64,000 nt of DNA from Sphingomonas ginsengisoli An et al. 2013 (GTDB taxonomy: Bacteria; Pseudomonadota; Alphaproteobacteria; Sphingomonadales; Sphingomonadaceae). Where the stretch lies: NCBI RefSeq assembly GCF_009363895.1, contig NZ_CP045434.1:2232001-2296000 (forward strand). Reading direction: 5' to 3'. The translations under genes and the position numbers were made by a program. Every line of letters starts with the position of its first letter. Position 1 is the first letter of the stretch. The notes beneath the pieces are model-generated. The model had not been told where the DNA came from. It worked only from the letters and a program-made list of their open reading frames with translations, and searched no databases. Below, in pieces: positions 1 through 64,000 of this stretch.

Positions 1-133
1 GCGTCGCACACCGAGGATCGCATTCGACCGGCTCGGACATGCGAAGAGATGTGGCGCAGCAATGCCACTTACGTTTCGCTGTGATCGACGAGTAGCTATG
101 GCCCGAAAGCCGCGTCTGCTTTAGCCGGACCTC
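1..133. other. Left-edge stretch, no supported gene
   Basis: No convincing gene is visible. All three forward frames stay open from the left edge for about 80 to 125 bases, so the 3' end of a gene lying mostly outside the window cannot be excluded, but none of the short peptides is recognisable. The stretch must hold the promoter of the downstream synthetase if that gene is not transcribed from further left. Confidence 0.3.
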
Positions 134-1450
134 ATGACCTTCGTCACCCGTTTCGCGCCGTCCCCCACCGGTCGGCTCCACGCCGGCAACATTCGTACTG
201 CGCTCCACAATTTCCTTTTCGCGCGCAAGCATGGCGGCCGGTTCCTGCTGCGGATCGACGATACCGATGCCGAGCGCTCGACCGCCGAGCATGAGCAGGC
301 GATCCGCGACGACCTCGGTTGGCTCGGGCTCAGCTTCGACGACAGTGTCCGCCAGTCCGAGCGGTTTGCGCTGTACGGGCGCGAGTTCGAGCGGCTGCGC
401 GAAGGTGGCCGCGTCTATGCCTGCTACGAAACTCCCGAGGAACTCGACCTTCGCCGCAAGATCCTGCTCGGGCGCGGGTTGCCGCCGGTCTACGAGCGAC
501 CCGATGGCGAGAATGCAGCGGTCGAGGGGCGGGCCCCGCACTGGCGCTTCCGGCTCGACCATGACGCGCCGATCGGCTGGACCGACCTCATCCGCGGCGA
601 GCAGAAGTTCGATCCCAAGCTGCTCAGCGATCCAGTCATCCGCCGCGCCGACGGGAGCTGGCTTTACCTGCTGCCGAGCGTGATCGACGATATCGACCTT
701 GGCGTCACCCACATCGTCCGCGGCGAGGACCATGTCTCGAACAGCGCAGTGCAGCTGCAGATGTTCGCCGCGCTCGGCGCGCCGGCGCCGCAACTGGCGC
801 ACGAGGCGCTGCTGGTCGCGGCCGAGGGCAAGCTGAGCAAGCGGCTCGGCGCGAGCGGGGTGCCCGCACTGCAGGAGGCGGGGCTCGAGCCGATGGCGCT
901 GCTGTCGCTGCTCGCGCGGCTCGGTACCTCGCAGCCGGTCGAGCCGGTTGCCGACTTGGGCCAGCTCGCCGAGACGTTCGACTTCGCCCACTTCGGCCGC
1001 GCGCCGGCGCATTTCGATTTGCATGAGGTCGAGCTGCTCAACGCCCGCTTGCTCCACCAGCTGCCGTACGCGGCGGTTGCCGAGCGACTCCCTGCTGAGG
1101 TGAGCGAAGAGGATTGGCTTTTACTCCGCTCGGCGCTGCACCGGCTGGATGAGATCGGCGAGTGGCTGCCGGTGCTGGGTGGGGACATCGCCGCGCCCGA
1201 CCTCACGCCCGACGATCGCGCCTACCTCGGCGAGGCGTTGGCGCTGCTGCCATCACTCGGCTGGGACGACGACCCGTGGCACCAGCTCACCGCCGCACTC
1301 AAGGAGCGCACGGGGCGCAAGGGCAAGGCGCTGTTCCTGCCGCTGCGCCGCGCGCTGACCGGGCGCGACTCGGGGCCCGAGATGGCGCCGCTGTTCAAGC
1401 GGCTCGGTCCCGACCTCGCCAATGCCCGGCTGACCGCCGCCAGCATCTAA
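134..1450 (+). CDS. gltX: Glutamyl-tRNA synthetase, HAGN-type paralogue
   Basis: Class I aminoacyl-tRNA synthetase that attaches glutamate to tRNA in the cytoplasm. The catalytic Rossmann domain begins with FAPSPTG (residues 7-13), followed by HAGN (16-19) where the family signature is HIGH. The second ATP motif KLSKR is intact at 233-237, so activity is expected. At 438 residues it is shorter than a classical GluRS (about 465-485) and resembles the second GluRS paralogue that many alphaproteobacteria carry. Whether it charges tRNA-Glu, tRNA-Gln or both cannot be told from the sequence. The ATG at 134 begins the conserved N-terminus directly. It stands alone, 84 bases before tonB. Confidence 0.93.
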   Translation: MTFVTRFAPSPTGRLHAGNIRTALHNFLFARKHGGRFLLRIDDTDAERSTAEHEQAIRDDLGWLGLSFDDSVRQSERFALYGREFERLREGGRVYACYETPEELDLRRKILLGRGLPPVYERPDGENAAVEGRAPHWRFRLDHDAPIGWTDLIRGEQKFDPKLLSDPVIRRADGSWLYLLPSVIDDIDLGVTHIVRGEDHVSNSAVQLQMFAALGAPAPQLAHEALLVAAEGKLSKRLGASGVPALQEAGLEPMALLSLLARLGTSQPVEPVADLGQLAETFDFAHFGRAPAHFDLHEVELLNARLLHQLPYAAVAERLPAEVSEEDWLLLRSALHRLDEIGEWLPVLGGDIAAPDLTPDDRAYLGEALALLPSLGWDDDPWHQLTAALKERTGRKGKALFLPLRRALTGRDSGPEMAPLFKRLGPDLANARLTAASI

Positions 1451-1466
1451 GCGCGTCATGAGACAC

Positions 1467-1506
1467 TGTTACATTTCGCTTGCACGACTCACGTGATGAT
1501 GTAACA
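1467..1506 (+). promoter_or_regulatory. Inverted repeat over putative tonB promoter
   Basis: TGTTACAT (1467-1474) and its exact reverse complement ATGTAACA (1499-1506) are spaced 32 bases centre to centre, about three helical turns. They flank a plausible sigma-70 promoter: TTGCAC (1480-1485), 16 bases, TAACAT (1502-1507). The downstream half-site therefore covers the -10 region, the geometry expected of a repressor site. The binding protein is unknown. The promoter and its occupancy are inferred; the repeat itself is read directly. Confidence 0.5.
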
Positions 1507-1534
1507 TTAATTCTCCTCAGCGAGGAGACGTGCC

Positions 1535-2221
1535 ATGCTTGCCTATGCCGCACACCGCCGGGTTCACCGGCAACTCAGCCCCGCCACCCTGATCGCGATC
1601 GTCGGCGTCCATGCCGTCGCCCTGACGCTGGTCGCGCTCGCCAAGATGGACGTGGTGCGTATCCCGAACGTCATCACGACCACCTATCGCGTGCCGCCCG
1701 AGATCGATCCGCCGCCTGAGCAGACGGTCAAGCCGAAGCCGCAGCCGGTCACCCACCCGACCGAATCCAACATCGACCGTTTCAAGCCGATCATTCCCCC
1801 ACCGCCCAGCGGTGGCCAGACGCTCGACCCCGGGCCGATCGTGGTCGACCCCGGCCCGACCATCGGCCTGGGCACCGATACGGGAGCCGGGCCAGTACTG
1901 CCGCCCAAGCCACCGACGATCGTCATGCCCAAGCCGACCGCGCCGGTGCTCGCCACCCCCGCCGACCAGCTTCGCCCGCCCTATCCCGAGGAGAAGCGCC
2001 GGCTCGAGCAGGAGGCGACGTTGCGACTCCGGCTGGCGATCGATCCGCGCGGGCGGGTCACCGCGGTCGATCCGGACGGCCCGGCCGACCCCGCTTTCCT
2101 CGCCTCGGCGCGCAGTCACCTCATCCGATACTGGCGCTATCTGCCGGCCACCGAAGACGGCCAGCCGGTCGCGACGAGTATCGTGGTGACGCTCCGCTTC
2201 CGCCTCGACGACGAGGGATGA
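1535..2221 (+). CDS. tonB: Energy transducer TonB
   Basis: Inner-membrane protein that spans the periplasm and passes proton-motive energy from ExbB/ExbD to TonB-dependent outer-membrane receptors, such as the one at 16485. It has 228 residues: a short basic start, one membrane anchor (about residues 17-37), a long Pro-rich periplasmic stretch (about 55-145) with many Pro-Lys and Pro-Pro pairs, and a C-terminal TonB fold beginning at RPPYPEE that contains the conserved YP. GAGGAG at 1522-1527 sets the ATG at 1535. No exbB or exbD lies nearby. The inverted repeat over its promoter suggests regulation, perhaps by metal or nutrient supply. Confidence 0.9.
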   Translation: MLAYAAHRRVHRQLSPATLIAIVGVHAVALTLVALAKMDVVRIPNVITTTYRVPPEIDPPPEQTVKPKPQPVTHPTESNIDRFKPIIPPPPSGGQTLDPGPIVVDPGPTIGLGTDTGAGPVLPPKPPTIVMPKPTAPVLATPADQLRPPYPEEKRRLEQEATLRLRLAIDPRGRVTAVDPDGPADPAFLASARSHLIRYWRYLPATEDGQPVATSIVVTLRFRLDDEG

Positions 2222-2264
2222 GCGACGGCTGGCGGGGGAGCGCGGCAGCGCCTATCTAGACGCC

Positions 2265-2588
2265 ATGCCCGTCTTCCCCCGCCCGTCCACCCCGCGCGCC
2301 GCCTGGAACGACCTGCGCGCCTTCATGCGCCGCCGCAGCCGCGAGCAGACCATCGGCGCGGTTCTCGCGCTGGTCGCCACCGCGGCGATCGTGGTCGCCT
2401 TTTACTTCGACCCCAAGGTCAACACCGCGCCGCCGCCGCAGGTGATCTACGTCGAGAGCTTCCGCGCCGACCGCACCGACGCGCAGATCGTCGCCGACCA
2501 GAAGAAGGACCAGGCGAAAAAGGACGCCGCCGCGGCCGACCGCCAGCGCCAGTTCAAGGAGCTCGGGAATCAGCTCGGCATCAAGTGA
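2265..2588 (+). CDS. Small single-pass membrane protein, unknown
   Basis: 107 residues. A basic N-terminus (about 1-26) is followed by one hydrophobic segment (about 29-48), then a short Pro-rich link and a charged, Lys/Gln/Asp-rich C-terminal helix (about 70-105) that would lie in the periplasm if the positive-inside rule holds. I do not recognise the family. No Shine-Dalgarno sequence is visible, and TATCTA ends six bases before the ATG, so the message may be leaderless. Its stop lies 10 bases before ribD, so it is probably co-transcribed with the riboflavin genes. A role in that pathway is not supported by sequence. Confidence 0.65.
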   Translation: MPVFPRPSTPRAAWNDLRAFMRRRSREQTIGAVLALVATAAIVVAFYFDPKVNTAPPPQVIYVESFRADRTDAQIVADQKKDQAKKDAAAADRQRQFKELGNQLGIK

Positions 2589-2598
2589 GGCCGCGGCG

Positions 2599-3552
2599 AT
2601 GGCCGAGGCGCTGCGCCTTGGCGAGGAGGCGCGTGGTAGCACGGCGCCCAATCCCAACGTCGGCTGCGTCATCCTCGATGGCGACACGGTCGTCGGCCGC
2701 GGCGCGACCCAGCCCGGCGGCCGGCCTCATGCCGAGGCAGTCGCGCTGGCCGAGGCGGGGGAGCGGGCGCGGGGGGCGACGCTGGTCACCACGCTCGAAC
2801 CCTGCGCGCACCGCAGTCACCGCGGTCCGGCCTGCGCGCATTTGATCGTCGAGGCCGGCGTCGGCCGGGTAGTTGCCGCAATCGAGGATCCCGATCCGCG
2901 CACCGCCGGCGGGGGCTTCGCGATCCTGCGCGAGGCGGGGATCGAAGTCGGGGTGGGGCTCGACGCTGACGCAGCGCGGGAGGGGCTGGCGGGCTGGCTT
3001 ACCCGGCTGGCGCTCGGTCGGCCGCGCATCACGCTCAAGCTCGCGCTGTCGATCGACGGCAAGATCGCGTTGCCGTCGGGCGAATCGAAATGGATCACCG
3101 GCGAGGACGCGCGCGCCCATGTCCACCTCGAGCGAGCGCGCTCGGACATGATCCTGGTCGGGCGCGGCACGCTGCAGGCCGACCAGCCGCGGCTCGACGT
3201 CCGCCTGCCCGGGCTCGAGGAGCGCTCGCCGCGCCGCGCCCTGCTCACCCGCGGCGAGCCGGTCGAAGGATGGGAGACGCTGCATTCGCCGCAGGACGTG
3301 TTCCGACTTCATGACGTCAACGATTTGCTGGTCGAGGGCGGCTCGGCCACCGCCACCGCCTTCCTTGCCGCCGACCTCGTCGACCGCATCCTCCTCTACC
3401 GCGCACCGATCATCATCGGTGAGGGGCGGCAGAGCGTGGGCTACATCGGCCTCGACGCGATCGGCGACGCGCACGGCCGCTGGGAAGCGCGCGACGGGCG
3501 CTCGCTTGGCATCGACCGGCTCGAAGTCTACGAGCGCGTCCGCACCAGCTGA
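2599..3552 (+). CDS. ribD: Bifunctional riboflavin deaminase/reductase RibD
   Basis: Performs steps two and three of riboflavin synthesis: deamination of the pyrimidine formed by GTP cyclohydrolase II, then NADPH reduction of the ribosyl side chain. The N-terminal zinc deaminase domain shows HAEA near residue 44 and a PC...C motif (PCAHRSHRGPAC) with one extra residue between the cysteines compared with E. coli RibD (PCSHHGRTPPC). The reductase half starts near residue 138 (PRITLKLALSIDGKIA). At 317 residues it is on the short side for the family. It is first of the rib genes and lies 9 bases before ribE. Confidence 0.93.
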   Translation: MAEALRLGEEARGSTAPNPNVGCVILDGDTVVGRGATQPGGRPHAEAVALAEAGERARGATLVTTLEPCAHRSHRGPACAHLIVEAGVGRVVAAIEDPDPRTAGGGFAILREAGIEVGVGLDADAAREGLAGWLTRLALGRPRITLKLALSIDGKIALPSGESKWITGEDARAHVHLERARSDMILVGRGTLQADQPRLDVRLPGLEERSPRRALLTRGEPVEGWETLHSPQDVFRLHDVNDLLVEGGSATATAFLAADLVDRILLYRAPIIIGEGRQSVGYIGLDAIGDAHGRWEARDGRSLGIDRLEVYERVRTS

Positions 3553-3561
3553 GGCCCGCAT

Positions 3562-4170
3562 ATGTTCACCGGCATCGTCACCGACATCGGCACCGTCCGC
3601 TCCGCCGAGGAGCGCGGCGACCTCAGGCTGGTGATCGGCTGCGGCTATGACATGGCCGGGGTCGCGCTGGGCGCCTCGATCGCCTGCTCCGGCTGCTGTC
3701 TGACCGTGGTCGACAAGGGCAACGACTGGTTCGCGGTCGACGTCTCGGCCGAGACCCGTAGCAAGACCGCCGCCGGCCTGTGGCAGGAAGGCGCGCGGCT
3801 CAACCTCGAGCGCGCGCTCAGGATGGGCGACGAGCTCGGCGGCCATCTGGTCACCGGGCATGTCGACGGGCTGGGCGAGGTGCTCGGCGTCTGTCCCGAA
3901 GGCGACAGCCTGCGGGTCGGGATCCGTGTCCCCGCCGCGCTCGGGCCAATGCTCGCGCCCAAGGGGTCGATCACGCTCGACGGCGTGTCGCTGACCGTCA
4001 ACGAGGTCCGCGACGAGGCCGACGGCACCCACTTTGCAGTCAATCTCATCCCCCACACCGCGCATGAGACCACGCTCGGCAATATCGCAGCCGGACGACA
4101 GCTCAATGTCGAGATCGACGTGCTGGCGCGCTATCTCGACCGGATGATGGCAGAGCGCGCACAGCGCTGA
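3562..4170 (+). CDS. ribE: Riboflavin synthase alpha chain
   Basis: Dismutates two molecules of 6,7-dimethyl-8-ribityllumazine to riboflavin and the pyrimidine substrate of lumazine synthase. The 202-residue protein begins with the diagnostic MFTGIV and consists of two lumazine-binding repeats; the second begins near residue 98 (GHVDGLGEV). It lies directly downstream of ribD and 49 bases upstream of the ribB fusion gene, with a palindrome in that gap. Length and order are normal for the family. Confidence 0.94.
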   Translation: MFTGIVTDIGTVRSAEERGDLRLVIGCGYDMAGVALGASIACSGCCLTVVDKGNDWFAVDVSAETRSKTAAGLWQEGARLNLERALRMGDELGGHLVTGHVDGLGEVLGVCPEGDSLRVGIRVPAALGPMLAPKGSITLDGVSLTVNEVRDEADGTHFAVNLIPHTAHETTLGNIAAGRQLNVEIDVLARYLDRMMAERAQR

Positions 4171-4189
4171 GGCATATTTCATGTTCGCC

Positions 4190-4209
4190 TATCACACTAC
4201 AGTGTGATA
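4190..4209 (+). promoter_or_regulatory. Perfect 9-2-9 palindrome, putative HTH operator
   Basis: TATCACACT-AC-AGTGTGATA is an exact inverted repeat of nine bases around a two-base centre. It ends 10 bases before the ATG of the HTH-ribB fusion. The possible -10 hexamer GATATT (4206-4211) overlaps its right arm, and no Shine-Dalgarno lies between it and the ATG. The position fits an operator, and the obvious candidate ligand is the helix-turn-helix domain encoded by the very next gene. I see no FMN riboswitch in this 49-base gap. Confidence 0.7.
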
Positions 4210-4219
4210 TTGCGTCGTC

Positions 4220-5506
4220 ATGTCTACCAGTCTGATCGAGCGGCTCACCGCCATCATCGACACGGGCGAGGTCAGCCGGTCCGGCCTCGCCCGTGCCGCC
4301 GGCCTCCACCCCAACAGCTTGCGCAAGCTCGGCCAGCCCGACTGGAATCCGACCGCTGACACGCTTGGCCGGCTCGAGCGGCTGTTGAAGCGTGGGACGA
4401 CCGAGGTTCTCGTCGGCGCCGAGCAGATCATCGACGAGGCGCGCAACGGGCGGATGTTCATCCTGGTCGACGACGACGACCGCGAAAATGAGGGTGACCT
4501 CATCATCCCGGCGCAGATGGCGACCCCCGACGCGATCAACTTCATGGCGCGCCACGGCCGCGGGCTGATCTGCCTCGCCCTGACCAGCGACCGGGTCGAA
4601 CAGCTTCAGCTGCCGCTGATGGCGCGCAAGAACGGCACCCGGCACGAGACCGCCTTCACCGTCTCGATCGAGGCACGCACCGGGGTGACAACCGGGATCA
4701 GCGCCGCCGACCGCGCGCGGACCATCGCGGTCGCCATCGATTCGGCCAACGGCGCCGACGCCTTGGTCAGCCCGGGCCATGTCTTCCCGCTGGTCGCGCG
4801 CGCCGGCGGGGTGCTCGTCCGCGCCGGCCACACCGAGGCCGCGGTCGACGTCTCGCGGCTCGCTGGCCTCAACCCCTCGGGCGTCATCTGCGAGATCATG
4901 AACGAGGATGGGACCATGGCCCGCCTCGACGAATTGATCGACTTCGCCCGGATGCACGGGCTCAAGATCGGCACGATCCGCGACCTCATCGCCTACCGCC
5001 TCAAGAAGGATAATATGGTCGAGCGGGTCGCCGAGACCGGCTTCACCTCGACCGGTGGCGCGACCTGGCAGGCGCAGGTGTTCCGCGACAAGGCGACCGG
5101 CGCCGAGCAGCTCGCGCTGGTTCTCGGCCCGCTCGACGTCACCCAGCCGGTGCTGGTGCGGATGCACAGCCTCGACCTGTTCGCGGACGTGCTCGGCGAG
5201 CCGGGGCAGCGCGGCGGGCTGCTCCAGCGGGCGATGCGGATGATCGAGGCAGCGGGAAGCGGGGTGATCGTCGCGCTCCACGCCGCCGCGCCGGGTTCAC
5301 TCAGCCATTCGGCCGATCGCCGCTCGGGCAAGGAAGTCGAGGAAGGCGAAATGCTGCGCAGCTACGGTGTCGGTGCGCAGATCCTCGCTGCACTCGGCAT
5401 CCACGACATGGTCTTGCTGTCGAATACGCGGCACCAGCCGGTCGGCCTGTCGGGCTACGGTCTGTCGATCGTCGAGGAACGCTGCATCCCTGAGGAGACC
5501 CACTGA
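4220..5506 (+). CDS. ribB: HTH-RibBX fusion: DHBP synthase
   Basis: Makes 3,4-dihydroxy-2-butanone 4-phosphate, the four-carbon unit of lumazine, from ribulose 5-phosphate. Three parts are visible in 428 residues. Residues 15-58 look like an XRE-type helix-turn-helix ([17 protein letters not shown]). Residues 65-265 are a complete DHBP synthase with [10 protein letters not shown] at 84-93, HTEA and GVICEI. Residues 270-428 resemble GTP cyclohydrolase II but lack the three zinc cysteines and the catalytic signature, matching the RibX domain of the RibBX variant known in Proteobacteria. True GTP cyclohydrolase II must be encoded elsewhere. The HTH domain and the upstream palindrome suggest self-regulation. 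Its stop codon overlaps the ribH start by one base. Confidence 0.88.
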
Positions 5507-5919
5507 TGGCCCGCGTGCTGATCGTCGAGGCGCGTTATTATGCGCATCTCAATGACATGCTGCTCAAGGGGGCGAAGGCCGCGCTCAAGGGGCATGAGGT
5601 CGAGGTGCTGACGGTGCCCGGCGCGATCGAAGTGCCCGGCGCGATCGCGCTCGCCGCCGAGAGCGGACGCTACGATGCGTTCGTCGCCTTGGGCGTGGTG
5701 ATCCGCGGCGAGACCTATCATTTCGAGATCGTTGCCGGCGAAAGCGCGCGCGGGATCATGGCGCTGACGATGGACGGGGTCGCCATCGGCAACGGCATCC
5801 TCACCACCGAGAACGAAGCCCAGGCGATCGCCCGCGCCGATCCGGGCCAGGGCGACAAGGGCGGCGGCGCCGCGCAGGCGGCGCTGGCGCTCTTCCAGGT
5901 GCGCGAACGCTTCGCTTAG
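5506..5919 (+). CDS. ribH: 6,7-dimethyl-8-ribityllumazine synthase
   Basis: Condenses the DHBP synthase product with the pyrimidine from RibD to give lumazine, the substrate of RibE. The 137-residue protein keeps family landmarks: [10 protein letters not shown] near residue 43, [12 protein letters not shown] near residue 63 with the catalytic His, and NGILTTEN near residue 90. It is slightly short for the family. The start overlaps the ribB stop (TGATG), indicating translational coupling. Its TAG overlaps the stop of the convergent SOUL gene in the tetranucleotide TTAG (5916-5919), leaving no room for a terminator. Confidence 0.94.
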
Positions 5920-6602
5920 CTCAGCGCGAGCAATACCTCGTTGCGGCGGAGCGGCGGCGGGATCATCGGCGAATTGTAAAAGGCATATTCGGGCTCGGTC
6001 GGGAGCGCCTTTTCGCCGTGCCGTTCGAGCCAGCCACGCAAAGCGTCCTCATTCGCCAGCAATTTGTCGTCGTCGGCCACGCCCGAGAAGCGGACCGCGC
6101 CGACCCGGCGCTCGGGCAATTCGACGATCGCGATTCCCGTGGGCGGGGGCGGCAGATCGGCGGCGCTGCGGCCCTCGGGCATGACGAAGCGCACGCGCCA
6201 GCCACCCTCGACCGCATCGTCGAAGACGGGCGGGTCGCTCGCCATCGGATTGCCGCCGTCCTGGAACACCGGCACCGTCATCGGCAATTTCTCGCCGCCG
6301 CGCGACTTGGCGAAGATGTAGTCGGCGAGCCGGCGGAAGCCTTCGCTCAGCGCATTCTTGCGGCCGCCGCGGACGACCGTCTCGGCGACGGTGATCGCCG
6401 GATAGGCGCGCACCTCGAAGCCGCGTTCGCTGACCAGCACGCGATAGTCGGGCCCCGGCGTCGCTTTCTCCTGGAGGACGTAGGCGATGCCGAGCCCGAC
6501 CAGCGCGCTGCCGGCGAGCGCGGCGCCCGCTTTCCAGTTGAAGGCGGGACGCGGCGCGGCGCGCTTGGCGGGCGATTTTTTGGTCGTGCTGGTCTTGGCC
6601 AT
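5916..6602 (-). CDS. SOUL-family heme-binding protein
   Basis: Member of the SOUL/HBP family, small proteins reported to bind heme; the bacterial role is not established. 228 residues: a Lys/Ala-rich start, one membrane anchor (about residues 25-44), then the SOUL domain with [16 protein letters not shown], the alternating strand-helix pattern, and a C-terminal EYAFYNSP motif typical of the family. The single anchor suggests a periplasmic or membrane-bound domain. It lies 15 bases downstream of the ene-reductase on the same strand and may share its transcript. Confidence 0.85.
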
Positions 6603-6617
6603 GCGGCCTCAACCGGT

Positions 6618-7706
6618 TCAGGCGGCCTGCTGTTCCGCCATCGCTGGATAGTCGGTGTAGCCCACGGGTCCTTCCGAATAGAGCGTCGGCACGTCGGGCA
6701 CCTGCAGCGCGGCGTCCTGGCGGAGCCGCGCGACAAGGTCGGGGTTGGCAATGAACGGCCGCCCGAAGCTGATCGCGTCGGCGACCCCCTCCTTCAGCCG
6801 CGCCTCGGCGCTGTCGTGGACATAGTCGCTGTTGAGGATGATCGCGCCGTCGAACAAGGGCCGGATGAGGTGGCTGACCGGGGGAACGTCGGTAGCGGCG
6901 AAGGTCGATTGCGGGCCCGGCTCGCGCAGTTCGAGGCTGGCGATACCGAGCTTGCCGAGGACGCGGCCGGCCTCGACGAAGATGGCTTCGGGATCGCTGT
7001 CGTTGCAGCCCTGCGACTCGCCGTTGGGACTGAGGCGCACGTGGGTGCGGTCGGCGCCGACCTCGGCCACCAGCGCCTCGACCACTTCGCGCAGCAGGCG
7101 GGTGCGGTTCTCGACCGGGCCGCCATAGTCGTCGGTGCGAAGGTTGGTCCCGTCACGCAGGAATTGGTCGATCAGATAGCCGTTGGCGGCGTGAAGCTGG
7201 ACCCCGTCGAAGCCGCCGGCGATCGCGTTGCGCGCGGCGCGGACATAGTCGGCGGTGATGCGCTTGATGTCGTCGAGGGTGGCGGCGCGGGCTTCCTCAT
7301 AGGGCTTCTTGCCCTCGTAGGTGTGCGCCTTGTGCGGGGCGGTGGTGACGCTGGCCGAGACCGGCTGTCCGCCGCCCAAGTCCGAGTGGACCAGCCGGCC
7401 CATGTGCCACAGCTGGGCGACGATCCGGCCGCCGGCGGCGTGAACGGCGTCGGTGACAATCTTCCAGCCGTCGACCTGCTCGTCGTTCCACAGGCCGGGC
7501 GCGTTCGGCCAGCCGAGCCCTTCGCGGCTGATCCCGGTCGCCTCGGAGATGATCAGCCCGGCGGCGGCGCGCTGGCTGTAATATTCGGCCATCAGTGCGT
7601 TGGGCACGCCCGCGCGGCCGGCGCGCCCGCGGGTGAGCGGGGCCATCACGATGCGGTTGGGAAGCTGGAGCGATCCGACGGTCAGCGGATCGAAGAGGTC
7701 GGCCAT
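6618..7706 (-). CDS. Old Yellow Enzyme family alkene reductase
   Basis: FMN-dependent, NAD(P)H-using reductase of activated C=C bonds (NemA/OYE family), cytoplasmic. 362 residues, normal for the family. The start LFDPLTVGSLQLPNRIVMAPLTR is characteristic, and the ligand-binding pair appears in VQLHAANGYLIDQF (His and Asn of HAAN). Later segments (RLSPNGES, FGRPFIANPDL) match the TIM-barrel end. Physiological substrates of this family are usually unknown; detoxification of electrophiles is a common role. The upstream gap contains GCCGCA-N9-TGCGGC (7791-7811), a possible operator shared with the divergent exporter. Confidence 0.92.
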   Translation of the reverse strand: MADLFDPLTVGSLQLPNRIVMAPLTRGRAGRAGVPNALMAEYYSQRAAAGLIISEATGISREGLGWPNAPGLWNDEQVDGWKIVTDAVHAAGGRIVAQLWHMGRLVHSDLGGGQPVSASVTTAPHKAHTYEGKKPYEEARAATLDDIKRITADYVRAARNAIAGGFDGVQLHAANGYLIDQFLRDGTNLRTDDYGGPVENRTRLLREVVEALVAEVGADRTHVRLSPNGESQGCNDSDPEAIFVEAGRVLGKLGIASLELREPGPQSTFAATDVPPVSHLIRPLFDGAIILNSDYVHDSAEARLKEGVADAISFGRPFIANPDLVARLRQDAALQVPDVPTLYSEGPVGYTDYPAMAEQQAA

Positions 7707-7854
7707 GAGGGGAAAGTCCTTGTCGCTGCTGCGGTCGCCTGGCGGGCTGGAGCGACAGATAGGGTGCCGCCCCGCTCCTGCTAAGTCGCAGCCGCAGTTT
7801 TCTTGTGCGGCGCAATAAGACGGCTATCAGGCTCGCATCCCTCGCCGGAGCCCC

Positions 7855-8730
7855 ATGTCGCAACCCATCCGCCCGCGTGCGTTCGTCGCCCTGCTGCTCG
7901 GCAATGTCGCGCTGGCGTTCGGGCCGTGGATAGTGCGGCTGTCGGGGGTCGGGCCGGCCACCGCAGGGGTCTGGCGGTTGCTGCTCGCGGTGCCGTTCCT
8001 GTGGCTGATCGCGGTGGCGACGAAGCAGCGGCCGCACTGGCCCGGCGCCGCGCTGGCCGGGGCGATCGCGCTCGCTGCGTTCTTTTTCGCCGCCGACCTT
8101 GCCGCGTGGCATGCGGGGATCGGGCTGACCAAGCTCGGCAATGCGACGCTGTTCGGCAATGTCGCGAGCTTTGCCTTCGCCGGTTGGGGGTTGTGGATCG
8201 CGCGCTCGTGGCCGACCCGGCTGCAGGCGGCGGCGCTCGTGCTGGCGCTGGTCGGCACGGTGCTGCTGATGGTGAAGAGCGCCGAGTTGAGTGCCGGCAA
8301 CCTCCACGGCGACCTGCTCTCGCTGCTCGCGGGGCTGCTCTACACCGGATATCTGATCGGGGTGGAGCGGATCCGCGGCACGCTTCAGCCCTTGCCGCTG
8401 CTGATCCTCGCCAGCTTGTTCGGCGCCGCTTACCTGCTCCCGCTCGCCCTCATGACCGGCGAGCGGCTGGTGCCGGCGGACTGGACGTGGGTGCTGCTGC
8501 TCGCGCTCGGCAGCCAGGTGATCGGGCAGGGCCTGCTGGTCTATGCTCTGGGCGAGGTGCCGCCGCTGGTGGTCGGCCTCACCCTGCTGACCCAGCCGGC
8601 GGTGTCGGCACTGATCGGCTGGATTGTCTATCGTGAGCGGCTAACCCTGCTCGACTTCGTCGGGGCCGGCGCGATTGCGGTCGCGCTGGTGCTGGTGCGC
8701 TTGCGTCCGCGCGCCGCCGGTTCCACTTAG
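7855..8730 (+). CDS. EamA-family DMT transporter
   Basis: Inner-membrane carrier of the drug/metabolite transporter superfamily. 291 residues form about ten hydrophobic helices in two homologous EamA halves (roughly residues 8-135 and 148-285), the normal topology. The substrate cannot be read from sequence; family members export amino acids, nucleosides or other metabolites. It is divergent from the ene-reductase and ends six bases before the COQ9 gene, so the two are probably co-transcribed, though no functional link is evident. Confidence 0.88.
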   Translation: MSQPIRPRAFVALLLGNVALAFGPWIVRLSGVGPATAGVWRLLLAVPFLWLIAVATKQRPHWPGAALAGAIALAAFFFAADLAAWHAGIGLTKLGNATLFGNVASFAFAGWGLWIARSWPTRLQAAALVLALVGTVLLMVKSAELSAGNLHGDLLSLLAGLLYTGYLIGVERIRGTLQPLPLLILASLFGAAYLLPLALMTGERLVPADWTWVLLLALGSQVIGQGLLVYALGEVPPLVVGLTLLTQPAVSALIGWIVYRERLTLLDFVGAGAIAVALVLVRLRPRAAGST

Positions 8731-8736
8731 CCGGGC

Positions 8737-9390
8737 ATGGACGAGATCACCCCGCTCGAGCGTATCCGCCGCCAGCTTAGCTTGGCGGTCGGCGAGAATG
8801 CCGTGTTCGACGGCTGGACCGCGACCGCCGTCGAGGCCGCCGCCGCCGCGCAAGGGGTCCCGCTCGAGCAGGCGCGGCTGGCGATGCCCAAGGACGCGGT
8901 CAGGCTGATCGACCTTTACGGCCAGGCGATCGACCGCGCGCTGACCGAAGCCTTCCTGCCCGAGCGGATCGCGGCGATGAAGATCCGCGCGCGCATCCGC
9001 GAATTGCTGTGGGCGCGACTCCAGCTCCAGGCGCCGGCCAAGGAAGCGATTCGCCGCGCGCTTGCCACCCTCGCCATGCCGCAGAATCTGCCCGCCGCCG
9101 CGAAGCTGTCGTGGCGGACTGCCGACCACCTCTGGCGCCTCGCCGGTGATACGGCGACCGACTTTAATCACTACACCAAGCGGCTGACGCTAGGGGCCGT
9201 CTATGGCTCGACCCTGCTCGCCTGGCTGCAGGACGACAGCGAGGACGGCGCCGCCACCGCGGCCTTCCTCGACCGCCGGATCGACGAGGTGATGCGCTTC
9301 GAAGGGGTCAAGGCGCGCTGGCGCGACGGGGCCGAGCGGCGGCCGAGCCTGACGCGCTTCGTCGCGCGGTTGCGCTACCCGCCGCGCTAA
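8737..9390 (+). CDS. COQ9-family ubiquinone biosynthesis protein
   Basis: COQ9 proteins are lipid-binding, TetR-fold factors that support the hydroxylase step of ubiquinone synthesis; they occur in mitochondria and alphaproteobacteria. 217 residues, largely helical. The C-terminal part (SWRTADHLWRLAGDTATDFNHYTKR near residue 127) is the most conserved block of the family. No other ubiquinone gene is adjacent. The start follows the exporter stop by six bases, suggesting translational coupling. Confidence 0.87.
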   Translation: MDEITPLERIRRQLSLAVGENAVFDGWTATAVEAAAAAQGVPLEQARLAMPKDAVRLIDLYGQAIDRALTEAFLPERIAAMKIRARIRELLWARLQLQAPAKEAIRRALATLAMPQNLPAAAKLSWRTADHLWRLAGDTATDFNHYTKRLTLGAVYGSTLLAWLQDDSEDGAATAAFLDRRIDEVMRFEGVKARWRDGAERRPSLTRFVARLRYPPR

Positions 9391-9411
9391 TCGAATCCCT
9401 TATTGAGAGTG

Positions 9412-9456
9412 AGTGGCGTTTTCACTTTACGCCCACTATCGTTATTGATAATCAGT
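9412..9456 (+). promoter_or_regulatory. Putative Fur-like box and hairpin before feoA
   Basis: ATTGATAATCAGT (9444-9456) is a near-palindrome around A with one mismatch and contains TGATAATCA, the core of Fur-type boxes. It lies seven bases before the feoA ATG. Upstream, AGTGGCGT (9412-9419) and ACGCCCACT (9429-9437) form an imperfect inverted repeat with one bulged C. Ferrous-iron uptake genes are usually iron-repressed, which supports a Fur or related site, but the match is short and the assignment is inference. Confidence 0.4.
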
Positions 9457-9463
9457 CGCAGCA

Positions 9464-9736
9464 ATGACGCTCCACCACAACTCGGCGAGCTTTTCGCTCC
9501 CCCTCGACCAGCTGCCGCTGGGCGGCCGGGGCCGAGTCGAGCTGGTCGACTGGAGCGCGCTCGAGGCGGGCGATGCCTGCCGGCTCAAGCATTTCGGGTT
9601 CGACGAGGGCGTGCTGGTCGAATCGCTGCATTCGGGCCCGGTCGGGCGCGACCCGCTGGCGGTGAAAGTCGGCCGGATGACGGTCGCCATTCGCCGCATC
9701 CACGCCCACGCCATCCGAGTCGTCCCGGGCGCCTGA
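9464..9736 (+). CDS. feoA: Ferrous iron transport protein FeoA
   Basis: Small cytoplasmic SH3-like protein that works with the FeoB iron channel. 90 residues; the SH3-like core shows LPLGGRGRV, the central LKHFGFDEG and a final KVGRMTVAIRR segment, all typical of FeoA. It lies 13 bases before feoB, forming a two-gene Feo operon; no feoC follows. A Fur-like sequence directly upstream suggests iron control. Confidence 0.88.
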   Translation: MTLHHNSASFSLPLDQLPLGGRGRVELVDWSALEAGDACRLKHFGFDEGVLVESLHSGPVGRDPLAVKVGRMTVAIRRIHAHAIRVVPGA

Positions 9737-9749
9737 CGGACTTTCAGCC

Positions 9750-11585
9750 GTGACACCCGCACCACTGGTCGCGGTGGTCGGCAATCCCAATGCCGGCAAG
9801 AGCGCGCTGTTCAACGCCCTAACCGGCGCGCGCCAGAAGGTCGGCAATTATCCCGGCGTCACCGTCGAGCGGAAGAGCGGCCGCACCGCGTTCGCCGACG
9901 GCCGCCCGATCGAGCTGGTCGACCTCCCCGGGGCCTATGGCTTCGATCCTTCCAGCCCCGACGAAGCGGTTACCCGCGACGTGCTGCTCGGCCGCTTCGC
10001 CGGCGAGCGTCGGCCCGACGCGCTACTGATCGTGGTCGACGCCTCCAACCTCGACAATCATCTCCGCTTCGCGCTCCAGTTGATCGCGCTCGGGCTGCCG
10101 ACGGTGGTCGCCTTGAACATGATCGACATGGCCCGCCGCGACGGGCTCGAGCTCAGCGCCGACCGCCTGGCCGAGCTGCTCGGCGTGCCGGTGATCGAGA
10201 CGGTGGCGGTCCGCCGCAAAGGCATGGAGCAGGTTCGCGACGCGCTCCAGGCGGCGCTCGGCCAGCCCCGCCGCGCCGCCGTCGAACCGCCCGCCGATGT
10301 CAGCCGCGAGGCGCGCCGCATTTCCTTCGCCGCGGTGGTGACCGAAACCCCGACCCGCCGCTGGACCCACCAGCTCGACCGCGTGCTGCTCCACCCGGTG
10401 GTCGGACCGCTGATCTTCTTCGCCGTCATGTTCGTCATGTTCCAGGCGGTGTTCACCTGGTCCGAAGCCCCCAAGGGGTGGATCGAGGATGGCATCGCCT
10501 GGCTCGGCGACGGGGTCAGCGCGCGGCTGCCCGCCGGGGGGGTGCGCTCGCTGCTGGTCGACGGGGTGCTCGGCGGGGTCGGGGCGGTGGTCACCTTCCT
10601 CCCGCAAATCCTCGTCCTGTTTTTCTTCATCCTGCTGCTCGAAGGCACCGGCTACATGGTCCGCGCCGCCTTCCTGATGGACCGGCTGATGAGCCGCGCG
10701 GGCCTGTCGGGCCGCGCCTTCATCCCTTTGCTGTCGAGCTTTGCTTGCGCGGTCCCCGGGATCATGGCGACCCGGACTATCGACAATGACAAGGAGCGGC
10801 TGACGACCATCCTGGTCGCGCCGCTGATGACCTGTTCGGCGCGGCTGCCGGTCTACACGCTGGTGATCGGCGCCTTCATCCCCAACCGGCCGGTGTTGGC
10901 GCTGTTCGGGCTGCAGGGCCTGGTGATGTTCTGCCTCTACATCGCCGGAATCGTCGGCGCGCTCGGCGTCGCGCTGGTCCTCCGCCGCACGGTGGCGAAG
11001 GGCGCATCGAGCAGCTTCATGATGGAGCTGCCCAAATATCAGATGCCCGGGATCAAGGACGTCGCGCTCGGCCTGTGGCAGCGGGCGGTGATCTTCTTGA
11101 AGCGCGCGGGCGGCATCATCCTCGTCAGCACACTGGTGCTGTGGGCGCTTGCCAGCTTCCCCCAGGCCGCGCCGGGGCAGAAGCAGAGCGAGGTCTCGGT
11201 CGCCGGCAAGATTGCCAGCGGGATCGAGGTCGTGGTTCGGCCGATCGGCTTCAACCACGACATCGCGCTGGCGCTTCTCCCTGCCATGGCCGCGCGCGAG
11301 GTGGCGGTGAGCGCGATCGCCACCGTCTATGCGCTCGACCAGAGCGACGACCAGAAGCTCGAGCAGACGCTCAGCCAGCGGCTCGGCGGAGCATGGCCGC
11401 TGCCGACCGCGCTGGCGTTCCTCGCCTGGTTCGTGTTTGCGCCGCAGTGCATCTCGACCATCGCGGTCACCAGGCGCGAAACCAATGGGTGGAAATGGCC
11501 GCTGTTCATGGTCGGCTACATGTTCGCGCTCGCCTATGTCGCGGCGGGTGTCACCTACTGGACGGCGGTCGCGCTCGGCCTATAG
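9750..11585 (+). CDS. feoB: Ferrous iron transporter FeoB
   Basis: Inner-membrane Fe(II) importer with an N-terminal G domain. The GTG start at 9750 opens directly into the G domain: G1 GNPNAGKS (residues 11-18), G3 DLPGAY and G4 NMID are all present. A helical linker leads to the membrane part (from about residue 215) with two Gate regions and an [13 protein letters not shown] segment. At 611 residues it is a compact FeoB. It forms an operon with feoA; ssb follows after 29 bases with its own ribosome site. Confidence 0.94.
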
Positions 11586-11614
11586 CTGACCCTCGAGATT
11601 CGAGGAGTTTGCAC

Positions 11615-12127
11615 ATGGCGGGCGTCAACAAGGTCATCATCGTCGGCAACCTGGGGCAGGACCCGGAAAGCCGCAGCTTTTCCAACGGCGGCGAGGTGGT
11701 GAACCTGCGCATCGCGACGTCGGAGAATTGGAAGGACCGCGACGGCAACCGCCAGGAAAAGACCGAATGGCACTCGGTCGCCATCTTCAACGAGAACCTC
11801 GGCCGCGTCGCCAAGAGCTACCTCAAGAAGGGCAGCAAGGTGTACATCGAGGGCCAGCTGCAGACCCGCAAGTGGCAGGACCAGAATGGCGCCGACCGCT
11901 ATTCGACCGAGATCGTGCTCGGCAAGTTCCGCGGGGAATTGGTGCTGCTTGATTCGCGCGAAGGTGGCGGTGGCGGTTTCGGCGGTGGCCGCGGCAGCAG
12001 CCAAGACGACGGCGGCTTCGGCTCGGGCGGCTACAGCGGCGGTGGCGGCCGCGGCGGCGCCAGCTCGGGCTCGCGTCCACAGCCGGCGGCGTTCGACAGC
12101 GACCTCGACGACGACGTCCCGTTCTAG
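11615..12127 (+). CDS. ssb: Single-stranded DNA-binding protein
   Basis: Binds single-stranded DNA as a tetramer in replication, repair and recombination. 170 residues: an OB-fold (about 1-110) beginning [17 protein letters not shown], a Gly/Ser-rich linker, and the acidic tail DDDVPF that recruits partner proteins. The frame stays open far upstream inside feoB, but the start at 11615 is fixed by the conserved N-terminus and by GAGGAG at 11602-11607. The stop lies seven bases from that of the convergent DUF177 gene. Confidence 0.96.
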
Positions 12128-12134
12128 GCGAAAC

Positions 12135-12641
12135 TCACCCCTTTTTCAGCGCCGCCAGCGCCGCGAACGGGCCAGCTTGCTCTTCGCTCAGCACGCCCGC
12201 TTCGCGCAGCGCTTCGTCGGCGTTGGGGCTGCGCGGATAGGGATCGAGGCTGAGCGCCAACGTGTCGGCCAGCGCGGCGCCGAGGTCGATCGCCGCGCCG
12301 TCGTGGAAGACGACGTCGCAATCCTCGTCGCTCAAGTCGATTTCGCCCTCGGCGGCGGCGCCCGGCTCGGGAACAAATTTGAGGTCGAACGGCTCGTCGA
12401 CATGAACCGGCAGCGGCTCGTCCGTTGCGACACAACGCTGTTCGAGCGCGCCGCGCAGGCGGCCGTGGGCGCGGACCTGGTCGCCCTGTCGCTCGAGCGC
12501 GACATGCGCCTCGAGCCGCTCGAGCGAGGCGAGGTCGAGCCGCGCGGCGATCGCCGCCCGTTCGGCCTCGTCGGCGGCCAGGTCGAGCCGCAGCCCGTCG
12601 CGCAGCTGGTGGAGCGGCAGCGATTCACTGAAGGCGCTCAC
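12135..12641 (-). CDS. DUF177 (YceD-family) protein
   Basis: 168-residue acidic protein of the DUF177/YceD family, which in many bacteria is encoded near ribosomal protein L32 and has been linked to 23S rRNA metabolism; here rpmF is not adjacent. The family block RCVATDEPLPVHV and the acidic centre EGEIDLSDEDCDVV are visible, as is the C-terminal LALSLDPYPRSP. The GTG at 12641 is chosen because it overlaps the upstream chaperone stop (GTGA, 12638-12641) and starts the conserved region; the frame is open further upstream but only as arginine-rich shadow sequence. Confidence 0.85.
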   Translation of the reverse strand: MSAFSESLPLHQLRDGLRLDLAADEAERAAIAARLDLASLERLEAHVALERQGDQVRAHGRLRGALEQRCVATDEPLPVHVDEPFDLKFVPEPGAAAEGEIDLSDEDCDVVFHDGAAIDLGAALADTLALSLDPYPRSPNADEALREAGVLSEEQAGPFAALAALKKG

Positions 12642-13150
12642 GGCAGCCGCCCCGCGCCCAGCGAATCGTCGCTGCTCGCCTCGAGCCCGGCCCACAGGTC
12701 GCGCAGCCGGCGTTCGACGAAGTCGAGCGCGTCGGGGTTGGGCGCGGTACCGCGAAACACACTGCGCTCGGTGACCGCGGGCCAGCTCTCGCTGCCGTCG
12801 ATTGCCCGCCGCCACGCGCCGATCCGGCCGCCCAGTGCGCCGACCAGTCCGCCGACCTTCTTGCCCATCACCGGGTCGCCGGTGCCCATCTGACGGTGCT
12901 GCGCGTCCATGTCGGCGACGAACGCCTCGGCCAGCGAGACGCTCAGCATTCGCGCCGGCTCGGCCCCGCGCTCGAGCCGGAGGTCGACCAGCGCGAGCAA
13001 GGTTGCGAGCATCGAGAAGCGCCCTTCGAGCGTGTCGGGGACTTCGCCCGCGACATACCATTCGGTCGTCCGCGCCTTGGCCACCACCGCGGCGTAAAGC
13101 GCCTGTGCGATCGGCTCGTCACGGCGGAACAGCCGCATCAGCGACGCCAT
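12638..13150 (-). CDS. Ubiquinol-cytochrome c chaperone family protein
   Basis: 170 residues of the CBP3/UQCC1 family, which helps assemble cytochrome b of the bc1 complex. Family features are the helical start with AQALYAAVVAKAR, the VPDTLEGRFSML segment and MGTGDPVMGKKV. It would act at the inner membrane on the cytoplasmic side. It is translationally coupled to the DUF177 gene, an arrangement I recall from other alphaproteobacteria, and is divergent from bamE. Confidence 0.87.
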   Translation of the reverse strand: MASLMRLFRRDEPIAQALYAAVVAKARTTEWYVAGEVPDTLEGRFSMLATLLALVDLRLERGAEPARMLSVSLAEAFVADMDAQHRQMGTGDPVMGKKVGGLVGALGGRIGAWRRAIDGSESWPAVTERSVFRGTAPNPDALDFVERRLRDLWAGLEASSDDSLGAGRLP

Positions 13151-13294
13151 CTCCCGTTTATCCTTCGTTCAGCCGCCGCGCGGCAGGGCCCGCAAGGCTT
13201 GCGCCGCGGGGTCGGCCAAGGATATTGAGCCCGTCGCACATCCGTGCAAGGCCGCCTGGCCCATTGCCGGTTTCTGCCGAGAAAAAAGGTTTCC

Positions 13295-13765
13295 ATGATC
13301 CGCACCACCAGCCTCGCCATCGCCGCCGCCGTCCTGCTGGCGGGCTGCTCGTCGCTGGGGACGCGCGAAAACAAGGGCTATATCCTCGACAAGGAACTCG
13401 TCTCGGCGATCCAGCCCGGCGTCGACAACAAGGACTCGGTCGCCAAGACGCTCGGCCGCCCGTCGTTCACCAGCGAATTCAACGACAACGAATGGTATTA
13501 TGTGCAGCGGCAGACGACCACGGTCGCCTTCCGCCTGCCGCGCGTGGTCCAGCAGACCGTGCTCCGCGTCCGCTTCGATGCGGCCGGTAACGTCACCTCG
13601 GTCGACAAGACCGGGCGCGAGCAGATCGCCAGCATCAGCCCCTACAAGAAGCAGACCCCGACGCTCGGCCGTCGCCGTAGCTTCTTCGAGGACGTGTTCG
13701 GCGGGATCGGCGTCGCCGGCGCGCCCGGTAGCGGCGACAGCAAGGGCGACGACTCGGGCTCGTAA
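13295..13765 (+). CDS. bamE: Outer membrane assembly lipoprotein BamE
   Basis: Accessory lipoprotein of the BAM complex that inserts beta-barrel proteins into the outer membrane. 156 residues: a lipoprotein signal with lipobox LLAGC (cysteine near residue 16), then the SmpA/OmlA fold with PGVDNKDSVAKTLGRPS and a central WYYVQRQTT strand. The Gly/Ser/Asp-rich tail is variable. The ATG at 13295 is preferred over an in-frame codon at 13244 because it starts the signal peptide and follows an A/G-rich site (AAAAAAGG, 13282-13289). Confidence 0.88.
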   Translation: MIRTTSLAIAAAVLLAGCSSLGTRENKGYILDKELVSAIQPGVDNKDSVAKTLGRPSFTSEFNDNEWYYVQRQTTTVAFRLPRVVQQTVLRVRFDAAGNVTSVDKTGREQIASISPYKKQTPTLGRRRSFFEDVFGGIGVAGAPGSGDSKGDDSGS

Positions 13766-13813
13766 GGAGAGCGCGGGGGTGAACCCCGCCGCCTTTTCGC
13801 CTAAGGCCGCGGC

Positions 13814-14542
13814 ATGACCGCGACCCCCGCCGGCATGACGTATGCCGATTACCTGCACCTGCCCGAGCTGCTGTCGGCGCAGCAGCCATTGTCGTCGCTC
13901 CACGACGAGATGCTGTTCATCGTCATTCACCAGACCAAGGAATTGTGGCTCAAGCAGATGCTCCACGAGGTGGCGCTGGCGATCGGCCTGATCGCCGAGG
14001 ACCGCTTCGCCGAAGCCTATAAGGCGCTTGCCCGGGTCAGCCGCATCCAGTCGGTGATGACGCTGTCGTGGGACGTGCTCGCGACGCTGACCCCGGTCGA
14101 CTACAGCCGCTTCCGCCACGTGCTCGGCACCTCGTCGGGCTTCCAGTCGGCGCAATTCCGCGAGCTCGAATATCGGTTCGGGATCAAGGACCCCAAATTC
14201 CTCGACTTCCACCATGGCGAGGATCGCGCCCGGCTCGAGGTGGCGCTCGCCGCGCCGAGCCTGTGGGAGGTGTGCGACGGCGCCCGTCAGCGCAGCGGCG
14301 CCGTCAGCTGGCTCGAGGTCTACCGCGATGCCGAGCGCTGGTTCGATCTCTACGAGCTGGCCGAGAAGATGGTCGACATCGACGACGCTCTGGCCGGCTG
14401 GCGGCACAAGCATGTGCTGACGGTCGAGCGGATCATCGGCGGCAAGACCGGCACCGGCGGCTCGGCCGGGGTCGCCTACCTCCAGTCAACGCTGTCCAAG
14501 CGCGCCTTTCCCGAGCTGTGGCAGCTGCGCACCGCGCTGTGA
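13814..14542 (+). CDS. kynA: Tryptophan 2,3-dioxygenase
   Basis: Heme enzyme that opens the indole ring of tryptophan to N-formylkynurenine. 242 residues, compact for the family. Conserved blocks include LHDEMLFIVIHQTKELWLKQ (distal His and substrate pocket), SSGFQSAQFRELEY, the likely proximal heme His at residue 200 in WRHKH, and GGKTGTGGSAGVAYL at the C-terminus. The stop overlaps the next start by four bases (GTGA), so it is coupled to the kynureninase-like gene. Kynurenine formamidase, needed between the two reactions, is not in the window. Confidence 0.95.
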   Translation: MTATPAGMTYADYLHLPELLSAQQPLSSLHDEMLFIVIHQTKELWLKQMLHEVALAIGLIAEDRFAEAYKALARVSRIQSVMTLSWDVLATLTPVDYSRFRHVLGTSSGFQSAQFRELEYRFGIKDPKFLDFHHGEDRARLEVALAAPSLWEVCDGARQRSGAVSWLEVYRDAERWFDLYELAEKMVDIDDALAGWRHKHVLTVERIIGGKTGTGGSAGVAYLQSTLSKRAFPELWQLRTAL

Positions 14543-15699
14543 GCTACAAGCATCTCTTTTCGCGCGCGCTCGATGCGGCGCCGGGTCGGCTGCACCTCGC
14601 GGCGCATAGCCACCATCTGTGGCCCGACGCCAGCCGCGAGGGGCAGCTCGCCTGCTGGGACGATGCCGCGCGGCTGGCGGACCGCAAGTGGGACAAGGTG
14701 ATGGGCGAGCTGTGGCCCGCGGCGCAGGCCGAGGTCTCTGCCGAGCTCGGCAGCGGCCTCCCCGACGCGGTGGTGTTTGCCGCCAACACCCACGACTTCC
14801 TGATCCGCCTCGCCGCCGCCTGCCCGCGCCGCGCCGGTCAGCCGCTGCGCGTGCTCACCACCGACGGCGAATTTCACAGCGCCCGCCGCCAGTTCGCGCG
14901 CTGGGTCGAGGCGGGGGCGATCACCCAGCACAGCGTCGCTGCCGAGCCGTTCGAGACGCTGGGCGAGCGCTTCCTTGCCGCCGCCAAGGCCGAGCCGTTC
15001 GACCTCATCCTCGTCAGCCAGACCTTGTTCGGCAGTGGCCGCCGGTTCGACGACCTCGCGCCGCTGGCGGCGCTGGCAGCGCCCGCCGGGCCGTGGGTGG
15101 TGGTCGACGGCTATCACAGCTTCATGGCCAATGCGGCGCCACTTCCAGCGCCGCTCGCCGACCGCCTGTTCTTCCTCGCTGGCGGCTACAAATATGCGAT
15201 GTCGGGGGAGGGGCTTGGGCTGATGCACGCCCCGCCGGGCTTCGGCGAACGGCCGCCGATCACCGGCTGGTATGCCGAATTCGAGGATCTGACGCTGCCG
15301 CCCGGCCAGGTCGGCTACGCCCCCGACGCGATGCGTTTCATGGGCGCGACCTTCGATCCGAGCGCGCTTTACCGCTTCCTCGCCGTGCGGCGGATGCTGG
15401 CGAGCGAGGGGCTGACGACCGCGGCGATCAGCACGCATGTTGCCGGCCTGCAGGCGCAATTGCTCGACGCGATCGCCGGGACGCCGCTGGCCGAAGCGAC
15501 GTTGCTCAACCCGCTCGATAGTGGTCCGCACGCGCGCTTCCTCGCATTTCGTTCACCGCGCGCGGCAGCCTGGCAGCAGGGGCTGCTGGCCGAGGATATA
15601 GTCACCGACGTGCGCGGCGAGGTGCTGCGGATTGGGCTCGGCCTTTATCACGACGCGGACGACATCGCCCGCTTCGCGAAACGCGTGCGGACGCTCTAG
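14539..15699 (+). CDS. Kynureninase-like PLP enzyme (class V fold)
   Basis: 386-residue fold-type I PLP enzyme of the aminotransferase class V group. The likely PLP lysine is Lys218 in GGYKYAMSGEG, preceded by the cofactor Asp in VVVDGYHSF; the N-terminus LAAHSHHLWPD resembles kynureninases. Coupling to tryptophan dioxygenase by a GTGA overlap argues for kynurenine cleavage to anthranilate and alanine, but the active-site motif differs from the usual kynureninase SHKW, so another activity is possible. The GTG at 14539 is chosen from the overlap and the conserved N-terminus. Its TAG is shared with the convergent TetR gene in CTAG (15696-15699). Confidence 0.75.
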   Translation: MSYKHLFSRALDAAPGRLHLAAHSHHLWPDASREGQLACWDDAARLADRKWDKVMGELWPAAQAEVSAELGSGLPDAVVFAANTHDFLIRLAAACPRRAGQPLRVLTTDGEFHSARRQFARWVEAGAITQHSVAAEPFETLGERFLAAAKAEPFDLILVSQTLFGSGRRFDDLAPLAALAAPAGPWVVVDGYHSFMANAAPLPAPLADRLFFLAGGYKYAMSGEGLGLMHAPPGFGERPPITGWYAEFEDLTLPPGQVGYAPDAMRFMGATFDPSALYRFLAVRRMLASEGLTTAAISTHVAGLQAQLLDAIAGTPLAEATLLNPLDSGPHARFLAFRSPRAAAWQQGLLAEDIVTDVRGEVLRIGLGLYHDADDIARFAKRVRTL

Positions 15700-16364
15700 C
15701 GCACTGCCAGTCCGTCGCGGATCAGCCGGCTGGCGGCGGCCGCGACCTGCTCGGGCGGCTCGTCGCCCCACACGCCGAAGCGCAGGCCCAAAAAGACGTT
15801 GACGCCCATCAGCGCCCAGGCGCGGACCTCGCGCTCGAGCGGGTCCTGCTCGGGCGCCGCTTCGCCGCGCTCGGCGCCGGACTGAAGCCGTCGGGCGATA
15901 CGCTCGGCGGTGGTGACGTAGTGCTGGCGGAAGCCGTCGGGGTCGACGAATTCGGCCTCGTCGATGATCCGGTAGACCGCCTTGTTGTCGCGGACGAAGC
16001 CGAGAAATGAGACCAAGGCCCGCCGTTCGGCATCGAGCGCATCGGCCCCCTCGCCGAAGCTTGGCGCGACAGTGTCACGGACCTGCTCCGACATGTCGCG
16101 GACCAGCGCACGGAACACCGCCTCCTTGCTGTCGAAGTAGGTGTAGAAGGTCCCCAGCGCGACCTTGGCGCGGGCGGTGATGCCGACGATCGAGGTCTCG
16201 CCGAAACCGCGTTCGCCAAACTCGTGCCGCGCCGCGTCGAGGATCTTGCGCAAGGTCCGTTCGCCGCGCGCGGTCCGCGGAGCCTTGCCGTCGCTGGCGT
16301 GGCGCCCCTCTGCGCCGTCGCCAGCATCCCGTTCCGCAGCCTGCGCCTTGCTTACTGCCATCAC
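15696..16364 (-). CDS. TetR-family transcriptional regulator
   Basis: 222 residues. After a charged N-terminal extension, the TetR helix-turn-helix occupies about residues 36-85 (TLRKILDAARHEFGERGFGETS ... LGTFYTYFDSKEAVFRALV), followed by a helical ligand-binding domain with a conserved WALMGVNVFLGLRFG helix. It is divergent from the TonB-dependent receptor, and the shared gap holds an exact inverted repeat over the receptor promoter, so it most likely represses that receptor and possibly itself. The ligand is unknown. Confidence 0.9.
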   Translation of the reverse strand: MMAVSKAQAAERDAGDGAEGRHASDGKAPRTARGERTLRKILDAARHEFGERGFGETSIVGITARAKVALGTFYTYFDSKEAVFRALVRDMSEQVRDTVAPSFGEGADALDAERRALVSFLGFVRDNKAVYRIIDEAEFVDPDGFRQHYVTTAERIARRLQSGAERGEAAPEQDPLEREVRAWALMGVNVFLGLRFGVWGDEPPEQVAAAASRLIRDGLAVR

Positions 16365-16391
16365 TCCCCCCGTCCCACCCCCTTGCCAAGC

Positions 16392-16423
16392 AAGTTGAAA
16401 GGTGGTTCAACTTTCAGTAACAA
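16392..16423 (+). promoter_or_regulatory. TetR operator overlapping receptor promoter
   Basis: AAGTTGAA (16392-16399) and TTCAACTT (16406-16413) form an exact 8-6-8 inverted repeat. The forward promoter reads TTGAAA (16395-16400), 17 bases, TAACAA (16418-16423), so the repeat covers the -35 and most of the spacer. This is the standard layout of a TetR-family site controlling a divergent target. The ATG of the receptor lies 62 bases further on, after GGGGGAG (16471-16477). Confidence 0.75.
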
Positions 16424-16484
16424 GCCAGCCAATGCGGCGCAACCGGGAGGATACGGGGTTGCCGCTTCAAGGGGGAGTTCATCC

Positions 16485-18971
16485 ATGTTGCATAGCCGTC
16501 GTGCCGCCTTTCTGCTCGGCACCGCCGCCGCGGTAACCCTGCTGCCCGCCGCCGCCTTCGCGCAGGCCGCGCCGGTCGATCCGGCGACGGTCCCGCCGCC
16601 TGCACCCGCCGCCACCGAGGCCCCGGCCGGCCAGAATGACGCCGTCACGCAGGCGCAGGCCGCGACCAGCAGCGACACCGACATCGTGGTCACCGCCCGC
16701 CGCCGGACCGAGCGGCTGCAGAATGTCCCGATCGCCGTCTCGGCTTACTCGGGCGAGCAGCTCAGCCGGCGCGGCGCGATCGACATTTCGGACATCGCCC
16801 AGACCACCCCCAACGTCACCTTCCAGACCTCGCGCGGGACCAACAGCACGCTGACCGCCTTCATCCGCGGCGTTGGCCAGCAGGACCCGGTCGCCGGCTT
16901 CGAGGGCGGCGTCGGCCTCTATCTCGACGACGTCTATCTGAACCGTCCGCAGGGCGCGCTGCTCGACATCTACGACGTCGAGCGGGTCGAGGTGCTGCGC
17001 GGGCCGCAGGGCACGCTCTACGGTCGCAACACGATTGGCGGCGCGATCAAGTACGTCACCCGCCGCCTGTCGACCCAGCCCGCGCTCGAGATCAAGGCCA
17101 ATTACGGCACCTACGATCAGGCCGACCTGATCATCTCGGGCTCGGTCCCGGTCACCGATACCCTGCGGATCGGCGCCGCCGCAGCGCGGCTGTCGCGCGG
17201 CGGGTTCGGCAAGAACCTCACCACGGGGCAGGAAAATTACAACAAGGACGTCATCGCCACCCGCGGGACGGTCGAGTTCGAGCCCGCGCTCGGCGCCTTT
17301 TTCCGGCTGACCGGCGACTATACCTGGGACAAGAGCAACACCCGCGGCGGTCACCGCCTGATCCCCGGCCTACTGTCGGGCACGCCGGTCCTGTCGGACG
17401 TCTTTGACAGCCAGGGCGGGCTGGTCCTGCCCAAGCAGAAGGTGACCGGCGGGGGCCTCAGCTTCACTGGCGAAGTGCCGCTCGGCGAAGGCTTCAAGTT
17501 CCGCACCATCACCGCCTGGCGCAAGGACAAGAGCACGACCCCGATCGACTTCGACGCGCTGCCCGCGGTCGACGTCGACGTGCCCGCCATCTACCAGAAC
17601 CGCCAGTTCAGCGAGGAAGCCCAGCTGCTTGTCGACCGCGGCCGGTTGAGCGGCCTGGTCGGCGCTTACTATCTCAATGCCAGGGCGCGCGATGTGTTCG
17701 ACGTGGTGCTCGGAACCACCGGCGCGCTGCTCGGCCTGCCCGGGTTCGACGCCTCGACCTTCGGCGACGTCCATACAAAGACCTGGGCGGTGTTCGGCGA
17801 CTTCAGCTACAAGTTCACCGACCAGCTTTCGCTGTCGCTCGGCGGCCGCTTCACCAACGACAAGCGCCAGGCGGTGGTGATCCGCCAGAACGTGCTGAAT
17901 GGCCCGCTGCCGAGCCTCGGCGGCAATGGCGTGGTGCTCTCGACCACCTCCAACTTCACCGGCGAGAAGACCTTCAAGCAGTTCACCCCGCGTGCCTCGC
18001 TGAGCTTCATGCCCAACCCCGACAACACGCTCTATGTGAGCTGGTCGAAGGGCTTCAAGGGCGGCGGCTTCGACCCGCGCGGCCTGTCAACCGCGGCGCC
18101 GGACCTGAATGGCGACGGCACCCGCTCGGCCGCCGAAATCTTTGATTACTTCCTGTTCGATCCCGAAAAGGTCACCAGCTACGAGGCCGGCTACAAGGCG
18201 AGCCTGTTCGATCGCCGCCTGCGCCTCGCCGCCGACGTCTTCCACGCGCAATATCGCGATGTGCAGGTGCCCGGTTCGGTCGGTGCGGTGATCAACGGCG
18301 TCCCGACCTTCGTCGGCGTCACCACCAACGCCGGGCGCGCGCGCTTCAACGGCGTCGAGGTCGAGGCCACCGGAACCCTCGCCCGTGACTTCGCCGGGCA
18401 GGGCTCGCGGATCAATCTGAGCGGCTCGCTCGGCTACATCGACGCCAAGTATCAGCAGTTCATCGCCAACATCGCGGGCTACGACGCCAACGGCAATCCC
18501 TCGCCGGCCACCCGCGCCGGACCGGTCGATGTGGCGCCGTACCGGAAGCTGCAGAACACGCCCAAGTGGACCAATTCGGCCTCGCTCGACTTTGCGGTGC
18601 CGACCGGCAGCGGGGTGCTCAGCGGCAACGCCACCGTCTCCTATCGCAGCAAGACCTACCGGTTCGAGACGCCGAGCCCCTATCTCGATCAGAAGGCGTT
18701 CGCGCTGTTCGACGCCAACCTTCAATATTCGTTCGGCAAGGTCACGGTCGGGATCCACGGCCGCAACCTTTTCGACAAGCGCTACCAGACTGGCGGCTAC
18801 CAGTTCCTCACCATCAACCCGGTGACCGGCCAGCCGGTGCTGTCGGTGACCCCGACCAGCCCCAACTTCAACAAGCCGGGGATCGCCCCGTCGCTCGGCC
18901 GTGAGGGCGTGGTGACGGGCTTCTACGGCTCGCCGCGGCAGGTGTTCGCTTCGGTCGACATCAAGCTGTAG
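16485..18971 (+). CDS. TonB-dependent outer membrane receptor
   Basis: Outer-membrane active importer powered by TonB. 828 residues: signal peptide (about 1-26, ending AAAFAQA), an Ala/Pro-rich link, a TonB box in DTDIVVTARRR (about residue 65), the plug domain (about 75-190, with GTLYGRNTIGGAIKYVT), then the 22-strand barrel. There is no N-terminal signalling domain. It belongs to the broad sphingomonad receptor group whose substrates range from plant glycosides to aromatics and iron chelates; nothing in the sequence fixes the substrate. The ATG at 16485 begins the signal peptide. Control by the divergent TetR protein is likely. Confidence 0.93.
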   Translation: MLHSRRAAFLLGTAAAVTLLPAAAFAQAAPVDPATVPPPAPAATEAPAGQNDAVTQAQAATSSDTDIVVTARRRTERLQNVPIAVSAYSGEQLSRRGAIDISDIAQTTPNVTFQTSRGTNSTLTAFIRGVGQQDPVAGFEGGVGLYLDDVYLNRPQGALLDIYDVERVEVLRGPQGTLYGRNTIGGAIKYVTRRLSTQPALEIKANYGTYDQADLIISGSVPVTDTLRIGAAAARLSRGGFGKNLTTGQENYNKDVIATRGTVEFEPALGAFFRLTGDYTWDKSNTRGGHRLIPGLLSGTPVLSDVFDSQGGLVLPKQKVTGGGLSFTGEVPLGEGFKFRTITAWRKDKSTTPIDFDALPAVDVDVPAIYQNRQFSEEAQLLVDRGRLSGLVGAYYLNARARDVFDVVLGTTGALLGLPGFDASTFGDVHTKTWAVFGDFSYKFTDQLSLSLGGRFTNDKRQAVVIRQNVLNGPLPSLGGNGVVLSTTSNFTGEKTFKQFTPRASLSFMPNPDNTLYVSWSKGFKGGGFDPRGLSTAAPDLNGDGTRSAAEIFDYFLFDPEKVTSYEAGYKASLFDRRLRLAADVFHAQYRDVQVPGSVGAVINGVPTFVGVTTNAGRARFNGVEVEATGTLARDFAGQGSRINLSGSLGYIDAKYQQFIANIAGYDANGNPSPATRAGPVDVAPYRKLQNTPKWTNSASLDFAVPTGSGVLSGNATVSYRSKTYRFETPSPYLDQKAFALFDANLQYSFGKVTVGIHGRNLFDKRYQTGGYQFLTINPVTGQPVLSVTPTSPNFNKPGIAPSLGREGVVTGFYGSPRQVFASVDIKL

Positions 18972-18981
18972 CGGGTTCGCG

Positions 18982-19009
18982 CGGGGCGCTTGGCTTTGCC
19001 GGCGCCCCG
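18982..19009 (+). other. Intercistronic hairpin before MFS gene
   Basis: CGGGGCGC (18982-18989) pairs exactly with GCGCCCCG (19002-19009) around a 12-base loop. No U-tract follows, so it is more likely an mRNA-stabilising or attenuating hairpin than an intrinsic terminator. It lies 18 bases before the MFS ATG. Confidence 0.4.
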
Positions 19010-19026
19010 TGCCACCCCACACCACG

Positions 19027-20295
19027 ATGCAGCAGGTCTCTCCCGCGCCGCCGGCCCGCAACCCCAATGTAGTGCTCGGCTTCCTGCTGCTCGCCTACAT
19101 CTTCAATTTTCTCGACCGCCAGATCCTCGGCATCCTCGCCGCGCCGATTAAGGCCGACCTCGGCCTAAGCGACACCCAGTTCGGGGCGATCGGCGGACTG
19201 ACCTTCGCGATGCTCTACTCGGTGTTGGGACCACCGCTTTCCAACCTCGCCGACCGCACCAGCCGGAGCTGGCTGGTGACCGGTTCGCTGGTGGTGTGGA
19301 GCGGCTTCACCGCGCTGTGCGGCACTGCCACCGGCTTTGCCCAACTATTTCTCTACCGCCTCGGCGTCGGGGTCGGCGAGGCGGGCGGGGTCGCCCCCTC
19401 CTATGCGCTCATCGCCGACTATTTCCCGCCCGAAAGGCGCGGGCGGGCGATGGGCATCTTCTCGCTCGGCGTGCCGATCGGGCTCGGCTTCGGCACCTTG
19501 ATCGGCGCCTACCTGACCCAATGGATCAACTGGCGCGCCGCCTTCCTGATCATGGGCGTCGCCGGCCTCATCCTTGCGCCCATCCTCAAATGGGTCGTCC
19601 GCGACCGTCCCCGCGCCGCCGCCGAGACCACCGTGCCGGTCGGGCTCGGCGCGGTGCTCGCGGTGGTCGCGCGCAAGCCGAGCTTCTGGCTGATGGCCTT
19701 CGCCTCCTCCTGCTCGTCGCTGTGCGGCTACGGGCTCGCGCTGTGGACCCCCTCGGTGCTGATGCGCAGCTATTCGCTCGAGCTCCTCCAGGCCGGGCAG
19801 TTCATGGGCTCGCTGCTGCTGATCGGCGGCGTGCTCGGCGTGCTCGGCGGCGGGCTGCTCGCCGACCGCCTCGGTCGGCTCGACAAGCGCTGGTATGCGC
19901 GGCTGCCCGCGCTCGCCTGGCTGATCACCGCGCCGACCTTCTTTTTCGGCCTGCTCAGCCCAAGCCTGTGGTTGGCCTGGCCGCTGTTGCTGATCCCCAA
20001 CGCCCTCAACATCCTCTGGCTCGGCCCGGTCACCACCGCGGTCCAGCATCTGGTCGAGCGGCCGATGCGCGCCACCGCTTCGGCTTACTTCCTGCTGATC
20101 AACAATTTGATCGGCCTCGGGGTCGGCCCGATCCTGATCGGCGGCATCTCCGAGCGGCTGAAAGCGACCTATGGCCTTGAATCGCTGCGCTATGCCGCGG
20201 TCGGGGTGCTTGGCTTCTACCTCGTCGCCGCCGGGCTGATGGCGCTGGCGATCCGCGGGCTGCAGCGCGACTGGGTCGACGACCAGCCCGCCTGA
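19027..20295 (+). CDS. Spinster-like MFS transporter
   Basis: Inner-membrane major facilitator of the spinster-like group common in sphingomonads. 422 residues with about twelve membrane helices; FNFLDRQILGILAAPIKADLGLSDTQFG at the first helix and GRAMGIFSLGVPIGLGFG in the fourth-fifth region are characteristic. It lies 55 bases after the TonB-dependent receptor, on the same strand, so it may move the same nutrient across the inner membrane. The ATG at 19027 is preferred over an in-frame GTG at 19009, which lies inside a hairpin. Confidence 0.88.
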   Translation: MQQVSPAPPARNPNVVLGFLLLAYIFNFLDRQILGILAAPIKADLGLSDTQFGAIGGLTFAMLYSVLGPPLSNLADRTSRSWLVTGSLVVWSGFTALCGTATGFAQLFLYRLGVGVGEAGGVAPSYALIADYFPPERRGRAMGIFSLGVPIGLGFGTLIGAYLTQWINWRAAFLIMGVAGLILAPILKWVVRDRPRAAAETTVPVGLGAVLAVVARKPSFWLMAFASSCSSLCGYGLALWTPSVLMRSYSLELLQAGQFMGSLLLIGGVLGVLGGGLLADRLGRLDKRWYARLPALAWLITAPTFFFGLLSPSLWLAWPLLLIPNALNILWLGPVTTAVQHLVERPMRATASAYFLLINNLIGLGVGPILIGGISERLKATYGLESLRYAAVGVLGFYLVAAGLMALAIRGLQRDWVDDQPA

Positions 20296-20383
20296 CTCGC
20301 TGGCCCACTGTAGGGCGGTCGACACAGCTCTCGGAACAGCTCGTTAACCAAGCCGTTTGAAGCCCTCGAAAAGGAGAGTTTTC

Positions 20384-21661
20384 ATGCGTGCACTCATGCT
20401 CGGCGCCGGGGTTTTGGCCCTGGCCCTCGGCACCCCGCTGGCCGCGCTCGGCCCAGGCGGGGGCCATGGCGGGGGCGGCGGCAACGGCGGCGGCCACGGT
20501 GGTGGCGGCGGTGGTCCCCCGGGCGGTGGCGGCGGCCACGGCGGTGGCGGTGGTGGCGGCAACCCGCACGGCGGCGGTGGTGGCAACCCGCACGGTGGTG
20601 GTGGGGGCGGCCAGCCCCATGGCGGCGGCGGTGGCGGTGGCGGTGGTCACGGTCGCGGCGGCGGCGGTGGTGGGCCGCAGATGGCCCGTGGCGGCGGCGG
20701 TCATGGGCACGGAGGCGGCGGTCAACAATTCCGTGGCGGTCACGGTGGCGGGCAGCAGTTCCGCAGCGGCCATGCGGCGCGCGCTCAGCATGGCCAGCAA
20801 CAGCGCCAGGCCCGCGTCGAGCATGGCCGCGGCCAGGGTGGACGTCAGATGGAGCAGCGCGGACACGGAGCCCAGCGCCAGGCCTTCCGCGGTCCCGATC
20901 GCCAGCAGCAGCAGTTCCGCGGCCGCCAGGGCGGGCAGGTCGCCGGAGGCCAGGCCTTCCGCGAGGCGCCTAACCCCGTTTACCGCGGCGGCAATGATGG
21001 CGGCTATCGCAACCAAGCGGCCTTTTACGGCAATCCGGTCCGCGTCGATGGTTGTCCGCCGGGGCTCGCGGCCAAGAACAATGGCTGCCTGCCCCCGGGC
21101 CAGGCGCGCAAATATCTCGGCCAGGCGGTCCCGGCCGCCTTCGCGTCGAGCTTGCTGCCGATCGCCTATCGCAGCTGGTATCCCGACAATAACGACTATT
21201 ATTACCGGCAGAACGACGGGCTGATCTATCGCGTCGCGCGCTCGACCAACCTGGTCGACGGCTATGCGCCGCTGTTCGGCTACGGTCCCGATTACTACCC
21301 CGATTATTATTACGCGGGGGAGCCGTATCCGAGCGACTATGTCAGCTTCTACAACGTGCCGCTGCCTTACCAGCGTTACTATGCCGACAGCGGCGACGAC
21401 CTTTATCGCTACGGCGACGGCGGCATCTATCAGGTCAACCGCTCGAACGGGGTGGTCGACCAGATCGTCGCCCTCCTCGCTGGCGACCTGTCGATGGGGC
21501 AGCCGCTTCCGCCGGGGTATGACGTCTACAACGTCCCCTACCCCTATCGCGACCGCTACGCCGACAACGCCGACGACTGGTATCGCTACAACGACGGCTA
21601 CATCTACCAGGTCGATCCCAAGACCCGCCTGATCACGGCGGTGATCGAGGCGCTGACCTGA
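20384..21661 (+). CDS. Exported Gly/His-rich protein, triple repeat
   Basis: 425 residues; function unknown. A signal peptide (about 1-22) follows AAGGAGAG (20371-20378). Residues 23-110 are almost only Gly and His with a few Pro, Asn and Gln; residues 110-200 are Gln/Arg-rich. A block with GCPPGLAAKNNGCLPPGQARKYLG (two Cys) precedes three copies of a Tyr-rich repeat: near residues 273, 344 and 400, each of the form YRxxDGxIYxV followed by a hydrophobic end. The last two copies are preceded by YYADSGDD or RYADNADD. The His clusters could bind metal. It is followed by the fasciclin lipoprotein. Confidence 0.7.
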   Translation: MRALMLGAGVLALALGTPLAALGPGGGHGGGGGNGGGHGGGGGGPPGGGGGHGGGGGGGNPHGGGGGNPHGGGGGGQPHGGGGGGGGGHGRGGGGGGPQMARGGGGHGHGGGGQQFRGGHGGGQQFRSGHAARAQHGQQQRQARVEHGRGQGGRQMEQRGHGAQRQAFRGPDRQQQQFRGRQGGQVAGGQAFREAPNPVYRGGNDGGYRNQAAFYGNPVRVDGCPPGLAAKNNGCLPPGQARKYLGQAVPAAFASSLLPIAYRSWYPDNNDYYYRQNDGLIYRVARSTNLVDGYAPLFGYGPDYYPDYYYAGEPYPSDYVSFYNVPLPYQRYYADSGDDLYRYGDGGIYQVNRSNGVVDQIVALLAGDLSMGQPLPPGYDVYNVPYPYRDRYADNADDWYRYNDGYIYQVDPKTRLITAVIEALT

Positions 21662-21669
21662 TCACGACA

Positions 21670-21697
21670 GGCGGGCGCCCGGCAGGGGGTGCCCGCC
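21670..21697 (+). other. Hairpin between secreted-protein genes
   Basis: GGCGGGC (21670-21676) pairs exactly with GCCCGCC (21691-21697) around a loop that can pair further. No U-tract follows. It separates the Gly/His-rich gene from the fasciclin gene and may stabilise or attenuate a joint transcript. Confidence 0.4.
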
Positions 21698-21717
21698 GCA
21701 ACAGGGAGATTATCCGA

Positions 21718-22269
21718 ATGACGCTTCGCATCGTGCTGCTGGTCGCGGCGACTGCCGGGCTGGCGGCGTGCCACTCGGCCAAGGACGGCAACACCGCCGC
21801 GCCCGACGGCAATAGCGCCACCGCCGCACGCCCGGCCGCGGCCAAGGGCACCATCGCCGACAGCTTCGGCAAGCCCGACACCAGCCGCTTCGCCGCGGCG
21901 GTCAAGGCGGCGGGCATGGACGGGGTGTTCAAGGGCCCGGGTCCCTACACCGTCTTCATGCCGACCGACGCCGCCTTCATGAGTGCGGGCGATCTCGGCA
22001 CCAACAAGCAGGCGCTGGTCAAGTTGATCAGCGGTCATGTCCTTCCCGGCACCGTGCTCGCCGAGGACATCGGTCACGCGATCGACGCCAATAACGGCAA
22101 GGCGCTGCTCAAGACGATGGCCGGCGACACGCTCACGGCCACCCGCGACGGCGACCGCATCAAGCTCGCCGGACCGAGCGGCAGCGCGACCGTGAGTGGT
22201 GCCGACGAAGTTTACGGCAACGGCGTCGTTCATCACGTCGATGCGGTGCTCAAGCCCGCCGCGAAGTAA
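21718..22269 (+). CDS. Fasciclin-domain lipoprotein
   Basis: 183 residues: lipoprotein signal with lipobox LAAC (Cys near residue 18), an Asn/Ala-rich linker, then one fasciclin (FAS1) domain (about 45-180) with the diagnostic GPGPYTVFMPTDAAF and the late VHHVDAVL. FAS1 domains act in adhesion or matrix contact; the role in this organism is unknown. GGGAG at 21703-21707 supports the ATG. Placement after the Gly/His-rich exported protein suggests a shared envelope role. Confidence 0.87.
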   Translation: MTLRIVLLVAATAGLAACHSAKDGNTAAPDGNSATAARPAAAKGTIADSFGKPDTSRFAAAVKAAGMDGVFKGPGPYTVFMPTDAAFMSAGDLGTNKQALVKLISGHVLPGTVLAEDIGHAIDANNGKALLKTMAGDTLTATRDGDRIKLAGPSGSATVSGADEVYGNGVVHHVDAVLKPAAK

Positions 22270-22391
22270 TCCGCTCCAGTTCGGTTTAAAGCGTGATTTA
22301 ACAGACCGTTCCGGCTTGTCCGGCGTGGACCCGACTCTGGAACGGCGTGGGAACAAAGGCTGCTAAGTGTCTCCGGCTCGACAGGAGACCC

Positions 22392-25283
22392 ATGCCGTAT
22401 CCGCTTGTCCGCCGATCGCTGATTCCCGCCGCAGTGGCGGCAGTGGTGGCATGCGCGGCGTTGGCTCTCGTCGTCGCGCCAGCGACCGAACGGCCGGAAG
22501 TGGCGATCGGCATTGCCGTGGTCGCGCTGGTGCTGGGCGCGCGCGAGTGGCTGGCGCGGCGCAGCCTGCGCACCCGGCTCGACCGTAGCGAGCAGCGGTT
22601 CCGTGACATCGCCGAGGTCTCGCCGACCGGCATCCTGATGTTCACGGGCGCGGGCCGGCTGTTCTTCGCCAACCGCCGCTGGGCCGAGCTGACCGGGGTC
22701 AACCTGGCCCTCGACAGTGGCCGCGAATGGCTCGCCTGCTTCCCGGGGGTCGAGCGGCCGGGGCTGGTCCAGGAATGGCGCCGCGTCAGCGTCAGCAAGC
22801 GGCGGTTCGAGGGCGCGCTCGGCTATATTCGCGCGGACGGTAGCGAGGGCAGCTGCAATCTGACCATCACCCCCGGCCTCGATCCGCGCGGGCGGGTGAC
22901 GCATCTGATCGTTCGCGTCCACGACCAGACCGCGCGGTGGCGCGCGGAGGCGGCGCTGGTTGAGCGCGAGAAGCTCTATCGACTGCTCGCCGAACACGGC
23001 AGCGACCTCGTCCTTCGACTGTCGAGCGACGGGGAGGTGCGCTTCGCCAGCCACGCCGCCCAGCGTCTGCTCGCCACCGATCCCGACGAGCTGGTCGGCC
23101 AGCCGTTGCTCGCCGTGGTCCACCCCGACGACTGGACGACGCTGCACCATGCGCTCGATCCGGCTGCACCGCTCGACCCGGCGCCGATCACCTTTCGGGT
23201 CGGCGGCGCGCGGCAGGGCTTTCGCTGGGTCGAGGCCGGCTTCAACCGTGTCGGTGAGAACGGCGAATGGGTCGGCAGCTTGCGCGACATCGCCCAGCGC
23301 CGCGCGGCCGAGCAGAGCCGCGCCGAGGCCGAACGCAAGCTGCGCGAAACCAATCGCCTGCTGACCCTCGCCGAGGGGCTCGCCAACGTCGGCCACTGGC
23401 ATGCCGCCGCCGATAGCGGGGAAGTCCTTTTCTCAAGCGAGGCACAACTGCTGCTGCGAACCATGTCGACGCGCTGCTCATTCACCGCCGCGCTCGGGCT
23501 GGTTCATGCCGACGACCGCCGCCGACTTCTTCGCATCCTGGCCCGCAGTGTGCGCGAAGCCGGCATGAGCGAATGTCAGCTGCGGCTGGCCACCGTTGCC
23601 GGTGAGACGCCGCGCACCGTCCTGGTCCGGCTGCAGGCCGAGCGGCGGATTGGCGGCGGGCTGGTGGCGACATTCGGGGTGGTCACCGACGTCACCGACA
23701 AGCTCGCGGCCGAAGCGCGCTTGTTCTCCACGCTCGACGAGGCGCGCTCGGCGGCGCAGGCCAAATCCTCCTTCCTCGCGACCATGAGCCACGAGATCCG
23801 CACGCCGATGACCGGCGTCCTCGGAATGATCGAATTGCTGCGCGGCGCCACCAGCGCAAGCGAACGCGAAGCCTATCTCGATACGCTTCAGCAATCGGCC
23901 GACCTGCTGATGACGGTGCTCAACGACATCCTCGACTTCTCGCGGCTCGAGGGCGGGCATCTCGATCTCGCGGTGCAGCCATTCGACCTGCGCGAGGCCG
24001 CCGCGGCAACCGTCCAATTGTTCGAGCGGACCGCCGACGCCAAGGGGCTGACGCTGGCCTTCGACTGGCGAGCGGGCGAAACGACCAAGGTCAGCGGCGA
24101 CCGGGTGCGCATTCAGCAGGTTCTTTCCAACCTCGTCAGCAACGCGATCAAGTTCACCGACCGCGGCAAGGTCGAAGTGACGATCAGCGCGCGCGGCGGG
24201 CGCGGCGGCGCGCGCCGCTGGTGCCTCGCGGTGAGCGACACCGGGATCGGGATCGACGTCGACGACCAGGCACGACTGTTCGAACCGTTCGTCCAGGGCG
24301 AGGGCGGCGCCCGCCGGCGGTTCGGCGGCACCGGGCTCGGCCTCGCGATCTCGCGCCGGCTCGCCGCGGGGATGGGCGGCCACCTCAAGCTCCGTTCGAC
24401 CTTCGGCAAGGGGACGACCTTCGTCCTCAAACTGCCGCTTCCCGACGTGGGGGTAGAGACGACCGCTACCGTTCCGCCAGCTCCGCCACCGGTCCTCGCC
24501 AAGTCCCGGCGGTCGCGCCCACTCGAGGTGCTGCTGGCCGAAGACAATCGCGTCAATCAGCTGCTGATCCTCGCGCTGTTGCGGCGGATGGGCCATCGCG
24601 TCACCTGCTACGGCGATGGCGCCGCCGCGGTCGCCGCCGCCGGGGCGCGGCCCTTCGACGTCATCCTGATGGACATGCAGATGCCGCTCCTCGACGGGCT
24701 GGCCGCCGCCCGCACCATCCGTCGCTCAGGGGGACCCAACGCGACCACCCCCATCGCCGCGGTCACCGCCGATGCCTCGCCCGACCGCCGAATCCAATAT
24801 GCGATCGAGGAGATCGATTGCTTCCTCGCCAAGCCGATCGACACCGCCGCGCTGCACGCGCTCTTCGCTGAATTGACCGAACGGCGCCAGGCGCGCGCCC
24901 AGACCCGCCCTGGCGTCGTCCACTTCGACCGCTCCCGCCTCGATGAGCTGCGCGCGGCGCTCGGCCACGACCGCATCGCGCAACTGCTCTCGCTGTTCGC
25001 CCAGCAGCTCGCCGCCCAGCCGCTCGCCATCCGCGAGGCGATCGGGCGCAGCGACCTCGCCGCCGCCGCGGCCGAAGCCCACAGCCTCAAGGGCGCGGCG
25101 ATGTCGATCGGCGGCTGCGCCGTCGGGGAGGCCGCCGCCGCGCTTGAGCAGGCGCTCGGCTGCACCACCCGGCGCCAGGCCGACCAGCTCCACGAGGCGC
25201 TCCGCAACCTCGACCGCGCAGTCGCCTCGACGATCGCCGCGCTGCCCCACGAACTGGCAGCCGAGGCGGCCCACGCCGCCTGA
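22392..25283 (+). CDS. PAS-containing hybrid histidine kinase with Hpt
   Basis: Membrane-bound hybrid sensor kinase of 963 residues. Order: two close membrane helices (about 11-52) with almost no periplasmic loop, three PAS-like regions (about 65-185, 195-315, 320-440), HisKA with the phosphorylated His467 in MSHEIRTPM, HATPase with NAIKFTDRG, DTGIGI and GTGLGL, a receiver with Asp761 (VILMDMQMP), and a C-terminal Hpt domain with His897 in HSLKGA. The full phosphorelay ends in Hpt, so an external response regulator is required; none is adjacent. The ATG at 22392 follows AGGAG (22383-22387); an upstream in-frame GTG at 22347 lacks one. Confidence 0.92.
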   Translation: MPYPLVRRSLIPAAVAAVVACAALALVVAPATERPEVAIGIAVVALVLGAREWLARRSLRTRLDRSEQRFRDIAEVSPTGILMFTGAGRLFFANRRWAELTGVNLALDSGREWLACFPGVERPGLVQEWRRVSVSKRRFEGALGYIRADGSEGSCNLTITPGLDPRGRVTHLIVRVHDQTARWRAEAALVEREKLYRLLAEHGSDLVLRLSSDGEVRFASHAAQRLLATDPDELVGQPLLAVVHPDDWTTLHHALDPAAPLDPAPITFRVGGARQGFRWVEAGFNRVGENGEWVGSLRDIAQRRAAEQSRAEAERKLRETNRLLTLAEGLANVGHWHAAADSGEVLFSSEAQLLLRTMSTRCSFTAALGLVHADDRRRLLRILARSVREAGMSECQLRLATVAGETPRTVLVRLQAERRIGGGLVATFGVVTDVTDKLAAEARLFSTLDEARSAAQAKSSFLATMSHEIRTPMTGVLGMIELLRGATSASEREAYLDTLQQSADLLMTVLNDILDFSRLEGGHLDLAVQPFDLREAAAATVQLFERTADAKGLTLAFDWRAGETTKVSGDRVRIQQVLSNLVSNAIKFTDRGKVEVTISARGGRGGARRWCLAVSDTGIGIDVDDQARLFEPFVQGEGGARRRFGGTGLGLAISRRLAAGMGGHLKLRSTFGKGTTFVLKLPLPDVGVETTATVPPAPPPVLAKSRRSRPLEVLLAEDNRVNQLLILALLRRMGHRVTCYGDGAAAVAAAGARPFDVILMDMQMPLLDGLAAARTIRRSGGPNATTPIAAVTADASPDRRIQYAIEEIDCFLAKPIDTAALHALFAELTERRQARAQTRPGVVHFDRSRLDELRAALGHDRIAQLLSLFAQQLAAQPLAIREAIGRSDLAAAAAEAHSLKGAAMSIGGCAVGEAAAALEQALGCTTRRQADQLHEALRNLDRAVASTIAALPHELAAEAAHAA

Positions 25284-25407
25284 GCGAAAACGGCGTGCGA
25301 CAGGCCGCGCGGAGGCACTGGCAAGACCGGTTCCGCTCGCTATAGTCGCCCCGAACCAGTGCGGCAGCGGCCGGCGTTCCAGCCGCCGCGACAAGGGGCG
25401 AAATACG

Positions 25408-26511
25408 ATGAAGGCGACGATCGAACGGGCAACCCTCCTTAAGAGCCTGGGCCACGTCCAGTCGGTGGTGGAGCGGCGCAACACCATCCCGATCCTCTCC
25501 AACGTCCTGCTCGACGCGCGTGAGGACGGCTCGCTCCGCCTGATGGCGACCGACCTCGACCTCCAGGTCGACGAAACGGTCGCCGCCAACGTCGCCCAGC
25601 CCGGCGCGACCACCGTCTCGGCGCACACCTTCTTCGACATCGTCCGCAAGCTTCCCGAGGGCAGCCAGGTCGAGCTGACCGCCGCCGACGGCAAGATGCA
25701 GGTCGTCGCCGGCCGCTCGCGTTTCAACCTCTCGACCCTCCCGCGCGACGACTTTCCGGTGATTGCCGAGGGCGAGCTGCCGACCCGCTTCGAGCTGCCC
25801 GCCGCGACGCTCCGCCAGATCATCGACAAGACCCGCTTCGCCATCTCGTCGGAAGAAACCCGCTACTATCTGATGGGCATCTTCTTCCACATCGCCGACG
25901 ACCAGCTCAAGGCCGCCGCGACCGACGGCCACCGGCTGGCGCGCGTCACCGTCGCCAAGCCCGATGGCGCCGACGGCATGCCCGACATCATCGTGCCGCG
26001 GAAATGTGTCGGCGAACTCCGCAAGCTGCTCGACGAGGTCGAGGGCACGGTCGAAGTCTCGCTGAGCGCGACCAAGATCCGTTTCGTGCTCGGCCATGCG
26101 GTCCTGACCAGCAAGCTGATCGACGGCACCTTCCCCGACTACACGCGCGTCATCCCGACCGCCAACGACAAGCTGTTGAAGCTCGACCCCAAGAGCTTCG
26201 CCGCGGGGGTCGACCGCGTCGCCACCATCGCCAGCGAGAAGACCCGGGCGGTCAAGATGGCCGTCGACCGCGACCGCGTGACGCTGTCGGTGACCAGCCC
26301 CGAGAACGGTCTCGCCACCGAGGAAGTCCCGGCGGACTATGCGTCCGAGGGGCTCGAGATCGGGTTCAACGCGCGCTACCTGCTCGACATCCTGGGTGAG
26401 ATCGACGGCGACACGGTCGAGGTCCACCTCGCTGACGCCGCCGCGCCGACCCTGCTGCGCGAAAACGACAAGGCCAACGCGCTCTACGTCCTGATGCCGA
26501 TGCGCGTCTGA
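25408..26511 (+). CDS. dnaN: DNA polymerase III beta sliding clamp
   Basis: Ring-shaped processivity clamp of the replicase. 367 residues with the three clamp subdomains; MKATIERATLLKSLGHVQSVVERRNTIPILSNVL and the C-terminal ALYVLMPMRV are diagnostic. The frame is open far upstream inside the kinase gene, but the start at 25408 is fixed by the conserved N-terminus and AAGGGG (25393-25398). dnaA is not in the window, so dnaN is not in the classical dnaA-dnaN arrangement. Confidence 0.96.
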   Translation: MKATIERATLLKSLGHVQSVVERRNTIPILSNVLLDAREDGSLRLMATDLDLQVDETVAANVAQPGATTVSAHTFFDIVRKLPEGSQVELTAADGKMQVVAGRSRFNLSTLPRDDFPVIAEGELPTRFELPAATLRQIIDKTRFAISSEETRYYLMGIFFHIADDQLKAAATDGHRLARVTVAKPDGADGMPDIIVPRKCVGELRKLLDEVEGTVEVSLSATKIRFVLGHAVLTSKLIDGTFPDYTRVIPTANDKLLKLDPKSFAAGVDRVATIASEKTRAVKMAVDRDRVTLSVTSPENGLATEEVPADYASEGLEIGFNARYLLDILGEIDGDTVEVHLADAAAPTLLRENDKANALYVLMPMRV

Positions 26512-26536
26512 GCGACGTCGGCGGGGGGCTGACGCG

Positions 26537-27277
26537 ATGATCGCTCTGCTCGCGCTCGCGGCCGCGGCGGACACGCCCGCGACCGACGCCTGCGCGCTGC
26601 GCAGCAGCTACGGCTTCCTGCGCGATCTCGCTTTCTCGCGCGCCGCCGCGGCCTCGCCGACCCACAGTGCCGATCTCGGTCGCCTCCGCCGCGCTACCCG
26701 CGCGCAGGCCGACGACGTCCGCTCGGTGTCCTACGACCCCGCCAGCGGCCGGCTCGAATGCCGGATGACGCTGCGGCTCGCGCTGCCGGCCAGCGCGCGC
26801 GACTATTTCGGCGGCCGGGCCGAGCTCAGCGCCCCGGTGCGCTACTGGGCCGAGCCGCAAGAGGACGGCAGCGGCTACAGCTTGATCACCGAGGGGCTAG
26901 CCCCGGTCTCGGCCGCGATCCTTGCCGCCGCCGCCCGCTTCCCGGTCGCGCCCGACTTCGGCCCCGCCCTGAATGCGGCCCCGCCGCCCGAGCCGAACCG
27001 CGCGGACGAATCCCGCCGCGATCGCAAGGCGGGGTTCGACTGCCGCAGCGCCGCCACCGCGGTCGAGGATATGATCTGCGGCAACGACGCGCTCGCCGAG
27101 GCCGACCGCACCCTCTCGCAACGCTATTTCGCGGCGCGCGCGACGATGGGCTCGACCGCCAAGGCCAGGCTCCTCGCCGACCAGCGCCGCTTCCTCGCCC
27201 GCCGCGACAGATGCCGCGACGACGCCTGCCTCGTCGGCCTCTACATGGCCCGAGCCGCCGAGCTGCCGGGCCGCTAG
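26537..27277 (+). CDS. Exported protein with LprI-like domain
   Basis: 246 residues. A short hydrophobic N-terminus (about 1-12) may be a signal peptide. The first two thirds are unrecognised. The C-terminal part (about 165-246) matches the LprI/DUF1311 pattern: FDCRSAATAVEDMICGN, then ALAEADRTLSQRYF, and a Cys pair in RDRCRDDAC. LprI-type domains occur in lysozyme inhibitors, but the role here is unproven. It lies 25 bases after dnaN and is convergent with the 572-residue exported protein. Confidence 0.7.
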   Translation: MIALLALAAAADTPATDACALRSSYGFLRDLAFSRAAAASPTHSADLGRLRRATRAQADDVRSVSYDPASGRLECRMTLRLALPASARDYFGGRAELSAPVRYWAEPQEDGSGYSLITEGLAPVSAAILAAAARFPVAPDFGPALNAAPPPEPNRADESRRDRKAGFDCRSAATAVEDMICGNDALAEADRTLSQRYFAARATMGSTAKARLLADQRRFLARRDRCRDDACLVGLYMARAAELPGR

Positions 27278-27293
27278 GGAGCGCTGCCCCTCC

Positions 27294-29012
27294 TCAGTTC
27301 GCCGTGCCGCTCGCCACCTGCGGCGCGAAGTAAGTCGGGCCGAGCGCGGAGATTATCTCGTCGGCCTTGATGATCCGCCACGGCGCGGCGGCCAGCGCAG
27401 GCGACGGATGCGCCACGTCGACCGGTTCGATCGTCAGCTCGGTCGAATAGCCGTCGGGATAGCGCGCGCCGCCGCTGTACATGCCGACCATCTGGATGGT
27501 CCGCTCAAAGTCGGCGCGCGAGCGGATCACGAACCCGTCACGCCCAAGCGAGTGGACGTAATCCGCTGCCCGCAGCAGGGCCATTTCCTCGACTACATTG
27601 CCGCTGCTCTTCTGCCCGGTGAACGAGATGGTGGTTGTCCCGTCGGCATTGGCCTTGGTCTTGAACCCGCTGGTGCCACCCCAGAGGTAGCCGATGAAGT
27701 CGCTGTTGGCCTTGCGATAGGTGGCGATCCGCTGCGGGATTTCCGCATGGGGAAGGCTGGCGAACAGCAACGGGATCTCGATCTTGGGATTCGACTTCGG
27801 ATTGGGCTTGAGCGCCTCGCCCAACAGGTCGGCGAGCCGGGCGGCGTCGGGGACGTTCGCCTGCTTGTAGGTCAGGAGGAGGTCGTAACCCGCTCCGTTG
27901 GGGAGGATGTTCTTGAGGTCGAGGGCGGCGGGCACCTTGCCGTCGCGCAATGCCAGCTTGCTCTCGGTCATCGCCCGCCAGATGGCGAGCTCCGAACCCA
28001 CGCGCTGGCCGGCGGTGACGATCGCCTCGTTGACCGCGCGGCGCGAGCGCGCCTTCCAGCCTTCCTTTTCGCCCTCGGGCAAGGGCGGCAGCGGCTGTGC
28101 CAACTGGGCAAGCTCCGCATCGCCGTCGGCGAGTGCTCGGCGCGCGCCGGTCGCATCGCCGGTCGCCGCCAGCGCATAGGCCAGCGCGCCGCGCCGCCGC
28201 ACCGAATAGAGCCGCTCGACCGCTTCGTTGCGCTCGCGGCCGAGCTCCTCCGCGATCCCGCTCGTCCCGCGATCGAGCGTCCGGGTCGGCGCGACGAGGT
28301 TCGGGTAGAGCCGGATCGCGGTCGCGAAGTCGCGGGTCGTCATCGCCCGTTGGAAGATCGCGTCGACGAACTTGGGCTGGAGCCGGGCGAGCGACTGGAC
28401 CATCGGCGTGCCGTTGAGGACCGCGGCCTCGTCGGGGACGATGGCGATCATCGCGCTGCCGGTGGCACGGCTCCACGGGCGCTGGCGAAGGACGTCGGCG
28501 GCGAGCTCGCGTGCCTTGGCCTCCTGCCCGGTCTGGCGGAGCGCATAGGCGCGGACCAGTTCGAGGCCGAGCCCGAGACTGCGCTGATAATAGGGATCGT
28601 TGGGCGCCTGGACCGCCGCCTGCGCCTTGTCGAGGTCGGCGATCGCCCCGTCGGCCTTGCCGTCGGCCAGCCCGTGGACCGCGCGCGCCATCAGCAGGCT
28701 GGTCCGGCGCGCCCAGTAACGCTCGCGCAGCCGCGGGTCGGCCAGCGCGGTATCGCAGGCCTGGACGCCGGCCGCACCGAACGCCGGGGTGCTCCGCCGG
28801 GTGTTGCCAGCCGACGGGCCGCCGGTGAAGATGCCGAGGAAGCCGCTCGCCTCCTTGGTCATGCCATCGCCATTCTCGGTCGGCTTTCCGTAGCCGTCGC
28901 ATTGCTCGAACCAGGCGACGCCCGGTCCGCTGGTCGTCAGCAGCCCGGCGCTCGCCGCCGAGCCGCACAGCATCAACCCGCTGCCCAGCGCGGCCCGTAC
29001 GCTCATGGTCAT
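27294..29012 (-). CDS. Exported 572-residue protein, unknown family
   Basis: Not recognised. After a signal peptide (about 1-22, ending GSAASA) comes a segment with two Cys, then an Ala-rich, mostly helical region (about 90-330) that looks like helical repeats of TPR type (ADLDKAQAAVQAPNDPYYQRSLG, ELAADVLRQRPWSRATG). The C-terminal third has more strand character (GYLWGGTSGFKTKANADGTTT, GGARYPDGYSTELTIEP). The ATG at 29012 is chosen because it opens the signal peptide and is preceded by a G-rich site; the frame is open further upstream. It is divergent from recF. Confidence 0.65.
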   Translation of the reverse strand: MTMSVRAALGSGLMLCGSAASAGLLTTSGPGVAWFEQCDGYGKPTENGDGMTKEASGFLGIFTGGPSAGNTRRSTPAFGAAGVQACDTALADPRLRERYWARRTSLLMARAVHGLADGKADGAIADLDKAQAAVQAPNDPYYQRSLGLGLELVRAYALRQTGQEAKARELAADVLRQRPWSRATGSAMIAIVPDEAAVLNGTPMVQSLARLQPKFVDAIFQRAMTTRDFATAIRLYPNLVAPTRTLDRGTSGIAEELGRERNEAVERLYSVRRRGALAYALAATGDATGARRALADGDAELAQLAQPLPPLPEGEKEGWKARSRRAVNEAIVTAGQRVGSELAIWRAMTESKLALRDGKVPAALDLKNILPNGAGYDLLLTYKQANVPDAARLADLLGEALKPNPKSNPKIEIPLLFASLPHAEIPQRIATYRKANSDFIGYLWGGTSGFKTKANADGTTTISFTGQKSSGNVVEEMALLRAADYVHSLGRDGFVIRSRADFERTIQMVGMYSGGARYPDGYSTELTIEPVDVAHPSPALAAAPWRIIKADEIISALGPTYFAPQVASGTAN

Positions 29013-29148
29013 GACGTCCCCCCGTTTGTTGATGCAGCGTAACATCGTCGCTTCGATCTGAACAAGGGGAGCGTGAGCACCGCGACTCATCGATGATCGG
29101 AGAGTGCTGGCATCGCCGGCGGCGCTCTGCTCTATCCGTTCAGCAGCC

Positions 29149-30201
29149 ATGCTCTCCCGCCTCGCCCTGACCGACGTCCGCAACTACCGCGAACTGACCC
29201 TCGCGCCGGGGCCGGGGTTCGTCTGCCTCTTCGGCGAGAATGGCGCGGGCAAGACCAACATCCTCGAGGCGGTCAGCCTGCTCGCCCCCGGGCGCGGCTT
29301 GCGCGGCGCGGCCTTGGGCGAGGTGGCGCGGAGCGACGGGCCGGGCGGCTTCGCCATCCACGCCCGCCTCGGCGACATCGACCTTGGCACCGGGACCAGC
29401 GCGGCGGCGCCCGAGCGGCGGCAGGTGCGGGTCAATGGCGCGGCGGCCGCGGTCAACAGCCTTGCCGAGTGGCTGTCCGTCTTGTGGCTGACCCCGGCAA
29501 TGGACCGGCTGTTCGCCGGCAGCGCGGGCGACCGCCGCCGCTTCCTCGACCGGCTGGTGCTCGCGCTCGAGCCCGCCCACGCCCACCATGCCGCGCGCTA
29601 CGAGGCCGCGATGCGCGCCCGCAACAAGCTGCTCGCCGAGCCGGACGGCGCCGATCCGCAATGGCTCGCCGCGCTCGAAGCGGGGATGGCTGAGCATGGC
29701 GAGATGGTGGCGGCGGCCCGCGCGCGGACCGTCGCCGCGCTCGACGAGCGGCTCGCGGCCAGCCCCGACGACCGCTTCGCGCGTCCCGAGATCGCGCTCG
29801 AGGGCTGGACCGACGGCGACCTTGCCGCCGCTCTCCGCGCCAACCGCGGGCGCGATGCCGCCGCGGGCCGGGCGACCCAAGGGCCGCACCGCCAAGACCT
29901 CGCCGTCACCCACCGAGCCAAGCGCCAACCCGCCGCGCGCAGCTCGACCGGCGAGCAGAAGGCGCTGCTGCTCGGCCTCGTCCTCGCCCACGCCGAGCTC
30001 GTCGCGGAGCGTCGCGACGCGCCGCCGGTGCTCCTCCTCGACGAGGTCGCCGCGCACCTCGACCCGGGCCGCCGCGAGGCGCTGTTCACGCGGCTCGAAG
30101 GACGCGGGCAAGTGTGGATGACGGCCACCGAGGAAGCGCTGTTCGAGGGTGTCGTGGGCACCCGCCTGCGGGTCGACCACGGGAACGCAATCGCCGCCTG
30201 A
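29149..30201 (+). CDS. recF: DNA replication/repair protein RecF
   Basis: SMC-like ATPase that helps load RecA at single-stranded gaps. 350 residues, normal size. Walker A GENGAGKT is at residues 29-36, the ABC-like signature in [13 protein letters not shown], and Walker B in [13 protein letters not shown]. The ATG at 29149 begins the family start [15 protein letters not shown]; the upstream in-frame extension is not conserved in type. In many bacteria recF sits between dnaN and gyrB; here other genes separate them. Confidence 0.94.
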
Positions 30202-30202
30202 G

Positions 30203-30387
30203 TGGACAAATGGTGACCGCTCGCCTATATGGCCGGTAGCGAGACGCCACTGAAGCGGCGTGATCGGCCTTGCGGCCGGCCCGCGTCTCGGTTCCCTTTT
30301 TAAGTTCTCCACATCACGCGGGGTTCTTTGTTCACCCGGCTCCCGGGCGCGCAAAGCCGTGCTCGGATGCGTCATGTTGAGAGACTT
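30203..30387 (+). ncRNA. Structured leader of the DEAD-box helicase gene
   Basis: A plausible promoter, TGGACA (30203-30208), 17 bases, TATATG (30226-30231), puts the transcript start near 30238-30240, some 150 bases before the ATG. The leader opens with a closed structure: CGAGACGC (30240-30247) pairs exactly with GCGTCTCG (30283-30290), enclosing a hairpin CGGCC-TTGC-GGCCG (30265-30278) and a small GCC/GGC stem. A U-rich tract (30296-30301) follows a few bases later, so it could act as an attenuator. DEAD-box helicase genes are sometimes autoregulated through their leaders. No known RNA family is recognised. Confidence 0.45.
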
Positions 30388-31938
30388 ATGTCGTTTGAAA
30401 ACCTCGGGCTGATCCAGCCCCTGCTCGCCGCGCTTGCGGCCAAGAATTACAACCAGGCCACGCCGATCCAGGCGCAGGCCATCCCCACCGTCCTGACCGG
30501 CCGCGACCTGCTGGGCATCGCCCAGACCGGCACCGGCAAGACCGCCGCCTTCATGCTGCCTTCGCTGCAGCGGCTGGCGGCCGACCGTCCGCAATTCCTC
30601 CTTCCGGGCCAGATCCGGATGCTGGTGCTCGCCCCGACGCGTGAACTCGCCTCGCAGATCGAGGCCAGCGCGGCGGCCTATGGCGCCAACCTCAAGACCA
30701 CCAGCGGGGTGATCTTCGGCGGCGTTGCCAATGCCAAGAGCGTCCGTACCGTCCAGCGCGGGCTCGACGTGCTCGTCGCCACGCCGGGCCGGCTGCTCGA
30801 CCTCGTCGACCAGCGCGCGGTCGACCTCAAGGCGCTCGAGATCCTGGTGCTCGACGAGGCCGACCAGATGCTCGACTTGGGCTTCATCCACGCCTTGAAG
30901 CGGATCGTGAAGATCATCCCGGCCAAGCGCCAGACTTTGTTCTTCTCGGCGACCATGCCCAAGGCGATCCAGGCGCTCGCCGACCAGTATCTGACCAACC
31001 CGGCGCAGGTCGCGGTGACCCCGGTCGCCACCACCGCCGAGCGGGTCGAGCAGCGCGTCACTTTCGTCAACCAGAGCGAGAAGACCGCGCTGCTGACGAT
31101 GTTCTTCCAGAACACCAAGATCGACCGGTCGCTGGTGTTCAGCCGGACCAAGCATGGTGCCGACAAGGTCGTCCGCCTGCTCGAGGCGGCGGGGATCAAG
31201 GCCAATGCGATCCACGGCAACAAGAGCCAGCCGCAGCGCGAAAAGGCGCTTGGCCAGTTCCGCGACGGTAGCGTCCCGATCCTCGTCGCGACCGACATCG
31301 CCGCGCGCGGGATCGACATCCCGGGCGTCAGCCACGTCATCAACTACGACCTGCCCAACGTCCCCGAGCAGTATGTCCACCGGATCGGCCGCACCGCGCG
31401 CGCCGGCGCCGACGGCATCGCGATCGCTTTCTGCGACGGCGAGGAGCGTGCGTATCTCAAGGACATCGAGAAGCTCACCCGCCAGAAGCTGACGGTCGAG
31501 GAGCTGCCGGGTGGTTTCAACCAGGCGGTGGAGGCGCTCAAGCGCTTGAAGCCCGCGCCCAAGGGCGACGGCGGCCGCGAGCGCGCGCCCCAGCAGGGCC
31601 AGCGCAATCGCCGCAACGGCAGCGGTGCCCGCGGCCACGCCGGCGATCCGCAGCGCTTCGGCCTGCCGCGCAACGACCCGCGTTCGGACATGCCCGAGGA
31701 GCGGCGTGGCCCACGTGAGGGCGGCCGGTCGATGCGCGGCGTCCCCGGCGCCCCACGCGGCCCGGTCGGCAATCCGATCCGCTCGGGCGCAACCGGTCAG
31801 AGCCACGGCCAGCAGCCGCAGCGCCACGGTGGGCAGCGTCCCGCCGGTGGTCAGGGCGGGCAGGGCGGCGGTCGTCCGAACGGCGGCCAGCGTCGCCGCG
31901 GTGGCGGCGGCGGGGGCGGCCAGCGCCGCGCCGGTTAA
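30388..31938 (+). CDS. DEAD-box ATP-dependent RNA helicase
   Basis: RhlE/CsdA-like RNA helicase that remodels RNA or ribosome precursors. 516 residues: Q motif near residues 4-30, Walker A AQTGTGKT (45-52), PTRELA, the DEAD box as VLDEAD with QMLDLGF, SAT, and the second RecA domain with ARGIDIPG and HRIGRTARAG. The tail from about residue 395 is low-complexity, rich in Arg, Gly, Gln and Pro, typical of RNA-contacting tails. The start follows GAGAG. Its long structured leader suggests post-transcriptional control, for example by cold. Confidence 0.93.
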   Translation: MSFENLGLIQPLLAALAAKNYNQATPIQAQAIPTVLTGRDLLGIAQTGTGKTAAFMLPSLQRLAADRPQFLLPGQIRMLVLAPTRELASQIEASAAAYGANLKTTSGVIFGGVANAKSVRTVQRGLDVLVATPGRLLDLVDQRAVDLKALEILVLDEADQMLDLGFIHALKRIVKIIPAKRQTLFFSATMPKAIQALADQYLTNPAQVAVTPVATTAERVEQRVTFVNQSEKTALLTMFFQNTKIDRSLVFSRTKHGADKVVRLLEAAGIKANAIHGNKSQPQREKALGQFRDGSVPILVATDIAARGIDIPGVSHVINYDLPNVPEQYVHRIGRTARAGADGIAIAFCDGEERAYLKDIEKLTRQKLTVEELPGGFNQAVEALKRLKPAPKGDGGRERAPQQGQRNRRNGSGARGHAGDPQRFGLPRNDPRSDMPEERRGPREGGRSMRGVPGAPRGPVGNPIRSGATGQSHGQQPQRHGGQRPAGGQGGQGGGRPNGGQRRRGGGGGGGQRRAG

Positions 31939-31963
31939 GCGCTTTCGCCAACGTTCCCTTCAA

Positions 31964-32004
31964 CGGCCCGCTCTTGCTATCAGCGAGGGCGGGCCGCTTC
32001 GTTT
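31964..32004 (+). terminator. Probable terminator after helicase gene
   Basis: CGGCCCGC (31964-31971) pairs exactly with GCGGGCCG (31989-31996) around a 17-base loop, followed by CTTCGTTT. The U-tract is interrupted, so termination may be partial. Confidence 0.55.
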
Positions 32005-32031
32005 CGGCCCCTCGCGCGCACGCGCGTACGC

Positions 32032-34573
<2,542 letters not shown>

Positions 34574-34581
34574 ACATGACA

Positions 34582-34615
34582 AAGGGCGGCGCGATCACCG
34601 CGCCGCCCTTCATTT
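34582..34615. terminator. Bidirectional terminator, gyrB / EF-hand gene
   Basis: AAGGGCGGCGCG (34582-34593) and CGCGCCGCCCTT (34599-34610) form an exact 12-base-pair stem with loop ATCAC. CATTTCAT follows on the plus strand and CTTTGTC on the minus strand, so it can serve both convergent genes. Confidence 0.85.
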
Positions 34616-34634
34616 CATCGGTTGCTGACGAGGC

Positions 34635-35090
34635 TTAGCCCTTGAGGAAGGTCGTCAGCTCGGCCTTCGACACGCTCTTGCTCTTGTCGGTGTCGACCTT
34701 GGCAAAGGCGGCGGTCAGATAGGCCTTGGTTTGCGGCTTCTTGCCGGCGGCCGTCTGCAGCGCATTCATCCAGGCATCGAACTCGACGCGGCTGAGCTTG
34801 CCGTTGCCGTCCTTGTCATATTTCGCCCAGTCGGCCTCGACCGTCGCCGCGACCGGGTCCGAACTGGTCGACGCGGTCTGCGTGGTCGTGGTCGTGGTGC
34901 TGGTCGTCGTTGCCGAATCGGCCGGCGGGGTCATCGAATCCGCGGCCGGCGCAGTCGCCGACGGCGAGGTCTGGGCCGGGGTGGTCGGCTGGGTCGCCGT
35001 CGGAGTGGCGCTGGGCGCCGGCTGCGTCGCCTGGGCCAGCGCGGGCGTCCCGGCGAGCATCAGCGTGGCGACAAAAGCAGTCTTGATCAT
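34635..35090 (-). CDS. Exported EF-hand calcium-binding protein
   Basis: 151 residues: signal peptide (about 1-19, ending PALA), a Thr/Pro/Ala-rich spacer (about 20-80, with a run of Thr), then two EF-hand loops, DKDGNGKLSRVEF (about 92-104) and DTDKSKSVSKAEL (about 134-146). Both keep the acidic ends of the loop; the second has Ser/Lys where Gly is usual and may bind calcium weakly. A periplasmic calcium sensor or buffer is likely. The ATG at 35090 follows GGAGAA; the upstream frame is an unconserved extension. Confidence 0.85.
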   Translation of the reverse strand: MIKTAFVATLMLAGTPALAQATQPAPSATPTATQPTTPAQTSPSATAPAADSMTPPADSATTTSTTTTTTQTASTSSDPVAATVEADWAKYDKDGNGKLSRVEFDAWMNALQTAAGKKPQTKAYLTAAFAKVDTDKSKSVSKAELTTFLKG

Positions 35091-35344
35091 GAAATTCTCC
35101 GTTCTTGGGCAGGTTGGCCGTGCGGACACGGCTGCCGGGAAAACAACGAAGGCCATCGCAGAAGGTTGTTCGTTTCACCCCTCGCCCGCCACGCCCCATC
35201 TGGCAATAAACGGCGGTTTTCCGTAACTTAACGGTGATGCGGGCAATCGCTTGCGTCTCGCTAAAGCGATGCCCACAGAGCGCGCGTGACCCTTCCATCG
35301 TCCCACCGTCCGGAACTCCGCCCGCTGGCTCGGGTTGCCTATCT

Positions 35345-36115
35345 GTGACCAGCGCCGTCGTGACCCTCGCCAGCTACAACATGCGCAAGGCGGTCGGCAC
35401 CGACCGGCGGCGCGACCCGCATCGGGTGCTCGAGGTGCTGAACGAGGTCGATGCCGACATCGTCGCGTTGCAGGAGGCGGATCGGCGCACCGGCGGCCGC
35501 GCTTCGGCGGTGCCGCACGAGCTGATCGACAGCCACGGCCGCTACAAGCCGGTGCCCTTGGGGGTGAAGAACCGGCGGATGTTCGATGCGCTGCCCAAGA
35601 TGGGTGCGCGGGTCGACGAATTGCTCAAGGTCGATACGCGCAACATCGGCTGGCACGGCAACGCGCTGCTGGTGAAGCCGCATATCGCGGTCATGGACGT
35701 CGCCGCGCTCGAGCTGCCGACACTCGAGCCGCGCGGTGCGGTCCTTGCCGAATTGCTGATCGGCGACCAGCCGCTGCGCGTGATCGGGCTCCACCTCGAC
35801 CTGTCGGGACTGTGGCGGCGGCGGCAAATGCGGGCGATCGTCGCCGCCATCGCGCGCCGTCCGAACAAGATGCCGAGCGTGCTGATGGGCGACACCAATG
35901 AATGGCGGCGTGAGGCGGGCTGCCTCAAGGACTTAGCGGACGACTACCGGATCGCGCCGATCGGGCCGAGCTTCCATGCCCGCCGCCCGGTTGCGACGCT
36001 CGACCGGATCATCGTCGACAAGGCCCTCCGGATCGAAGCCGCGGGGGTCCACCACAGCGAATCCGCGCGGGTGGCGAGCGATCACCTTCCCGTCTGGGCG
36101 CGGATCGCGCTCTAG
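35345..36115 (+). CDS. Endonuclease/exonuclease/phosphatase-fold protein
   Basis: 256 residues of the EEP superfamily of metal-dependent phosphoesterases. Visible landmarks are SYNMRKAVG at the start, the metal Glu in VALQEAD, HLDL with its His, GDTNEW (the GDxN motif), and SDHLPVWARI with the catalytic His at the end. The substrate could be nucleic acid, a phosphorylated lipid or sugar. The GTG at 35345 is chosen because the fold begins there; the longer frame back to 35234 adds no recognisable sequence. Its stop is shared with rpoN in CTAG (36112-36115). Confidence 0.83.
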   Translation: MTSAVVTLASYNMRKAVGTDRRRDPHRVLEVLNEVDADIVALQEADRRTGGRASAVPHELIDSHGRYKPVPLGVKNRRMFDALPKMGARVDELLKVDTRNIGWHGNALLVKPHIAVMDVAALELPTLEPRGAVLAELLIGDQPLRVIGLHLDLSGLWRRRQMRAIVAAIARRPNKMPSVLMGDTNEWRREAGCLKDLADDYRIAPIGPSFHARRPVATLDRIIVDKALRIEAAGVHHSESARVASDHLPVWARIAL

Positions 36116-37548
36116 GCGGCCTTGCCCGAGATGGCGCGCTGCCGCCGCCGCTGAATGCTCGAGCCGATCCCGAGCGCTTCGCGATATTTGGCGACCGTGC
36201 GGCGGGCGAGGTCGAAGCCCTGCTCTTTAAGCAGGTCGACCAACGTATCATCCGACAGGATCTCGGTTTCGTGCCCGATCAGCCGCGCGATCGCTGCTTT
36301 GACCGCCTCGGCCGAGGCGCCCTCGCCGCTGTCCGCCGCGACACCCGAGCGAAAGAACCACTTGAGTTCGAACAGGCCCAGTTCGCACGAAAGATATTTG
36401 TTGGCGGCGACCCGGCTGACGGTCGATTCGTGCATGCCCACCGCCTCGGCGACCGCGCCCATGGTCAATGGCTTGAGATGCGCCACACCGCCGCGGAAAA
36501 AGCCTTCCTGGCGGGTGACGATTTCGCTCGCGACCTTGACGATGGTACGCGCGCGCTGGTCGAGCGCGCGGACCAGCCAGTTGGCCTGGCCGAGACAGTC
36601 GGACAGCCAGGCGCGGCTTTCCTTGCTCTGCGGGCCGGTCTTGAGCTCGGCATAATAACGGCGGTTGACGAGCACCCGCGGCAGGTTGGCGGGGTTGAGC
36701 TCGACCGCCCATCCTTTCCCTGCGCGCCGCACCAGCACGTCGGGTTCGGGCGCGGTCTCGGGCTCGGCGGCGAACTGGCAGCCGGGCTTGGGGTCGTAGG
36801 CGCGCAATTCGCGGATCATGTCCGCCAGATCTTCGTCGTCGACCGCGCAGATGCGTTTCAGGGCGGCGAGCTGGCCCTTGGCGAGCAGGTCGAGATTGTC
36901 GATCAGCCGGCGCATCGCGGGGTCGTATCGGTCGGCGGCCCTGGCCTGCAGCGCAAGGCACTCGGCCAGCGTCCGCGCGCCGATTCCCGCGGGTTCGAGC
37001 CCCTGGACGAGCGCGAGCCCGGCCTGGACATCGCTCAGCGGCAACTCGAGCGCGGTGGCGAGGTCGCCGAGCGGGACTGCCAGATAGCCGGTTTCCTCGA
37101 GTTCGTGGACGATCGCCTCGGCGGCGCGGGCGGCAGCGCCGCCATGCCCGTGCAATTGGGACAGCAGATGTTCGCTGAGGCCCGAAGCCCCGGCCTCGAG
37201 GCGGTCGAAATCGAACCCGTCGTCGGGCGCCGCACCGACTTCCGCCGCGCTGTCATATTCGAGCGCGGCCTCGCGCCAGTCGCGGTCGAGCGCCTCGTCG
37301 CCCGCGCCGGCAAGCTGGTCGGCGCCACTCGGCTCGGGTGCGTCGTCGCCAAATTCGCGATCCTCGCGGACCACGACGTCGCGGTCGGGCGCGCCGGCCT
37401 CGAGCAGCGGGTTCTTGGCCAATTCCTCGGCCAGCACCGCTTCCAGTTCGATGTTGCTGAGCTGGAGGAGCTTGATCGCCTGCGCCAGCTGGGGCGTCAG
37501 CACCAGCGACTGGGACGTGCGGAGCTGGAGGCCCGGTGCCAGGCTCAT
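36112..37548 (-). CDS. rpoN: RNA polymerase sigma-54 factor
   Basis: Alternative sigma factor for -24/-12 promoters, activated by AAA+ enhancer-binding proteins. 478 residues: the Gln/Leu-rich activator region I (LQLRTSQSLVLTPQLAQAIKLLQLS), an acidic region II, the core-binding domain, the helix-turn-helix and the RpoN box ARRTVAKYREALGI near the C-terminus. It follows lptB by 15 bases on the same strand, the usual lpt-rpoN order. No enhancer-binding protein lies in the window. Confidence 0.96.
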   Translation of the reverse strand: MSLAPGLQLRTSQSLVLTPQLAQAIKLLQLSNIELEAVLAEELAKNPLLEAGAPDRDVVVREDREFGDDAPEPSGADQLAGAGDEALDRDWREAALEYDSAAEVGAAPDDGFDFDRLEAGASGLSEHLLSQLHGHGGAAARAAEAIVHELEETGYLAVPLGDLATALELPLSDVQAGLALVQGLEPAGIGARTLAECLALQARAADRYDPAMRRLIDNLDLLAKGQLAALKRICAVDDEDLADMIRELRAYDPKPGCQFAAEPETAPEPDVLVRRAGKGWAVELNPANLPRVLVNRRYYAELKTGPQSKESRAWLSDCLGQANWLVRALDQRARTIVKVASEIVTRQEGFFRGGVAHLKPLTMGAVAEAVGMHESTVSRVAANKYLSCELGLFELKWFFRSGVAADSGEGASAEAVKAAIARLIGHETEILSDDTLVDLLKEQGFDLARRTVAKYREALGIGSSIQRRRQRAISGKAA

Positions 37549-37563
37549 TGCGCCACGCTGGCC

Positions 37564-38337
37564 TTAGAGTTCGAAGCTCTCGCCGAGGTAGAGCCGGCGC
37601 ACGTCGCGATCGGCCACCAACGCCTCAGGAGTACCCTGGAACAGGACCTGGCCGTCGTAGATGATGCAGGCCCGGTCGACGATATCGAGCGTCTCGCGCA
37701 CGTTGTGGTCAGTGATGAGCACGCCGATGTCGCGGCCCTTCAATTCCTTCACCAGGTCGCGGATGTCGGCGATCGAGATGGGATCGATACCCGCGAACGG
37801 TTCGTCGAGGAGCATGATCTTGGGCTCGGCCGCCAGCGCGCGGGCGATCTCGCAGCGCCGCCGTTCACCCCCCGACAGCGCCATCGCGGGCGCCGCGCGC
37901 AAATTGGTCAGGCCGAATTCGTCGAGCAGACGCTCGAGCCGCGCCTGGCGCTCGCCGCGATCGGGCTCGGCCACTTCGAGCACGGCTTGGATATTCTGTT
38001 CGACCGTCATCCCGCGAAAGATGCTCGTTTCTTGGGGCAGGTAGCCAAGACCGAGGATCGCGCGGCGGTACATCGGCAGCGGGGTGATGTCGTTGCCGTC
38101 GAGCAGGATGCGGCCGGCATCGGGCTTCACCAGGCCCATCACCGAATAGAAGCAGGTCGTCTTGCCGGCGCCGTTGGGACCGAGCAGCCCGACCACTTCG
38201 CCGCGGCTGACGCTCAGCGAGACGTCGTGAAGGACCGCGCGCTTGTCATAAGCCTTGGCGATCGAGCGGACCTCGAGCCCGCGCACCGTGCCGGCGGCGT
38301 CGAGTCCGGTCCCGGGGGCCGTACGGGTATCGAGCAT
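37564..38337 (-). CDS. lptB: LPS export ABC transporter ATPase LptB
   Basis: Cytoplasmic ATPase of the LptB2FGC complex, which extracts lipopolysaccharide from the inner membrane. 257 residues with Walker A GLLGPNGAGKTT, the signature LSGGERRR, Walker B IMLLDEPFAGID, and the H-loop in ITDHNV. A short N-terminal extension precedes the core. It lies four bases downstream of lptA and 15 upstream of rpoN. lptF and lptG are not in the window. Confidence 0.95.
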   Translation of the reverse strand: MLDTRTAPGTGLDAAGTVRGLEVRSIAKAYDKRAVLHDVSLSVSRGEVVGLLGPNGAGKTTCFYSVMGLVKPDAGRILLDGNDITPLPMYRRAILGLGYLPQETSIFRGMTVEQNIQAVLEVAEPDRGERQARLERLLDEFGLTNLRAAPAMALSGGERRRCEIARALAAEPKIMLLDEPFAGIDPISIADIRDLVKELKGRDIGVLITDHNVRETLDIVDRACIIYDGQVLFQGTPEALVADRDVRRLYLGESFEL

Positions 38338-38341
38338 CGGC

Positions 38342-38947
38342 TCAGCCGCTTTTCTGCGTCTGGCGCTGGGGGACGGTGAAGTGGCCCTGCACCCGGCCGC
38401 CGTTCTGGCCGACGCCCGGCGGGCCGCCGTCGATCACCGCGCGGCCGCTGTCGAGGTCGATGGTGAGGCGATTGCCTTTCACCTGGCTGCCGTCACGGTC
38501 GAGCTGGACGTTGCCGATCAACGTGATGATCTTGCGGTTGAGGTCGTAGACTCCGAAGTCGCCGCGCCCGGTTTCGGACGGGGAGCGCACCGTGACTCCG
38601 CCAGCCGCATCTAGGCGGTCGATCTGGATTCCGCTGCCATTGGTCGACCCGCCGTTGTTGGTATAGGCGATCGTCAGCCGGTCGGTGGTGAGGGTGAGAT
38701 CGTCCTGCTTGGCGACGACACTGCCCGAGAAGACCGCGCGGTCGGCACGATCCTGAACCTCGATCCGCTCGCTGCTGACATCGACCGGCGCATTGCCGTT
38801 ATGGCCCTTGAGCGCCGAGGTCGGCTGGGCCCGCTGGATCGGCTGCGTCCCCGCCGGCTGCTGCGCCTGCGCGGCGGCGACCGTCGCCAGCGCGGTGCCG
38901 GTCGCCAGCAAGAGCCCGAGAGTGATGAAACGCCCCATGGTCCTCAT
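38342..38947 (-). CDS. lptA: LPS transport periplasmic protein LptA
   Basis: Periplasmic bridge protein that carries lipopolysaccharide from LptC to the outer-membrane LptD. 201 residues: signal peptide (about 1-27), then the OstA-like beta-jellyroll with ISSERIEVQDRADRAVFSGSV-type strands and alternating DRLTIAY and DRDGSQVKGNRLTIDL. The start overlaps the lptC stop by four bases (ATGA), so the two are coupled. Confidence 0.9.
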   Translation of the reverse strand: MRTMGRFITLGLLLATGTALATVAAAQAQQPAGTQPIQRAQPTSALKGHNGNAPVDVSSERIEVQDRADRAVFSGSVVAKQDDLTLTTDRLTIAYTNNGGSTNGSGIQIDRLDAAGGVTVRSPSETGRGDFGVYDLNRKIITLIGNVQLDRDGSQVKGNRLTIDLDSGRAVIDGGPPGVGQNGGRVQGHFTVPQRQTQKSG

Positions 38948-39666
38948 CTGACCGCCCCTTGCTTAATTTTCAACCGCGCACCGCCATCGAGCACGACGGT
39001 CCGAGTGCCGAGATCGGCGTGGACCCGCCCGGCGGTAAAGGTACCGAGCGGAAGCCGGCCGCTGACCCCGCCGTTCAGCCCCAGCTGCTTGCTCCGCAAG
39101 TCGCCGTTGATGCTCCCCGCCGCCACATCGCCCTCGCGACCGGTGCCGGTGCCGTTACCGCCGGTCACCGTGCGGGTCTTCAAGTCGACCAGCACGTCAT
39201 GCGTGAACAGTTGCTCGCCCTTGGGCCCGTTGACCCGCACCGGGCCGAGCACGCTGACCTGCTGGAGGTCGAGATTGTAGCGGCCGCGGTCGGCCTCGAT
39301 CGTCGCCGGCCCCTCGACCATGCCGAGCTTGGCGAACATCCCGTTGATATCGACGATCGGCTGCTCGGAGGTTGGCTGGATCGCGCGCTTGGCCTGGACG
39401 GTGAACGGCTGCCCCTTGTCGTCCTGGCCGGTGTAGCTAGCCGCTTCGATCCGCATTCGCTCGGGCGACGATTCGACCTTTTTCTTGTCGAGGATGAAGC
39501 TGACCTCCTGCCGCTTGCTCAATGGAGCGAGCAGGAGAAAGGCGACCAGCACGCCGACCAGGCTCGGCAGCGCGATCTTGAGCAGGCGCACGAGGCCGTC
39601 GTGCCGGCTGCCCGGCTGCGCCCATTTCGCCTGCGTCTCGCGCTGCTCTGCCGCCGTCTCAGGCAT
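38944..39666 (-). CDS. lptC: LPS export protein LptC
   Basis: Bitopic inner-membrane protein that passes lipopolysaccharide from LptB2FG to LptA. 240 residues: cytoplasmic N-terminus, one membrane helix (about residues 31-50, LKIALPSLVGVLVAFLLLA), then a periplasmic beta-jellyroll. The ATG at 39666 is chosen because it gives the usual topology and overlaps the RNase D gene by eight bases; a longer open frame to 39828 reads as shadow sequence of that gene. Confidence 0.88.
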   Translation of the reverse strand: MPETAAEQRETQAKWAQPGSRHDGLVRLLKIALPSLVGVLVAFLLLAPLSKRQEVSFILDKKKVESSPERMRIEAASYTGQDDKGQPFTVQAKRAIQPTSEQPIVDINGMFAKLGMVEGPATIEADRGRYNLDLQQVSVLGPVRVNGPKGEQLFTHDVLVDLKTRTVTGGNGTGTGREGDVAAGSINGDLRSKQLGLNGGVSGRLPLGTFTAGRVHADLGTRTVVLDGGARLKIKQGAVR

Positions 39667-40279
39667 GAGCGAAAATGTCCTCCTCGGGCCAGCCGGCGAG
39701 GTCGAGCCGAGCGCGGGTGGGGAGGAAGTCGAAGCAGGCCTGCGCCAGCTCGGTCCGGCCTTCGCGGGCGAGGCGGACGTCAAGCTTTTCCTTGAGCGCG
39801 TGGAGATAGCGCACGTCGCTCGCCGCATAGTCGCGCTGGGCGTCGCTGATCTCGGGCGCGCCCCAGTCGCTGGTCTGCTGTTGCTTGTTCAGATCCTGAC
39901 CGAGCAGCTCGCGGACCAGTTCTTTTAGGCCATGGCGGTCGGTGTAGGTGCGGATCAGCCGGCTGGCGGTGCGGGTGCAGTAGAGCGGAGCGGCCATGAC
40001 GCCGAGATAGTGCTGCATAATCGCGATATCGAATCGGGCGAAATGATAAAGCTTGAGCCGGTTGGGGTCGGCCAGCAGCGCCTTCAGATTGGGCGCCGCA
40101 TAGTCGCTTCCCGGCGAGAAGCGCACCAGATGCTCGTCCCCGCTGCCGTCGGACAATTGCACCAGGCACAGCCGGTCGCGGCCCGGGTGGAGCCCCATCG
40201 CCTCGGTGTCGATCGCGATCGGCCCGGCGGCGAACAGGTCGGTGGAGGGCAGGTCTTCTTCGTGGAAATGAATGGCCAT
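39659..40279 (-). CDS. RNase D-like 3'-5' exonuclease
   Basis: 206 residues forming a single DEDDy exonuclease domain. The acidic motifs appear in AIDTEAMGL (Exo I), HFARFDIAIMQ (Exo II) and YAASDVRYLHAL (Exo III with Tyr and Asp). The HRDC domains of full-length E. coli RNase D are absent, as usual for this alphaproteobacterial type. It probably trims structured RNA 3' ends. It heads the rnd-lptC-lptA-lptB-rpoN series and is divergent from the cold-shock gene. ATG at 40279 is chosen from the conserved start. Confidence 0.88.
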   Translation of the reverse strand: MAIHFHEEDLPSTDLFAAGPIAIDTEAMGLHPGRDRLCLVQLSDGSGDEHLVRFSPGSDYAAPNLKALLADPNRLKLYHFARFDIAIMQHYLGVMAAPLYCTRTASRLIRTYTDRHGLKELVRELLGQDLNKQQQTSDWGAPEISDAQRDYAASDVRYLHALKEKLDVRLAREGRTELAQACFDFLPTRARLDLAGWPEEDIFAHA

Positions 40280-40487
40280 GAAAGTGCTGTTTCTCTTTCG
40301 GGCGGCGCTTGGCAAGGCCTCACTGAACCTTCGCTGGCCGCGCTCCTTCGAATCGGCTGGAGCGAACGAACCTTTTCGGGTAACGTGAATCATCTGCGCG
40401 CCTGTTTCGGCGTGTCGTGACCGGTTGCGCCCTGAGGCCCAGCGCGTTGGTTTGATTGATTATTCGGGCTGGAGAAGTGTGAAGGGC

Positions 40488-41315
40488 ATGGGTTACGATC
40501 GAGGGCGCAAGGGTGATCGCGGTGGACGCGGTCGCGACAGCAAGGGTGATTTCGGCGGCGGCGGCGGTGGTGATTTCTACGGTGGCGGCGGCGGTTTCGG
40601 TGACCGCGGCGGCTTCGGCGGCGGCGGCGACCGGTTCGGTGGCGGCGGCGGTGGCGGCTACGGCGGCGGCGGCGGCGGTGGTTACCGCGGCGGCGGCGGT
40701 GGTGGCGGCTTCGGCGGCGGCGATCGCTTCGGCGGTGGCGGCGGCGGCGGTGGCTACCGCGGTGGTGGCGGCGGTGGCGGCTTCCGTGGCGGCGGCGGCG
40801 GTGGTGGTGGTGGCGGCATGCCTCCCCAGGTCGTCGGCGAAGGCAAGGGCACCGTTAAATTCTTCAATCCGCAAAAGGGCTTCGGCTTCATCGTCCGTGA
40901 CGATGGCGGCGAGGACGTGTTCGTGCACATCTCGGCGGTCGAGCAGGCGGGTCTCACCGACCTCGCCGACGGTCAGCCGCTCGAGTTCACGCTGGTCGAC
41001 CGCGGGGGCCGTATCTCGGCCACCAACCTGCGCATCGACGGTGAGCCGGTCGCGGTGGTCCGCGAAGAGCGCGCGCCGCAGCGTCAGCTGACCGGTGAGC
41101 GGACCAGCGGCACGGTGAAGTTCTTCAATTCGATGAAGGGCTTCGGCTTCATCCAGCGCGATGACGGCCAGCCGGACGCGTTCGTCCACATTTCGGCGGT
41201 CGAGCGCGCGGGCATGCCGTCGCTCAACGAAGGCGACCGGCTCGAGTTCGAGCTCGAGGTCGACCGGCGCGGCAAGACCGCGGCGGTGAACCTGCAGCCG
41301 ATCCAGGAAGCGTAA
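40488..41315 (+). CDS. Double cold-shock-domain protein, Gly-rich
   Basis: 275 residues. Residues 1-120 are low-complexity: Gly runs broken by Tyr, Phe, Arg and Asp (FGGGD, GGGYRGG), like RNA-binding or condensate-forming tails. Two cold-shock domains follow: about 127-195 (GKGTVKFFNPQKGFGFI and DVFVHISAVE) and about 207-272 (TSGTVKFFNSMKGFGFI and DAFVHISAVE). Both keep the RNP1 and RNP2 aromatic residues. It likely acts as an RNA chaperone. A GTG at 40479 is an alternative start; GGAGA at 40471 fits either poorly. A strong terminator follows. Confidence 0.9.
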   Translation: MGYDRGRKGDRGGRGRDSKGDFGGGGGGDFYGGGGGFGDRGGFGGGGDRFGGGGGGGYGGGGGGGYRGGGGGGGFGGGDRFGGGGGGGGYRGGGGGGGFRGGGGGGGGGGMPPQVVGEGKGTVKFFNPQKGFGFIVRDDGGEDVFVHISAVEQAGLTDLADGQPLEFTLVDRGGRISATNLRIDGEPVAVVREERAPQRQLTGERTSGTVKFFNSMKGFGFIQRDDGQPDAFVHISAVERAGMPSLNEGDRLEFELEVDRRGKTAAVNLQPIQEA

Positions 41316-41350
41316 GCTCCCAGCGAAAACTCGCGTGTCACGCGGGGCAG

Positions 41351-41384
41351 GGCCCGCCCGGACATGATCCGGGCGGGCCTTTTT
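41351..41384 (+). terminator. Intrinsic terminator after cold-shock gene
   Basis: GGCCCGCCCGGA (41351-41362) pairs exactly with TCCGGGCGGGCC (41368-41379), loop CATGA, followed directly by TTTTT (41380-41384). It is a textbook rho-independent terminator for the cold-shock gene. Confidence 0.93.
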
Positions 41385-41387
41385 CGT

Positions 41388-42515
41388 TCACGCCTGACGG
41401 AAGGGGAGTTCGGCGCGCAGCGCCTCGATCTCTTGGCCCACGCCCTCGCGCTCGGCATCGACGAAGCGCACGACCGCATCGCGGAAACCCGGATTCGGGA
41501 TGAAGTGCGCCGAGCGGGTGATCACCGGCTCATAGCCGCGCGCCAACTTGTGCTCGCCCTGCGCGCCCGCCTCGACCCGCGCGAGTCCATGGCGGCAGGC
41601 CCACTCGATCGCTTGGTAATAGCAGAGCTCGAAATGGAGGAAGGGCACTTCCTCGGTGCAGCCCCAGTAACGGCCGTAGAGCGTGTCCGCCCCGATCCAG
41701 TTGAGCGCGCCGGCGATCGGCCGCCCGTCGCGCAGCGCAAGAAACAGCAGCAGCCGGTCGCGCTGGCTGATCGCAATTTGGTCGAAGAATTCGCGGGTCA
41801 GATAGGGCCGGCCCCACTTGCGGCTGCCGGTGTCGCGGTAAAATGCCCACATCGCATCCCATTCCGCGGGCCCGATCTCTGCGCCGCGCAGGGCGACGAT
41901 TTCCAGCCCGGCCCGCGCCGCTTCCCGCTCCTTGCGCAGCGCCTTGCGCTTGCGGCTGGCCAAAGTGGCGAGGTAGTCGTCGAAGCTAGCGAAGCCGCGG
42001 TTGAACCAGTGATATTGGATGCCGTGGCGGATCAGCCAACCGCGCGCGGCGAAGTCGGCTGCCTCGTCCTCCTCGAGGAAGGTGGCGTGCGCGGACGACA
42101 GCCCGTTCTGGCTCGTCACCGCCTCGAGCGCGGCGAGCAGCGCCTGTGGCCGGGTGCCGAGCAGCCGCGGGCCGGGCACCGGCGTGAACGGCACCGCCAC
42201 CTGCAGCTTGGGATAATAATCGCCCCCGGCGCGCTGCCAGGCATCGGCCCAGCCGTGATCGAACACATATTCGCCCTGGCTGTGGCTCTTGAGGAAGGCG
42301 GGCGCGGCGGCGACGATCTCGCCGGCTTCCTCGACCAGGATCGGCAGCGGGCTCCACCCGCTCGCCTCGCCGACGCTCCCGGAATCCTCCAGCGCAGCGA
42401 AAAAGGCGTGGGCAACGAACGGATTGCCGCTGGCCGCCAACGAGTCCCACAAGGCGGGCTCGATCCCCGCGATCGTATCGGCGATGCGGGCAGTTACGCG
42501 ATCAAGGTCGGCCAT
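41388..42515 (-). CDS. FemAB-like/GNAT acyltransferase (COG3146 type)
   Basis: 375 residues matching the FemAB-like group of large GNAT-fold proteins (often labelled GNAT N-acetyltransferase or peptidogalycan biosynthesis protein). Landmarks are NPFVAHAFFAALEDSGSV near residue 31, GEYVFDHGWADAW, and FLHFELCYYQAIEWACRHGL near residue 291 in the second GNAT unit. The substrate is unknown. Its start overlaps the stop of the phosphodiesterase gene by 14 bases, so it belongs to the RidA-GDPD-transferase series. Confidence 0.82.
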   Translation of the reverse strand: MADLDRVTARIADTIAGIEPALWDSLAASGNPFVAHAFFAALEDSGSVGEASGWSPLPILVEEAGEIVAAAPAFLKSHSQGEYVFDHGWADAWQRAGGDYYPKLQVAVPFTPVPGPRLLGTRPQALLAALEAVTSQNGLSSAHATFLEEDEAADFAARGWLIRHGIQYHWFNRGFASFDDYLATLASRKRKALRKEREAARAGLEIVALRGAEIGPAEWDAMWAFYRDTGSRKWGRPYLTREFFDQIAISQRDRLLLFLALRDGRPIAGALNWIGADTLYGRYWGCTEEVPFLHFELCYYQAIEWACRHGLARVEAGAQGEHKLARGYEPVITRSAHFIPNPGFRDAVVRFVDAEREGVGQEIEALRAELPFRQA

Positions 42516-43215
42516 CGCCCTCCCAGATAGGAGCGTCGGCGAACTTCGCCACCTTGGCGCGGTCGGCGGGAGAGCGAACGGTCCAGCTATAGACCGGCAT
42601 CCGCCCGCGCTGCTTCGCCACCCACCGCTGGTCGAGCGCGCGGCAGTCGACCGCGAGGAATTGCGGCCTGCCCGTGAGTAGGAACAGCGCCCGCCACCAC
42701 GGCTTGAGGCCGACGTCGATCACCAGTCCGCGCAGGACCGCCGGGGCGTTCGTCGCAAACCACCGCGGGACCCGCGGATCGAAGCTCATCACCGCCACCG
42801 GGCCGCGATAGCCAGCCAGCGCCGCGGCCACCGCTTGGCACAGCCGCTCAAGCCCGATCTCGCGCTTCACTTCGATCAGCAGCGGGACCTGGCCGTCGAT
42901 CAGCGTGAGCAGGTCGACAAGGGTCGGAATGGGTTCGCCGGTGCCGAGCAGCCGCAGTTCGGCCGCGTGCGCCGACGAGCGATGCCGAAGGCAGCCGTCG
43001 GCGCCGGTCAGTCGCTCGAGGCCCTCGTCGTGGAAGACGTGCGCAATGCCGTCGGCGGTCGCCCGGACGTCGCATTCGATTCCCGCGCCGAGCGCCAGCG
43101 CGCCGCGCGCGGCGGCCAGACTGTTCTCGGGGACGCCCGGTCCGTGCAGCCCGCGATGCGCGAAGCCGAGCGGCCCGGGCTTCAGCGGGTCAGGCGCGGA
43201 CCTGGACGACCGCAT
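42502..43215 (-). CDS. Glycerophosphodiester phosphodiesterase family
   Basis: 237 residues of the GDPD TIM-barrel family, which hydrolyses glycerophosphodiesters to glycerol 3-phosphate and an alcohol. HRGLHGPGVPENS (about residues 19-31) carries the catalytic His and Glu; GIECDVRATADG and the later LIEVK supply metal residues. There is no signal peptide, so a cytoplasmic enzyme is likely. The ATG at 43215 gives a 26-base overlap with the upstream RidA gene; no later ATG or GTG precedes the conserved part. Confidence 0.85.
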   Translation of the reverse strand: MRSSRSAPDPLKPGPLGFAHRGLHGPGVPENSLAAARGALALGAGIECDVRATADGIAHVFHDEGLERLTGADGCLRHRSSAHAAELRLLGTGEPIPTLVDLLTLIDGQVPLLIEVKREIGLERLCQAVAAALAGYRGPVAVMSFDPRVPRWFATNAPAVLRGLVIDVGLKPWWRALFLLTGRPQFLAVDCRALDQRWVAKQRGRMPVYSWTVRSPADRAKVAKFADAPIWEGDGRP

Positions 43216-43651
43216 CCACCTCGACCGCGACGCCGAGCGGGAGCACCGGCACACCGACCGCCGAGCGGGCATGGCGCCCGGCCTCGCCGAACACCTGCTG
43301 CATCAGATCCGAGGCGCCGTTGGCGACCTTGGGCTGGTCGGTGAAGCTGGCCGCCGAATTGACGAATACGCCGAGCTTCACGATCCGCTCGACCCGGTCG
43401 AGCGAGCCGAGCGCCGCCTTGATCTGCGCCAGCAGCATCAGCCCGCACCGGCGCGCGGCGGCCTGGCCCGCCTCCAGATCGACATTCTCGCCCAGCCGCC
43501 CGGTGATCAGGCTGCCGTCCTCGGCGAAGCTGATCTGGCCCGAGATGTGGAGAAGGCCGTTGGCCTCCACCGCCGGAACATAGGAAGCGACCGGCGCGGC
43601 CGGCTGCGGAAGGATGATGCCGAGTTCGGCGAGGCGTGAGTCGATGGACAT
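43190..43651 (-). CDS. RidA family protein (YjgF/YER057c type)
   Basis: 153 residues. The larger RidA-like subgroup (TIGR/cd02199 type) with SRLAELGIILPQPAAPVASYVP at the start, LHISGQISF, and ARSAVGVPVLPLGVAVEVDAVV at the end. RidA proteins remove reactive enamine intermediates, but this subgroup often lacks the catalytic Arg of true RidA, so deaminase activity is uncertain. The ATG at 43651 is fixed by the conserved start. A hairpin repeat lies just upstream. Confidence 0.85.
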   Translation of the reverse strand: MSIDSRLAELGIILPQPAAPVASYVPAVEANGLLHISGQISFAEDGSLITGRLGENVDLEAGQAAARRCGLMLLAQIKAALGSLDRVERIVKLGVFVNSAASFTDQPKVANGASDLMQQVFGEAGRHARSAVGVPVLPLGVAVEVDAVVQVRA

Positions 43652-43689
43652 GAGGGCGCTCAAGCAGGCCCCTTCCTGGCGGTCAACCT

Positions 43690-43783
43690 TCGCTCGTCCT
43701 GGGCGGAAGACCGAAGGTCTGAAGTCGAAGGGCGTATGACGAGACGCCCTTCGACTGCGCTGCGCTCCGCTCAGGACGAGCGA
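43690..43783. repeat. REP-like long palindromic intergenic repeat
   Basis: TCGCTCGTCCT (43690-43700) pairs with AGGACGAGCGA (43773-43783), and AGTCGAAGGGCG (43723-43734) pairs with CGCCCTTCGACT (43745-43756); both are exact. The whole forms one long imperfect hairpin between two minus-strand genes. Its sequence resembles the CCCTTCGACT...CTCAGGACGAG intergenic palindromes that are frequent in sphingomonad genomes. No second copy was noticed in this window. Confidence 0.75.
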
Positions 43784-43791
43784 GCGGCCTG

Positions 43792-44538
43792 TCAGCCCTG
43801 CTTGCTCATCGCAAAACCGGCGAAGCTTTGCCGGGTCGGCATCAGCTCGACCGTATTGATGTTGAGGTGCGGCGGCTGGTTGGCGATCCACCAGATGGTG
43901 TCCGCCAAATCCTCGGGGGTCATCGGCTCGAGCCCGGCGTAGAGCGCGTCGCTCGCCGCCTGATCGCCGCCATTGCGGACGACGGTGAATTCGGTCTCGG
44001 CCATTCCCGGTTCGATCGAGCTGACCCGCACCCCGGTTCCGGCCAGGTCGCAGCGCAGGTCGAGGCTGAACTGGCGGACGAACGCCTTGGTCCCCCCATA
44101 CACCGCTCCACCGCGATAGGGGTAGGTGGCGGCGACCGACGACAGGTTCACGATCGCGCCCTTGGCCTCGATCAGCTTGGGCAGCAGCGCCTGGGTCAGC
44201 GCGACGAGCCCGGTGATGTTGGTCGCGATGACCTGGTCGAGCCGCTCCCATTCCTGCTCGTGCAGCGGGTCGGCCGGCGGTGCCAACCCGGCATTGTTGA
44301 CCAGCAGTTCGAGGCCGCCCCATTCCCCCGCCAATTGCGGCAGCGAGCGCAGCGCGTCGAGGTCGCGCATGTCGAGTTCGAGCGGGAGGAAGGCGTCGCC
44401 CAGTTCCTCCTGCAGCGCCTTCAAGCGGTCGCCGCGGCGGCCGGTGCCGATCACCTTCCAGCCGTGTCCGACGAACAGTTTCGCAGCAGCCGCGCCGATG
44501 CCCGAGGTGGCGCCGGTGATAAGAGCGGTCTTGGTCAT
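43792..44538 (-). CDS. SDR oxidoreductase, YdfG-like
   Basis: 248-residue short-chain dehydrogenase using NAD(P)H. GATSGIG (about residues 9-15) binds the cofactor, NNAG and the active-site triad appear as NLSS and YGGTK, and the end NQPPHLNINTVELMPTRQSF matches YdfG, the 3-hydroxy acid (L-allo-threonine, malonic semialdehyde) dehydrogenase. Its start abuts the stop of the HAD gene with no gap. Assignment to the YdfG group is firm; the in vivo substrate is not. Confidence 0.9.
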   Translation of the reverse strand: MTKTALITGATSGIGAAAAKLFVGHGWKVIGTGRRGDRLKALQEELGDAFLPLELDMRDLDALRSLPQLAGEWGGLELLVNNAGLAPPADPLHEQEWERLDQVIATNITGLVALTQALLPKLIEAKGAIVNLSSVAATYPYRGGAVYGGTKAFVRQFSLDLRCDLAGTGVRVSSIEPGMAETEFTVVRNGGDQAASDALYAGLEPMTPEDLADTIWWIANQPPHLNINTVELMPTRQSFAGFAMSKQG

Positions 44539-45147
44539 CTAAGCATCCTTCAAACGGTCGAGGATCCAGGCGGTCGCGGTCGGCCAGTCGTCGATCCGCG
44601 CGTCGGCGTCGGGCGCTGGCGGGACGATTGCGGCGATGCGCGGCTCGGCAATCATGTGCAGCCGCGCGGTCGCCGGCGAATATTTGGCGACGCTGGCATG
44701 GTGCACCGCGAGGTCGTCGACGAATACGCTGGGCGGATTGCCGTGTCGCTCGACCAGCCGCTTCAACGGCTCGCCCTTGCCGCCCTGATTGCAGACCACT
44801 TCATGGCGGATTCCGTGGGCGGCAAGCTGCTCGACCCGCCAGCTATGGGCATGGTCGCCAAGGTTGGTGAGGATGACGATGTCGGCACTCTCACCGATCC
44901 GCCCGAGCGCCTCGACCGCGCCGGGGACCAGTGTCTGGCGGTGCATTTCTTTCTGGAAGAATTCGTTGAGCAGCGGCCACACCTCGTCGGGCGGGACCGG
45001 CTCGCCGCCGCGGCTCAACGCTTTTCCCCAGTCGAGATTGTCGAGGTCGAAGCGCACGCCATGCGCTTCGTCGAGCCAGTCGGCGAAGTGGGACACCATG
45101 TGCAGCAGGACTTCGTCACAGTCGGTGACGAGGAGAGGGCGATTCAT
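44539..45147 (-). CDS. HAD-family hydrolase
   Basis: 202-residue haloacid dehalogenase-like hydrolase, probably a phosphatase. Motif I is VTDCDEVLL (nucleophile Asp near residue 9), motif II ILTNLGD, motif III a Lys near residue 125, and motif IV FVDDLAVH. A small cap lies between motifs I and II. The substrate is unknown. The start overlaps the DUF3572 stop by four bases (ATGA, on the minus strand), so the two are coupled. Confidence 0.85.
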   Translation of the reverse strand: MNRPLLVTDCDEVLLHMVSHFADWLDEAHGVRFDLDNLDWGKALSRGGEPVPPDEVWPLLNEFFQKEMHRQTLVPGAVEALGRIGESADIVILTNLGDHAHSWRVEQLAAHGIRHEVVCNQGGKGEPLKRLVERHGNPPSVFVDDLAVHHASVAKYSPATARLHMIAEPRIAAIVPPAPDADARIDDWPTATAWILDRLKDA

Positions 45148-45416
45148 GCGTCGAGAGCGCTCCGGGCGGCGACCAGTTCCTGCGGCGGCATCTGAAGAGC
45201 CTCGGCGACCGCGACAAGGTCCGGCTCATGCGCTTCGAGGAAGCTCAGCACCGCCGCCAGCATCGCCGGCTCGGTGGCGCGGGCGCGCAGTTCGTCGGCG
45301 GTCAGACCGGTCAGCGTCAGCAGCCGCTGGGCGCGCGCTTCGTCCCGCAAGGTGACAGCCAGCGCCTGCAGCGCAACAATCATCGGGTCCGGGGTGTTTG
45401 GAGCGGGCCTGATCAT
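45144..45416 (-). CDS. DUF3572 family protein
   Basis: 90 residues, helical, of the alphaproteobacterial DUF3572 family of unknown function. Family features are MIVALQALAVTLRDEARAQRLL and the terminal FLEAHEPDLVAVAEAL. It is divergent from the divK-like gene across a 43-base gap, a neighbourhood I recall from other alphaproteobacteria; a role in cell-cycle control is only suggested by that position. Confidence 0.82.
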   Translation of the reverse strand: MIRPAPNTPDPMIVALQALAVTLRDEARAQRLLTLTGLTADELRARATEPAMLAAVLSFLEAHEPDLVAVAEALQMPPQELVAARSALDA

Positions 45417-45459
45417 CGCCTATGATGGGAGGTGAAGGGTTGAGGGAGCTTGTAAGGCC

Positions 45460-45843
45460 GTGGCCAGGATCCTGGTTGTCGAGGACAACGCCCTCAACAT
45501 CAAGCTGTTCTGCGACCTGCTCGCGGCGCACGGGCACGAGCCGTGTGCGGTGACCGACAGCCGTGAGGCGCTTGAGCGGGCGCAGAGCTTCGCGCCGCAG
45601 CTGATCATCACCGATATCCAGCTGCCCCACGTCAGCGGGATGGAGCTCATTCGCTGGTTCCGCGACGATCCCGGCTTGCGCGATGTGCCGATCATGGCGG
45701 TAACCGCTTATGCCGGCGCCGGCGACGAGGACCGCGTCCGCGCGGCCGGCGTCCAGGCCTATGTCTCGAAGCCGATCTCGGTCGCGCGGTTCATCGAAGA
45801 GGTCAGCGCCCTGCTCGCGGAGAATGGCGCGGCGGTACACTGA
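45460..45843 (+). CDS. divK: DivK-like single-domain response regulator
   Basis: 127 residues consisting only of a receiver domain. The acidic pair is in VVEDN, the phosphorylated Asp is residue 52 (LIITDIQLP), and the Thr/Lys switch residues are in VTAYA and VSKPI. DivK relays phosphate in the PleC/DivJ cell-cycle circuit of alphaproteobacteria and indirectly controls CtrA. The GTG start at 45460 is required by the frame. The downstream convergent rpmG is a common neighbour, supporting the name. Confidence 0.87.
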   Translation: MARILVVEDNALNIKLFCDLLAAHGHEPCAVTDSREALERAQSFAPQLIITDIQLPHVSGMELIRWFRDDPGLRDVPIMAVTAYAGAGDEDRVRAAGVQAYVSKPISVARFIEEVSALLAENGAAVH

Positions 45844-45846
45844 CGT

Positions 45847-45870
45847 GAAAAGGGGCGCCGCAGCGCCCCT
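45847..45870. terminator. Terminator between divK and rpmG
   Basis: AGGGGCGC (45851-45858) pairs exactly with GCGCCCCT (45863-45870), loop CGCA. On the minus strand the stem is followed by TTTTC, so it best serves rpmG. A second small hairpin overlaps the end of rpmG. Confidence 0.75.
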
Positions 45871-45898
45871 CGTCAGCCAGCAAGAGGCGCCAAGCGCC

Positions 45899-46066
45899 TT
45901 ACTTGATCTTGGCCTCCTTGAAGTCGACGTGCTTGCGCGCGACGGGGTCGTACTTGCGGAAGCTCATCTTCTCGGTCTGGTTGCGCGGATTCTTCTTGGT
46001 CACGTAGAAGAAGCCGGTGTCGGCCGTGCTGACGAGCTTGATCTTGACGGTTGCCGGCTTGGCCAT
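45899..46066 (-). CDS. rpmG: 50S ribosomal protein L33
   Basis: 55-residue protein of the large ribosomal subunit. [20 protein letters not shown] and [16 protein letters not shown] are diagnostic. It lacks the four zinc-binding cysteines, so it is the Cys-minus, zinc-independent form. The ATG at 46066 follows AGGAC at the usual distance; the frame continues upstream without conserved sequence. Confidence 0.95.
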
Positions 46067-46254
46067 CGTTCGAGTCCTGAAAGCTGGAAAAACAAAGAGC
46101 GGCGCTCGCACGCCGCCCGCATTCGCCGCGCCCATGCCGCGCCGCCACGCCCATGTCAAGGAATTCGCATCCGTTTCGCCGGTCCGTCACGGTGCTTTCA
46201 TGCTTGTTTAACCGCTTTGGGCGACCGTCGCTTTACTTAAAGCGGAGTGAAGCC

Positions 46255-46560
46255 ATGCGCGACGCCCTTGATGACATCCGCCGCGACCTGCGGTTGCGAA
46301 TCGCCGATATTAACGGCCGCGCCGAGCGGTTGAGCCCGCTCGACATCCATGCGCGGCTCGACGCGGTGCGCGATGTCGCCGCCCGCGCCGGCCTCGGCGC
46401 CGCCGAAAGCCTCGCCAAGCGCTCGGCGCAACTGGCACTGCTGCCCGGCTGCCGGGTGTCGGTGCCGCAGGCGCTCAGCCATTTCGACGACGCGCTCGGT
46501 GCGCCGGAGGCGACCGACTGCCAGACGATTCTCGCCGCGCTCGCCGCCAGACTGCACTGA
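46255..46560 (+). CDS. Hypothetical helical protein
   Basis: 101 residues, no signal or membrane segment, mostly predicted helix (RDALDDIRRDLRLRIADI, DIHARLDAVRDVAARAGL). I do not recognise it. It could be a small regulator or adaptor. GGAG at 46244-46247 and the drop in conservation upstream support the ATG at 46255. The next gene, the ATP-dependent ligase, starts 55 bases downstream with its own AAGGGG. Confidence 0.6.
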   Translation: MRDALDDIRRDLRLRIADINGRAERLSPLDIHARLDAVRDVAARAGLGAAESLAKRSAQLALLPGCRVSVPQALSHFDDALGAPEATDCQTILAALAARLH

Positions 46561-46615
46561 CGGGAGCGCCCGCACCGACCCGAAACGAATCGGCGGGCCC
46601 GTGCATTAAGGGGCG

Positions 46616-48214
46616 ATGCGCGCCTTCTCCCAGCTGCTCGACGCGCTCGTCTATACCCGCAGCCGCAACGCCAAGCTGAAGCTGATCGGCGACTATCTCC
46701 GCCGCACCCCCGACCCTGATCGCGGCTATGCGCTGGCGGCGCTGACCGGGTCGCTCGACATCCCCGCGGTCAAATCCTCGGTGATCCGCAACCTCGCCGA
46801 GACCCGCGTCGACCCCTTCCTGCTCAGCCTCAGCCGCAATTACGTTGGCGACACCGCCGAGACCGTGTCGCTGCTCTGGCCGACCCCCGATGCCGAACAT
46901 CCCGAGATTGACGACGGCACCATCGGCCTCGCCGATGCGGTGACGCGCCTCCAGGCGATCAGCCGCTCGGACGCGCCGGCCGAACTGGCGCGAATGCTCG
47001 ACCACCTCGACGCCTCGGGCCGCTATGCTTTGCTCAAGCTGGCGACGGGCGAGTTGCGGGTCGGGGTCAGCGCCCGGCTCGCCAAGCAGGCGTTCGCCGA
47101 CGCCTTCGGGGTCGATGTCGAGGGGGTCGAGGAGGTCTGGCACGGGCTCGACCAGCCGTTCCTCGAACTGTTCGCCTGGGGCGAAGGCCACGCCGAGCAG
47201 CCGCGCGTGGTCGACATTCCGGTGTTCCGCCCGTTCATGCTCGCCCACCCTCTTGAGAGCGAGGAGCTCGACCTCGACGCTTACGCGGCCGAGTGGAAAT
47301 GGGACGGCATCCGCGTCCAGCTGGTCCGCGCCGGCGGACAGACGAGGCTCTACAGCCGCACCGGCGACGACATCACCCGCAGCTTTCCCGACGTCGCCGC
47401 CGCCTTCGTCGTGCCCGGCGTGCTCGACGGTGAATTGCTGGTGCGCGGCGCGGGACAGGGCGCGGACGAGCATGGCGGCGCGGCGGCCAGCTTCAACGCG
47501 CTCCAGCAGCGGCTCGGCCGAAAGGTCGTCAGCGGCAAGATGCAGGACGACTATCCCGCTTTCGTCCGGCTCTACGATATCCTTTACGACGGCTCAGAAG
47601 ACCTGCGTGAACTTGGCTGGGCCGACCGCCGGGCGCGGCTCGAGGCGTTCGTGCCCCGGCTTCCCGCCGACCGCTTCGACCTCTCGCAACTGATCGAAGC
47701 GAAGGACTTCACCGAGCTTGGCGAAATCCGCGCCGGCGCGCGCGACGCGGCGATCGAGGGGATGATGCTCAAGCGGCGCGATTCGCCCTACGTCGCCGGT
47801 CGCCGCACCGGGCTGTGGTACAAGTGGAAGCGCGATCCGCTGACCGCCGATTGCGTGATGATGTACGCCCAGCGCGGGTCGGGCAAACGGTCGAGCTATT
47901 ACAGCGACTATACCTTCGGGGCGTGGAACGAGGCGGGTGAGCTGCTGCCGGTCGGCAAGGCCTATATGGGGATTACCGACGAGGAGCTGCGCTGGCTCGA
48001 CCGCTTCGTCCGCCAGAACACGGTCCAGCGCTTCGGCCCGGTCCGCGAGGTCGAGAAGACGCTGGTACTGGAAGTCGCGTTTGACAGCGTCCACCTGAGC
48101 AAGCGTCATCGCTCCGGCCTGGCGATGCGCTTTCCCCGGATCAGCCGCATCCGCACCGACAAGCCGGCGCACGAAGCCGACCGGCTCGACACCCTGCTCA
48201 ACATGGTCACTTGA
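46616..48214 (+). CDS. ATP-dependent DNA ligase
   Basis: Seals DNA breaks using ATP. 532 residues: an N-terminal helical DNA-binding domain, the adenylation domain with the nucleophile Lys228 in EWKWDGIR, then GLWYKWKRDPL (motif V region) and the OB-fold with VLEVAFDSV. This is the ligase type often annotated as cisplatin damage response ligase, which usually sits with an exonuclease, an Lhr-like helicase and a phosphoesterase. None of those partners is adjacent here. Confidence 0.92.
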   Translation: MRAFSQLLDALVYTRSRNAKLKLIGDYLRRTPDPDRGYALAALTGSLDIPAVKSSVIRNLAETRVDPFLLSLSRNYVGDTAETVSLLWPTPDAEHPEIDDGTIGLADAVTRLQAISRSDAPAELARMLDHLDASGRYALLKLATGELRVGVSARLAKQAFADAFGVDVEGVEEVWHGLDQPFLELFAWGEGHAEQPRVVDIPVFRPFMLAHPLESEELDLDAYAAEWKWDGIRVQLVRAGGQTRLYSRTGDDITRSFPDVAAAFVVPGVLDGELLVRGAGQGADEHGGAAASFNALQQRLGRKVVSGKMQDDYPAFVRLYDILYDGSEDLRELGWADRRARLEAFVPRLPADRFDLSQLIEAKDFTELGEIRAGARDAAIEGMMLKRRDSPYVAGRRTGLWYKWKRDPLTADCVMMYAQRGSGKRSSYYSDYTFGAWNEAGELLPVGKAYMGITDEELRWLDRFVRQNTVQRFGPVREVEKTLVLEVAFDSVHLSKRHRSGLAMRFPRISRIRTDKPAHEADRLDTLLNMVT

Positions 48215-48266
48215 AGCGTGACTGGCCCGCGCTAGGCTGCGTTCCAACAGGGATGAGGGGACGACC

Positions 48267-49562
48267 ATGATCGGGAAGATGCTGCTCGCCGCGGGCGCGC
48301 TGATGCTGTCGGGCGCGGCGAGCGCCGAGACCTACGCGATTCAGGCCGGACGGCTGATCGTCGACGCGGCGCAGCCCGCGCGCGGCCCCTCGACGGTGAT
48401 CGTCGACAATGGTCGGATCGTGCGGATCGAGTCTGGCTTCACTACCCCGGCGGGGGCGACGGTGGTCGACCAGCGCGCCCGCACGGTGTTGCCGGGGATG
48501 ACCGACGTTCACGTCCACCTGACAAGCAATTCGGGCGAGCCCTGGTACAACGGCTATACCCAGAAATATTCGGTGCCTTATTCGGCGACCGTCGGCCTGA
48601 CCCATGCCCTCGAGATGGCGCGCGCAGGCTTCACCACCGTACGCGACCTCGGCGGCGCGACCGCGGCGGTGACCGCGGTGCGTGATGCGATCGGCGAGGG
48701 CCGCTTCCCGGGCCCGCGGGTCAAGGTGTCGGGCGACCCGCTGTCGATCGTCGGCGGCCATGCCGACCCAGCCACCGGATTGCCGCCCGAGATGGCCGCC
48801 GCCTTCGACGCCGCGCACCTCAGCAGCGCAGTCTGCACCGGGCCGCAGCAATGCCAGGAAGCGGTCCGCCACCTTGCCGCCGCGGGTGTCGACGTGATCA
48901 AGATCATGGCCACCGGCGGTGTGCTCGACCCTGGCGCGCGCGGCCTTGATCAGCATTTCACCGACGAGGAGATGCGCGCGATCGTCCAGATGGCGCATTC
49001 GTCGGGCCTCAAGGTCGCCGCCCATGCCCACGGAGCGCGCGGGATCCTCGCCGCGACCAACGCCGGGGTCGATTCGATCGAGCATGGCACCTTCCTCGAC
49101 TCCGCCGGGGCGCAGGCGATGAAGGCGCACGGCACCTATTATTCGGCGACCCTGATCGCGCTGAGTGCCCTTCCGGGACTGATCGAAGGCAATAAGATCC
49201 CGCCAAGCTCGCAGGCCAAGGCGCGGCAAGCGCTGACCGCGTGGGGCAAGGGCCTCGCGCTCGCCTATCGGAGCGGGGTCAAGATCGCGCTCGGGACCGA
49301 TTCGGCGGTCGCCCCGCACAAGGACGCGGGCAAGGAAGTCGAGCTGATGGTGACCAAGAGCGGGATGACCCCGCGCGACGCGCTGATCGCGGCGACCAAG
49401 GGCGGGCCCGACCTGCTCGGAATCGCCGGCGAGACCGGGACGCTCGATGCGGGCAAGTCGGCCGACCTGATCGCGGTCGACGGCGATCCGCTGACCGACC
49501 CCAGGGCGGTCCAGCACATCGGCTACGTGATGGTCGAGGGCCGGCCGATCCCGATGAACTAG
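48267..49562 (+). CDS. Exported metal-dependent amidohydrolase
   Basis: 431 residues of the amidohydrolase TIM-barrel superfamily, imidazolonepropionase/Xaa-Pro-type subgroup. Signal peptide about 1-20 (ending GAASA), then metal motifs DVHVHL, the Lys in VIKIMATGG, HAHG, SIEHGTF and GTDS. Exported members of this subgroup cleave N-acyl amino acids or X-Pro dipeptides. A periplasmic peptidase or amidase is likely. The stop is shared with the convergent GNAT gene in CTAG (49559-49562). Confidence 0.88.
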   Translation: MIGKMLLAAGALMLSGAASAETYAIQAGRLIVDAAQPARGPSTVIVDNGRIVRIESGFTTPAGATVVDQRARTVLPGMTDVHVHLTSNSGEPWYNGYTQKYSVPYSATVGLTHALEMARAGFTTVRDLGGATAAVTAVRDAIGEGRFPGPRVKVSGDPLSIVGGHADPATGLPPEMAAAFDAAHLSSAVCTGPQQCQEAVRHLAAAGVDVIKIMATGGVLDPGARGLDQHFTDEEMRAIVQMAHSSGLKVAAHAHGARGILAATNAGVDSIEHGTFLDSAGAQAMKAHGTYYSATLIALSALPGLIEGNKIPPSSQAKARQALTAWGKGLALAYRSGVKIALGTDSAVAPHKDAGKEVELMVTKSGMTPRDALIAATKGGPDLLGIAGETGTLDAGKSADLIAVDGDPLTDPRAVQHIGYVMVEGRPIPMN

Positions 49563-50074
49563 AGCGTCTTCTCCAGCACCACGAAGGCGAGGTCGGCACG
49601 CTTGGGCGTGTAGCGCTGCTCATCATAGGGGAAGGGGCGGGTCTCTCCCGTCGGCCGATAGCCGCGCCGCTCATACCAGGCGATCAGCTCGGGCCGCTGG
49701 GCGATGACCTGCATCTCCATCCGCGTTGCGCCAAGCGTATCGCGGGCGAAGGCCTCGGCCCCCGCCAGCACGTCGCGGCCGGTCCCGCTCGCCTGCGCCG
49801 TCGGGTCGACCGTCAGCATACCGAGATAGGCGAGCCCCTCGCCCTTGTCGGTCACCGCCACGCAGGCCCCGAGCGCATCACCCTCGCGCCGCAATAGGAT
49901 GTGCTGGGCGGGGTTAGCGAGCATGGCGGCGAGCTCGGCGGCATCGGTGCGGCGCCCGCCGACGAGGTCCGCCTCATGACTCCAGCCAGCGCGCGCGCTG
50001 TCGCCGCGGTAAGCGCTTTCGACCAGCCGTTCGAGCGCTGGGAGGTCGGCCGCGGTCGCCGGCTCAAGCCTCAT
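49559..50074 (-). CDS. GNAT family N-acetyltransferase
   Basis: 171 residues with the GNAT core: LAYLGMLTVDPTAQASGTGRDVL carries the acetyl-CoA loop (Q/RxxGxG/A type), followed by MEMQVIAQRPELIAWYERRGYRPTGETRPFPY. The acceptor is unknown. The ATG at 50074 overlaps the upstream peptidase stop by 11 bases, suggesting coupling. Confidence 0.85.
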   Translation of the reverse strand: MRLEPATAADLPALERLVESAYRGDSARAGWSHEADLVGGRRTDAAELAAMLANPAQHILLRREGDALGACVAVTDKGEGLAYLGMLTVDPTAQASGTGRDVLAGAEAFARDTLGATRMEMQVIAQRPELIAWYERRGYRPTGETRPFPYDEQRYTPKRADLAFVVLEKTL

Positions 50075-50966
50075 GCACCGCCACCGTCCGGCCCGCGGCA
50101 TTGGCCTGCCCGCGGAACATCCCGCGGGTGGTGAAGCCCCACGCGGCCGTTCCGTCGGGTGCGACGCCGATCAGACCGCCGGTCCCGCCGAGCGCGCGAA
50201 TGTCGGCAAGCACCGCGTCCAAGGCCTGCTGAAGGCTCTCGCCGAGCATCCGCATCCGCGCGCCGACCTCGTGCGCGGCGGCGGCGCGAATGAAGAACTC
50301 GCCCGAGCCCGTCGCGCTGATCGCCGCCGAACGATCGTCAGCATAGGTGCCCGCCCCGATCAGCGGCGAATCGCCGATCCGGCCGTAGCGCTTGGCGGTC
50401 AGCCCGCCGGTCGAAGTGGCGGCGGCGACATGGCCGGCGGCATCGACCGCGACTGCCCCGATCGTTCCATATTTGACGTCGGCGTCGAACCCGCCGCCGC
50501 TGGCCAGCACGCGCTCGAGCTGGGCTCGGCGCTCGGGAATTTCGAACCACTTCGGGTCGACGGTCTCGAGGCCGTGGTCGCGGGCGAATTCCTCGGCGCC
50601 GTCGAAGCTCAGCAGGACGTGCGGGCTATGCTCCATCACCGCCCGCGCCGCGCTGATGGGAGCGCGGATCGTGGTCAGCCCGGCGACCGCGCCCGCCGCT
50701 CGAGTGCGCCCGTCCATGATCGCGGCGTCGAGCTCGATATGCCCGTCATGGGCGAGCACGCTGCCGCGCCCGGCGTTGAAGGCGGGATCATCCTCGAGCA
50801 CCCGCGCCGCCGCCTCGACCGCGTCGAGCGAAGAGCCCCCCGCTGCGAGGATCGCCGCGCCCGCGTCGAGCGCGGCGGCGAGCCCGGCACGCCCCGCCGC
50901 TTCCTCCTTTTCCGAGAGACGCAATTCCCCGCACCCGCCGTGCACCACCAATTGCCAGTTCGTCAT
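50064..50966 (-). CDS. Isoaspartyl peptidase / plant-type asparaginase
   Basis: Ntn-hydrolase that splits itself before the nucleophile Thr and hydrolyses isoaspartyl dipeptides or asparagine. 300 residues. WQLVVHGGCGEL opens the family, NAGRGSV and ELDAAIMDG follow, the nucleophile is Thr168 in YGTIGAVAVD, and GDSPLIGAGTYADD with ATGSGE completes the active site. No signal peptide, so cytoplasmic. The ATG at 50966 starts the conserved part; the frame runs 12 codons further upstream. Confidence 0.92.
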   Translation of the reverse strand: MTNWQLVVHGGCGELRLSEKEEAAGRAGLAAALDAGAAILAAGGSSLDAVEAAARVLEDDPAFNAGRGSVLAHDGHIELDAAIMDGRTRAAGAVAGLTTIRAPISAARAVMEHSPHVLLSFDGAEEFARDHGLETVDPKWFEIPERRAQLERVLASGGGFDADVKYGTIGAVAVDAAGHVAAATSTGGLTAKRYGRIGDSPLIGAGTYADDRSAAISATGSGEFFIRAAAAHEVGARMRMLGESLQQALDAVLADIRALGGTGGLIGVAPDGTAAWGFTTRGMFRGQANAAGRTVAVHEA

Positions 50967-50994
50967 GCCCGCGCGCTTAGGCCCCGACCCCCGC

Positions 50995-51031
50995 TTGCGC
51001 AAATCCCTACTCCCATATAAATATGATATCA
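50995..51031 (+). promoter_or_regulatory. Promoter and TGATATCA palindrome, SPFH operon
   Basis: TTGCGC (50995-51000), 15 bases, TATAAA (51016-51021) gives a plausible promoter. The exact palindrome TGATATCA (51024-51031) lies at the expected transcript start, in an A/T-rich patch unusual for this GC-rich window. An Arc-like ribbon-helix-helix protein is encoded in the same operon, so autoregulation at this site is a reasonable guess. Confidence 0.45.
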
Positions 51032-51049
51032 GATTAAAGGGGAACGTTC

Positions 51050-51952
51050 ATGAGCGAGTCGCCAAACCCAGTCCTGACTTCGAGCCGCGAACGCGGCGCC
51101 GCGACCGTCAGCGGCTACGGGATGTTGCTGTTGCTGCTGCTGACCATCGCGGTGCAGGTGTTCGCGGTCGTCAGCCTCGCGCACCAAACCGCGTTGGAAT
51201 GGATGCCAGTGGTCGCCGTGGTGACCCCGGTCGTCTTCGTATTCGTGCTGTTCGGCTTCTACATCCTCCAGCCCAACCAGGCGGTCGCGATCACCCTGTT
51301 CGGTGCCTATCGCGGAACCGACCGGACCACCGGCCTGCGCTGGGTGCTGCCGTGGGAAATGCGGCGCAAGGTGTCGGTCCGCGCCAACAACTTCATTTCC
51401 GAGCGGCTCAAGGTGAACGACCTGCGCGGCAACCCGATCGAGATCGCGGCGCAGATCGTCTGGCGGGTAATCGATACCGCGCAGGCGCTCTACGATGTCC
51501 AGGATTACAAGGCGTTCGTGGTGGTCCAGGTCGAAGCGGCGATCCGCACCATCGGCTCGCGCTATCCCTATGACGATTTCGAGCATCAGGAAGTGACCCT
51601 GCGTGGCAACCACGACAAGGTCGGAGTCGAACTGCGCGAGGAGCTGAATGCGCGGCTGGCGGTCGCCGGGATTACGGTCGACGAGTGCGGCTTCACCCAC
51701 CTCGCCTACGCCAGCGAGATCGCCGGGGCGATGCTCCGCCGCCAGCAGGCGCAGGCGGTGGTCGCCGCGCGCAAGACGCTGGTCGAGGGTGCCGTCGGCA
51801 TGGTCGAAATGGCGCTCGAGCAGCTGAGCGCGAAGAATGTCGTCGAGCTCGACGACGAGCGCCGCGCGGCGATGGTCTCGAACCTGATGGTGGTGCTGTG
51901 CGGCGAGCGTGACACCCAGCCCGTGGTCAACACCGGCACCCTTTACCAGTAG
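51050..51952 (+). CDS. SPFH-domain (stomatin-like) membrane protein
   Basis: 300 residues of the SPFH/band 7 group. Two hydrophobic segments (about 21-41 and 52-72) anchor the N-terminus; the SPFH domain follows (about 78-255) with [27 protein letters not shown], and a helical C-terminal part. SPFH proteins form membrane-associated oligomers and scaffold proteases or lipid domains. Here it is translated with an Arc-like regulator, a hydrolase and a small membrane protein. The ATG follows AAGGGGAA (51037-51044). Confidence 0.88.
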
Positions 51953-51958
51953 TTGCGG

Positions 51959-52159
51959 ATGGCGGAGCGCAAGGCCTTTCCGCTGCGAATCGACGCGACC
52001 CTGTGGGACGCGGTGGAACGCTGCGCCACGGCCAATCTGCGCTCGGCCAATGCCGAAGCGGAAATGTTGATCCGCGAAGCGTTAAAGGCGCGCGGAGTGG
52101 CGGTGAGGCCGCCCCACCCGGTCAAGCGGGGACGCCCGCCAAAGGAGAAACAAGGATGA
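51959..52159 (+). CDS. Arc-like ribbon-helix-helix DNA-binding protein
   Basis: 66 residues. AFPLRIDATLWDAVERCA, then NLRSANAEAEMLIREAL, fits the Arc-type ribbon-helix-helix fold (beta strand FPLRID, two helices). The Arg/Lys/Pro tail may contact DNA. It begins six bases after the SPFH stop (a TTG at 51953 is an alternative) and its TGA overlaps the next start, so it sits inside an operon rather than beside a toxin. Regulator of this operon is the simplest reading; an antitoxin role is less likely as no toxin is seen. Confidence 0.75.
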   Translation: MAERKAFPLRIDATLWDAVERCATANLRSANAEAEMLIREALKARGVAVRPPHPVKRGRPPKEKQG

Positions 52160-53103
52160 TCACCCTGATCCTCGCCGCGGCCCAGGTGATGACCGCCTCC
52201 CCCGGCGCACTGCGCCAGACCGAGCTCACCGCCGGCACGGGTCGCCAGCTTGTGGGCACGCTGCTGCAGGCAGTCGGCACGCCGCGCGCCACCGTTCTGA
52301 TCATCCCCGGGTCGGGGCCGACCGATCGCAACGGCAACAATCCGCTCGGGATCAACGCCGCGCCGTACAAGCTGCTCGCCGAGGGGCTCGCCGCCCGCGG
52401 CATCGCGACGCTCAGGATCGACAAGCGCGGCCTCGGCGGCAGTCGCGGGGCGGGCGATGGCAACAACGTCACCATCGGCCGCTACGCCGCCGATACCGGC
52501 AGCTGGGTCACCGCCGCGCGGCAGGCGACCGGCGCCCGCTGCGTCTGGCTGGCCGGACATAGCGAAGGTGGGCTCATCGCGCTGGCGGCGGCGGACCGGC
52601 CCGACGTCTGCGGACTGGTCCTGCTCGAGGCGGCTGGGCGCCCGCTCGGCGGCATCATTCGCGAGCAACTGCGCGCCAATCCCGCCAACGCCCCGATCCT
52701 CGCCGACGCCGAGCGAGCGCTCACCAGCCTCGAAGCCGGCCGCCGGGTCGAGGCGGCAAGCCTGCCGCCGGCGCTCGGCCAAGGCTTGTTCAACCCGGCG
52801 GTGCAGGACTTCCTGATCGACGAATTGCGCTACGACCCGGCCAAGCTCCTCGCCGCCTACAAGGGACCGGTGTTGGTGGTGCAGGGCGGAACCGACCTCC
52901 AGGTCAAGCCGGCCGACGCCGACCGGCTGGTCGCGGCGCGGCCGGGGGTCGCTCGGGCCGACTTCCCGACCATGAACCACATCCTCAAGGAAGCCCCGGC
53001 AGCGCGCGACGCGAACATCGCGACCTACGGCAACCCCAATCTGCCGCTGGCGCCCGGCCTCGTCGACCGCATCGCCGCCTTCGTCACCGAGAAACGGCGA
53101 TGA
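52156..53103 (+). CDS. Alpha/beta hydrolase
   Basis: 315-residue alpha/beta hydrolase, probably exported: the N-terminus ITLILAAAQVMTASPGA is a short signal-like stretch. The oxyanion region is in IIPGSGPTDRNGNN, the nucleophile elbow GHSEGG (about residue 136), and the catalytic His in FPTMNHILKEA. The type is close to bacterial serine aminopeptidase S33-like esterases. Substrate unknown. Start and stop overlap neighbours by four bases (ATGA), binding it into the SPFH operon. AAAGGAG at 52141-52147 supports the start. Confidence 0.85.
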   Translation: MITLILAAAQVMTASPGALRQTELTAGTGRQLVGTLLQAVGTPRATVLIIPGSGPTDRNGNNPLGINAAPYKLLAEGLAARGIATLRIDKRGLGGSRGAGDGNNVTIGRYAADTGSWVTAARQATGARCVWLAGHSEGGLIALAAADRPDVCGLVLLEAAGRPLGGIIREQLRANPANAPILADAERALTSLEAGRRVEAASLPPALGQGLFNPAVQDFLIDELRYDPAKLLAAYKGPVLVVQGGTDLQVKPADADRLVAARPGVARADFPTMNHILKEAPAARDANIATYGNPNLPLAPGLVDRIAAFVTEKRR

Positions 53104-53345
53104 GCGACGGGCCCGAATGGTTCGAGCCCAAGCGCGTCGGCTTCGGCGCCGGGCTGCCGATCGCCTGGCAGGGCTGGGCGGTGCTCGGCGTCTATTTCGC
53201 GCTGGTCGGGGTCGCGTTGCGCTACTTCGACGATGACAAATTGACCGGCGCTGCGATCGTCCTCCCGGCCACCGCCGCGCTGATCTTCGTCGCCAGCCGC
53301 ACCACTCGCGGCGGCTGGCGCTGGCGCCGCGGTGACGATGACTGA
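53100..53345 (+). CDS. Small two-helix membrane protein
   Basis: 81 residues with two hydrophobic segments (about 22-40 and 48-66) and charged ends (WFEPKRVG; WRWRRGDDD). Not recognised. It overlaps the hydrolase stop by four bases and ends one base before the stop of the convergent S1/P1 nuclease gene. It is the last gene of the SPFH operon. Confidence 0.7.
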   Translation: MSDGPEWFEPKRVGFGAGLPIAWQGWAVLGVYFALVGVALRYFDDDKLTGAAIVLPATAALIFVASRTTRGGWRWRRGDDD

Positions 53346-53346
53346 G

Positions 53347-54282
53347 CTAGCCGGCGGTCGGCGGGCGCTGCGGCCGTTGCGGCGCCTTGCCGTAAAGCAA
53401 TGCATCGTCGAGCAGCCGCGCCAGCCGCAGCCCGCCGGTCACAACCTGGCGGCGGATCGGCGCCATCACGCTGCGGATCTTCTCCTCGGTCATCACCGGC
53501 CGCTCGGCCGGCAGCGGGCCGCACGGATCGCCAAGCAGCGTGCCATAGGCATAGGTCCGGGCATTCTCCCAGCTCTGCCGGCTCCACTCCTCGGTGGTGC
53601 CCTGCGCCAGCGCGGCGCGCTCGCCGACCGGCACTTCGGACAGCAGCTCGCGTGCCCGCCCGGCGAAATTGGCGTCGTTGGGATTGCCCGGTCGCGCGCT
53701 CGGGCCCGACGTGATCGCGCGCTCGGGCAGCCAGCCGTCCCAGATGCTGTGAAGGTTCGTCTTGCCGGCGATGGTCCCGTAGGTGACCGGCAGGTCGTTG
53801 CCGCCGCGGTCGCCGCGGTCGCCGGCGTGCATCGGCTGTGACAGGTCGCCGACGAAATGGACGAGGTAGGCGAGCGCCATCACCCGCTCACGCACCGGCA
53901 CCGTCTTGTCGGCAAGCAGGCGCGCGTTGCGCTCGATCTGCGCGCTGACGCAATTGCCGTCCTTGCACGCCTGACCGAGGCTGAACGCCTTGCAGACGTT
54001 GACGTTCTGATAGTGCCAGCTGCTCTGATAGCTGAAGCGGTCGCCCAGGGGCTTGATGCAGTCGGCCCAGATGCTCGCCTGCTCGATCGTCGCGACCGGG
54101 CAGGTCGGCGTCTCGAGCAGCCGGCCCTGACGAAGCAGCGCCTCGATCCGCGCGCGGGTCTCGGGCCGGACCGATTGCCACGCCACCGCGGCGACGGTCT
54201 CGTGGCCATATTCCCAGTAAGCGGCGCTGGGCGCAGCGGCGAAGAGCGCGCACAGCGCGGCAAGCAAGCGGATGATCGGCAC
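53347..54282 (-). CDS. S1/P1-type nuclease, exported
   Basis: Zinc-dependent phosphodiesterase acting on single-stranded nucleic acids or 3' phosphates. 311 residues: signal peptide (about 1-21), then YWEYGHETVA, where the near-terminal Trp and His are zinc ligands, followed by SIWADCIK, the SSWHYQNV His, HFVGDLSQPMHAGD (about residue 141) and TNLHSIWDG. All expected zinc ligands are visible. It lies 21 bases downstream of the TIR/SLOG operon on the same strand, so read-through is possible, but as an exported housekeeping-type enzyme it need not belong to that operon. Confidence 0.9.
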   Translation of the reverse strand: MPIIRLLAALCALFAAAPSAAYWEYGHETVAAVAWQSVRPETRARIEALLRQGRLLETPTCPVATIEQASIWADCIKPLGDRFSYQSSWHYQNVNVCKAFSLGQACKDGNCVSAQIERNARLLADKTVPVRERVMALAYLVHFVGDLSQPMHAGDRGDRGGNDLPVTYGTIAGKTNLHSIWDGWLPERAITSGPSARPGNPNDANFAGRARELLSEVPVGERAALAQGTTEEWSRQSWENARTYAYGTLLGDPCGPLPAERPVMTEEKIRSVMAPIRRQVVTGGLRLARLLDDALLYGKAPQRPQRPPTAG

Positions 54283-54303
54283 GGGGGGCGATCTAGCCGA
54301 GGC

Positions 54304-56088
54304 TCATCCGAGCGACAACTCGTGGAGTTCATTAACTAATCGCCATTCGCCGAGGTCGGCGAGCATCACCCGCGCGGCCTGCTCGGTGAGGTCGGCGGTG
54401 CGCGGGAGGGTGGTCGCCAGCTTGAGGTCGGTGACGATCCGCTCGAGCTGGTCGGCGGTGTTGCGCGCACGCGAGGCGAGCGAACCGAAGTCGCCCTGGA
54501 CGCGGATGCCGAAGATGGCGGTGCCGAGCGCGGGCAGGCCCGCCGAGAGCACGGTGCTCCATGCGCCGATCCGCTGGAGCAAAGGTGGATCGAACAGCAG
54601 GCAACCGACCGAGAAGAGGGTCACGCCAAGGGTCGCGGCGAAGATCGCCAGCGCCGCCCACTCGAGCCGTTCGTCGAGCGCCTTCACCTGGCCGCTGGTG
54701 TGGCGGTTGTAGTCGACCTGGGGCTGCAACTCGTGCGCGGCAATCGCCGCCGCCAGCGGCTGCACTTCGTCGAGGTCGAGCCGACCGGCGGGGCAGCCGA
54801 TCGTCCGCCACACCGCCGCTGCATACCAGTCGATCCAGCGCCGGGCGACCGGCTCGGCGGCGTTACCGGGCGGGTCGGGCGCGGCGATGCCGAGCAGCTT
54901 GAGGCTGCGCATCGGTCGCAACCGTTCCGCCAATTGGCGATAGTCGAGCCAGCGCTGGTGCCAGCCGCGCCGCGACCCGGCCTGGGTGTTGACGATCACC
55001 GCCAGCACCACCGCCGCCTCGATCAGCGCGAGCTCGAGCGGGTTGGTCGGCAGCACCAGTCCGCTCAACCCCACCAGCGCGCCGAAGGCGGCCAGCAGGA
55101 AGTTGAACACCAGGCTCGAGCGATAGGTCTGGGCAAAGTGGCTCGCCAGCCCGTCGCTCCACACATAGGCGCGCTGGAGCAGGTCGAGCGGCACCCCGAC
55201 GCCGTGGCAGTCGGCGCAGCTCAAGCGGTAGCTGTCCCACTCATCCGCCGCCGCCTGAAGCTGCGGGCGGGCGGTGAGGTCGCGGCGCGAGATTCGGCGG
55301 GTGCCCGCCAGCGTCATCAGCAACGGATATTCGACCCGCCAGCGCCACAGCCGCAAGCGTTCGTTGCGGAAGCGGTCGAAATATTGCCGCTCTGGTGGAT
55401 CAGCCGGGGGCAGCAGCACGGCCGACAGCACCGCGCGCAGCGTCGCCGCGTCGGCCGGGCGGCCGCACTGGCGATCGCCGGGACTGGTCACCACCACCGG
55501 GTCGAACGCGCTCCACAGCAGGGTCACCGGCTGGTCCGGATCGGTCGGCAAATGGATCACCGGGGTCCCGCGCAGCAGAGCGGCGTCGACCGTCTCGGCC
55601 GTGCCGCCGCGGCCGCGTGCCAGCTCGCCGTCCCAGATCGCGATCAGCAGGTCGGAATGGGCGATGGTCGCGCGGCCGGCCATAACGAACCCGTCGAGCG
55701 GCCGCTCCGGCTCGCCGGGCAATTCGAGCACGCAGCCTGCCGCGGCCACCAGCCGGTCGAGTTCGGCCGCCTCGTCTTGGTCCATTGTCTCGGCGTAGCT
55801 GGCCCGGTCGAACGGCAGCACCGCCTGCAACCGCCAGCCGCGCTCGAGCGCGACCGCCGCCGCCATTTGGTCCGCGCCCGATGCGAGCGGGGAGACGAGA
55901 GTCAGGATCGGCGGCGGCGGAGCGAACAGCGCCGCTTCCTGCGCATGGAGGTCGCCGGCGATTCCCTCGATGTCGGCGATCAGCCGGGTCAGCCGATCCC
56001 GCAGGCCCGCGGCATCGCCTAGCCCCGCGCGGCGGTGGCCAGTGATCCCGACCGCCAGGGCAAAAGGGACGGGCGCATATTCGCTCAA
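54304..56088 (-). CDS. SLOG-like domain plus four-helix membrane protein
   Basis: 594 residues. The N-terminal part (about 10-185) looks like a SLOG nucleotide-binding Rossmann domain: GITGHR (14-19), LVSPLASGADQMAA (65-76), LQAVLPF (87-93) and LLIAIWDGE with GRGGTAETVDAAL (147-171). Two helix pairs follow: about 324-345 and 352-369, then 477-499 and 508-530. After the first pair, WLDYRQLAERLR resembles the helix behind SLATT-type membrane effectors; the second ends in LASRARNTADQLE. The design suggests a ligand-gated membrane effector. It overlaps the upstream gene by four bases. Domain names are by motif resemblance, without a database search. Confidence 0.7.
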   Translation of the reverse strand: MSEYAPVPFALAVGITGHRRAGLGDAAGLRDRLTRLIADIEGIAGDLHAQEAALFAPPPPILTLVSPLASGADQMAAAVALERGWRLQAVLPFDRASYAETMDQDEAAELDRLVAAAGCVLELPGEPERPLDGFVMAGRATIAHSDLLIAIWDGELARGRGGTAETVDAALLRGTPVIHLPTDPDQPVTLLWSAFDPVVVTSPGDRQCGRPADAATLRAVLSAVLLPPADPPERQYFDRFRNERLRLWRWRVEYPLLMTLAGTRRISRRDLTARPQLQAAADEWDSYRLSCADCHGVGVPLDLLQRAYVWSDGLASHFAQTYRSSLVFNFLLAAFGALVGLSGLVLPTNPLELALIEAAVVLAVIVNTQAGSRRGWHQRWLDYRQLAERLRPMRSLKLLGIAAPDPPGNAAEPVARRWIDWYAAAVWRTIGCPAGRLDLDEVQPLAAAIAAHELQPQVDYNRHTSGQVKALDERLEWAALAIFAATLGVTLFSVGCLLFDPPLLQRIGAWSTVLSAGLPALGTAIFGIRVQGDFGSLASRARNTADQLERIVTDLKLATTLPRTADLTEQAARVMLADLGEWRLVNELHELSLG

Positions 56089-56612
56089 TCGTCGGCCGTG
56101 TCGCGCCAGAAGGAGATCAGCGCCGCCAGGCCCGCGATTGCGAACAGCCCGCCTACCGCGCCGATGATCGCGACACTGTTCGCCTCCCAGAAGCTCGCGC
56201 CGCCATTCTGGTTATTCATGATCGGGTCGAGGCTGATCGGCTTCCGCACCCCGTCGGCGTCGACCAGGTTGAGGGTGTATTTGAGCTGTTGGCAACTCGG
56301 GTCGCGGTTGGTGACATATAATTCGAGCCCGTCTGCACTCGTGCCGTCATACACGAAGCTGGGATGAGGCTGATACTTCGTCGGGCAACCCTTCGCGGCG
56401 TCCTGGACCCAGAAGCCGTCTTCGTCGCTGGCGAAGACGAAGTTGGCCGGATGAGGATTCTGGATCCGGAAGGTGATGGCATAGACCCAGTCGCCTGGGA
56501 TCTTGTCATCCTTCTTGTTGAACTTCAGATCTTTGATCTTCGTGATGGAATAATCGCCCGAGGCGTCCTTGTGGACGATTACCGGCACCATGATGGGCTT
56601 CGATTTCGTCAT
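56085..56612 (-). CDS. Tail-anchored protein with DPIMNNQNGG motif
   Basis: 175 residues, function unknown. No signal peptide. Residues 5-128 are strand-rich (YSITKIKDLKF, GDWVYAITFRIQNP, GLELYVTN). The motif DPIMNNQNGG (129-138) follows, then one C-terminal membrane helix (about 147-168) and a short acidic tail. The segment VTNRDPSC-QQLKYTLNLVDADG (99-121) aligns with VRNDNAEPC-LLSFRLNFVAAEG in the next-upstream gene, so the two are paralogues. Codon use is visibly richer in A/T than the neighbours. It starts 12 bases after the paralogue and overlaps the SLOG gene. Confidence 0.7.
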   Translation of the reverse strand: MTKSKPIMVPVIVHKDASGDYSITKIKDLKFNKKDDKIPGDWVYAITFRIQNPHPANFVFASDEDGFWVQDAAKGCPTKYQPHPSFVYDGTSADGLELYVTNRDPSCQQLKYTLNLVDADGVRKPISLDPIMNNQNGGASFWEANSVAIIGAVGGLFAIAGLAALISFWRDTADD

Positions 56613-56624
56613 GACCGCTCCTCT

Positions 56625-57122
56625 TTAATTCCTGCTGCCCGAGCCACCGTTCTGGTTGTTCATGATCGGGTCGAGGAAGGCGACGATCGTGTCGCCCGGA
56701 CCCTCGGCCGCGACAAAATTGAGCCGGAAGCTCAGCAGGCAGGGCTCGGCATTGTCGTTGCGGACGCGCAGCCGCTTTGGCCTCGACGAGAGCGGGACCA
56801 CGCCGTGGTCGCGCGACGGCGCCATCGGGTACGGCGGCGCGGCGGCGGCAGTGCCGCGCGCGACCCAGATGGCGGTGAACTTGTCGGGATGGAAAGCCAG
56901 CGCCCCGCTCGGATCATCGAGCATGAAGTCGGCCTCGTGCCAGTCGCGCTTGTGCAGTCCGAGCGCGTCCTTGCTGTAGGTGACCTCGGCCGTCGCCTTA
57001 CCGTCCGCTTGCAGCTCGAACGACCAGTCGGCCCCGTTCCGCCGCGCCTTGACGGTCAGTTCGCTGGCATGGGCGCGACCTTCGGTTTTGGGCGACGGCG
57101 GGCGGTGGGCGGTGTCCGGCAT
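56625..57122 (-). CDS. Soluble paralogue with DPIMNNQNGG motif
   Basis: 165 residues, function unknown, no signal or membrane segment. Residues 20-150 are strand-rich (ADWSFELQADGKATAEV, DFMLDDPSGALAF, KRLRVRN). The conserved C-terminal stretch contains Cys128 and ends with DPIMNNQNGG (151-160) five residues before the stop. The distance from Cys to the motif (23 residues) nearly equals that in the tail-anchored paralogue (22). The ATG at 57122 gives the compact domain; a longer frame exists but reads as arginine-rich shadow sequence. It begins 23 bases after the TIR-TPR stop. Confidence 0.68.
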   Translation of the reverse strand: MPDTAHRPPSPKTEGRAHASELTVKARRNGADWSFELQADGKATAEVTYSKDALGLHKRDWHEADFMLDDPSGALAFHPDKFTAIWVARGTAAAAPPYPMAPSRDHGVVPLSSRPKRLRVRNDNAEPCLLSFRLNFVAAEGPGDTIVAFLDPIMNNQNGGSGSRN

Positions 57123-57145
57123 GGTCGAGGTCCCCAAAGTGCGTG

Positions 57146-59266
57146 TCACGTCCGCCAACCGGTGGCGGCAAGCTGGGCGCCGAGCGCGCTCGCTTCGGCG
57201 CTGCGGCCCAGCCGCTCGAGCAATAACTGGCGTTGCGCGAGGTCGGTGGGCGTCTGCTCGACCGTGATCGGCCAAGTCGCGAGCGCCTCGTTCCAGGCGG
57301 TCATCGCCGACGCCCGGTCGCCCATCGCGGCGGCGATATCGCCGGCCAGCGATTGCGCCCGCGCCAGCGCGAAGCGCGCGTCGATCGGGTCGGCGCCGGG
57401 ATCGTTGCGGATTTCGGCGATGAGCTGGCCGGCGGTCAGCATCGCCGACGCGGCGGCGCCTTGAGCAAGGCTGAGCCGCGCGCGGTCGTCGAGGCATTTG
57501 CGCCGCATCTTCTTGGCCAACACCGCGCTATTGGCGGGGTTGAGCCGCTCGGCCACCTTGCAGCCGGCCTCGGTGAACGTCGCCGCGGCGCCAAGCTGGC
57601 CCTGCCGCAGCAGCAGCGCCGCATGTTCAAGCCGCGCGCCCGCCGCGCTGCTGGCCCAATTGCCATTGGCCGGGTCGCGGCGGACCAAAAGGTCGGCCAG
57701 CGCCACCCCGCGGCCCGAGATCGCGAGCGCGGCGACGCGATCGCCGACCGCCGCCTGCTCGCGCGCCAGCGAGCGCAGCGCGACCAGCTCCTTTTCGAGC
57801 AGCAGGCTGTTGTCGGGAGCCGGCGCCAGCGCCTGCTGCAAGGTGGCGAGCTGCCGCATCCGCTCGGCTACCGCGGCGGGCAATTGGCCTGAGCGTTCGA
57901 GCGCATCGGCGAGGTCGCCCCGCGCCTCGATCTCGAGACTCGCATAATCGGCATTGGCGGGATCGGCGCGGCGCAGCGTCCCAAGCGGCTTCAGGACATG
58001 GCCGAAGCGCGTTGCTGCCTCGCGCGAATGGCGCGTCTGCAGCGCCAGCACGCCGAGATTGCTGTCGGCGTAGATGCCCTCGAGCTGCCATTTCACATTG
58101 GCCGGCTCGGCGGCGATCATGCGGTCGGCGAGCGCGCGATAGTCGGTGAAGCGCGCGCCGGCCTCGTCGTAACGGCCCTGGGTCGCGGCGAGATTGCCGA
58201 TCCAGAAGACGTTCTGGGCCTGGTCGAACAGCCGCTGTGGGTTGGCGGGATCACGGCGCAGCGCCTCGGTCGTGCTCGCCAGCCCCTCGCGGTACAGCGC
58301 CAGCGCGCGGGCCAGGTCGCCGCGGCGCTGGGCGATGTCGCCCATCAGCGTCAGCGCCCGGCTGCGCTGGCCCAGCGCTTCGTCGCTCAAGCCCGCCTTG
58401 TCCTGATGCTCATAGTAATTGAGCACCTTGCCGCCGACCGCGTCGAGCGCGTCGAGCCGCCCAACCGGCTCCAATTTGTCCTTCAAATCGCCGATCATGA
58501 AGCCGACCAGGCTTTCGGCCTGGCGACGCTGGTCGCGCGCCTCGTCGCGTGCCTGCAACGCCACCACCGCCAGCCCGGTGGTCAGCAGCATCCCTGCGAT
58601 CGACCCTGCGCTGACCAGCATCCAGCGACGGTGTCGCTGCTGTTCCTCGCGCTGGACCAGCTCGTCGAGGCGGACGTCGAGCATCCCCGCGACGAGCTTG
58701 AGCAATCCCATGTCGCGGCCGTCGGCTTCCGCGCGCAGGTCGGCGGCGATCGGCTCGGCATCGTCGCCGACCAGCCGGCCCCGCGCGTCATAACGTTCGC
58801 TCAGCGCCGCGGGCAGGCACTCACTGGCGGGATCGGCTGAGTGGGGTTCGCCGCCGACGATCGCGGCGAGCACCTTGCCGTCGGGACGCAGCCGCTTGAA
58901 GGCGCGGATCTCGGCATTGACCCAGCGACTGGCGACGGTCGCGGGGGAGCAGAGCACGATGAGGTGGCGCGAGCCCTCGATCATATCGTTGATGTCGCCG
59001 CCAAGATCGCCCGACGCCGCCAGCTCGCTGCGGTCCTGGAAGATCGGGGCGAGCGTGCGCGGGACGAGGAAACGCTCGGTGCGGCGCCCGACCAGCTCTG
59101 GCGGAACGCGGAATCGTTCCAGCGCGCGGTGCAGCCAGTCGGCGTGGCCCGCATCGGCATGGCTGTAGCTCAGGAAGGCCCAGTAGCGCTGGACGAACGG
59201 CTTGCGCGCGGCCGGCTTGCGGGATCGTCCCGCGCGCGATCGCGACAGAAGGGCCGATTCATCCAC
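57146..59266 (-). CDS. TIR-transmembrane-TPR protein
   Basis: 706 residues. An N-terminal TIR domain (about 27-150) shows AFLSYSHAD (30-38), FQDRSELAASGDL and HLIVLCSPATVASRWVNAEI, with Glu119 at the position of the NAD-cleaving glutamate of enzymatic TIR domains. One membrane helix (about 215-238) follows, then LVGFMIGDLKDKLEPVGRLD and a long run of TPR-like helices to the end. The TIR domain would face the cytoplasm and the TPR array the periplasm if the helix crosses once. It is first in a four-gene operon. Likely roles are NAD cleavage or nucleotide signalling triggered through the TPR part. Confidence 0.82.
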   Translation of the reverse strand: MDESALLSRSRAGRSRKPAARKPFVQRYWAFLSYSHADAGHADWLHRALERFRVPPELVGRRTERFLVPRTLAPIFQDRSELAASGDLGGDINDMIEGSRHLIVLCSPATVASRWVNAEIRAFKRLRPDGKVLAAIVGGEPHSADPASECLPAALSERYDARGRLVGDDAEPIAADLRAEADGRDMGLLKLVAGMLDVRLDELVQREEQQRHRRWMLVSAGSIAGMLLTTGLAVVALQARDEARDQRRQAESLVGFMIGDLKDKLEPVGRLDALDAVGGKVLNYYEHQDKAGLSDEALGQRSRALTLMGDIAQRRGDLARALALYREGLASTTEALRRDPANPQRLFDQAQNVFWIGNLAATQGRYDEAGARFTDYRALADRMIAAEPANVKWQLEGIYADSNLGVLALQTRHSREAATRFGHVLKPLGTLRRADPANADYASLEIEARGDLADALERSGQLPAAVAERMRQLATLQQALAPAPDNSLLLEKELVALRSLAREQAAVGDRVAALAISGRGVALADLLVRRDPANGNWASSAAGARLEHAALLLRQGQLGAAATFTEAGCKVAERLNPANSAVLAKKMRRKCLDDRARLSLAQGAAASAMLTAGQLIAEIRNDPGADPIDARFALARAQSLAGDIAAAMGDRASAMTAWNEALATWPITVEQTPTDLAQRQLLLERLGRSAEASALGAQLAATGWRT

Positions 59267-59305
59267 CCCGTCAGGTCCCCGACTCTGAGCCTCGGCCGCG
59301 ACTCA

Positions 59306-59317
59306 TAACAGATGTTA
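59306..59317. promoter_or_regulatory. Small inverted repeat, TIR operon / ispG gap
   Basis: TAACA-GA-TGTTA is an exact 5-2-5 inverted repeat in the 133-base divergent region, 40 bases upstream of the TIR gene start. It could be an operator of the TIR operon. It resembles the TGTTACAT half-sites before tonB only in part. Low confidence. Confidence 0.3.
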
Positions 59318-59364
59318 ACCGCGACTCCTACGCGGCGTTCGCGCAGCTAAGTCGCGGGCTTGCC

Positions 59365-59393
59365 TTGGTTCTGTCGCGTGAGGGGGCTATATC
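59365..59393 (+). promoter_or_regulatory. Promoter for apparently leaderless ispG
   Basis: TTGGTT (59365-59370), 17 bases, TATATC (59388-59393). The ATG at 59400 is exactly seven bases downstream, where transcription should begin, and no Shine-Dalgarno is present. Confidence 0.55.
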
Positions 59394-59399
59394 GCGGGC

Positions 59400-60536
59400 A
59401 TGTCCGCACTCCGCCCCTGGCGCACCATCGATCGCCGTCCGTCCCGCCAGATCATGGTCGGCAAAGTCCCCGTTGGCGGCGACGCGCCGATCACCGTCCA
59501 GACGATGACCAACACCCCGACCTCGGACGCCAGCGCAACCATCGCGCAGATCCGCCGCTGCGAGGAAGCCGGGGTCGACATCATCCGCGTCTCCTGCCCC
59601 GACCAGGACAGCACCGCGGCGCTCAGGGAAATCGTCCGCGCCGCCGAAGTGCCGATCGTCGCCGACATCCATTTCCACTACAAGCGCGCGCTCGAGGCAG
59701 CCGACGCCGGCGCCGCCTGCCTGCGGATCAACCCGGGCAACATCGGCAGTAGCGAACGGGTCGCCGAAGTGGTCCGCGCGGCCAAGGCCAACGGCTGCTC
59801 GATCCGCATCGGGGTCAATGCCGGCAGCCTCGAGAAACATCTGCTCGAAAAATATGGCGAGCCCTGCCCCGAGGCGCTGGTCGAGAGCGCGCTCGACCAT
59901 GTCCGCATCCTCGAGGAGCACGACTTTCGCGAATATAAGATCAGCGTGAAAGCGTCCGACGTCTTCCTCGCGGTCGCCGCCTACACCCAGTTGGCGAGCG
60001 AACTCGATTGCCCGCTCCACCTCGGCATCACCGAGGCGGGCGGGCTGATCGGCGGCACGGTGAAGAGTTCAATCGGCCTCGGTATGCTGCTGTGGAGCGG
60101 GATCGGCGACACCATCCGCGTCTCGCTCTCGGCCGAGCCCGAGGAAGAAGTCCGCGTCGGCTACGAGATTTTGAAATCGCTCGGCGTCCGCAATCGCGGC
60201 GTGCGGGTGGTCTCTTGCCCGAGTTGCGCGCGCCAAGGCTTCGACGTCATTCGCACCGTCGAGAAGCTCGAGGAGCGCTTGCAGCACATCCGGACCCCGA
60301 TGTCGCTGTCGGTGCTCGGCTGCGTGGTCAACGGACCCGGCGAAGCGCGCGAGACCGATATCGGCATCACCGGCGGCGGCAATGGCAAGCACATGGTCTA
60401 TCTGTCGGGCGTCACCGACCACCATGTCTCGGACGAGGGGATGATCGATCACATCGTCCGCCTGGTCGAGCAGAAGGCGGCCGAGATTGACGCCGCGCAG
60501 GCCACGGAGGCCGAGGTTCTCGCCGCCGCCGAGTAA
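59400..60536 (+). CDS. ispG: 4-hydroxy-3-methylbut-2-enyl diphosphate synthase
   Basis: Iron-sulfur enzyme of the non-mevalonate (MEP) isoprenoid pathway, converting MEcPP to HMBPP. 378 residues, normal. The TIM-barrel start has [22 protein letters not shown], and the C-terminal cluster domain supplies Cys in [10 protein letters not shown] and [11 protein letters not shown], with the conserved Glu in the latter. Other MEP genes are not nearby. The message is probably leaderless. Confidence 0.96.
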
Positions 60537-60577
60537 TCGGCAACGGCTTTTTCACCCTTCGCCCGCACAAGGGGGCG

Positions 60578-61102
60578 ATGTGGAAGGCGATGGTGGCATT
60601 GCTGGTGATCGCGGTGGCGGTGGGCACGAAGATGCCCGCGTCGTCCAGCGCCGCCATTTCTGACCAGGACGGCTCGAACCAGTCGATCCTGATCACGCCG
60701 ACCGAATCGACCGCCAACTCGTTTCATCAATCGTCGCTCGGCGGCAGCGTCGCCTTGCCCCGCCAGGCCGACGGCCACTTCTACGCGAGTGCTGACGTCA
60801 ACGGCACTGCGGTCGACTTCGTGATCGATACCGGCGCCACGGTCGTCTCGCTGACCCGCGCCGATGCGGAAAGAGCGGGGATCAATGTCGATCCCGACCG
60901 CTTCCAGGTCGTCGCTCAAGGCGCGTCGGGACCTGTCATGGGCCTGCCCGTGACGCTCCCCAGCCTCGAATTGGGCGGGCATCGCCTGACCGACGTCCAG
61001 GCGCTCGTCCTCGCCGACGGCGAGCAATCCTTGCTCGGCCAGAATGTGCTGAGCCGCTTCCAGTCGGTCTCGATCGAGAATGACGAGATGCTGCTGCGCT
61101 AG
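60578..61102 (+). CDS. Retropepsin-like aspartic protease
   Basis: 174 residues of the TIGR02281 clan AA protease group found in proteobacteria. A hydrophobic N-terminus (about 2-18) acts as signal or anchor; the single-lobe protease domain (about 60-174) has FVIDTGATVVSLT, with the catalytic DTG, and the closing LLGQNVLSRF. Such enzymes dimerise to form the active site. It lies 41 bases after ispG and 27 before the exporter gene. The natural substrate is unknown. AAGGGGG at 60567-60573 supports the start. Confidence 0.88.
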   Translation: MWKAMVALLVIAVAVGTKMPASSSAAISDQDGSNQSILITPTESTANSFHQSSLGGSVALPRQADGHFYASADVNGTAVDFVIDTGATVVSLTRADAERAGINVDPDRFQVVAQGASGPVMGLPVTLPSLELGGHRLTDVQALVLADGEQSLLGQNVLSRFQSVSIENDEMLLR

Positions 61103-61129
61103 GCCGCCGGTCCCGCTACAGCGCAGGGC

Positions 61130-62047
61130 ATGAGCGCGCGGCATCATCACTGGCTTCCGATCCTCGCCGCCGCGCTCGGCATCGCTTTGTTCGCCGGGAT
61201 GGACGCCGCGATGAAGGCGGTGGCGCTGGCGATCGGCGCTTATTCGGGAATGCTCTGGCGCCAGCTGTTCGCGACCGCTTGGTCCGCTCCCGCTTACTTC
61301 CGCTCGCGCGCCGGCTGGCCGAGCCGCGCGGCCTTTCGCTTCCACCTGATGCGCGGCGCGGTCGGCGCGGCGATGGCGGTGCTGTGGTTCCACGGGCTGG
61401 CGCGGCTGCCGATGGCTGAGGCGATTGCTCTTTCCTTCATCGCCCCGCTGGTCGCGCTCTATCTCGCCGCCGCGATGCTCGCGGAGCGGGTCAGCCGGCG
61501 GAGCATCGGCGCGTCGCTGCTCGGCCTTGCCGGCATGCTCATCCTGCTGTGGGCACGGCTCGGGACCGGGGGCGAGCGCCACCTCGACGGGGTCGCCGCG
61601 ATCCTCGCCTCGGCCATGCTCTACGCCTGGAACCTCATTCTCATGCGCCAGCAGTCACAGGTCGCGAGCCCCGCCGAGGTGAGCTTCTTCCAGTCGCTGA
61701 TCTCGGGCGCCTGGCTGCTGCTGGCGCTACCGCCAGCGATGCTGCTCGATCCGGCGCTGCCCGCGATCCCGCCGTCGCTGCCGGTGTGGGGCCTGCTTGC
61801 CTTGTCGGCGGCGCTGGCGGTGACCTCGCTATTCCTGTTGAGCTGGGCCTATGGCCGCGAGGAAGCGCAGGTGCTGGTGCCGATCGAATATAGCGCCTTC
61901 CTGTGGGCGCTGGCGCTCGGCGCGATCTTCTACGCCGACCCGCTGCGCTGGACGACGCTCGCCGGCGCCGCGCTGATCGTGCTCGGCTGCCTGCTGGCCG
62001 CGCGCCGGCCGCGCCACGTCTCGCCGGTGATCGAGGCTGTCGTCTAG
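61130..62047 (+). CDS. EamA-family DMT exporter
   Basis: 305 residues with about ten membrane helices in two EamA halves; GIALFAGMDAAMKAVALAIG opens the first, and SWAYGREEAQVLVPIEYSAFLWA lies in the second. Substrate unknown. Its TAG is shared with the convergent DUF1345 gene in CTAG (62044-62047). Confidence 0.87.
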   Translation: MSARHHHWLPILAAALGIALFAGMDAAMKAVALAIGAYSGMLWRQLFATAWSAPAYFRSRAGWPSRAAFRFHLMRGAVGAAMAVLWFHGLARLPMAEAIALSFIAPLVALYLAAAMLAERVSRRSIGASLLGLAGMLILLWARLGTGGERHLDGVAAILASAMLYAWNLILMRQQSQVASPAEVSFFQSLISGAWLLLALPPAMLLDPALPAIPPSLPVWGLLALSAALAVTSLFLLSWAYGREEAQVLVPIEYSAFLWALALGAIFYADPLRWTTLAGAALIVLGCLLAARRPRHVSPVIEAVV

Positions 62048-62685
62048 CTGCTCGACCCGAGTACGTTGATGGTGAAGGCGAGCACGCCGAGGTTGAAGAA
62101 GAACGCCGCCAGGCAATGCGCGATCACCACCCGGCGCAGGCCGCGGTCGCGGATTTCGACGTCCGAGGTCTGGAAGGTCATGCCGAGCGTGAAGGCGAAA
62201 TAGACGAAGTCCCAATAGTCGGGCGTGTTCGTGTTGGGAAAGCCGAGGCTCTCGCACGGCGCGTCTTCATCGCCATAGGCGAGGTGGGCGTAGTGCAGCG
62301 CGTAGATCATGTTGCTGAACAGCCAGGCGATGATGATCGTCGCGATGATCAGCGCCTTGCCTTTCCAACCTAGGTGATCAGCCGAGCTCTCCGCCGCGAG
62401 CGCCACCAGTACCACGGTGGTGACGACCCCGGTGATCGCCAGAAGCATCGAGCGATTGGCGTCGTTGCGCGCCGCCTGCTGCCGGATCTCGGATTCCTTG
62501 TCGGTCTTGAGGACGGGCAGGATCGCCAGCAGGAAGACCACCGCCGCGACGTCGAACGAGGCGAGCACCCCGAGCGACAGGCGTTCGTGATAGACAGCTG
62601 AGATGACGAACCCGACGATAAGCACGGCGAGGAACAAGAGGAAGCGCGGAGGCGCGAGCTTGTGACCGATGCTGAACTTAGCCAT
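62044..62685 (-). CDS. DUF1345 membrane protein
   Basis: 213 residues with about five or six membrane helices. Family features are LHYAHLAYGDED in the centre and DYWDFVYFAFTLGMTFQTSDVEI, followed by a final hydrophobic helix. DUF1345 proteins have no established function. It is divergent from the SMR transporter gene across 50 bases. Confidence 0.88.
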   Translation of the reverse strand: MAKFSIGHKLAPPRFLLFLAVLIVGFVISAVYHERLSLGVLASFDVAAVVFLLAILPVLKTDKESEIRQQAARNDANRSMLLAITGVVTTVVLVALAAESSADHLGWKGKALIIATIIIAWLFSNMIYALHYAHLAYGDEDAPCESLGFPNTNTPDYWDFVYFAFTLGMTFQTSDVEIRDRGLRRVVIAHCLAAFFFNLGVLAFTINVLGSSS

Positions 62686-62735
62686 GGACGGCGAGGCTAG
62701 CGCTGCGGTGGCCCGCGTCCAGTGAAAGGAATGTC

Positions 62736-63050
62736 ATGGCCTGGCTCCTGCTGATCGTCGGTGGCCTGTTCGAGGTCGGCTTCACCACCTCGCTCCGCTT
62801 CGTCGACGGCTTTCGCAACTGGCCGTGGACGATCGCCTTTCTGGTCAGCGTGACCCTGTCGATGGGGCTGCTCGAGCAAGCGTCGCGGAGCATTCCGATG
62901 GGGACTGCTTATGCCGTGTGGGGCGGGATTGGCGCGGTCGGGACCGTGCTCGTCGGCATGGCATTCTTCGGCGAGCCGACCGGCACCCTTCGCGTCCTCC
63001 TGATCCTGGCCATCGTCGCAGCCATCGCGGGGCTGCGGCTCAGCGCTTGA
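62736..63050 (+). CDS. SMR-family transporter (Gdx/SugE-like)
   Basis: 104-residue small multidrug resistance protein with four membrane helices that works as a dimer. The essential Glu13 is present in GGLFEVGFTT, and the start WLLLIVGGLFE and RSIPMGTAYAVWGGIGAVGT are typical of the guanidinium-exporting (Gdx/SugE) branch rather than of EmrE. Guanidinium or a related cation is the likely substrate. No guanidine riboswitch was recognised in the 50-base upstream gap. AAGGA at 62726-62730 sets the start. The 3' end overlaps the convergent amidase by 11 bases. Confidence 0.87.
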   Translation: MAWLLLIVGGLFEVGFTTSLRFVDGFRNWPWTIAFLVSVTLSMGLLEQASRSIPMGTAYAVWGGIGAVGTVLVGMAFFGEPTGTLRVLLILAIVAAIAGLRLSA

Positions 63051-64000
63051 GATAGGGCAGGACGGCCGGGCTGTCCTCGATCGAACGGAAGAAGAGCGGG
63101 CCGGGAAGCGGGCCGCGCGCCTGCTCATAGGCGTAGCCGAGGTTGAGCAATTCGGCCTCGCTCCACTTGGCGCCGATAAAGCTCAGACCCACCGGCAACC
63201 CGCGCACGCTGCCCATCGGCACCGTCAGGTGCGGATAGCCGGCGACCGCCGCTAGGCTGCCCGCGCCGCCGCCGCTGATCTGGTCGCCGTTGACCGCGTC
63301 GATCTTCCACGCCGGGGGCATGGTCGGTCCGACCAGCGCAGCGAGGCCGTATTGCTTCAGGAGTCGATCGATCCCGTTCGGCCCGGCGGCGGTGAAGCTC
63401 AGCTGCCGCGCCTTGCGGTAGGCGGGATCGCTCAGGCCCTTGGTCTTCTCGGCGGCGATGAAGGTTTCCTGCCCGAACAGCGCGAGCTCGGTCGCGGCAT
63501 GGGCCTGGTTGAAGGCGATGGTGTCGGCCAGCGTCCGCACCGGGAGGTTCGCCGGGCTGCCCTTGAGGTAGGCGTTGAGCCCCGCCTTGAGCTCGGTGTT
63601 GAGCACCAGCCCCTCGTTGCGGCCGATCTGGCTGTCGTCGAATTTCTTGATCTCGACCAGGGTCGCGCCCTGCGCCTTGAGGACGGCGAGCGCGCGCTCG
63701 AAAACCTCGTCGGTGCCGAAGCCCGAGGCGAAGCGCATCACGCCGATCTTCTTGCCCCGGAGCGCGGTGGGGCTGAGCCCGGCGGCATAGTCGCGCTTGT
63801 GGCGGTCGGCTTCGACGGTCGCGTGGTCGGCGAGATCGCTGCCGGCGATCACGCTCAGCACCAGGGCGGCTTCGCGCACGCTCGCAGTCATCGGCCCGGC
63901 GGTGTCCTGGCTGGCGCTGATCGGGACGATATGGGTGCGGCTGACCAGTCCGACGGTGGGTTTCAGACCGACGATCCCGTTCAGCGAGGCCGGGCAGGTA
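63040..64000 (-). CDS. Amidase signature enzyme, 5' end outside window
   Basis: The C-terminal 319 codons of an amidase signature family protein; the frame runs off the right edge. The edge sequence [20 protein letters not shown] and [20 protein letters not shown] follow the catalytic Ser region, whose first part and the Lys lie outside. The C-terminus includes [21 protein letters not shown], a family hallmark. Amidases hydrolyse diverse amides, so no substrate is assigned. An internal Met at 63891 is not the true start. Confidence 0.9.

Follow-up and report, generated by a model that had tools for sequence, protein, structure and literature searches.

A sphingomonad operon combining a membrane-anchored TIR–TPR protein, two SO1698-like Asp-Pro proteins and a SLOG–SLATT protein

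The window, the whole 64-kb stretch of Sphingomonas ginsengisoli DNA that was analysed, carries a minus-strand operon of four genes in the order TIR protein, s1, s2 and SLOG protein. The four open reading frames were found again with the gaps of 23, 12 and -4 bases described in the original prediction; genes were called by a simple codon-usage script and not by a curated caller, and some were partly missed (L216). The first gene (57146..59266; all features given here lie on the minus strand) starts with GTG and encodes 706 aa. Its TIR domain (residues 30-137, 58856..59179) scored above the curated cut-offs of both TIR_2 (42.3 bits, cut-off 28) and ThsB_TIR (30.4 bits, cut-off 21.2), the two matches beginning at residue 30. 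Glutamate 119 we take to be the catalytic Glu at the W-x-x-x-E position of TIR NADases; in an alignment of 34 proteins that includes the window's, 33 carry Glu there and the remaining row is gapped. A single hydrophobic segment (217-235) forms part of a conserved TM–TPR half (residues 216-546, 57629..58621) delimited by alignment A6 and HMM matches, the TPR profile matches themselves falling under their cut-offs. The TIR-TM-TPR architecture with a NADase-position Glu had been proposed earlier and agrees with these results, and the protein is a predicted NADase whose product would be an ADP-ribose-type signal. With one transmembrane segment, the TIR domain and the TPRs would face different sides of the membrane, whereas inspection of s1 and s2 by eye revealed no signal peptide; this counts against the receptor–partner model proposed below.

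The fourth gene (54304..56088, TTG start) encodes a protein of 594 aa. Its SLOG domain (residues 9-187, 55528..56064) carries GITGHR, VSPLASGAD and GRGGT motifs, and the structure model displayed a Rossmann-like SLOG fold of the YpsA/DprA side. Two helix pairs follow. The first (residues 308-391, 54916..55167), modelled as helices 302-342 and 350-374, is DUF4231-like and lies just under the cut-off (23.9 versus 24.7 bits, E 5.7e-5), and the second (residues 453-582, 54343..54732) matched SLATT_1 over the cut-off (NF033634, 48.0 versus 41 bits), so that the SLOG-like domain with two helix pairs read earlier from the sequence was borne out. The SLOG domain is a candidate sensor of an ADP-ribose-type signal, and its predicted ligand may open the SLATT helices in the membrane.

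Between these genes lie s1 (56625..57122, 165 aa) and s2 (56085..56612, 175 aa), whose proposed paralogy was confirmed by 32% identity over about 100 residues (E 1.4e-4) and by the decapeptide DPIMNNQNGG, identical in both. This motif opens with Asp151-Pro152 in s1 (56643..56672), which has no hydrophobic tail, and with Asp129-Pro130 in s2 (56199..56228), where it separates the β-domain from a C-terminal hydrophobic tail (residues 150-168, 56109..56165, hydropathy 2.17). The small proteins had been regarded as sensors or adaptors, a view that has to be corrected in that they are not nondescript: they are fold-level relatives of Shewanella SO1698 (DP-EP, DUF1888; Pfam PF08985; PDB 3n55, mutants 3njf-3njn), sharing its β-sandwich and its C-terminal Asp-Pro followed by an [IV]xN-like tail, and the structures nearest to them are those of SO1698. 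Two points count against the model proposed below: confidence in the predicted structure of s1 was only moderate (pLDDT 63), and a narrow s1-only profile reached a probability of 0.7. Both proteins stay under the Pfam cut-off; the curated DP-EP model gave no match to s1, a best E of 0.15 among 48 small proteins, and no match in the 196 genomes of the order or in 14 control genomes. They also differ from SO1698 in their longer body and in the catalytic-Asp position, which is not conserved: most s1 relatives have Glu or Arg in alignment with SO1698 Asp37, often preceded by an acidic residue. In addition, the window has a tail-anchored version, s2, and the partner is a TIR protein instead of a wHTH–nSTAND1 protein.

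The self-cleavage of SO1698 and a Lys98-Asp116 link are reportedly described in a JBC paper of 2012. In the accessible part of PMC11655445, SO1698 is employed as a self-cleaving endopeptidase. By analogy, s1 and s2 may cleave themselves at Asp-Pro. The pair was retained in 13/13 s1 relatives found by sequence, and 21 of 23 small proteins that the HMM identified beyond the training loci have it at the motif, the background being 48/559 other short genes with D-P within the last 40 residues. The small proteins of alignment A1, from which two rows of unrelated proteins were removed and in which one L074 protein was begun at a later in-frame start, were gathered partly with a loose [DN]P motif, so that the D-P invariance seen there, and likewise the 28/31 for the TIR set, is partly circular. 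On a wider reading, which we consider somewhat unlikely, Asp-Pro autoproteolysis would trigger a widespread class of bacterial membrane receptors, TM–TPR proteins whose immune-type output (TIR or wHTH–nSTAND1) can be exchanged and which are held by an SO1698-type β-sandwich. The switch could then be the cleavage itself, a strand exchange between soluble s1 and tail-anchored s2, whose tails are identical, or the ligation of a short-lived Asp anhydride to a partner. An alternative that we take seriously without holding it to be probable is that Asp-Pro stays uncut and that the β-sandwich with its DPIIxNxG tail is a docking module, the tail acting as recognition peptide or exchanged strand for the cognate TPR. 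Tails were indeed alike within operons though the bodies diverge (15 pairs, including four gamma pairs at 0.25-0.62, kinship uncorrected and the between-operon set drawn from sphingomonads only), and they differed between small proteins that serve two TIR genes of one locus (0.0 in L061, 0.12 in L089). Docking also accords with the absence of a conserved equivalent of Asp37 and with the small proteins of L221 and L160, which lack the motif D-P but have a similar tail. However, it sits less easily with the D-P retention outside the training loci and among s1 relatives, and with closest structures that belong to a self-cleaving protein.

The TM–TPR protein and a small DP protein form a more stable pair than the four-gene set. 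In all 25 Shewanella/Rheinheimera-type loci, which were located via the DP-EP gene so that the upstream gene alone is informative, the DP-EP gene lies directly downstream of a TM–TPR gene homologous to that of the window (TM–TPR HMM, E 2e-46 to 4e-60). The three upstream receptors scanned were wHTH–nSTAND1–TM–TPR proteins, and the TM–TPR half is common to wHTH–nSTAND1 proteins of other Pseudomonadota. Since the DP-EP gene there follows a TM–TPR homologue, what recurs is the combination of a TM–TPR receptor and a DP-type β-sandwich protein with an exchangeable output, to which SLOG–SLATT may be added as a third component. A GGDEF gene often lies downstream in Shewanella/Rheinheimera (one was scanned). 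A DP neighbour was HMM-supported beside 70 of 82 TM–TPR genes; a rule accepting HMM or motif gave 75/82 (12/15 in the phylum set), L223 being a chance motif and the neighbours at L163, L217, L220 and L226 resting on a motif judged by eye. Eight of the 82 genes had no directly adjoining DP-type neighbour; at L161 it lies one gene further, beyond a split TIR ORF, and L222-L225 have none and follow a different domain plan. In the host genome, the TIR protein was the one TM–TPR match reported.

The gene order is conserved in further genomes, which indicates that the operon arrangement is not due to chance. Within the genus, genomes either have the operon at one site, with ispG on one side and a nuclease gene on the other, or lack it at that site; its flanks are housekeeping genes. 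These flanks and the single fixed chromosomal site would suit a general envelope or stress sensor outside defence, in which the TM–TPR/DP unit responds to some condition at the membrane and TIR or wHTH–nSTAND1 is simply its output, as would the fusion to wHTH–nSTAND1 and the GGDEF neighbour just described. Also in favour of this reading, the TIR protein had no match at E 1e-10 among 50,697 phage records, a single plasmid record matched at E 1e-30, and PADLOC, run on the four proteins, linked the SLOG protein weakly to ShosA (E 0.031) and left the other three unmatched. The defence function suggested in the original prediction is putative. Nevertheless, the presence of the operon varies inside the genus, and TIR, STAND, SLOG and SLATT domains are typical of conflict systems; we judge a role outside defence somewhat unlikely.

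Among 41 SLOG–SLATT loci picked by SLOG match, 28 had a TIR-domain gene at most three genes away and 13 had none within that distance, as counted with a TIR-domain HMM built partly from the TIRs of the loci counted. This count stands in place of a single-linkage cluster that held 14 further loci and proved to be mixed. Another TIR–small–SLOG/SLATT set occurs outside the class (L221), and together with the 28/41 loci it supports the earlier picture of a TIR with its Glu, a SLOG fold and SLATT-type helices in a recurrent neighbourhood. Ten of the 11 ispG-site operons carried SLOG–SLATT, L160 being the exception, and every SLOG at this site was accompanied by a TIR (10/10). SLOG–SLATT was also missing from the ispG-site operons of three further genomes (L073-L075), which had been selected for a TIR without a SLOG match. 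The idea of the four genes as a unit thus holds as a recurrent neighbourhood and fails as an obligate set. Elsewhere the third genes include some for TPR-S proteins and one for a TPR-S–guanylate cyclase (L217, L226, L082). That the TIR protein depletes NAD+ alone, next to a SLOG–SLATT protein with its own trigger, is compatible with the operons without SLOG and the 13 loci without a nearby TIR, but we regard it as improbable given the constant pairing at the ispG site, the repeated co-occurrence outside the class and third genes that suggest a nucleotide signal.

The operon is not Thoeris. It resembles that system in that one operon holds a TIR of the ThsB-like kind together with a protein bearing a SLOG domain; however, none of the four proteins matched a SIR2 or ThsA profile, the SLOG domain is fused to SLATT, the TIR protein is membrane-anchored with TPRs, and there are two extra DP proteins. 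With the SLATT (2TM) effectors of conflict systems that are predicted to use nucleotide signals it shares the SLATT_1 match and the association of TIR with SLOG, but it has two helix pairs on one SLOG domain. TRPM2-type channels carry an N-terminal SLOG-like domain and are gated by ADP-ribose; they are TRP channels, which the SLATT helices are not, and the likeness is one of plan only. The accessible parts of PMC7159879 and PMC9503650 make no mention of a TM–TPR/DP partner unit.

Taken together, we propose, at about an even chance, that Asp-Pro proteins control a TIR receptor whose nucleotide product serves as the signal to open the SLOG–SLATT membrane protein. On this view the four genes specify a TIR receptor anchored in the membrane, its pair of β-sandwich partners with Asp-Pro, and a membrane effector gated by a nucleotide. 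Folding like SO1698, s1 and s2 probably cleave themselves at Asp-Pro or are able to do so, and they would work with the receptor's TPR half. With s1 as the putative soluble partner and the Asp-Pro of s2 placed between β-domain and membrane tail, a cut in s2 would detach the one from the other, provided that the tail strand does not remain bound. An altered receptor–partner complex may free the TIR domains to act on NAD+, the resulting ADP-ribose-type signal would be bound by the SLOG domain, and this binding would open or deform the SLATT helices in the membrane. The domains, the predicted folds, the linkage of the genes, the exchange of output domains and the matching of tails come from the analysis itself, and cleavage, trigger, NADase activity, signal molecule and membrane opening are predictions built on them. 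Against the proposal stand the missed DP-EP model, the unconserved Asp37 position, the two small proteins that lack the motif D-P, the TM–TPR genes with no adjoining DP neighbour, the operons devoid of SLOG–SLATT and the 13 of 41 SLOG–SLATT loci with no TIR gene within three genes.

We know of no biological role for SO1698, and the titles, abstract openings and passages covered by searches of open-access full texts contain no link of DUF1888/DP-EP or SO1698 to TIR, STAND or SLATT. The present loci connect this structurally solved, self-cleaving protein with TIR and STAND receptors of the membrane in several pseudomonadotan groups; its family would gain a function if the autoproteolytic trigger proved true. 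The pair of receptor and partner recurs in other bacteria and hints that TIR-type receptors may be triggered in a new manner. The locus also provides a bacterial example in which a SLOG domain is joined to membrane helices and shares an operon with a TIR enzyme, which could reveal how a TIR-made signal acts at the membrane.

The four minus-strand genes at 54304..59266 were found again among the ORFs of the window, with the positions and spacing originally claimed. The TIR domain attributed to the first product matched both TIR_2 and ThsB_TIR above their cut-offs, and the proposed NADase-position Glu119 was occupied by glutamate in 33 of 34 aligned proteins including that of the window, the remaining row being a gap. 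In the claimed membrane and TPR region, one hydrophobic segment (217-235) is present, and the TPR matches after the TIR domain lie under their cut-offs. The two small proteins, s1 and s2, are distant paralogues sharing the motif DPIMNNQNGG, as had been noticed, and a C-terminal hydrophobic tail is found on s2 only, being absent from s1. For the two helix pairs described in the fourth protein, SLATT_1 exceeded its cut-off and DUF4231 fell slightly under it. The observation behind the original prediction is confirmed, and its interpretation is partly supported. Seven TIR domains were over cut-off in the window's own genome. Six of the TIR_2 domains over cut-off lie beyond the window, and near 2.52 Mb two of these six and one weaker match sit inside ~3.4 kb.

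With the sequence of SO1698, the Shewanella DP-EP protein that s1 and s2 resemble, as sole query, 25 loci were retrieved from Shewanella, Rheinheimera, Arsukibacterium, Alishewanella and other gammaproteobacteria. In all 25, the DP-EP gene was immediately 3' of a gene for a ~1,080-residue protein, and these upstream proteins matched the window TIR–TPR profile with E values of 4e-60 to 2e-46, the strong match being to the TM–TPR half and not to the TIR. The three upstream proteins scanned had the order Trans_reg_C wHTH, nSTAND1 NTPase, TM–TPR half. Since the TM–TPR half is shared and the N-terminal domains differ, the same kind of small protein is paired with a homologous receptor half whose output differs. 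A GGDEF gene often lay 3' of the DP-EP gene; the one product scanned carried a PAS-like sensor and GGDEF, and similar C-termini were seen in others. In some of these loci a further DP-EP gene was present, whose product begins like a signal peptide. Near a DP-EP locus, a short protein (L109:10669-11139) that looks PixA/AidA-like from its sequence ends has a C-terminal tail containing W-D-P.

When 299 genomes sampled from the phylum were searched with the TM–TPR alignment, 66 gave a match at E <= 0.001, in many cases over generic TPRs only; 18 stretches were fetched from matching genomes, and 15 TM–TPR genes survived a stricter test. A small neighbour was supported by HMM at 8 of these 15 and at 11 when three seen by eye (loci L217, L220 and L226) were counted; it was missing at four genes with a different domain plan (L222-L225). 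Among the scanned proteins, the output was TIR in L212, L217, L221 and L226, wHTH–nSTAND1 in L214, L215, L218 and L220, and nSTAND1 in L216, where the called gene lacks its beginning. All sets pooled, 70 of 82 TM–TPR genes had an HMM-supported small neighbour, the HMM found zero matches away from TM–TPR genes among 1,700 genes, and its only matches in the window's own genome were the s1 and s2 genes.

The remainder of the operon varied between genomes. In the genus sample (61 genomes, ispG in 60), 34 ispG loci were fetched; the TIR gene adjoined ispG in 11, with SLOG–SLATT in 10 of these 11. In the nearest sampled genome by ispG (96%), a nuclease gene adjoined ispG with no gene called in between. 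The TIR ORFs beside ispG seemed split in L161 and L171, and in L171 the SLOG ORF too, through either decay or assembly error. Outside the class, L221 combined TIR–TM–TPR, a small protein lacking the Asp-Pro and a SLOG–SLATT protein; the last matched the A2 profile at E 1.5e-47 and DUF4231 above cut-off, with SLATT_1 at 38.5 bits, below the cut-off of 41. The third gene encoded a TPR-S protein in L217 and L226, and in L082 the TIR gene was followed by a TPR-S–guanylate cyclase. In L041, L044 and L046, where no small DP gene is present, the TIR gene has a neighbour whose product, judged by eye, ends in a PEP-CTERM-like tail and is perhaps a stand-in partner; one L046 neighbour scanned against Pfam stayed under cut-off. 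Near SLOG–SLATT genes, a ~150 aa gene cluster was seen in 13 of 41 SLOG loci (L044, L047, L050, L053, L054, L056 and others), predicted to be an ion channel from the one member scanned (Ion_trans_2), and at L047:6561-7598 a TIR–FHA protein was encoded immediately 5' of a SLOG–SLATT gene.

In a 2012 paper, SO1698 reportedly cut its own Asp-Pro bond, and a Lys98-Asp116 link was seen. PDB titles list single mutants at Tyr26, Asp37, Lys98, Ser114, Pro115, Asp116, Pro117 and Gln118. SO1698 has been employed as a self-cleaving endopeptidase (PMC11655445), and in a different protein, FrpC, a reactive aspartic anhydride is formed by Asp-Pro autoproteolysis (PMC7846742). In 15 neighbouring small-gene pairs, the residues after the Asp-Pro agreed at 0.69 and the bodies at 0.32, kinship ignored; between operons, at body identities of 0.25-0.35, tails agreed at 0.31 (369 sampled pairs, kinship likewise ignored). 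At two loci where two small genes each serve a different TIR gene, tail agreement was 0.0 and 0.12. This pattern suggests recognition of the tail by a partner common to both small proteins, or an exchange of strands between them. A small protein at L160:3993-4496, whose gene adjoins a paralogue retaining the Asp-Pro, had no Asp-Pro, a motif-like tail (IEIRNGG) and a hydrophobic C-terminus.

A defence role for the operon is a hypothesis, favoured by the domain repertoire and by its varying presence. However, its flanking genes are housekeeping genes, phage records gave no match and plasmid records one, PADLOC yielded just a weak ShosA match, and the gammaproteobacterial version is fused to a transcription-factor domain, often with a GGDEF gene 3' of it.

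The most likely mechanism is one chain of sensing, TIR action on NAD+, SLOG reading and SLATT membrane action. Sensing would fall to a complex of the small proteins with the TPR half; the TIR domain would act on NAD+, its product would be read by SLOG, and SLATT would carry the effect to the membrane. Published work predicts SLATT to be a nucleotide-responsive pore-forming effector, at times occurring with TIR (PMC7159879, PMC9503650). Topology is the weakest point of this model: with a single TM segment, the membrane would separate the TIR domain from the TPRs. Signal-peptide-like starts were recognised by eye in the second genes of L094, L113 and L114 and in the gene of L214; s1 and s2, unlike some gammaproteobacterial and related partners, show none. 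A search of open-access full text found no description of the TM–TPR and SO1698-like unit. What is new is this unit of a TM–TPR receptor and an SO1698-like protein, in which the output is exchangeable and SLOG–SLATT optional.
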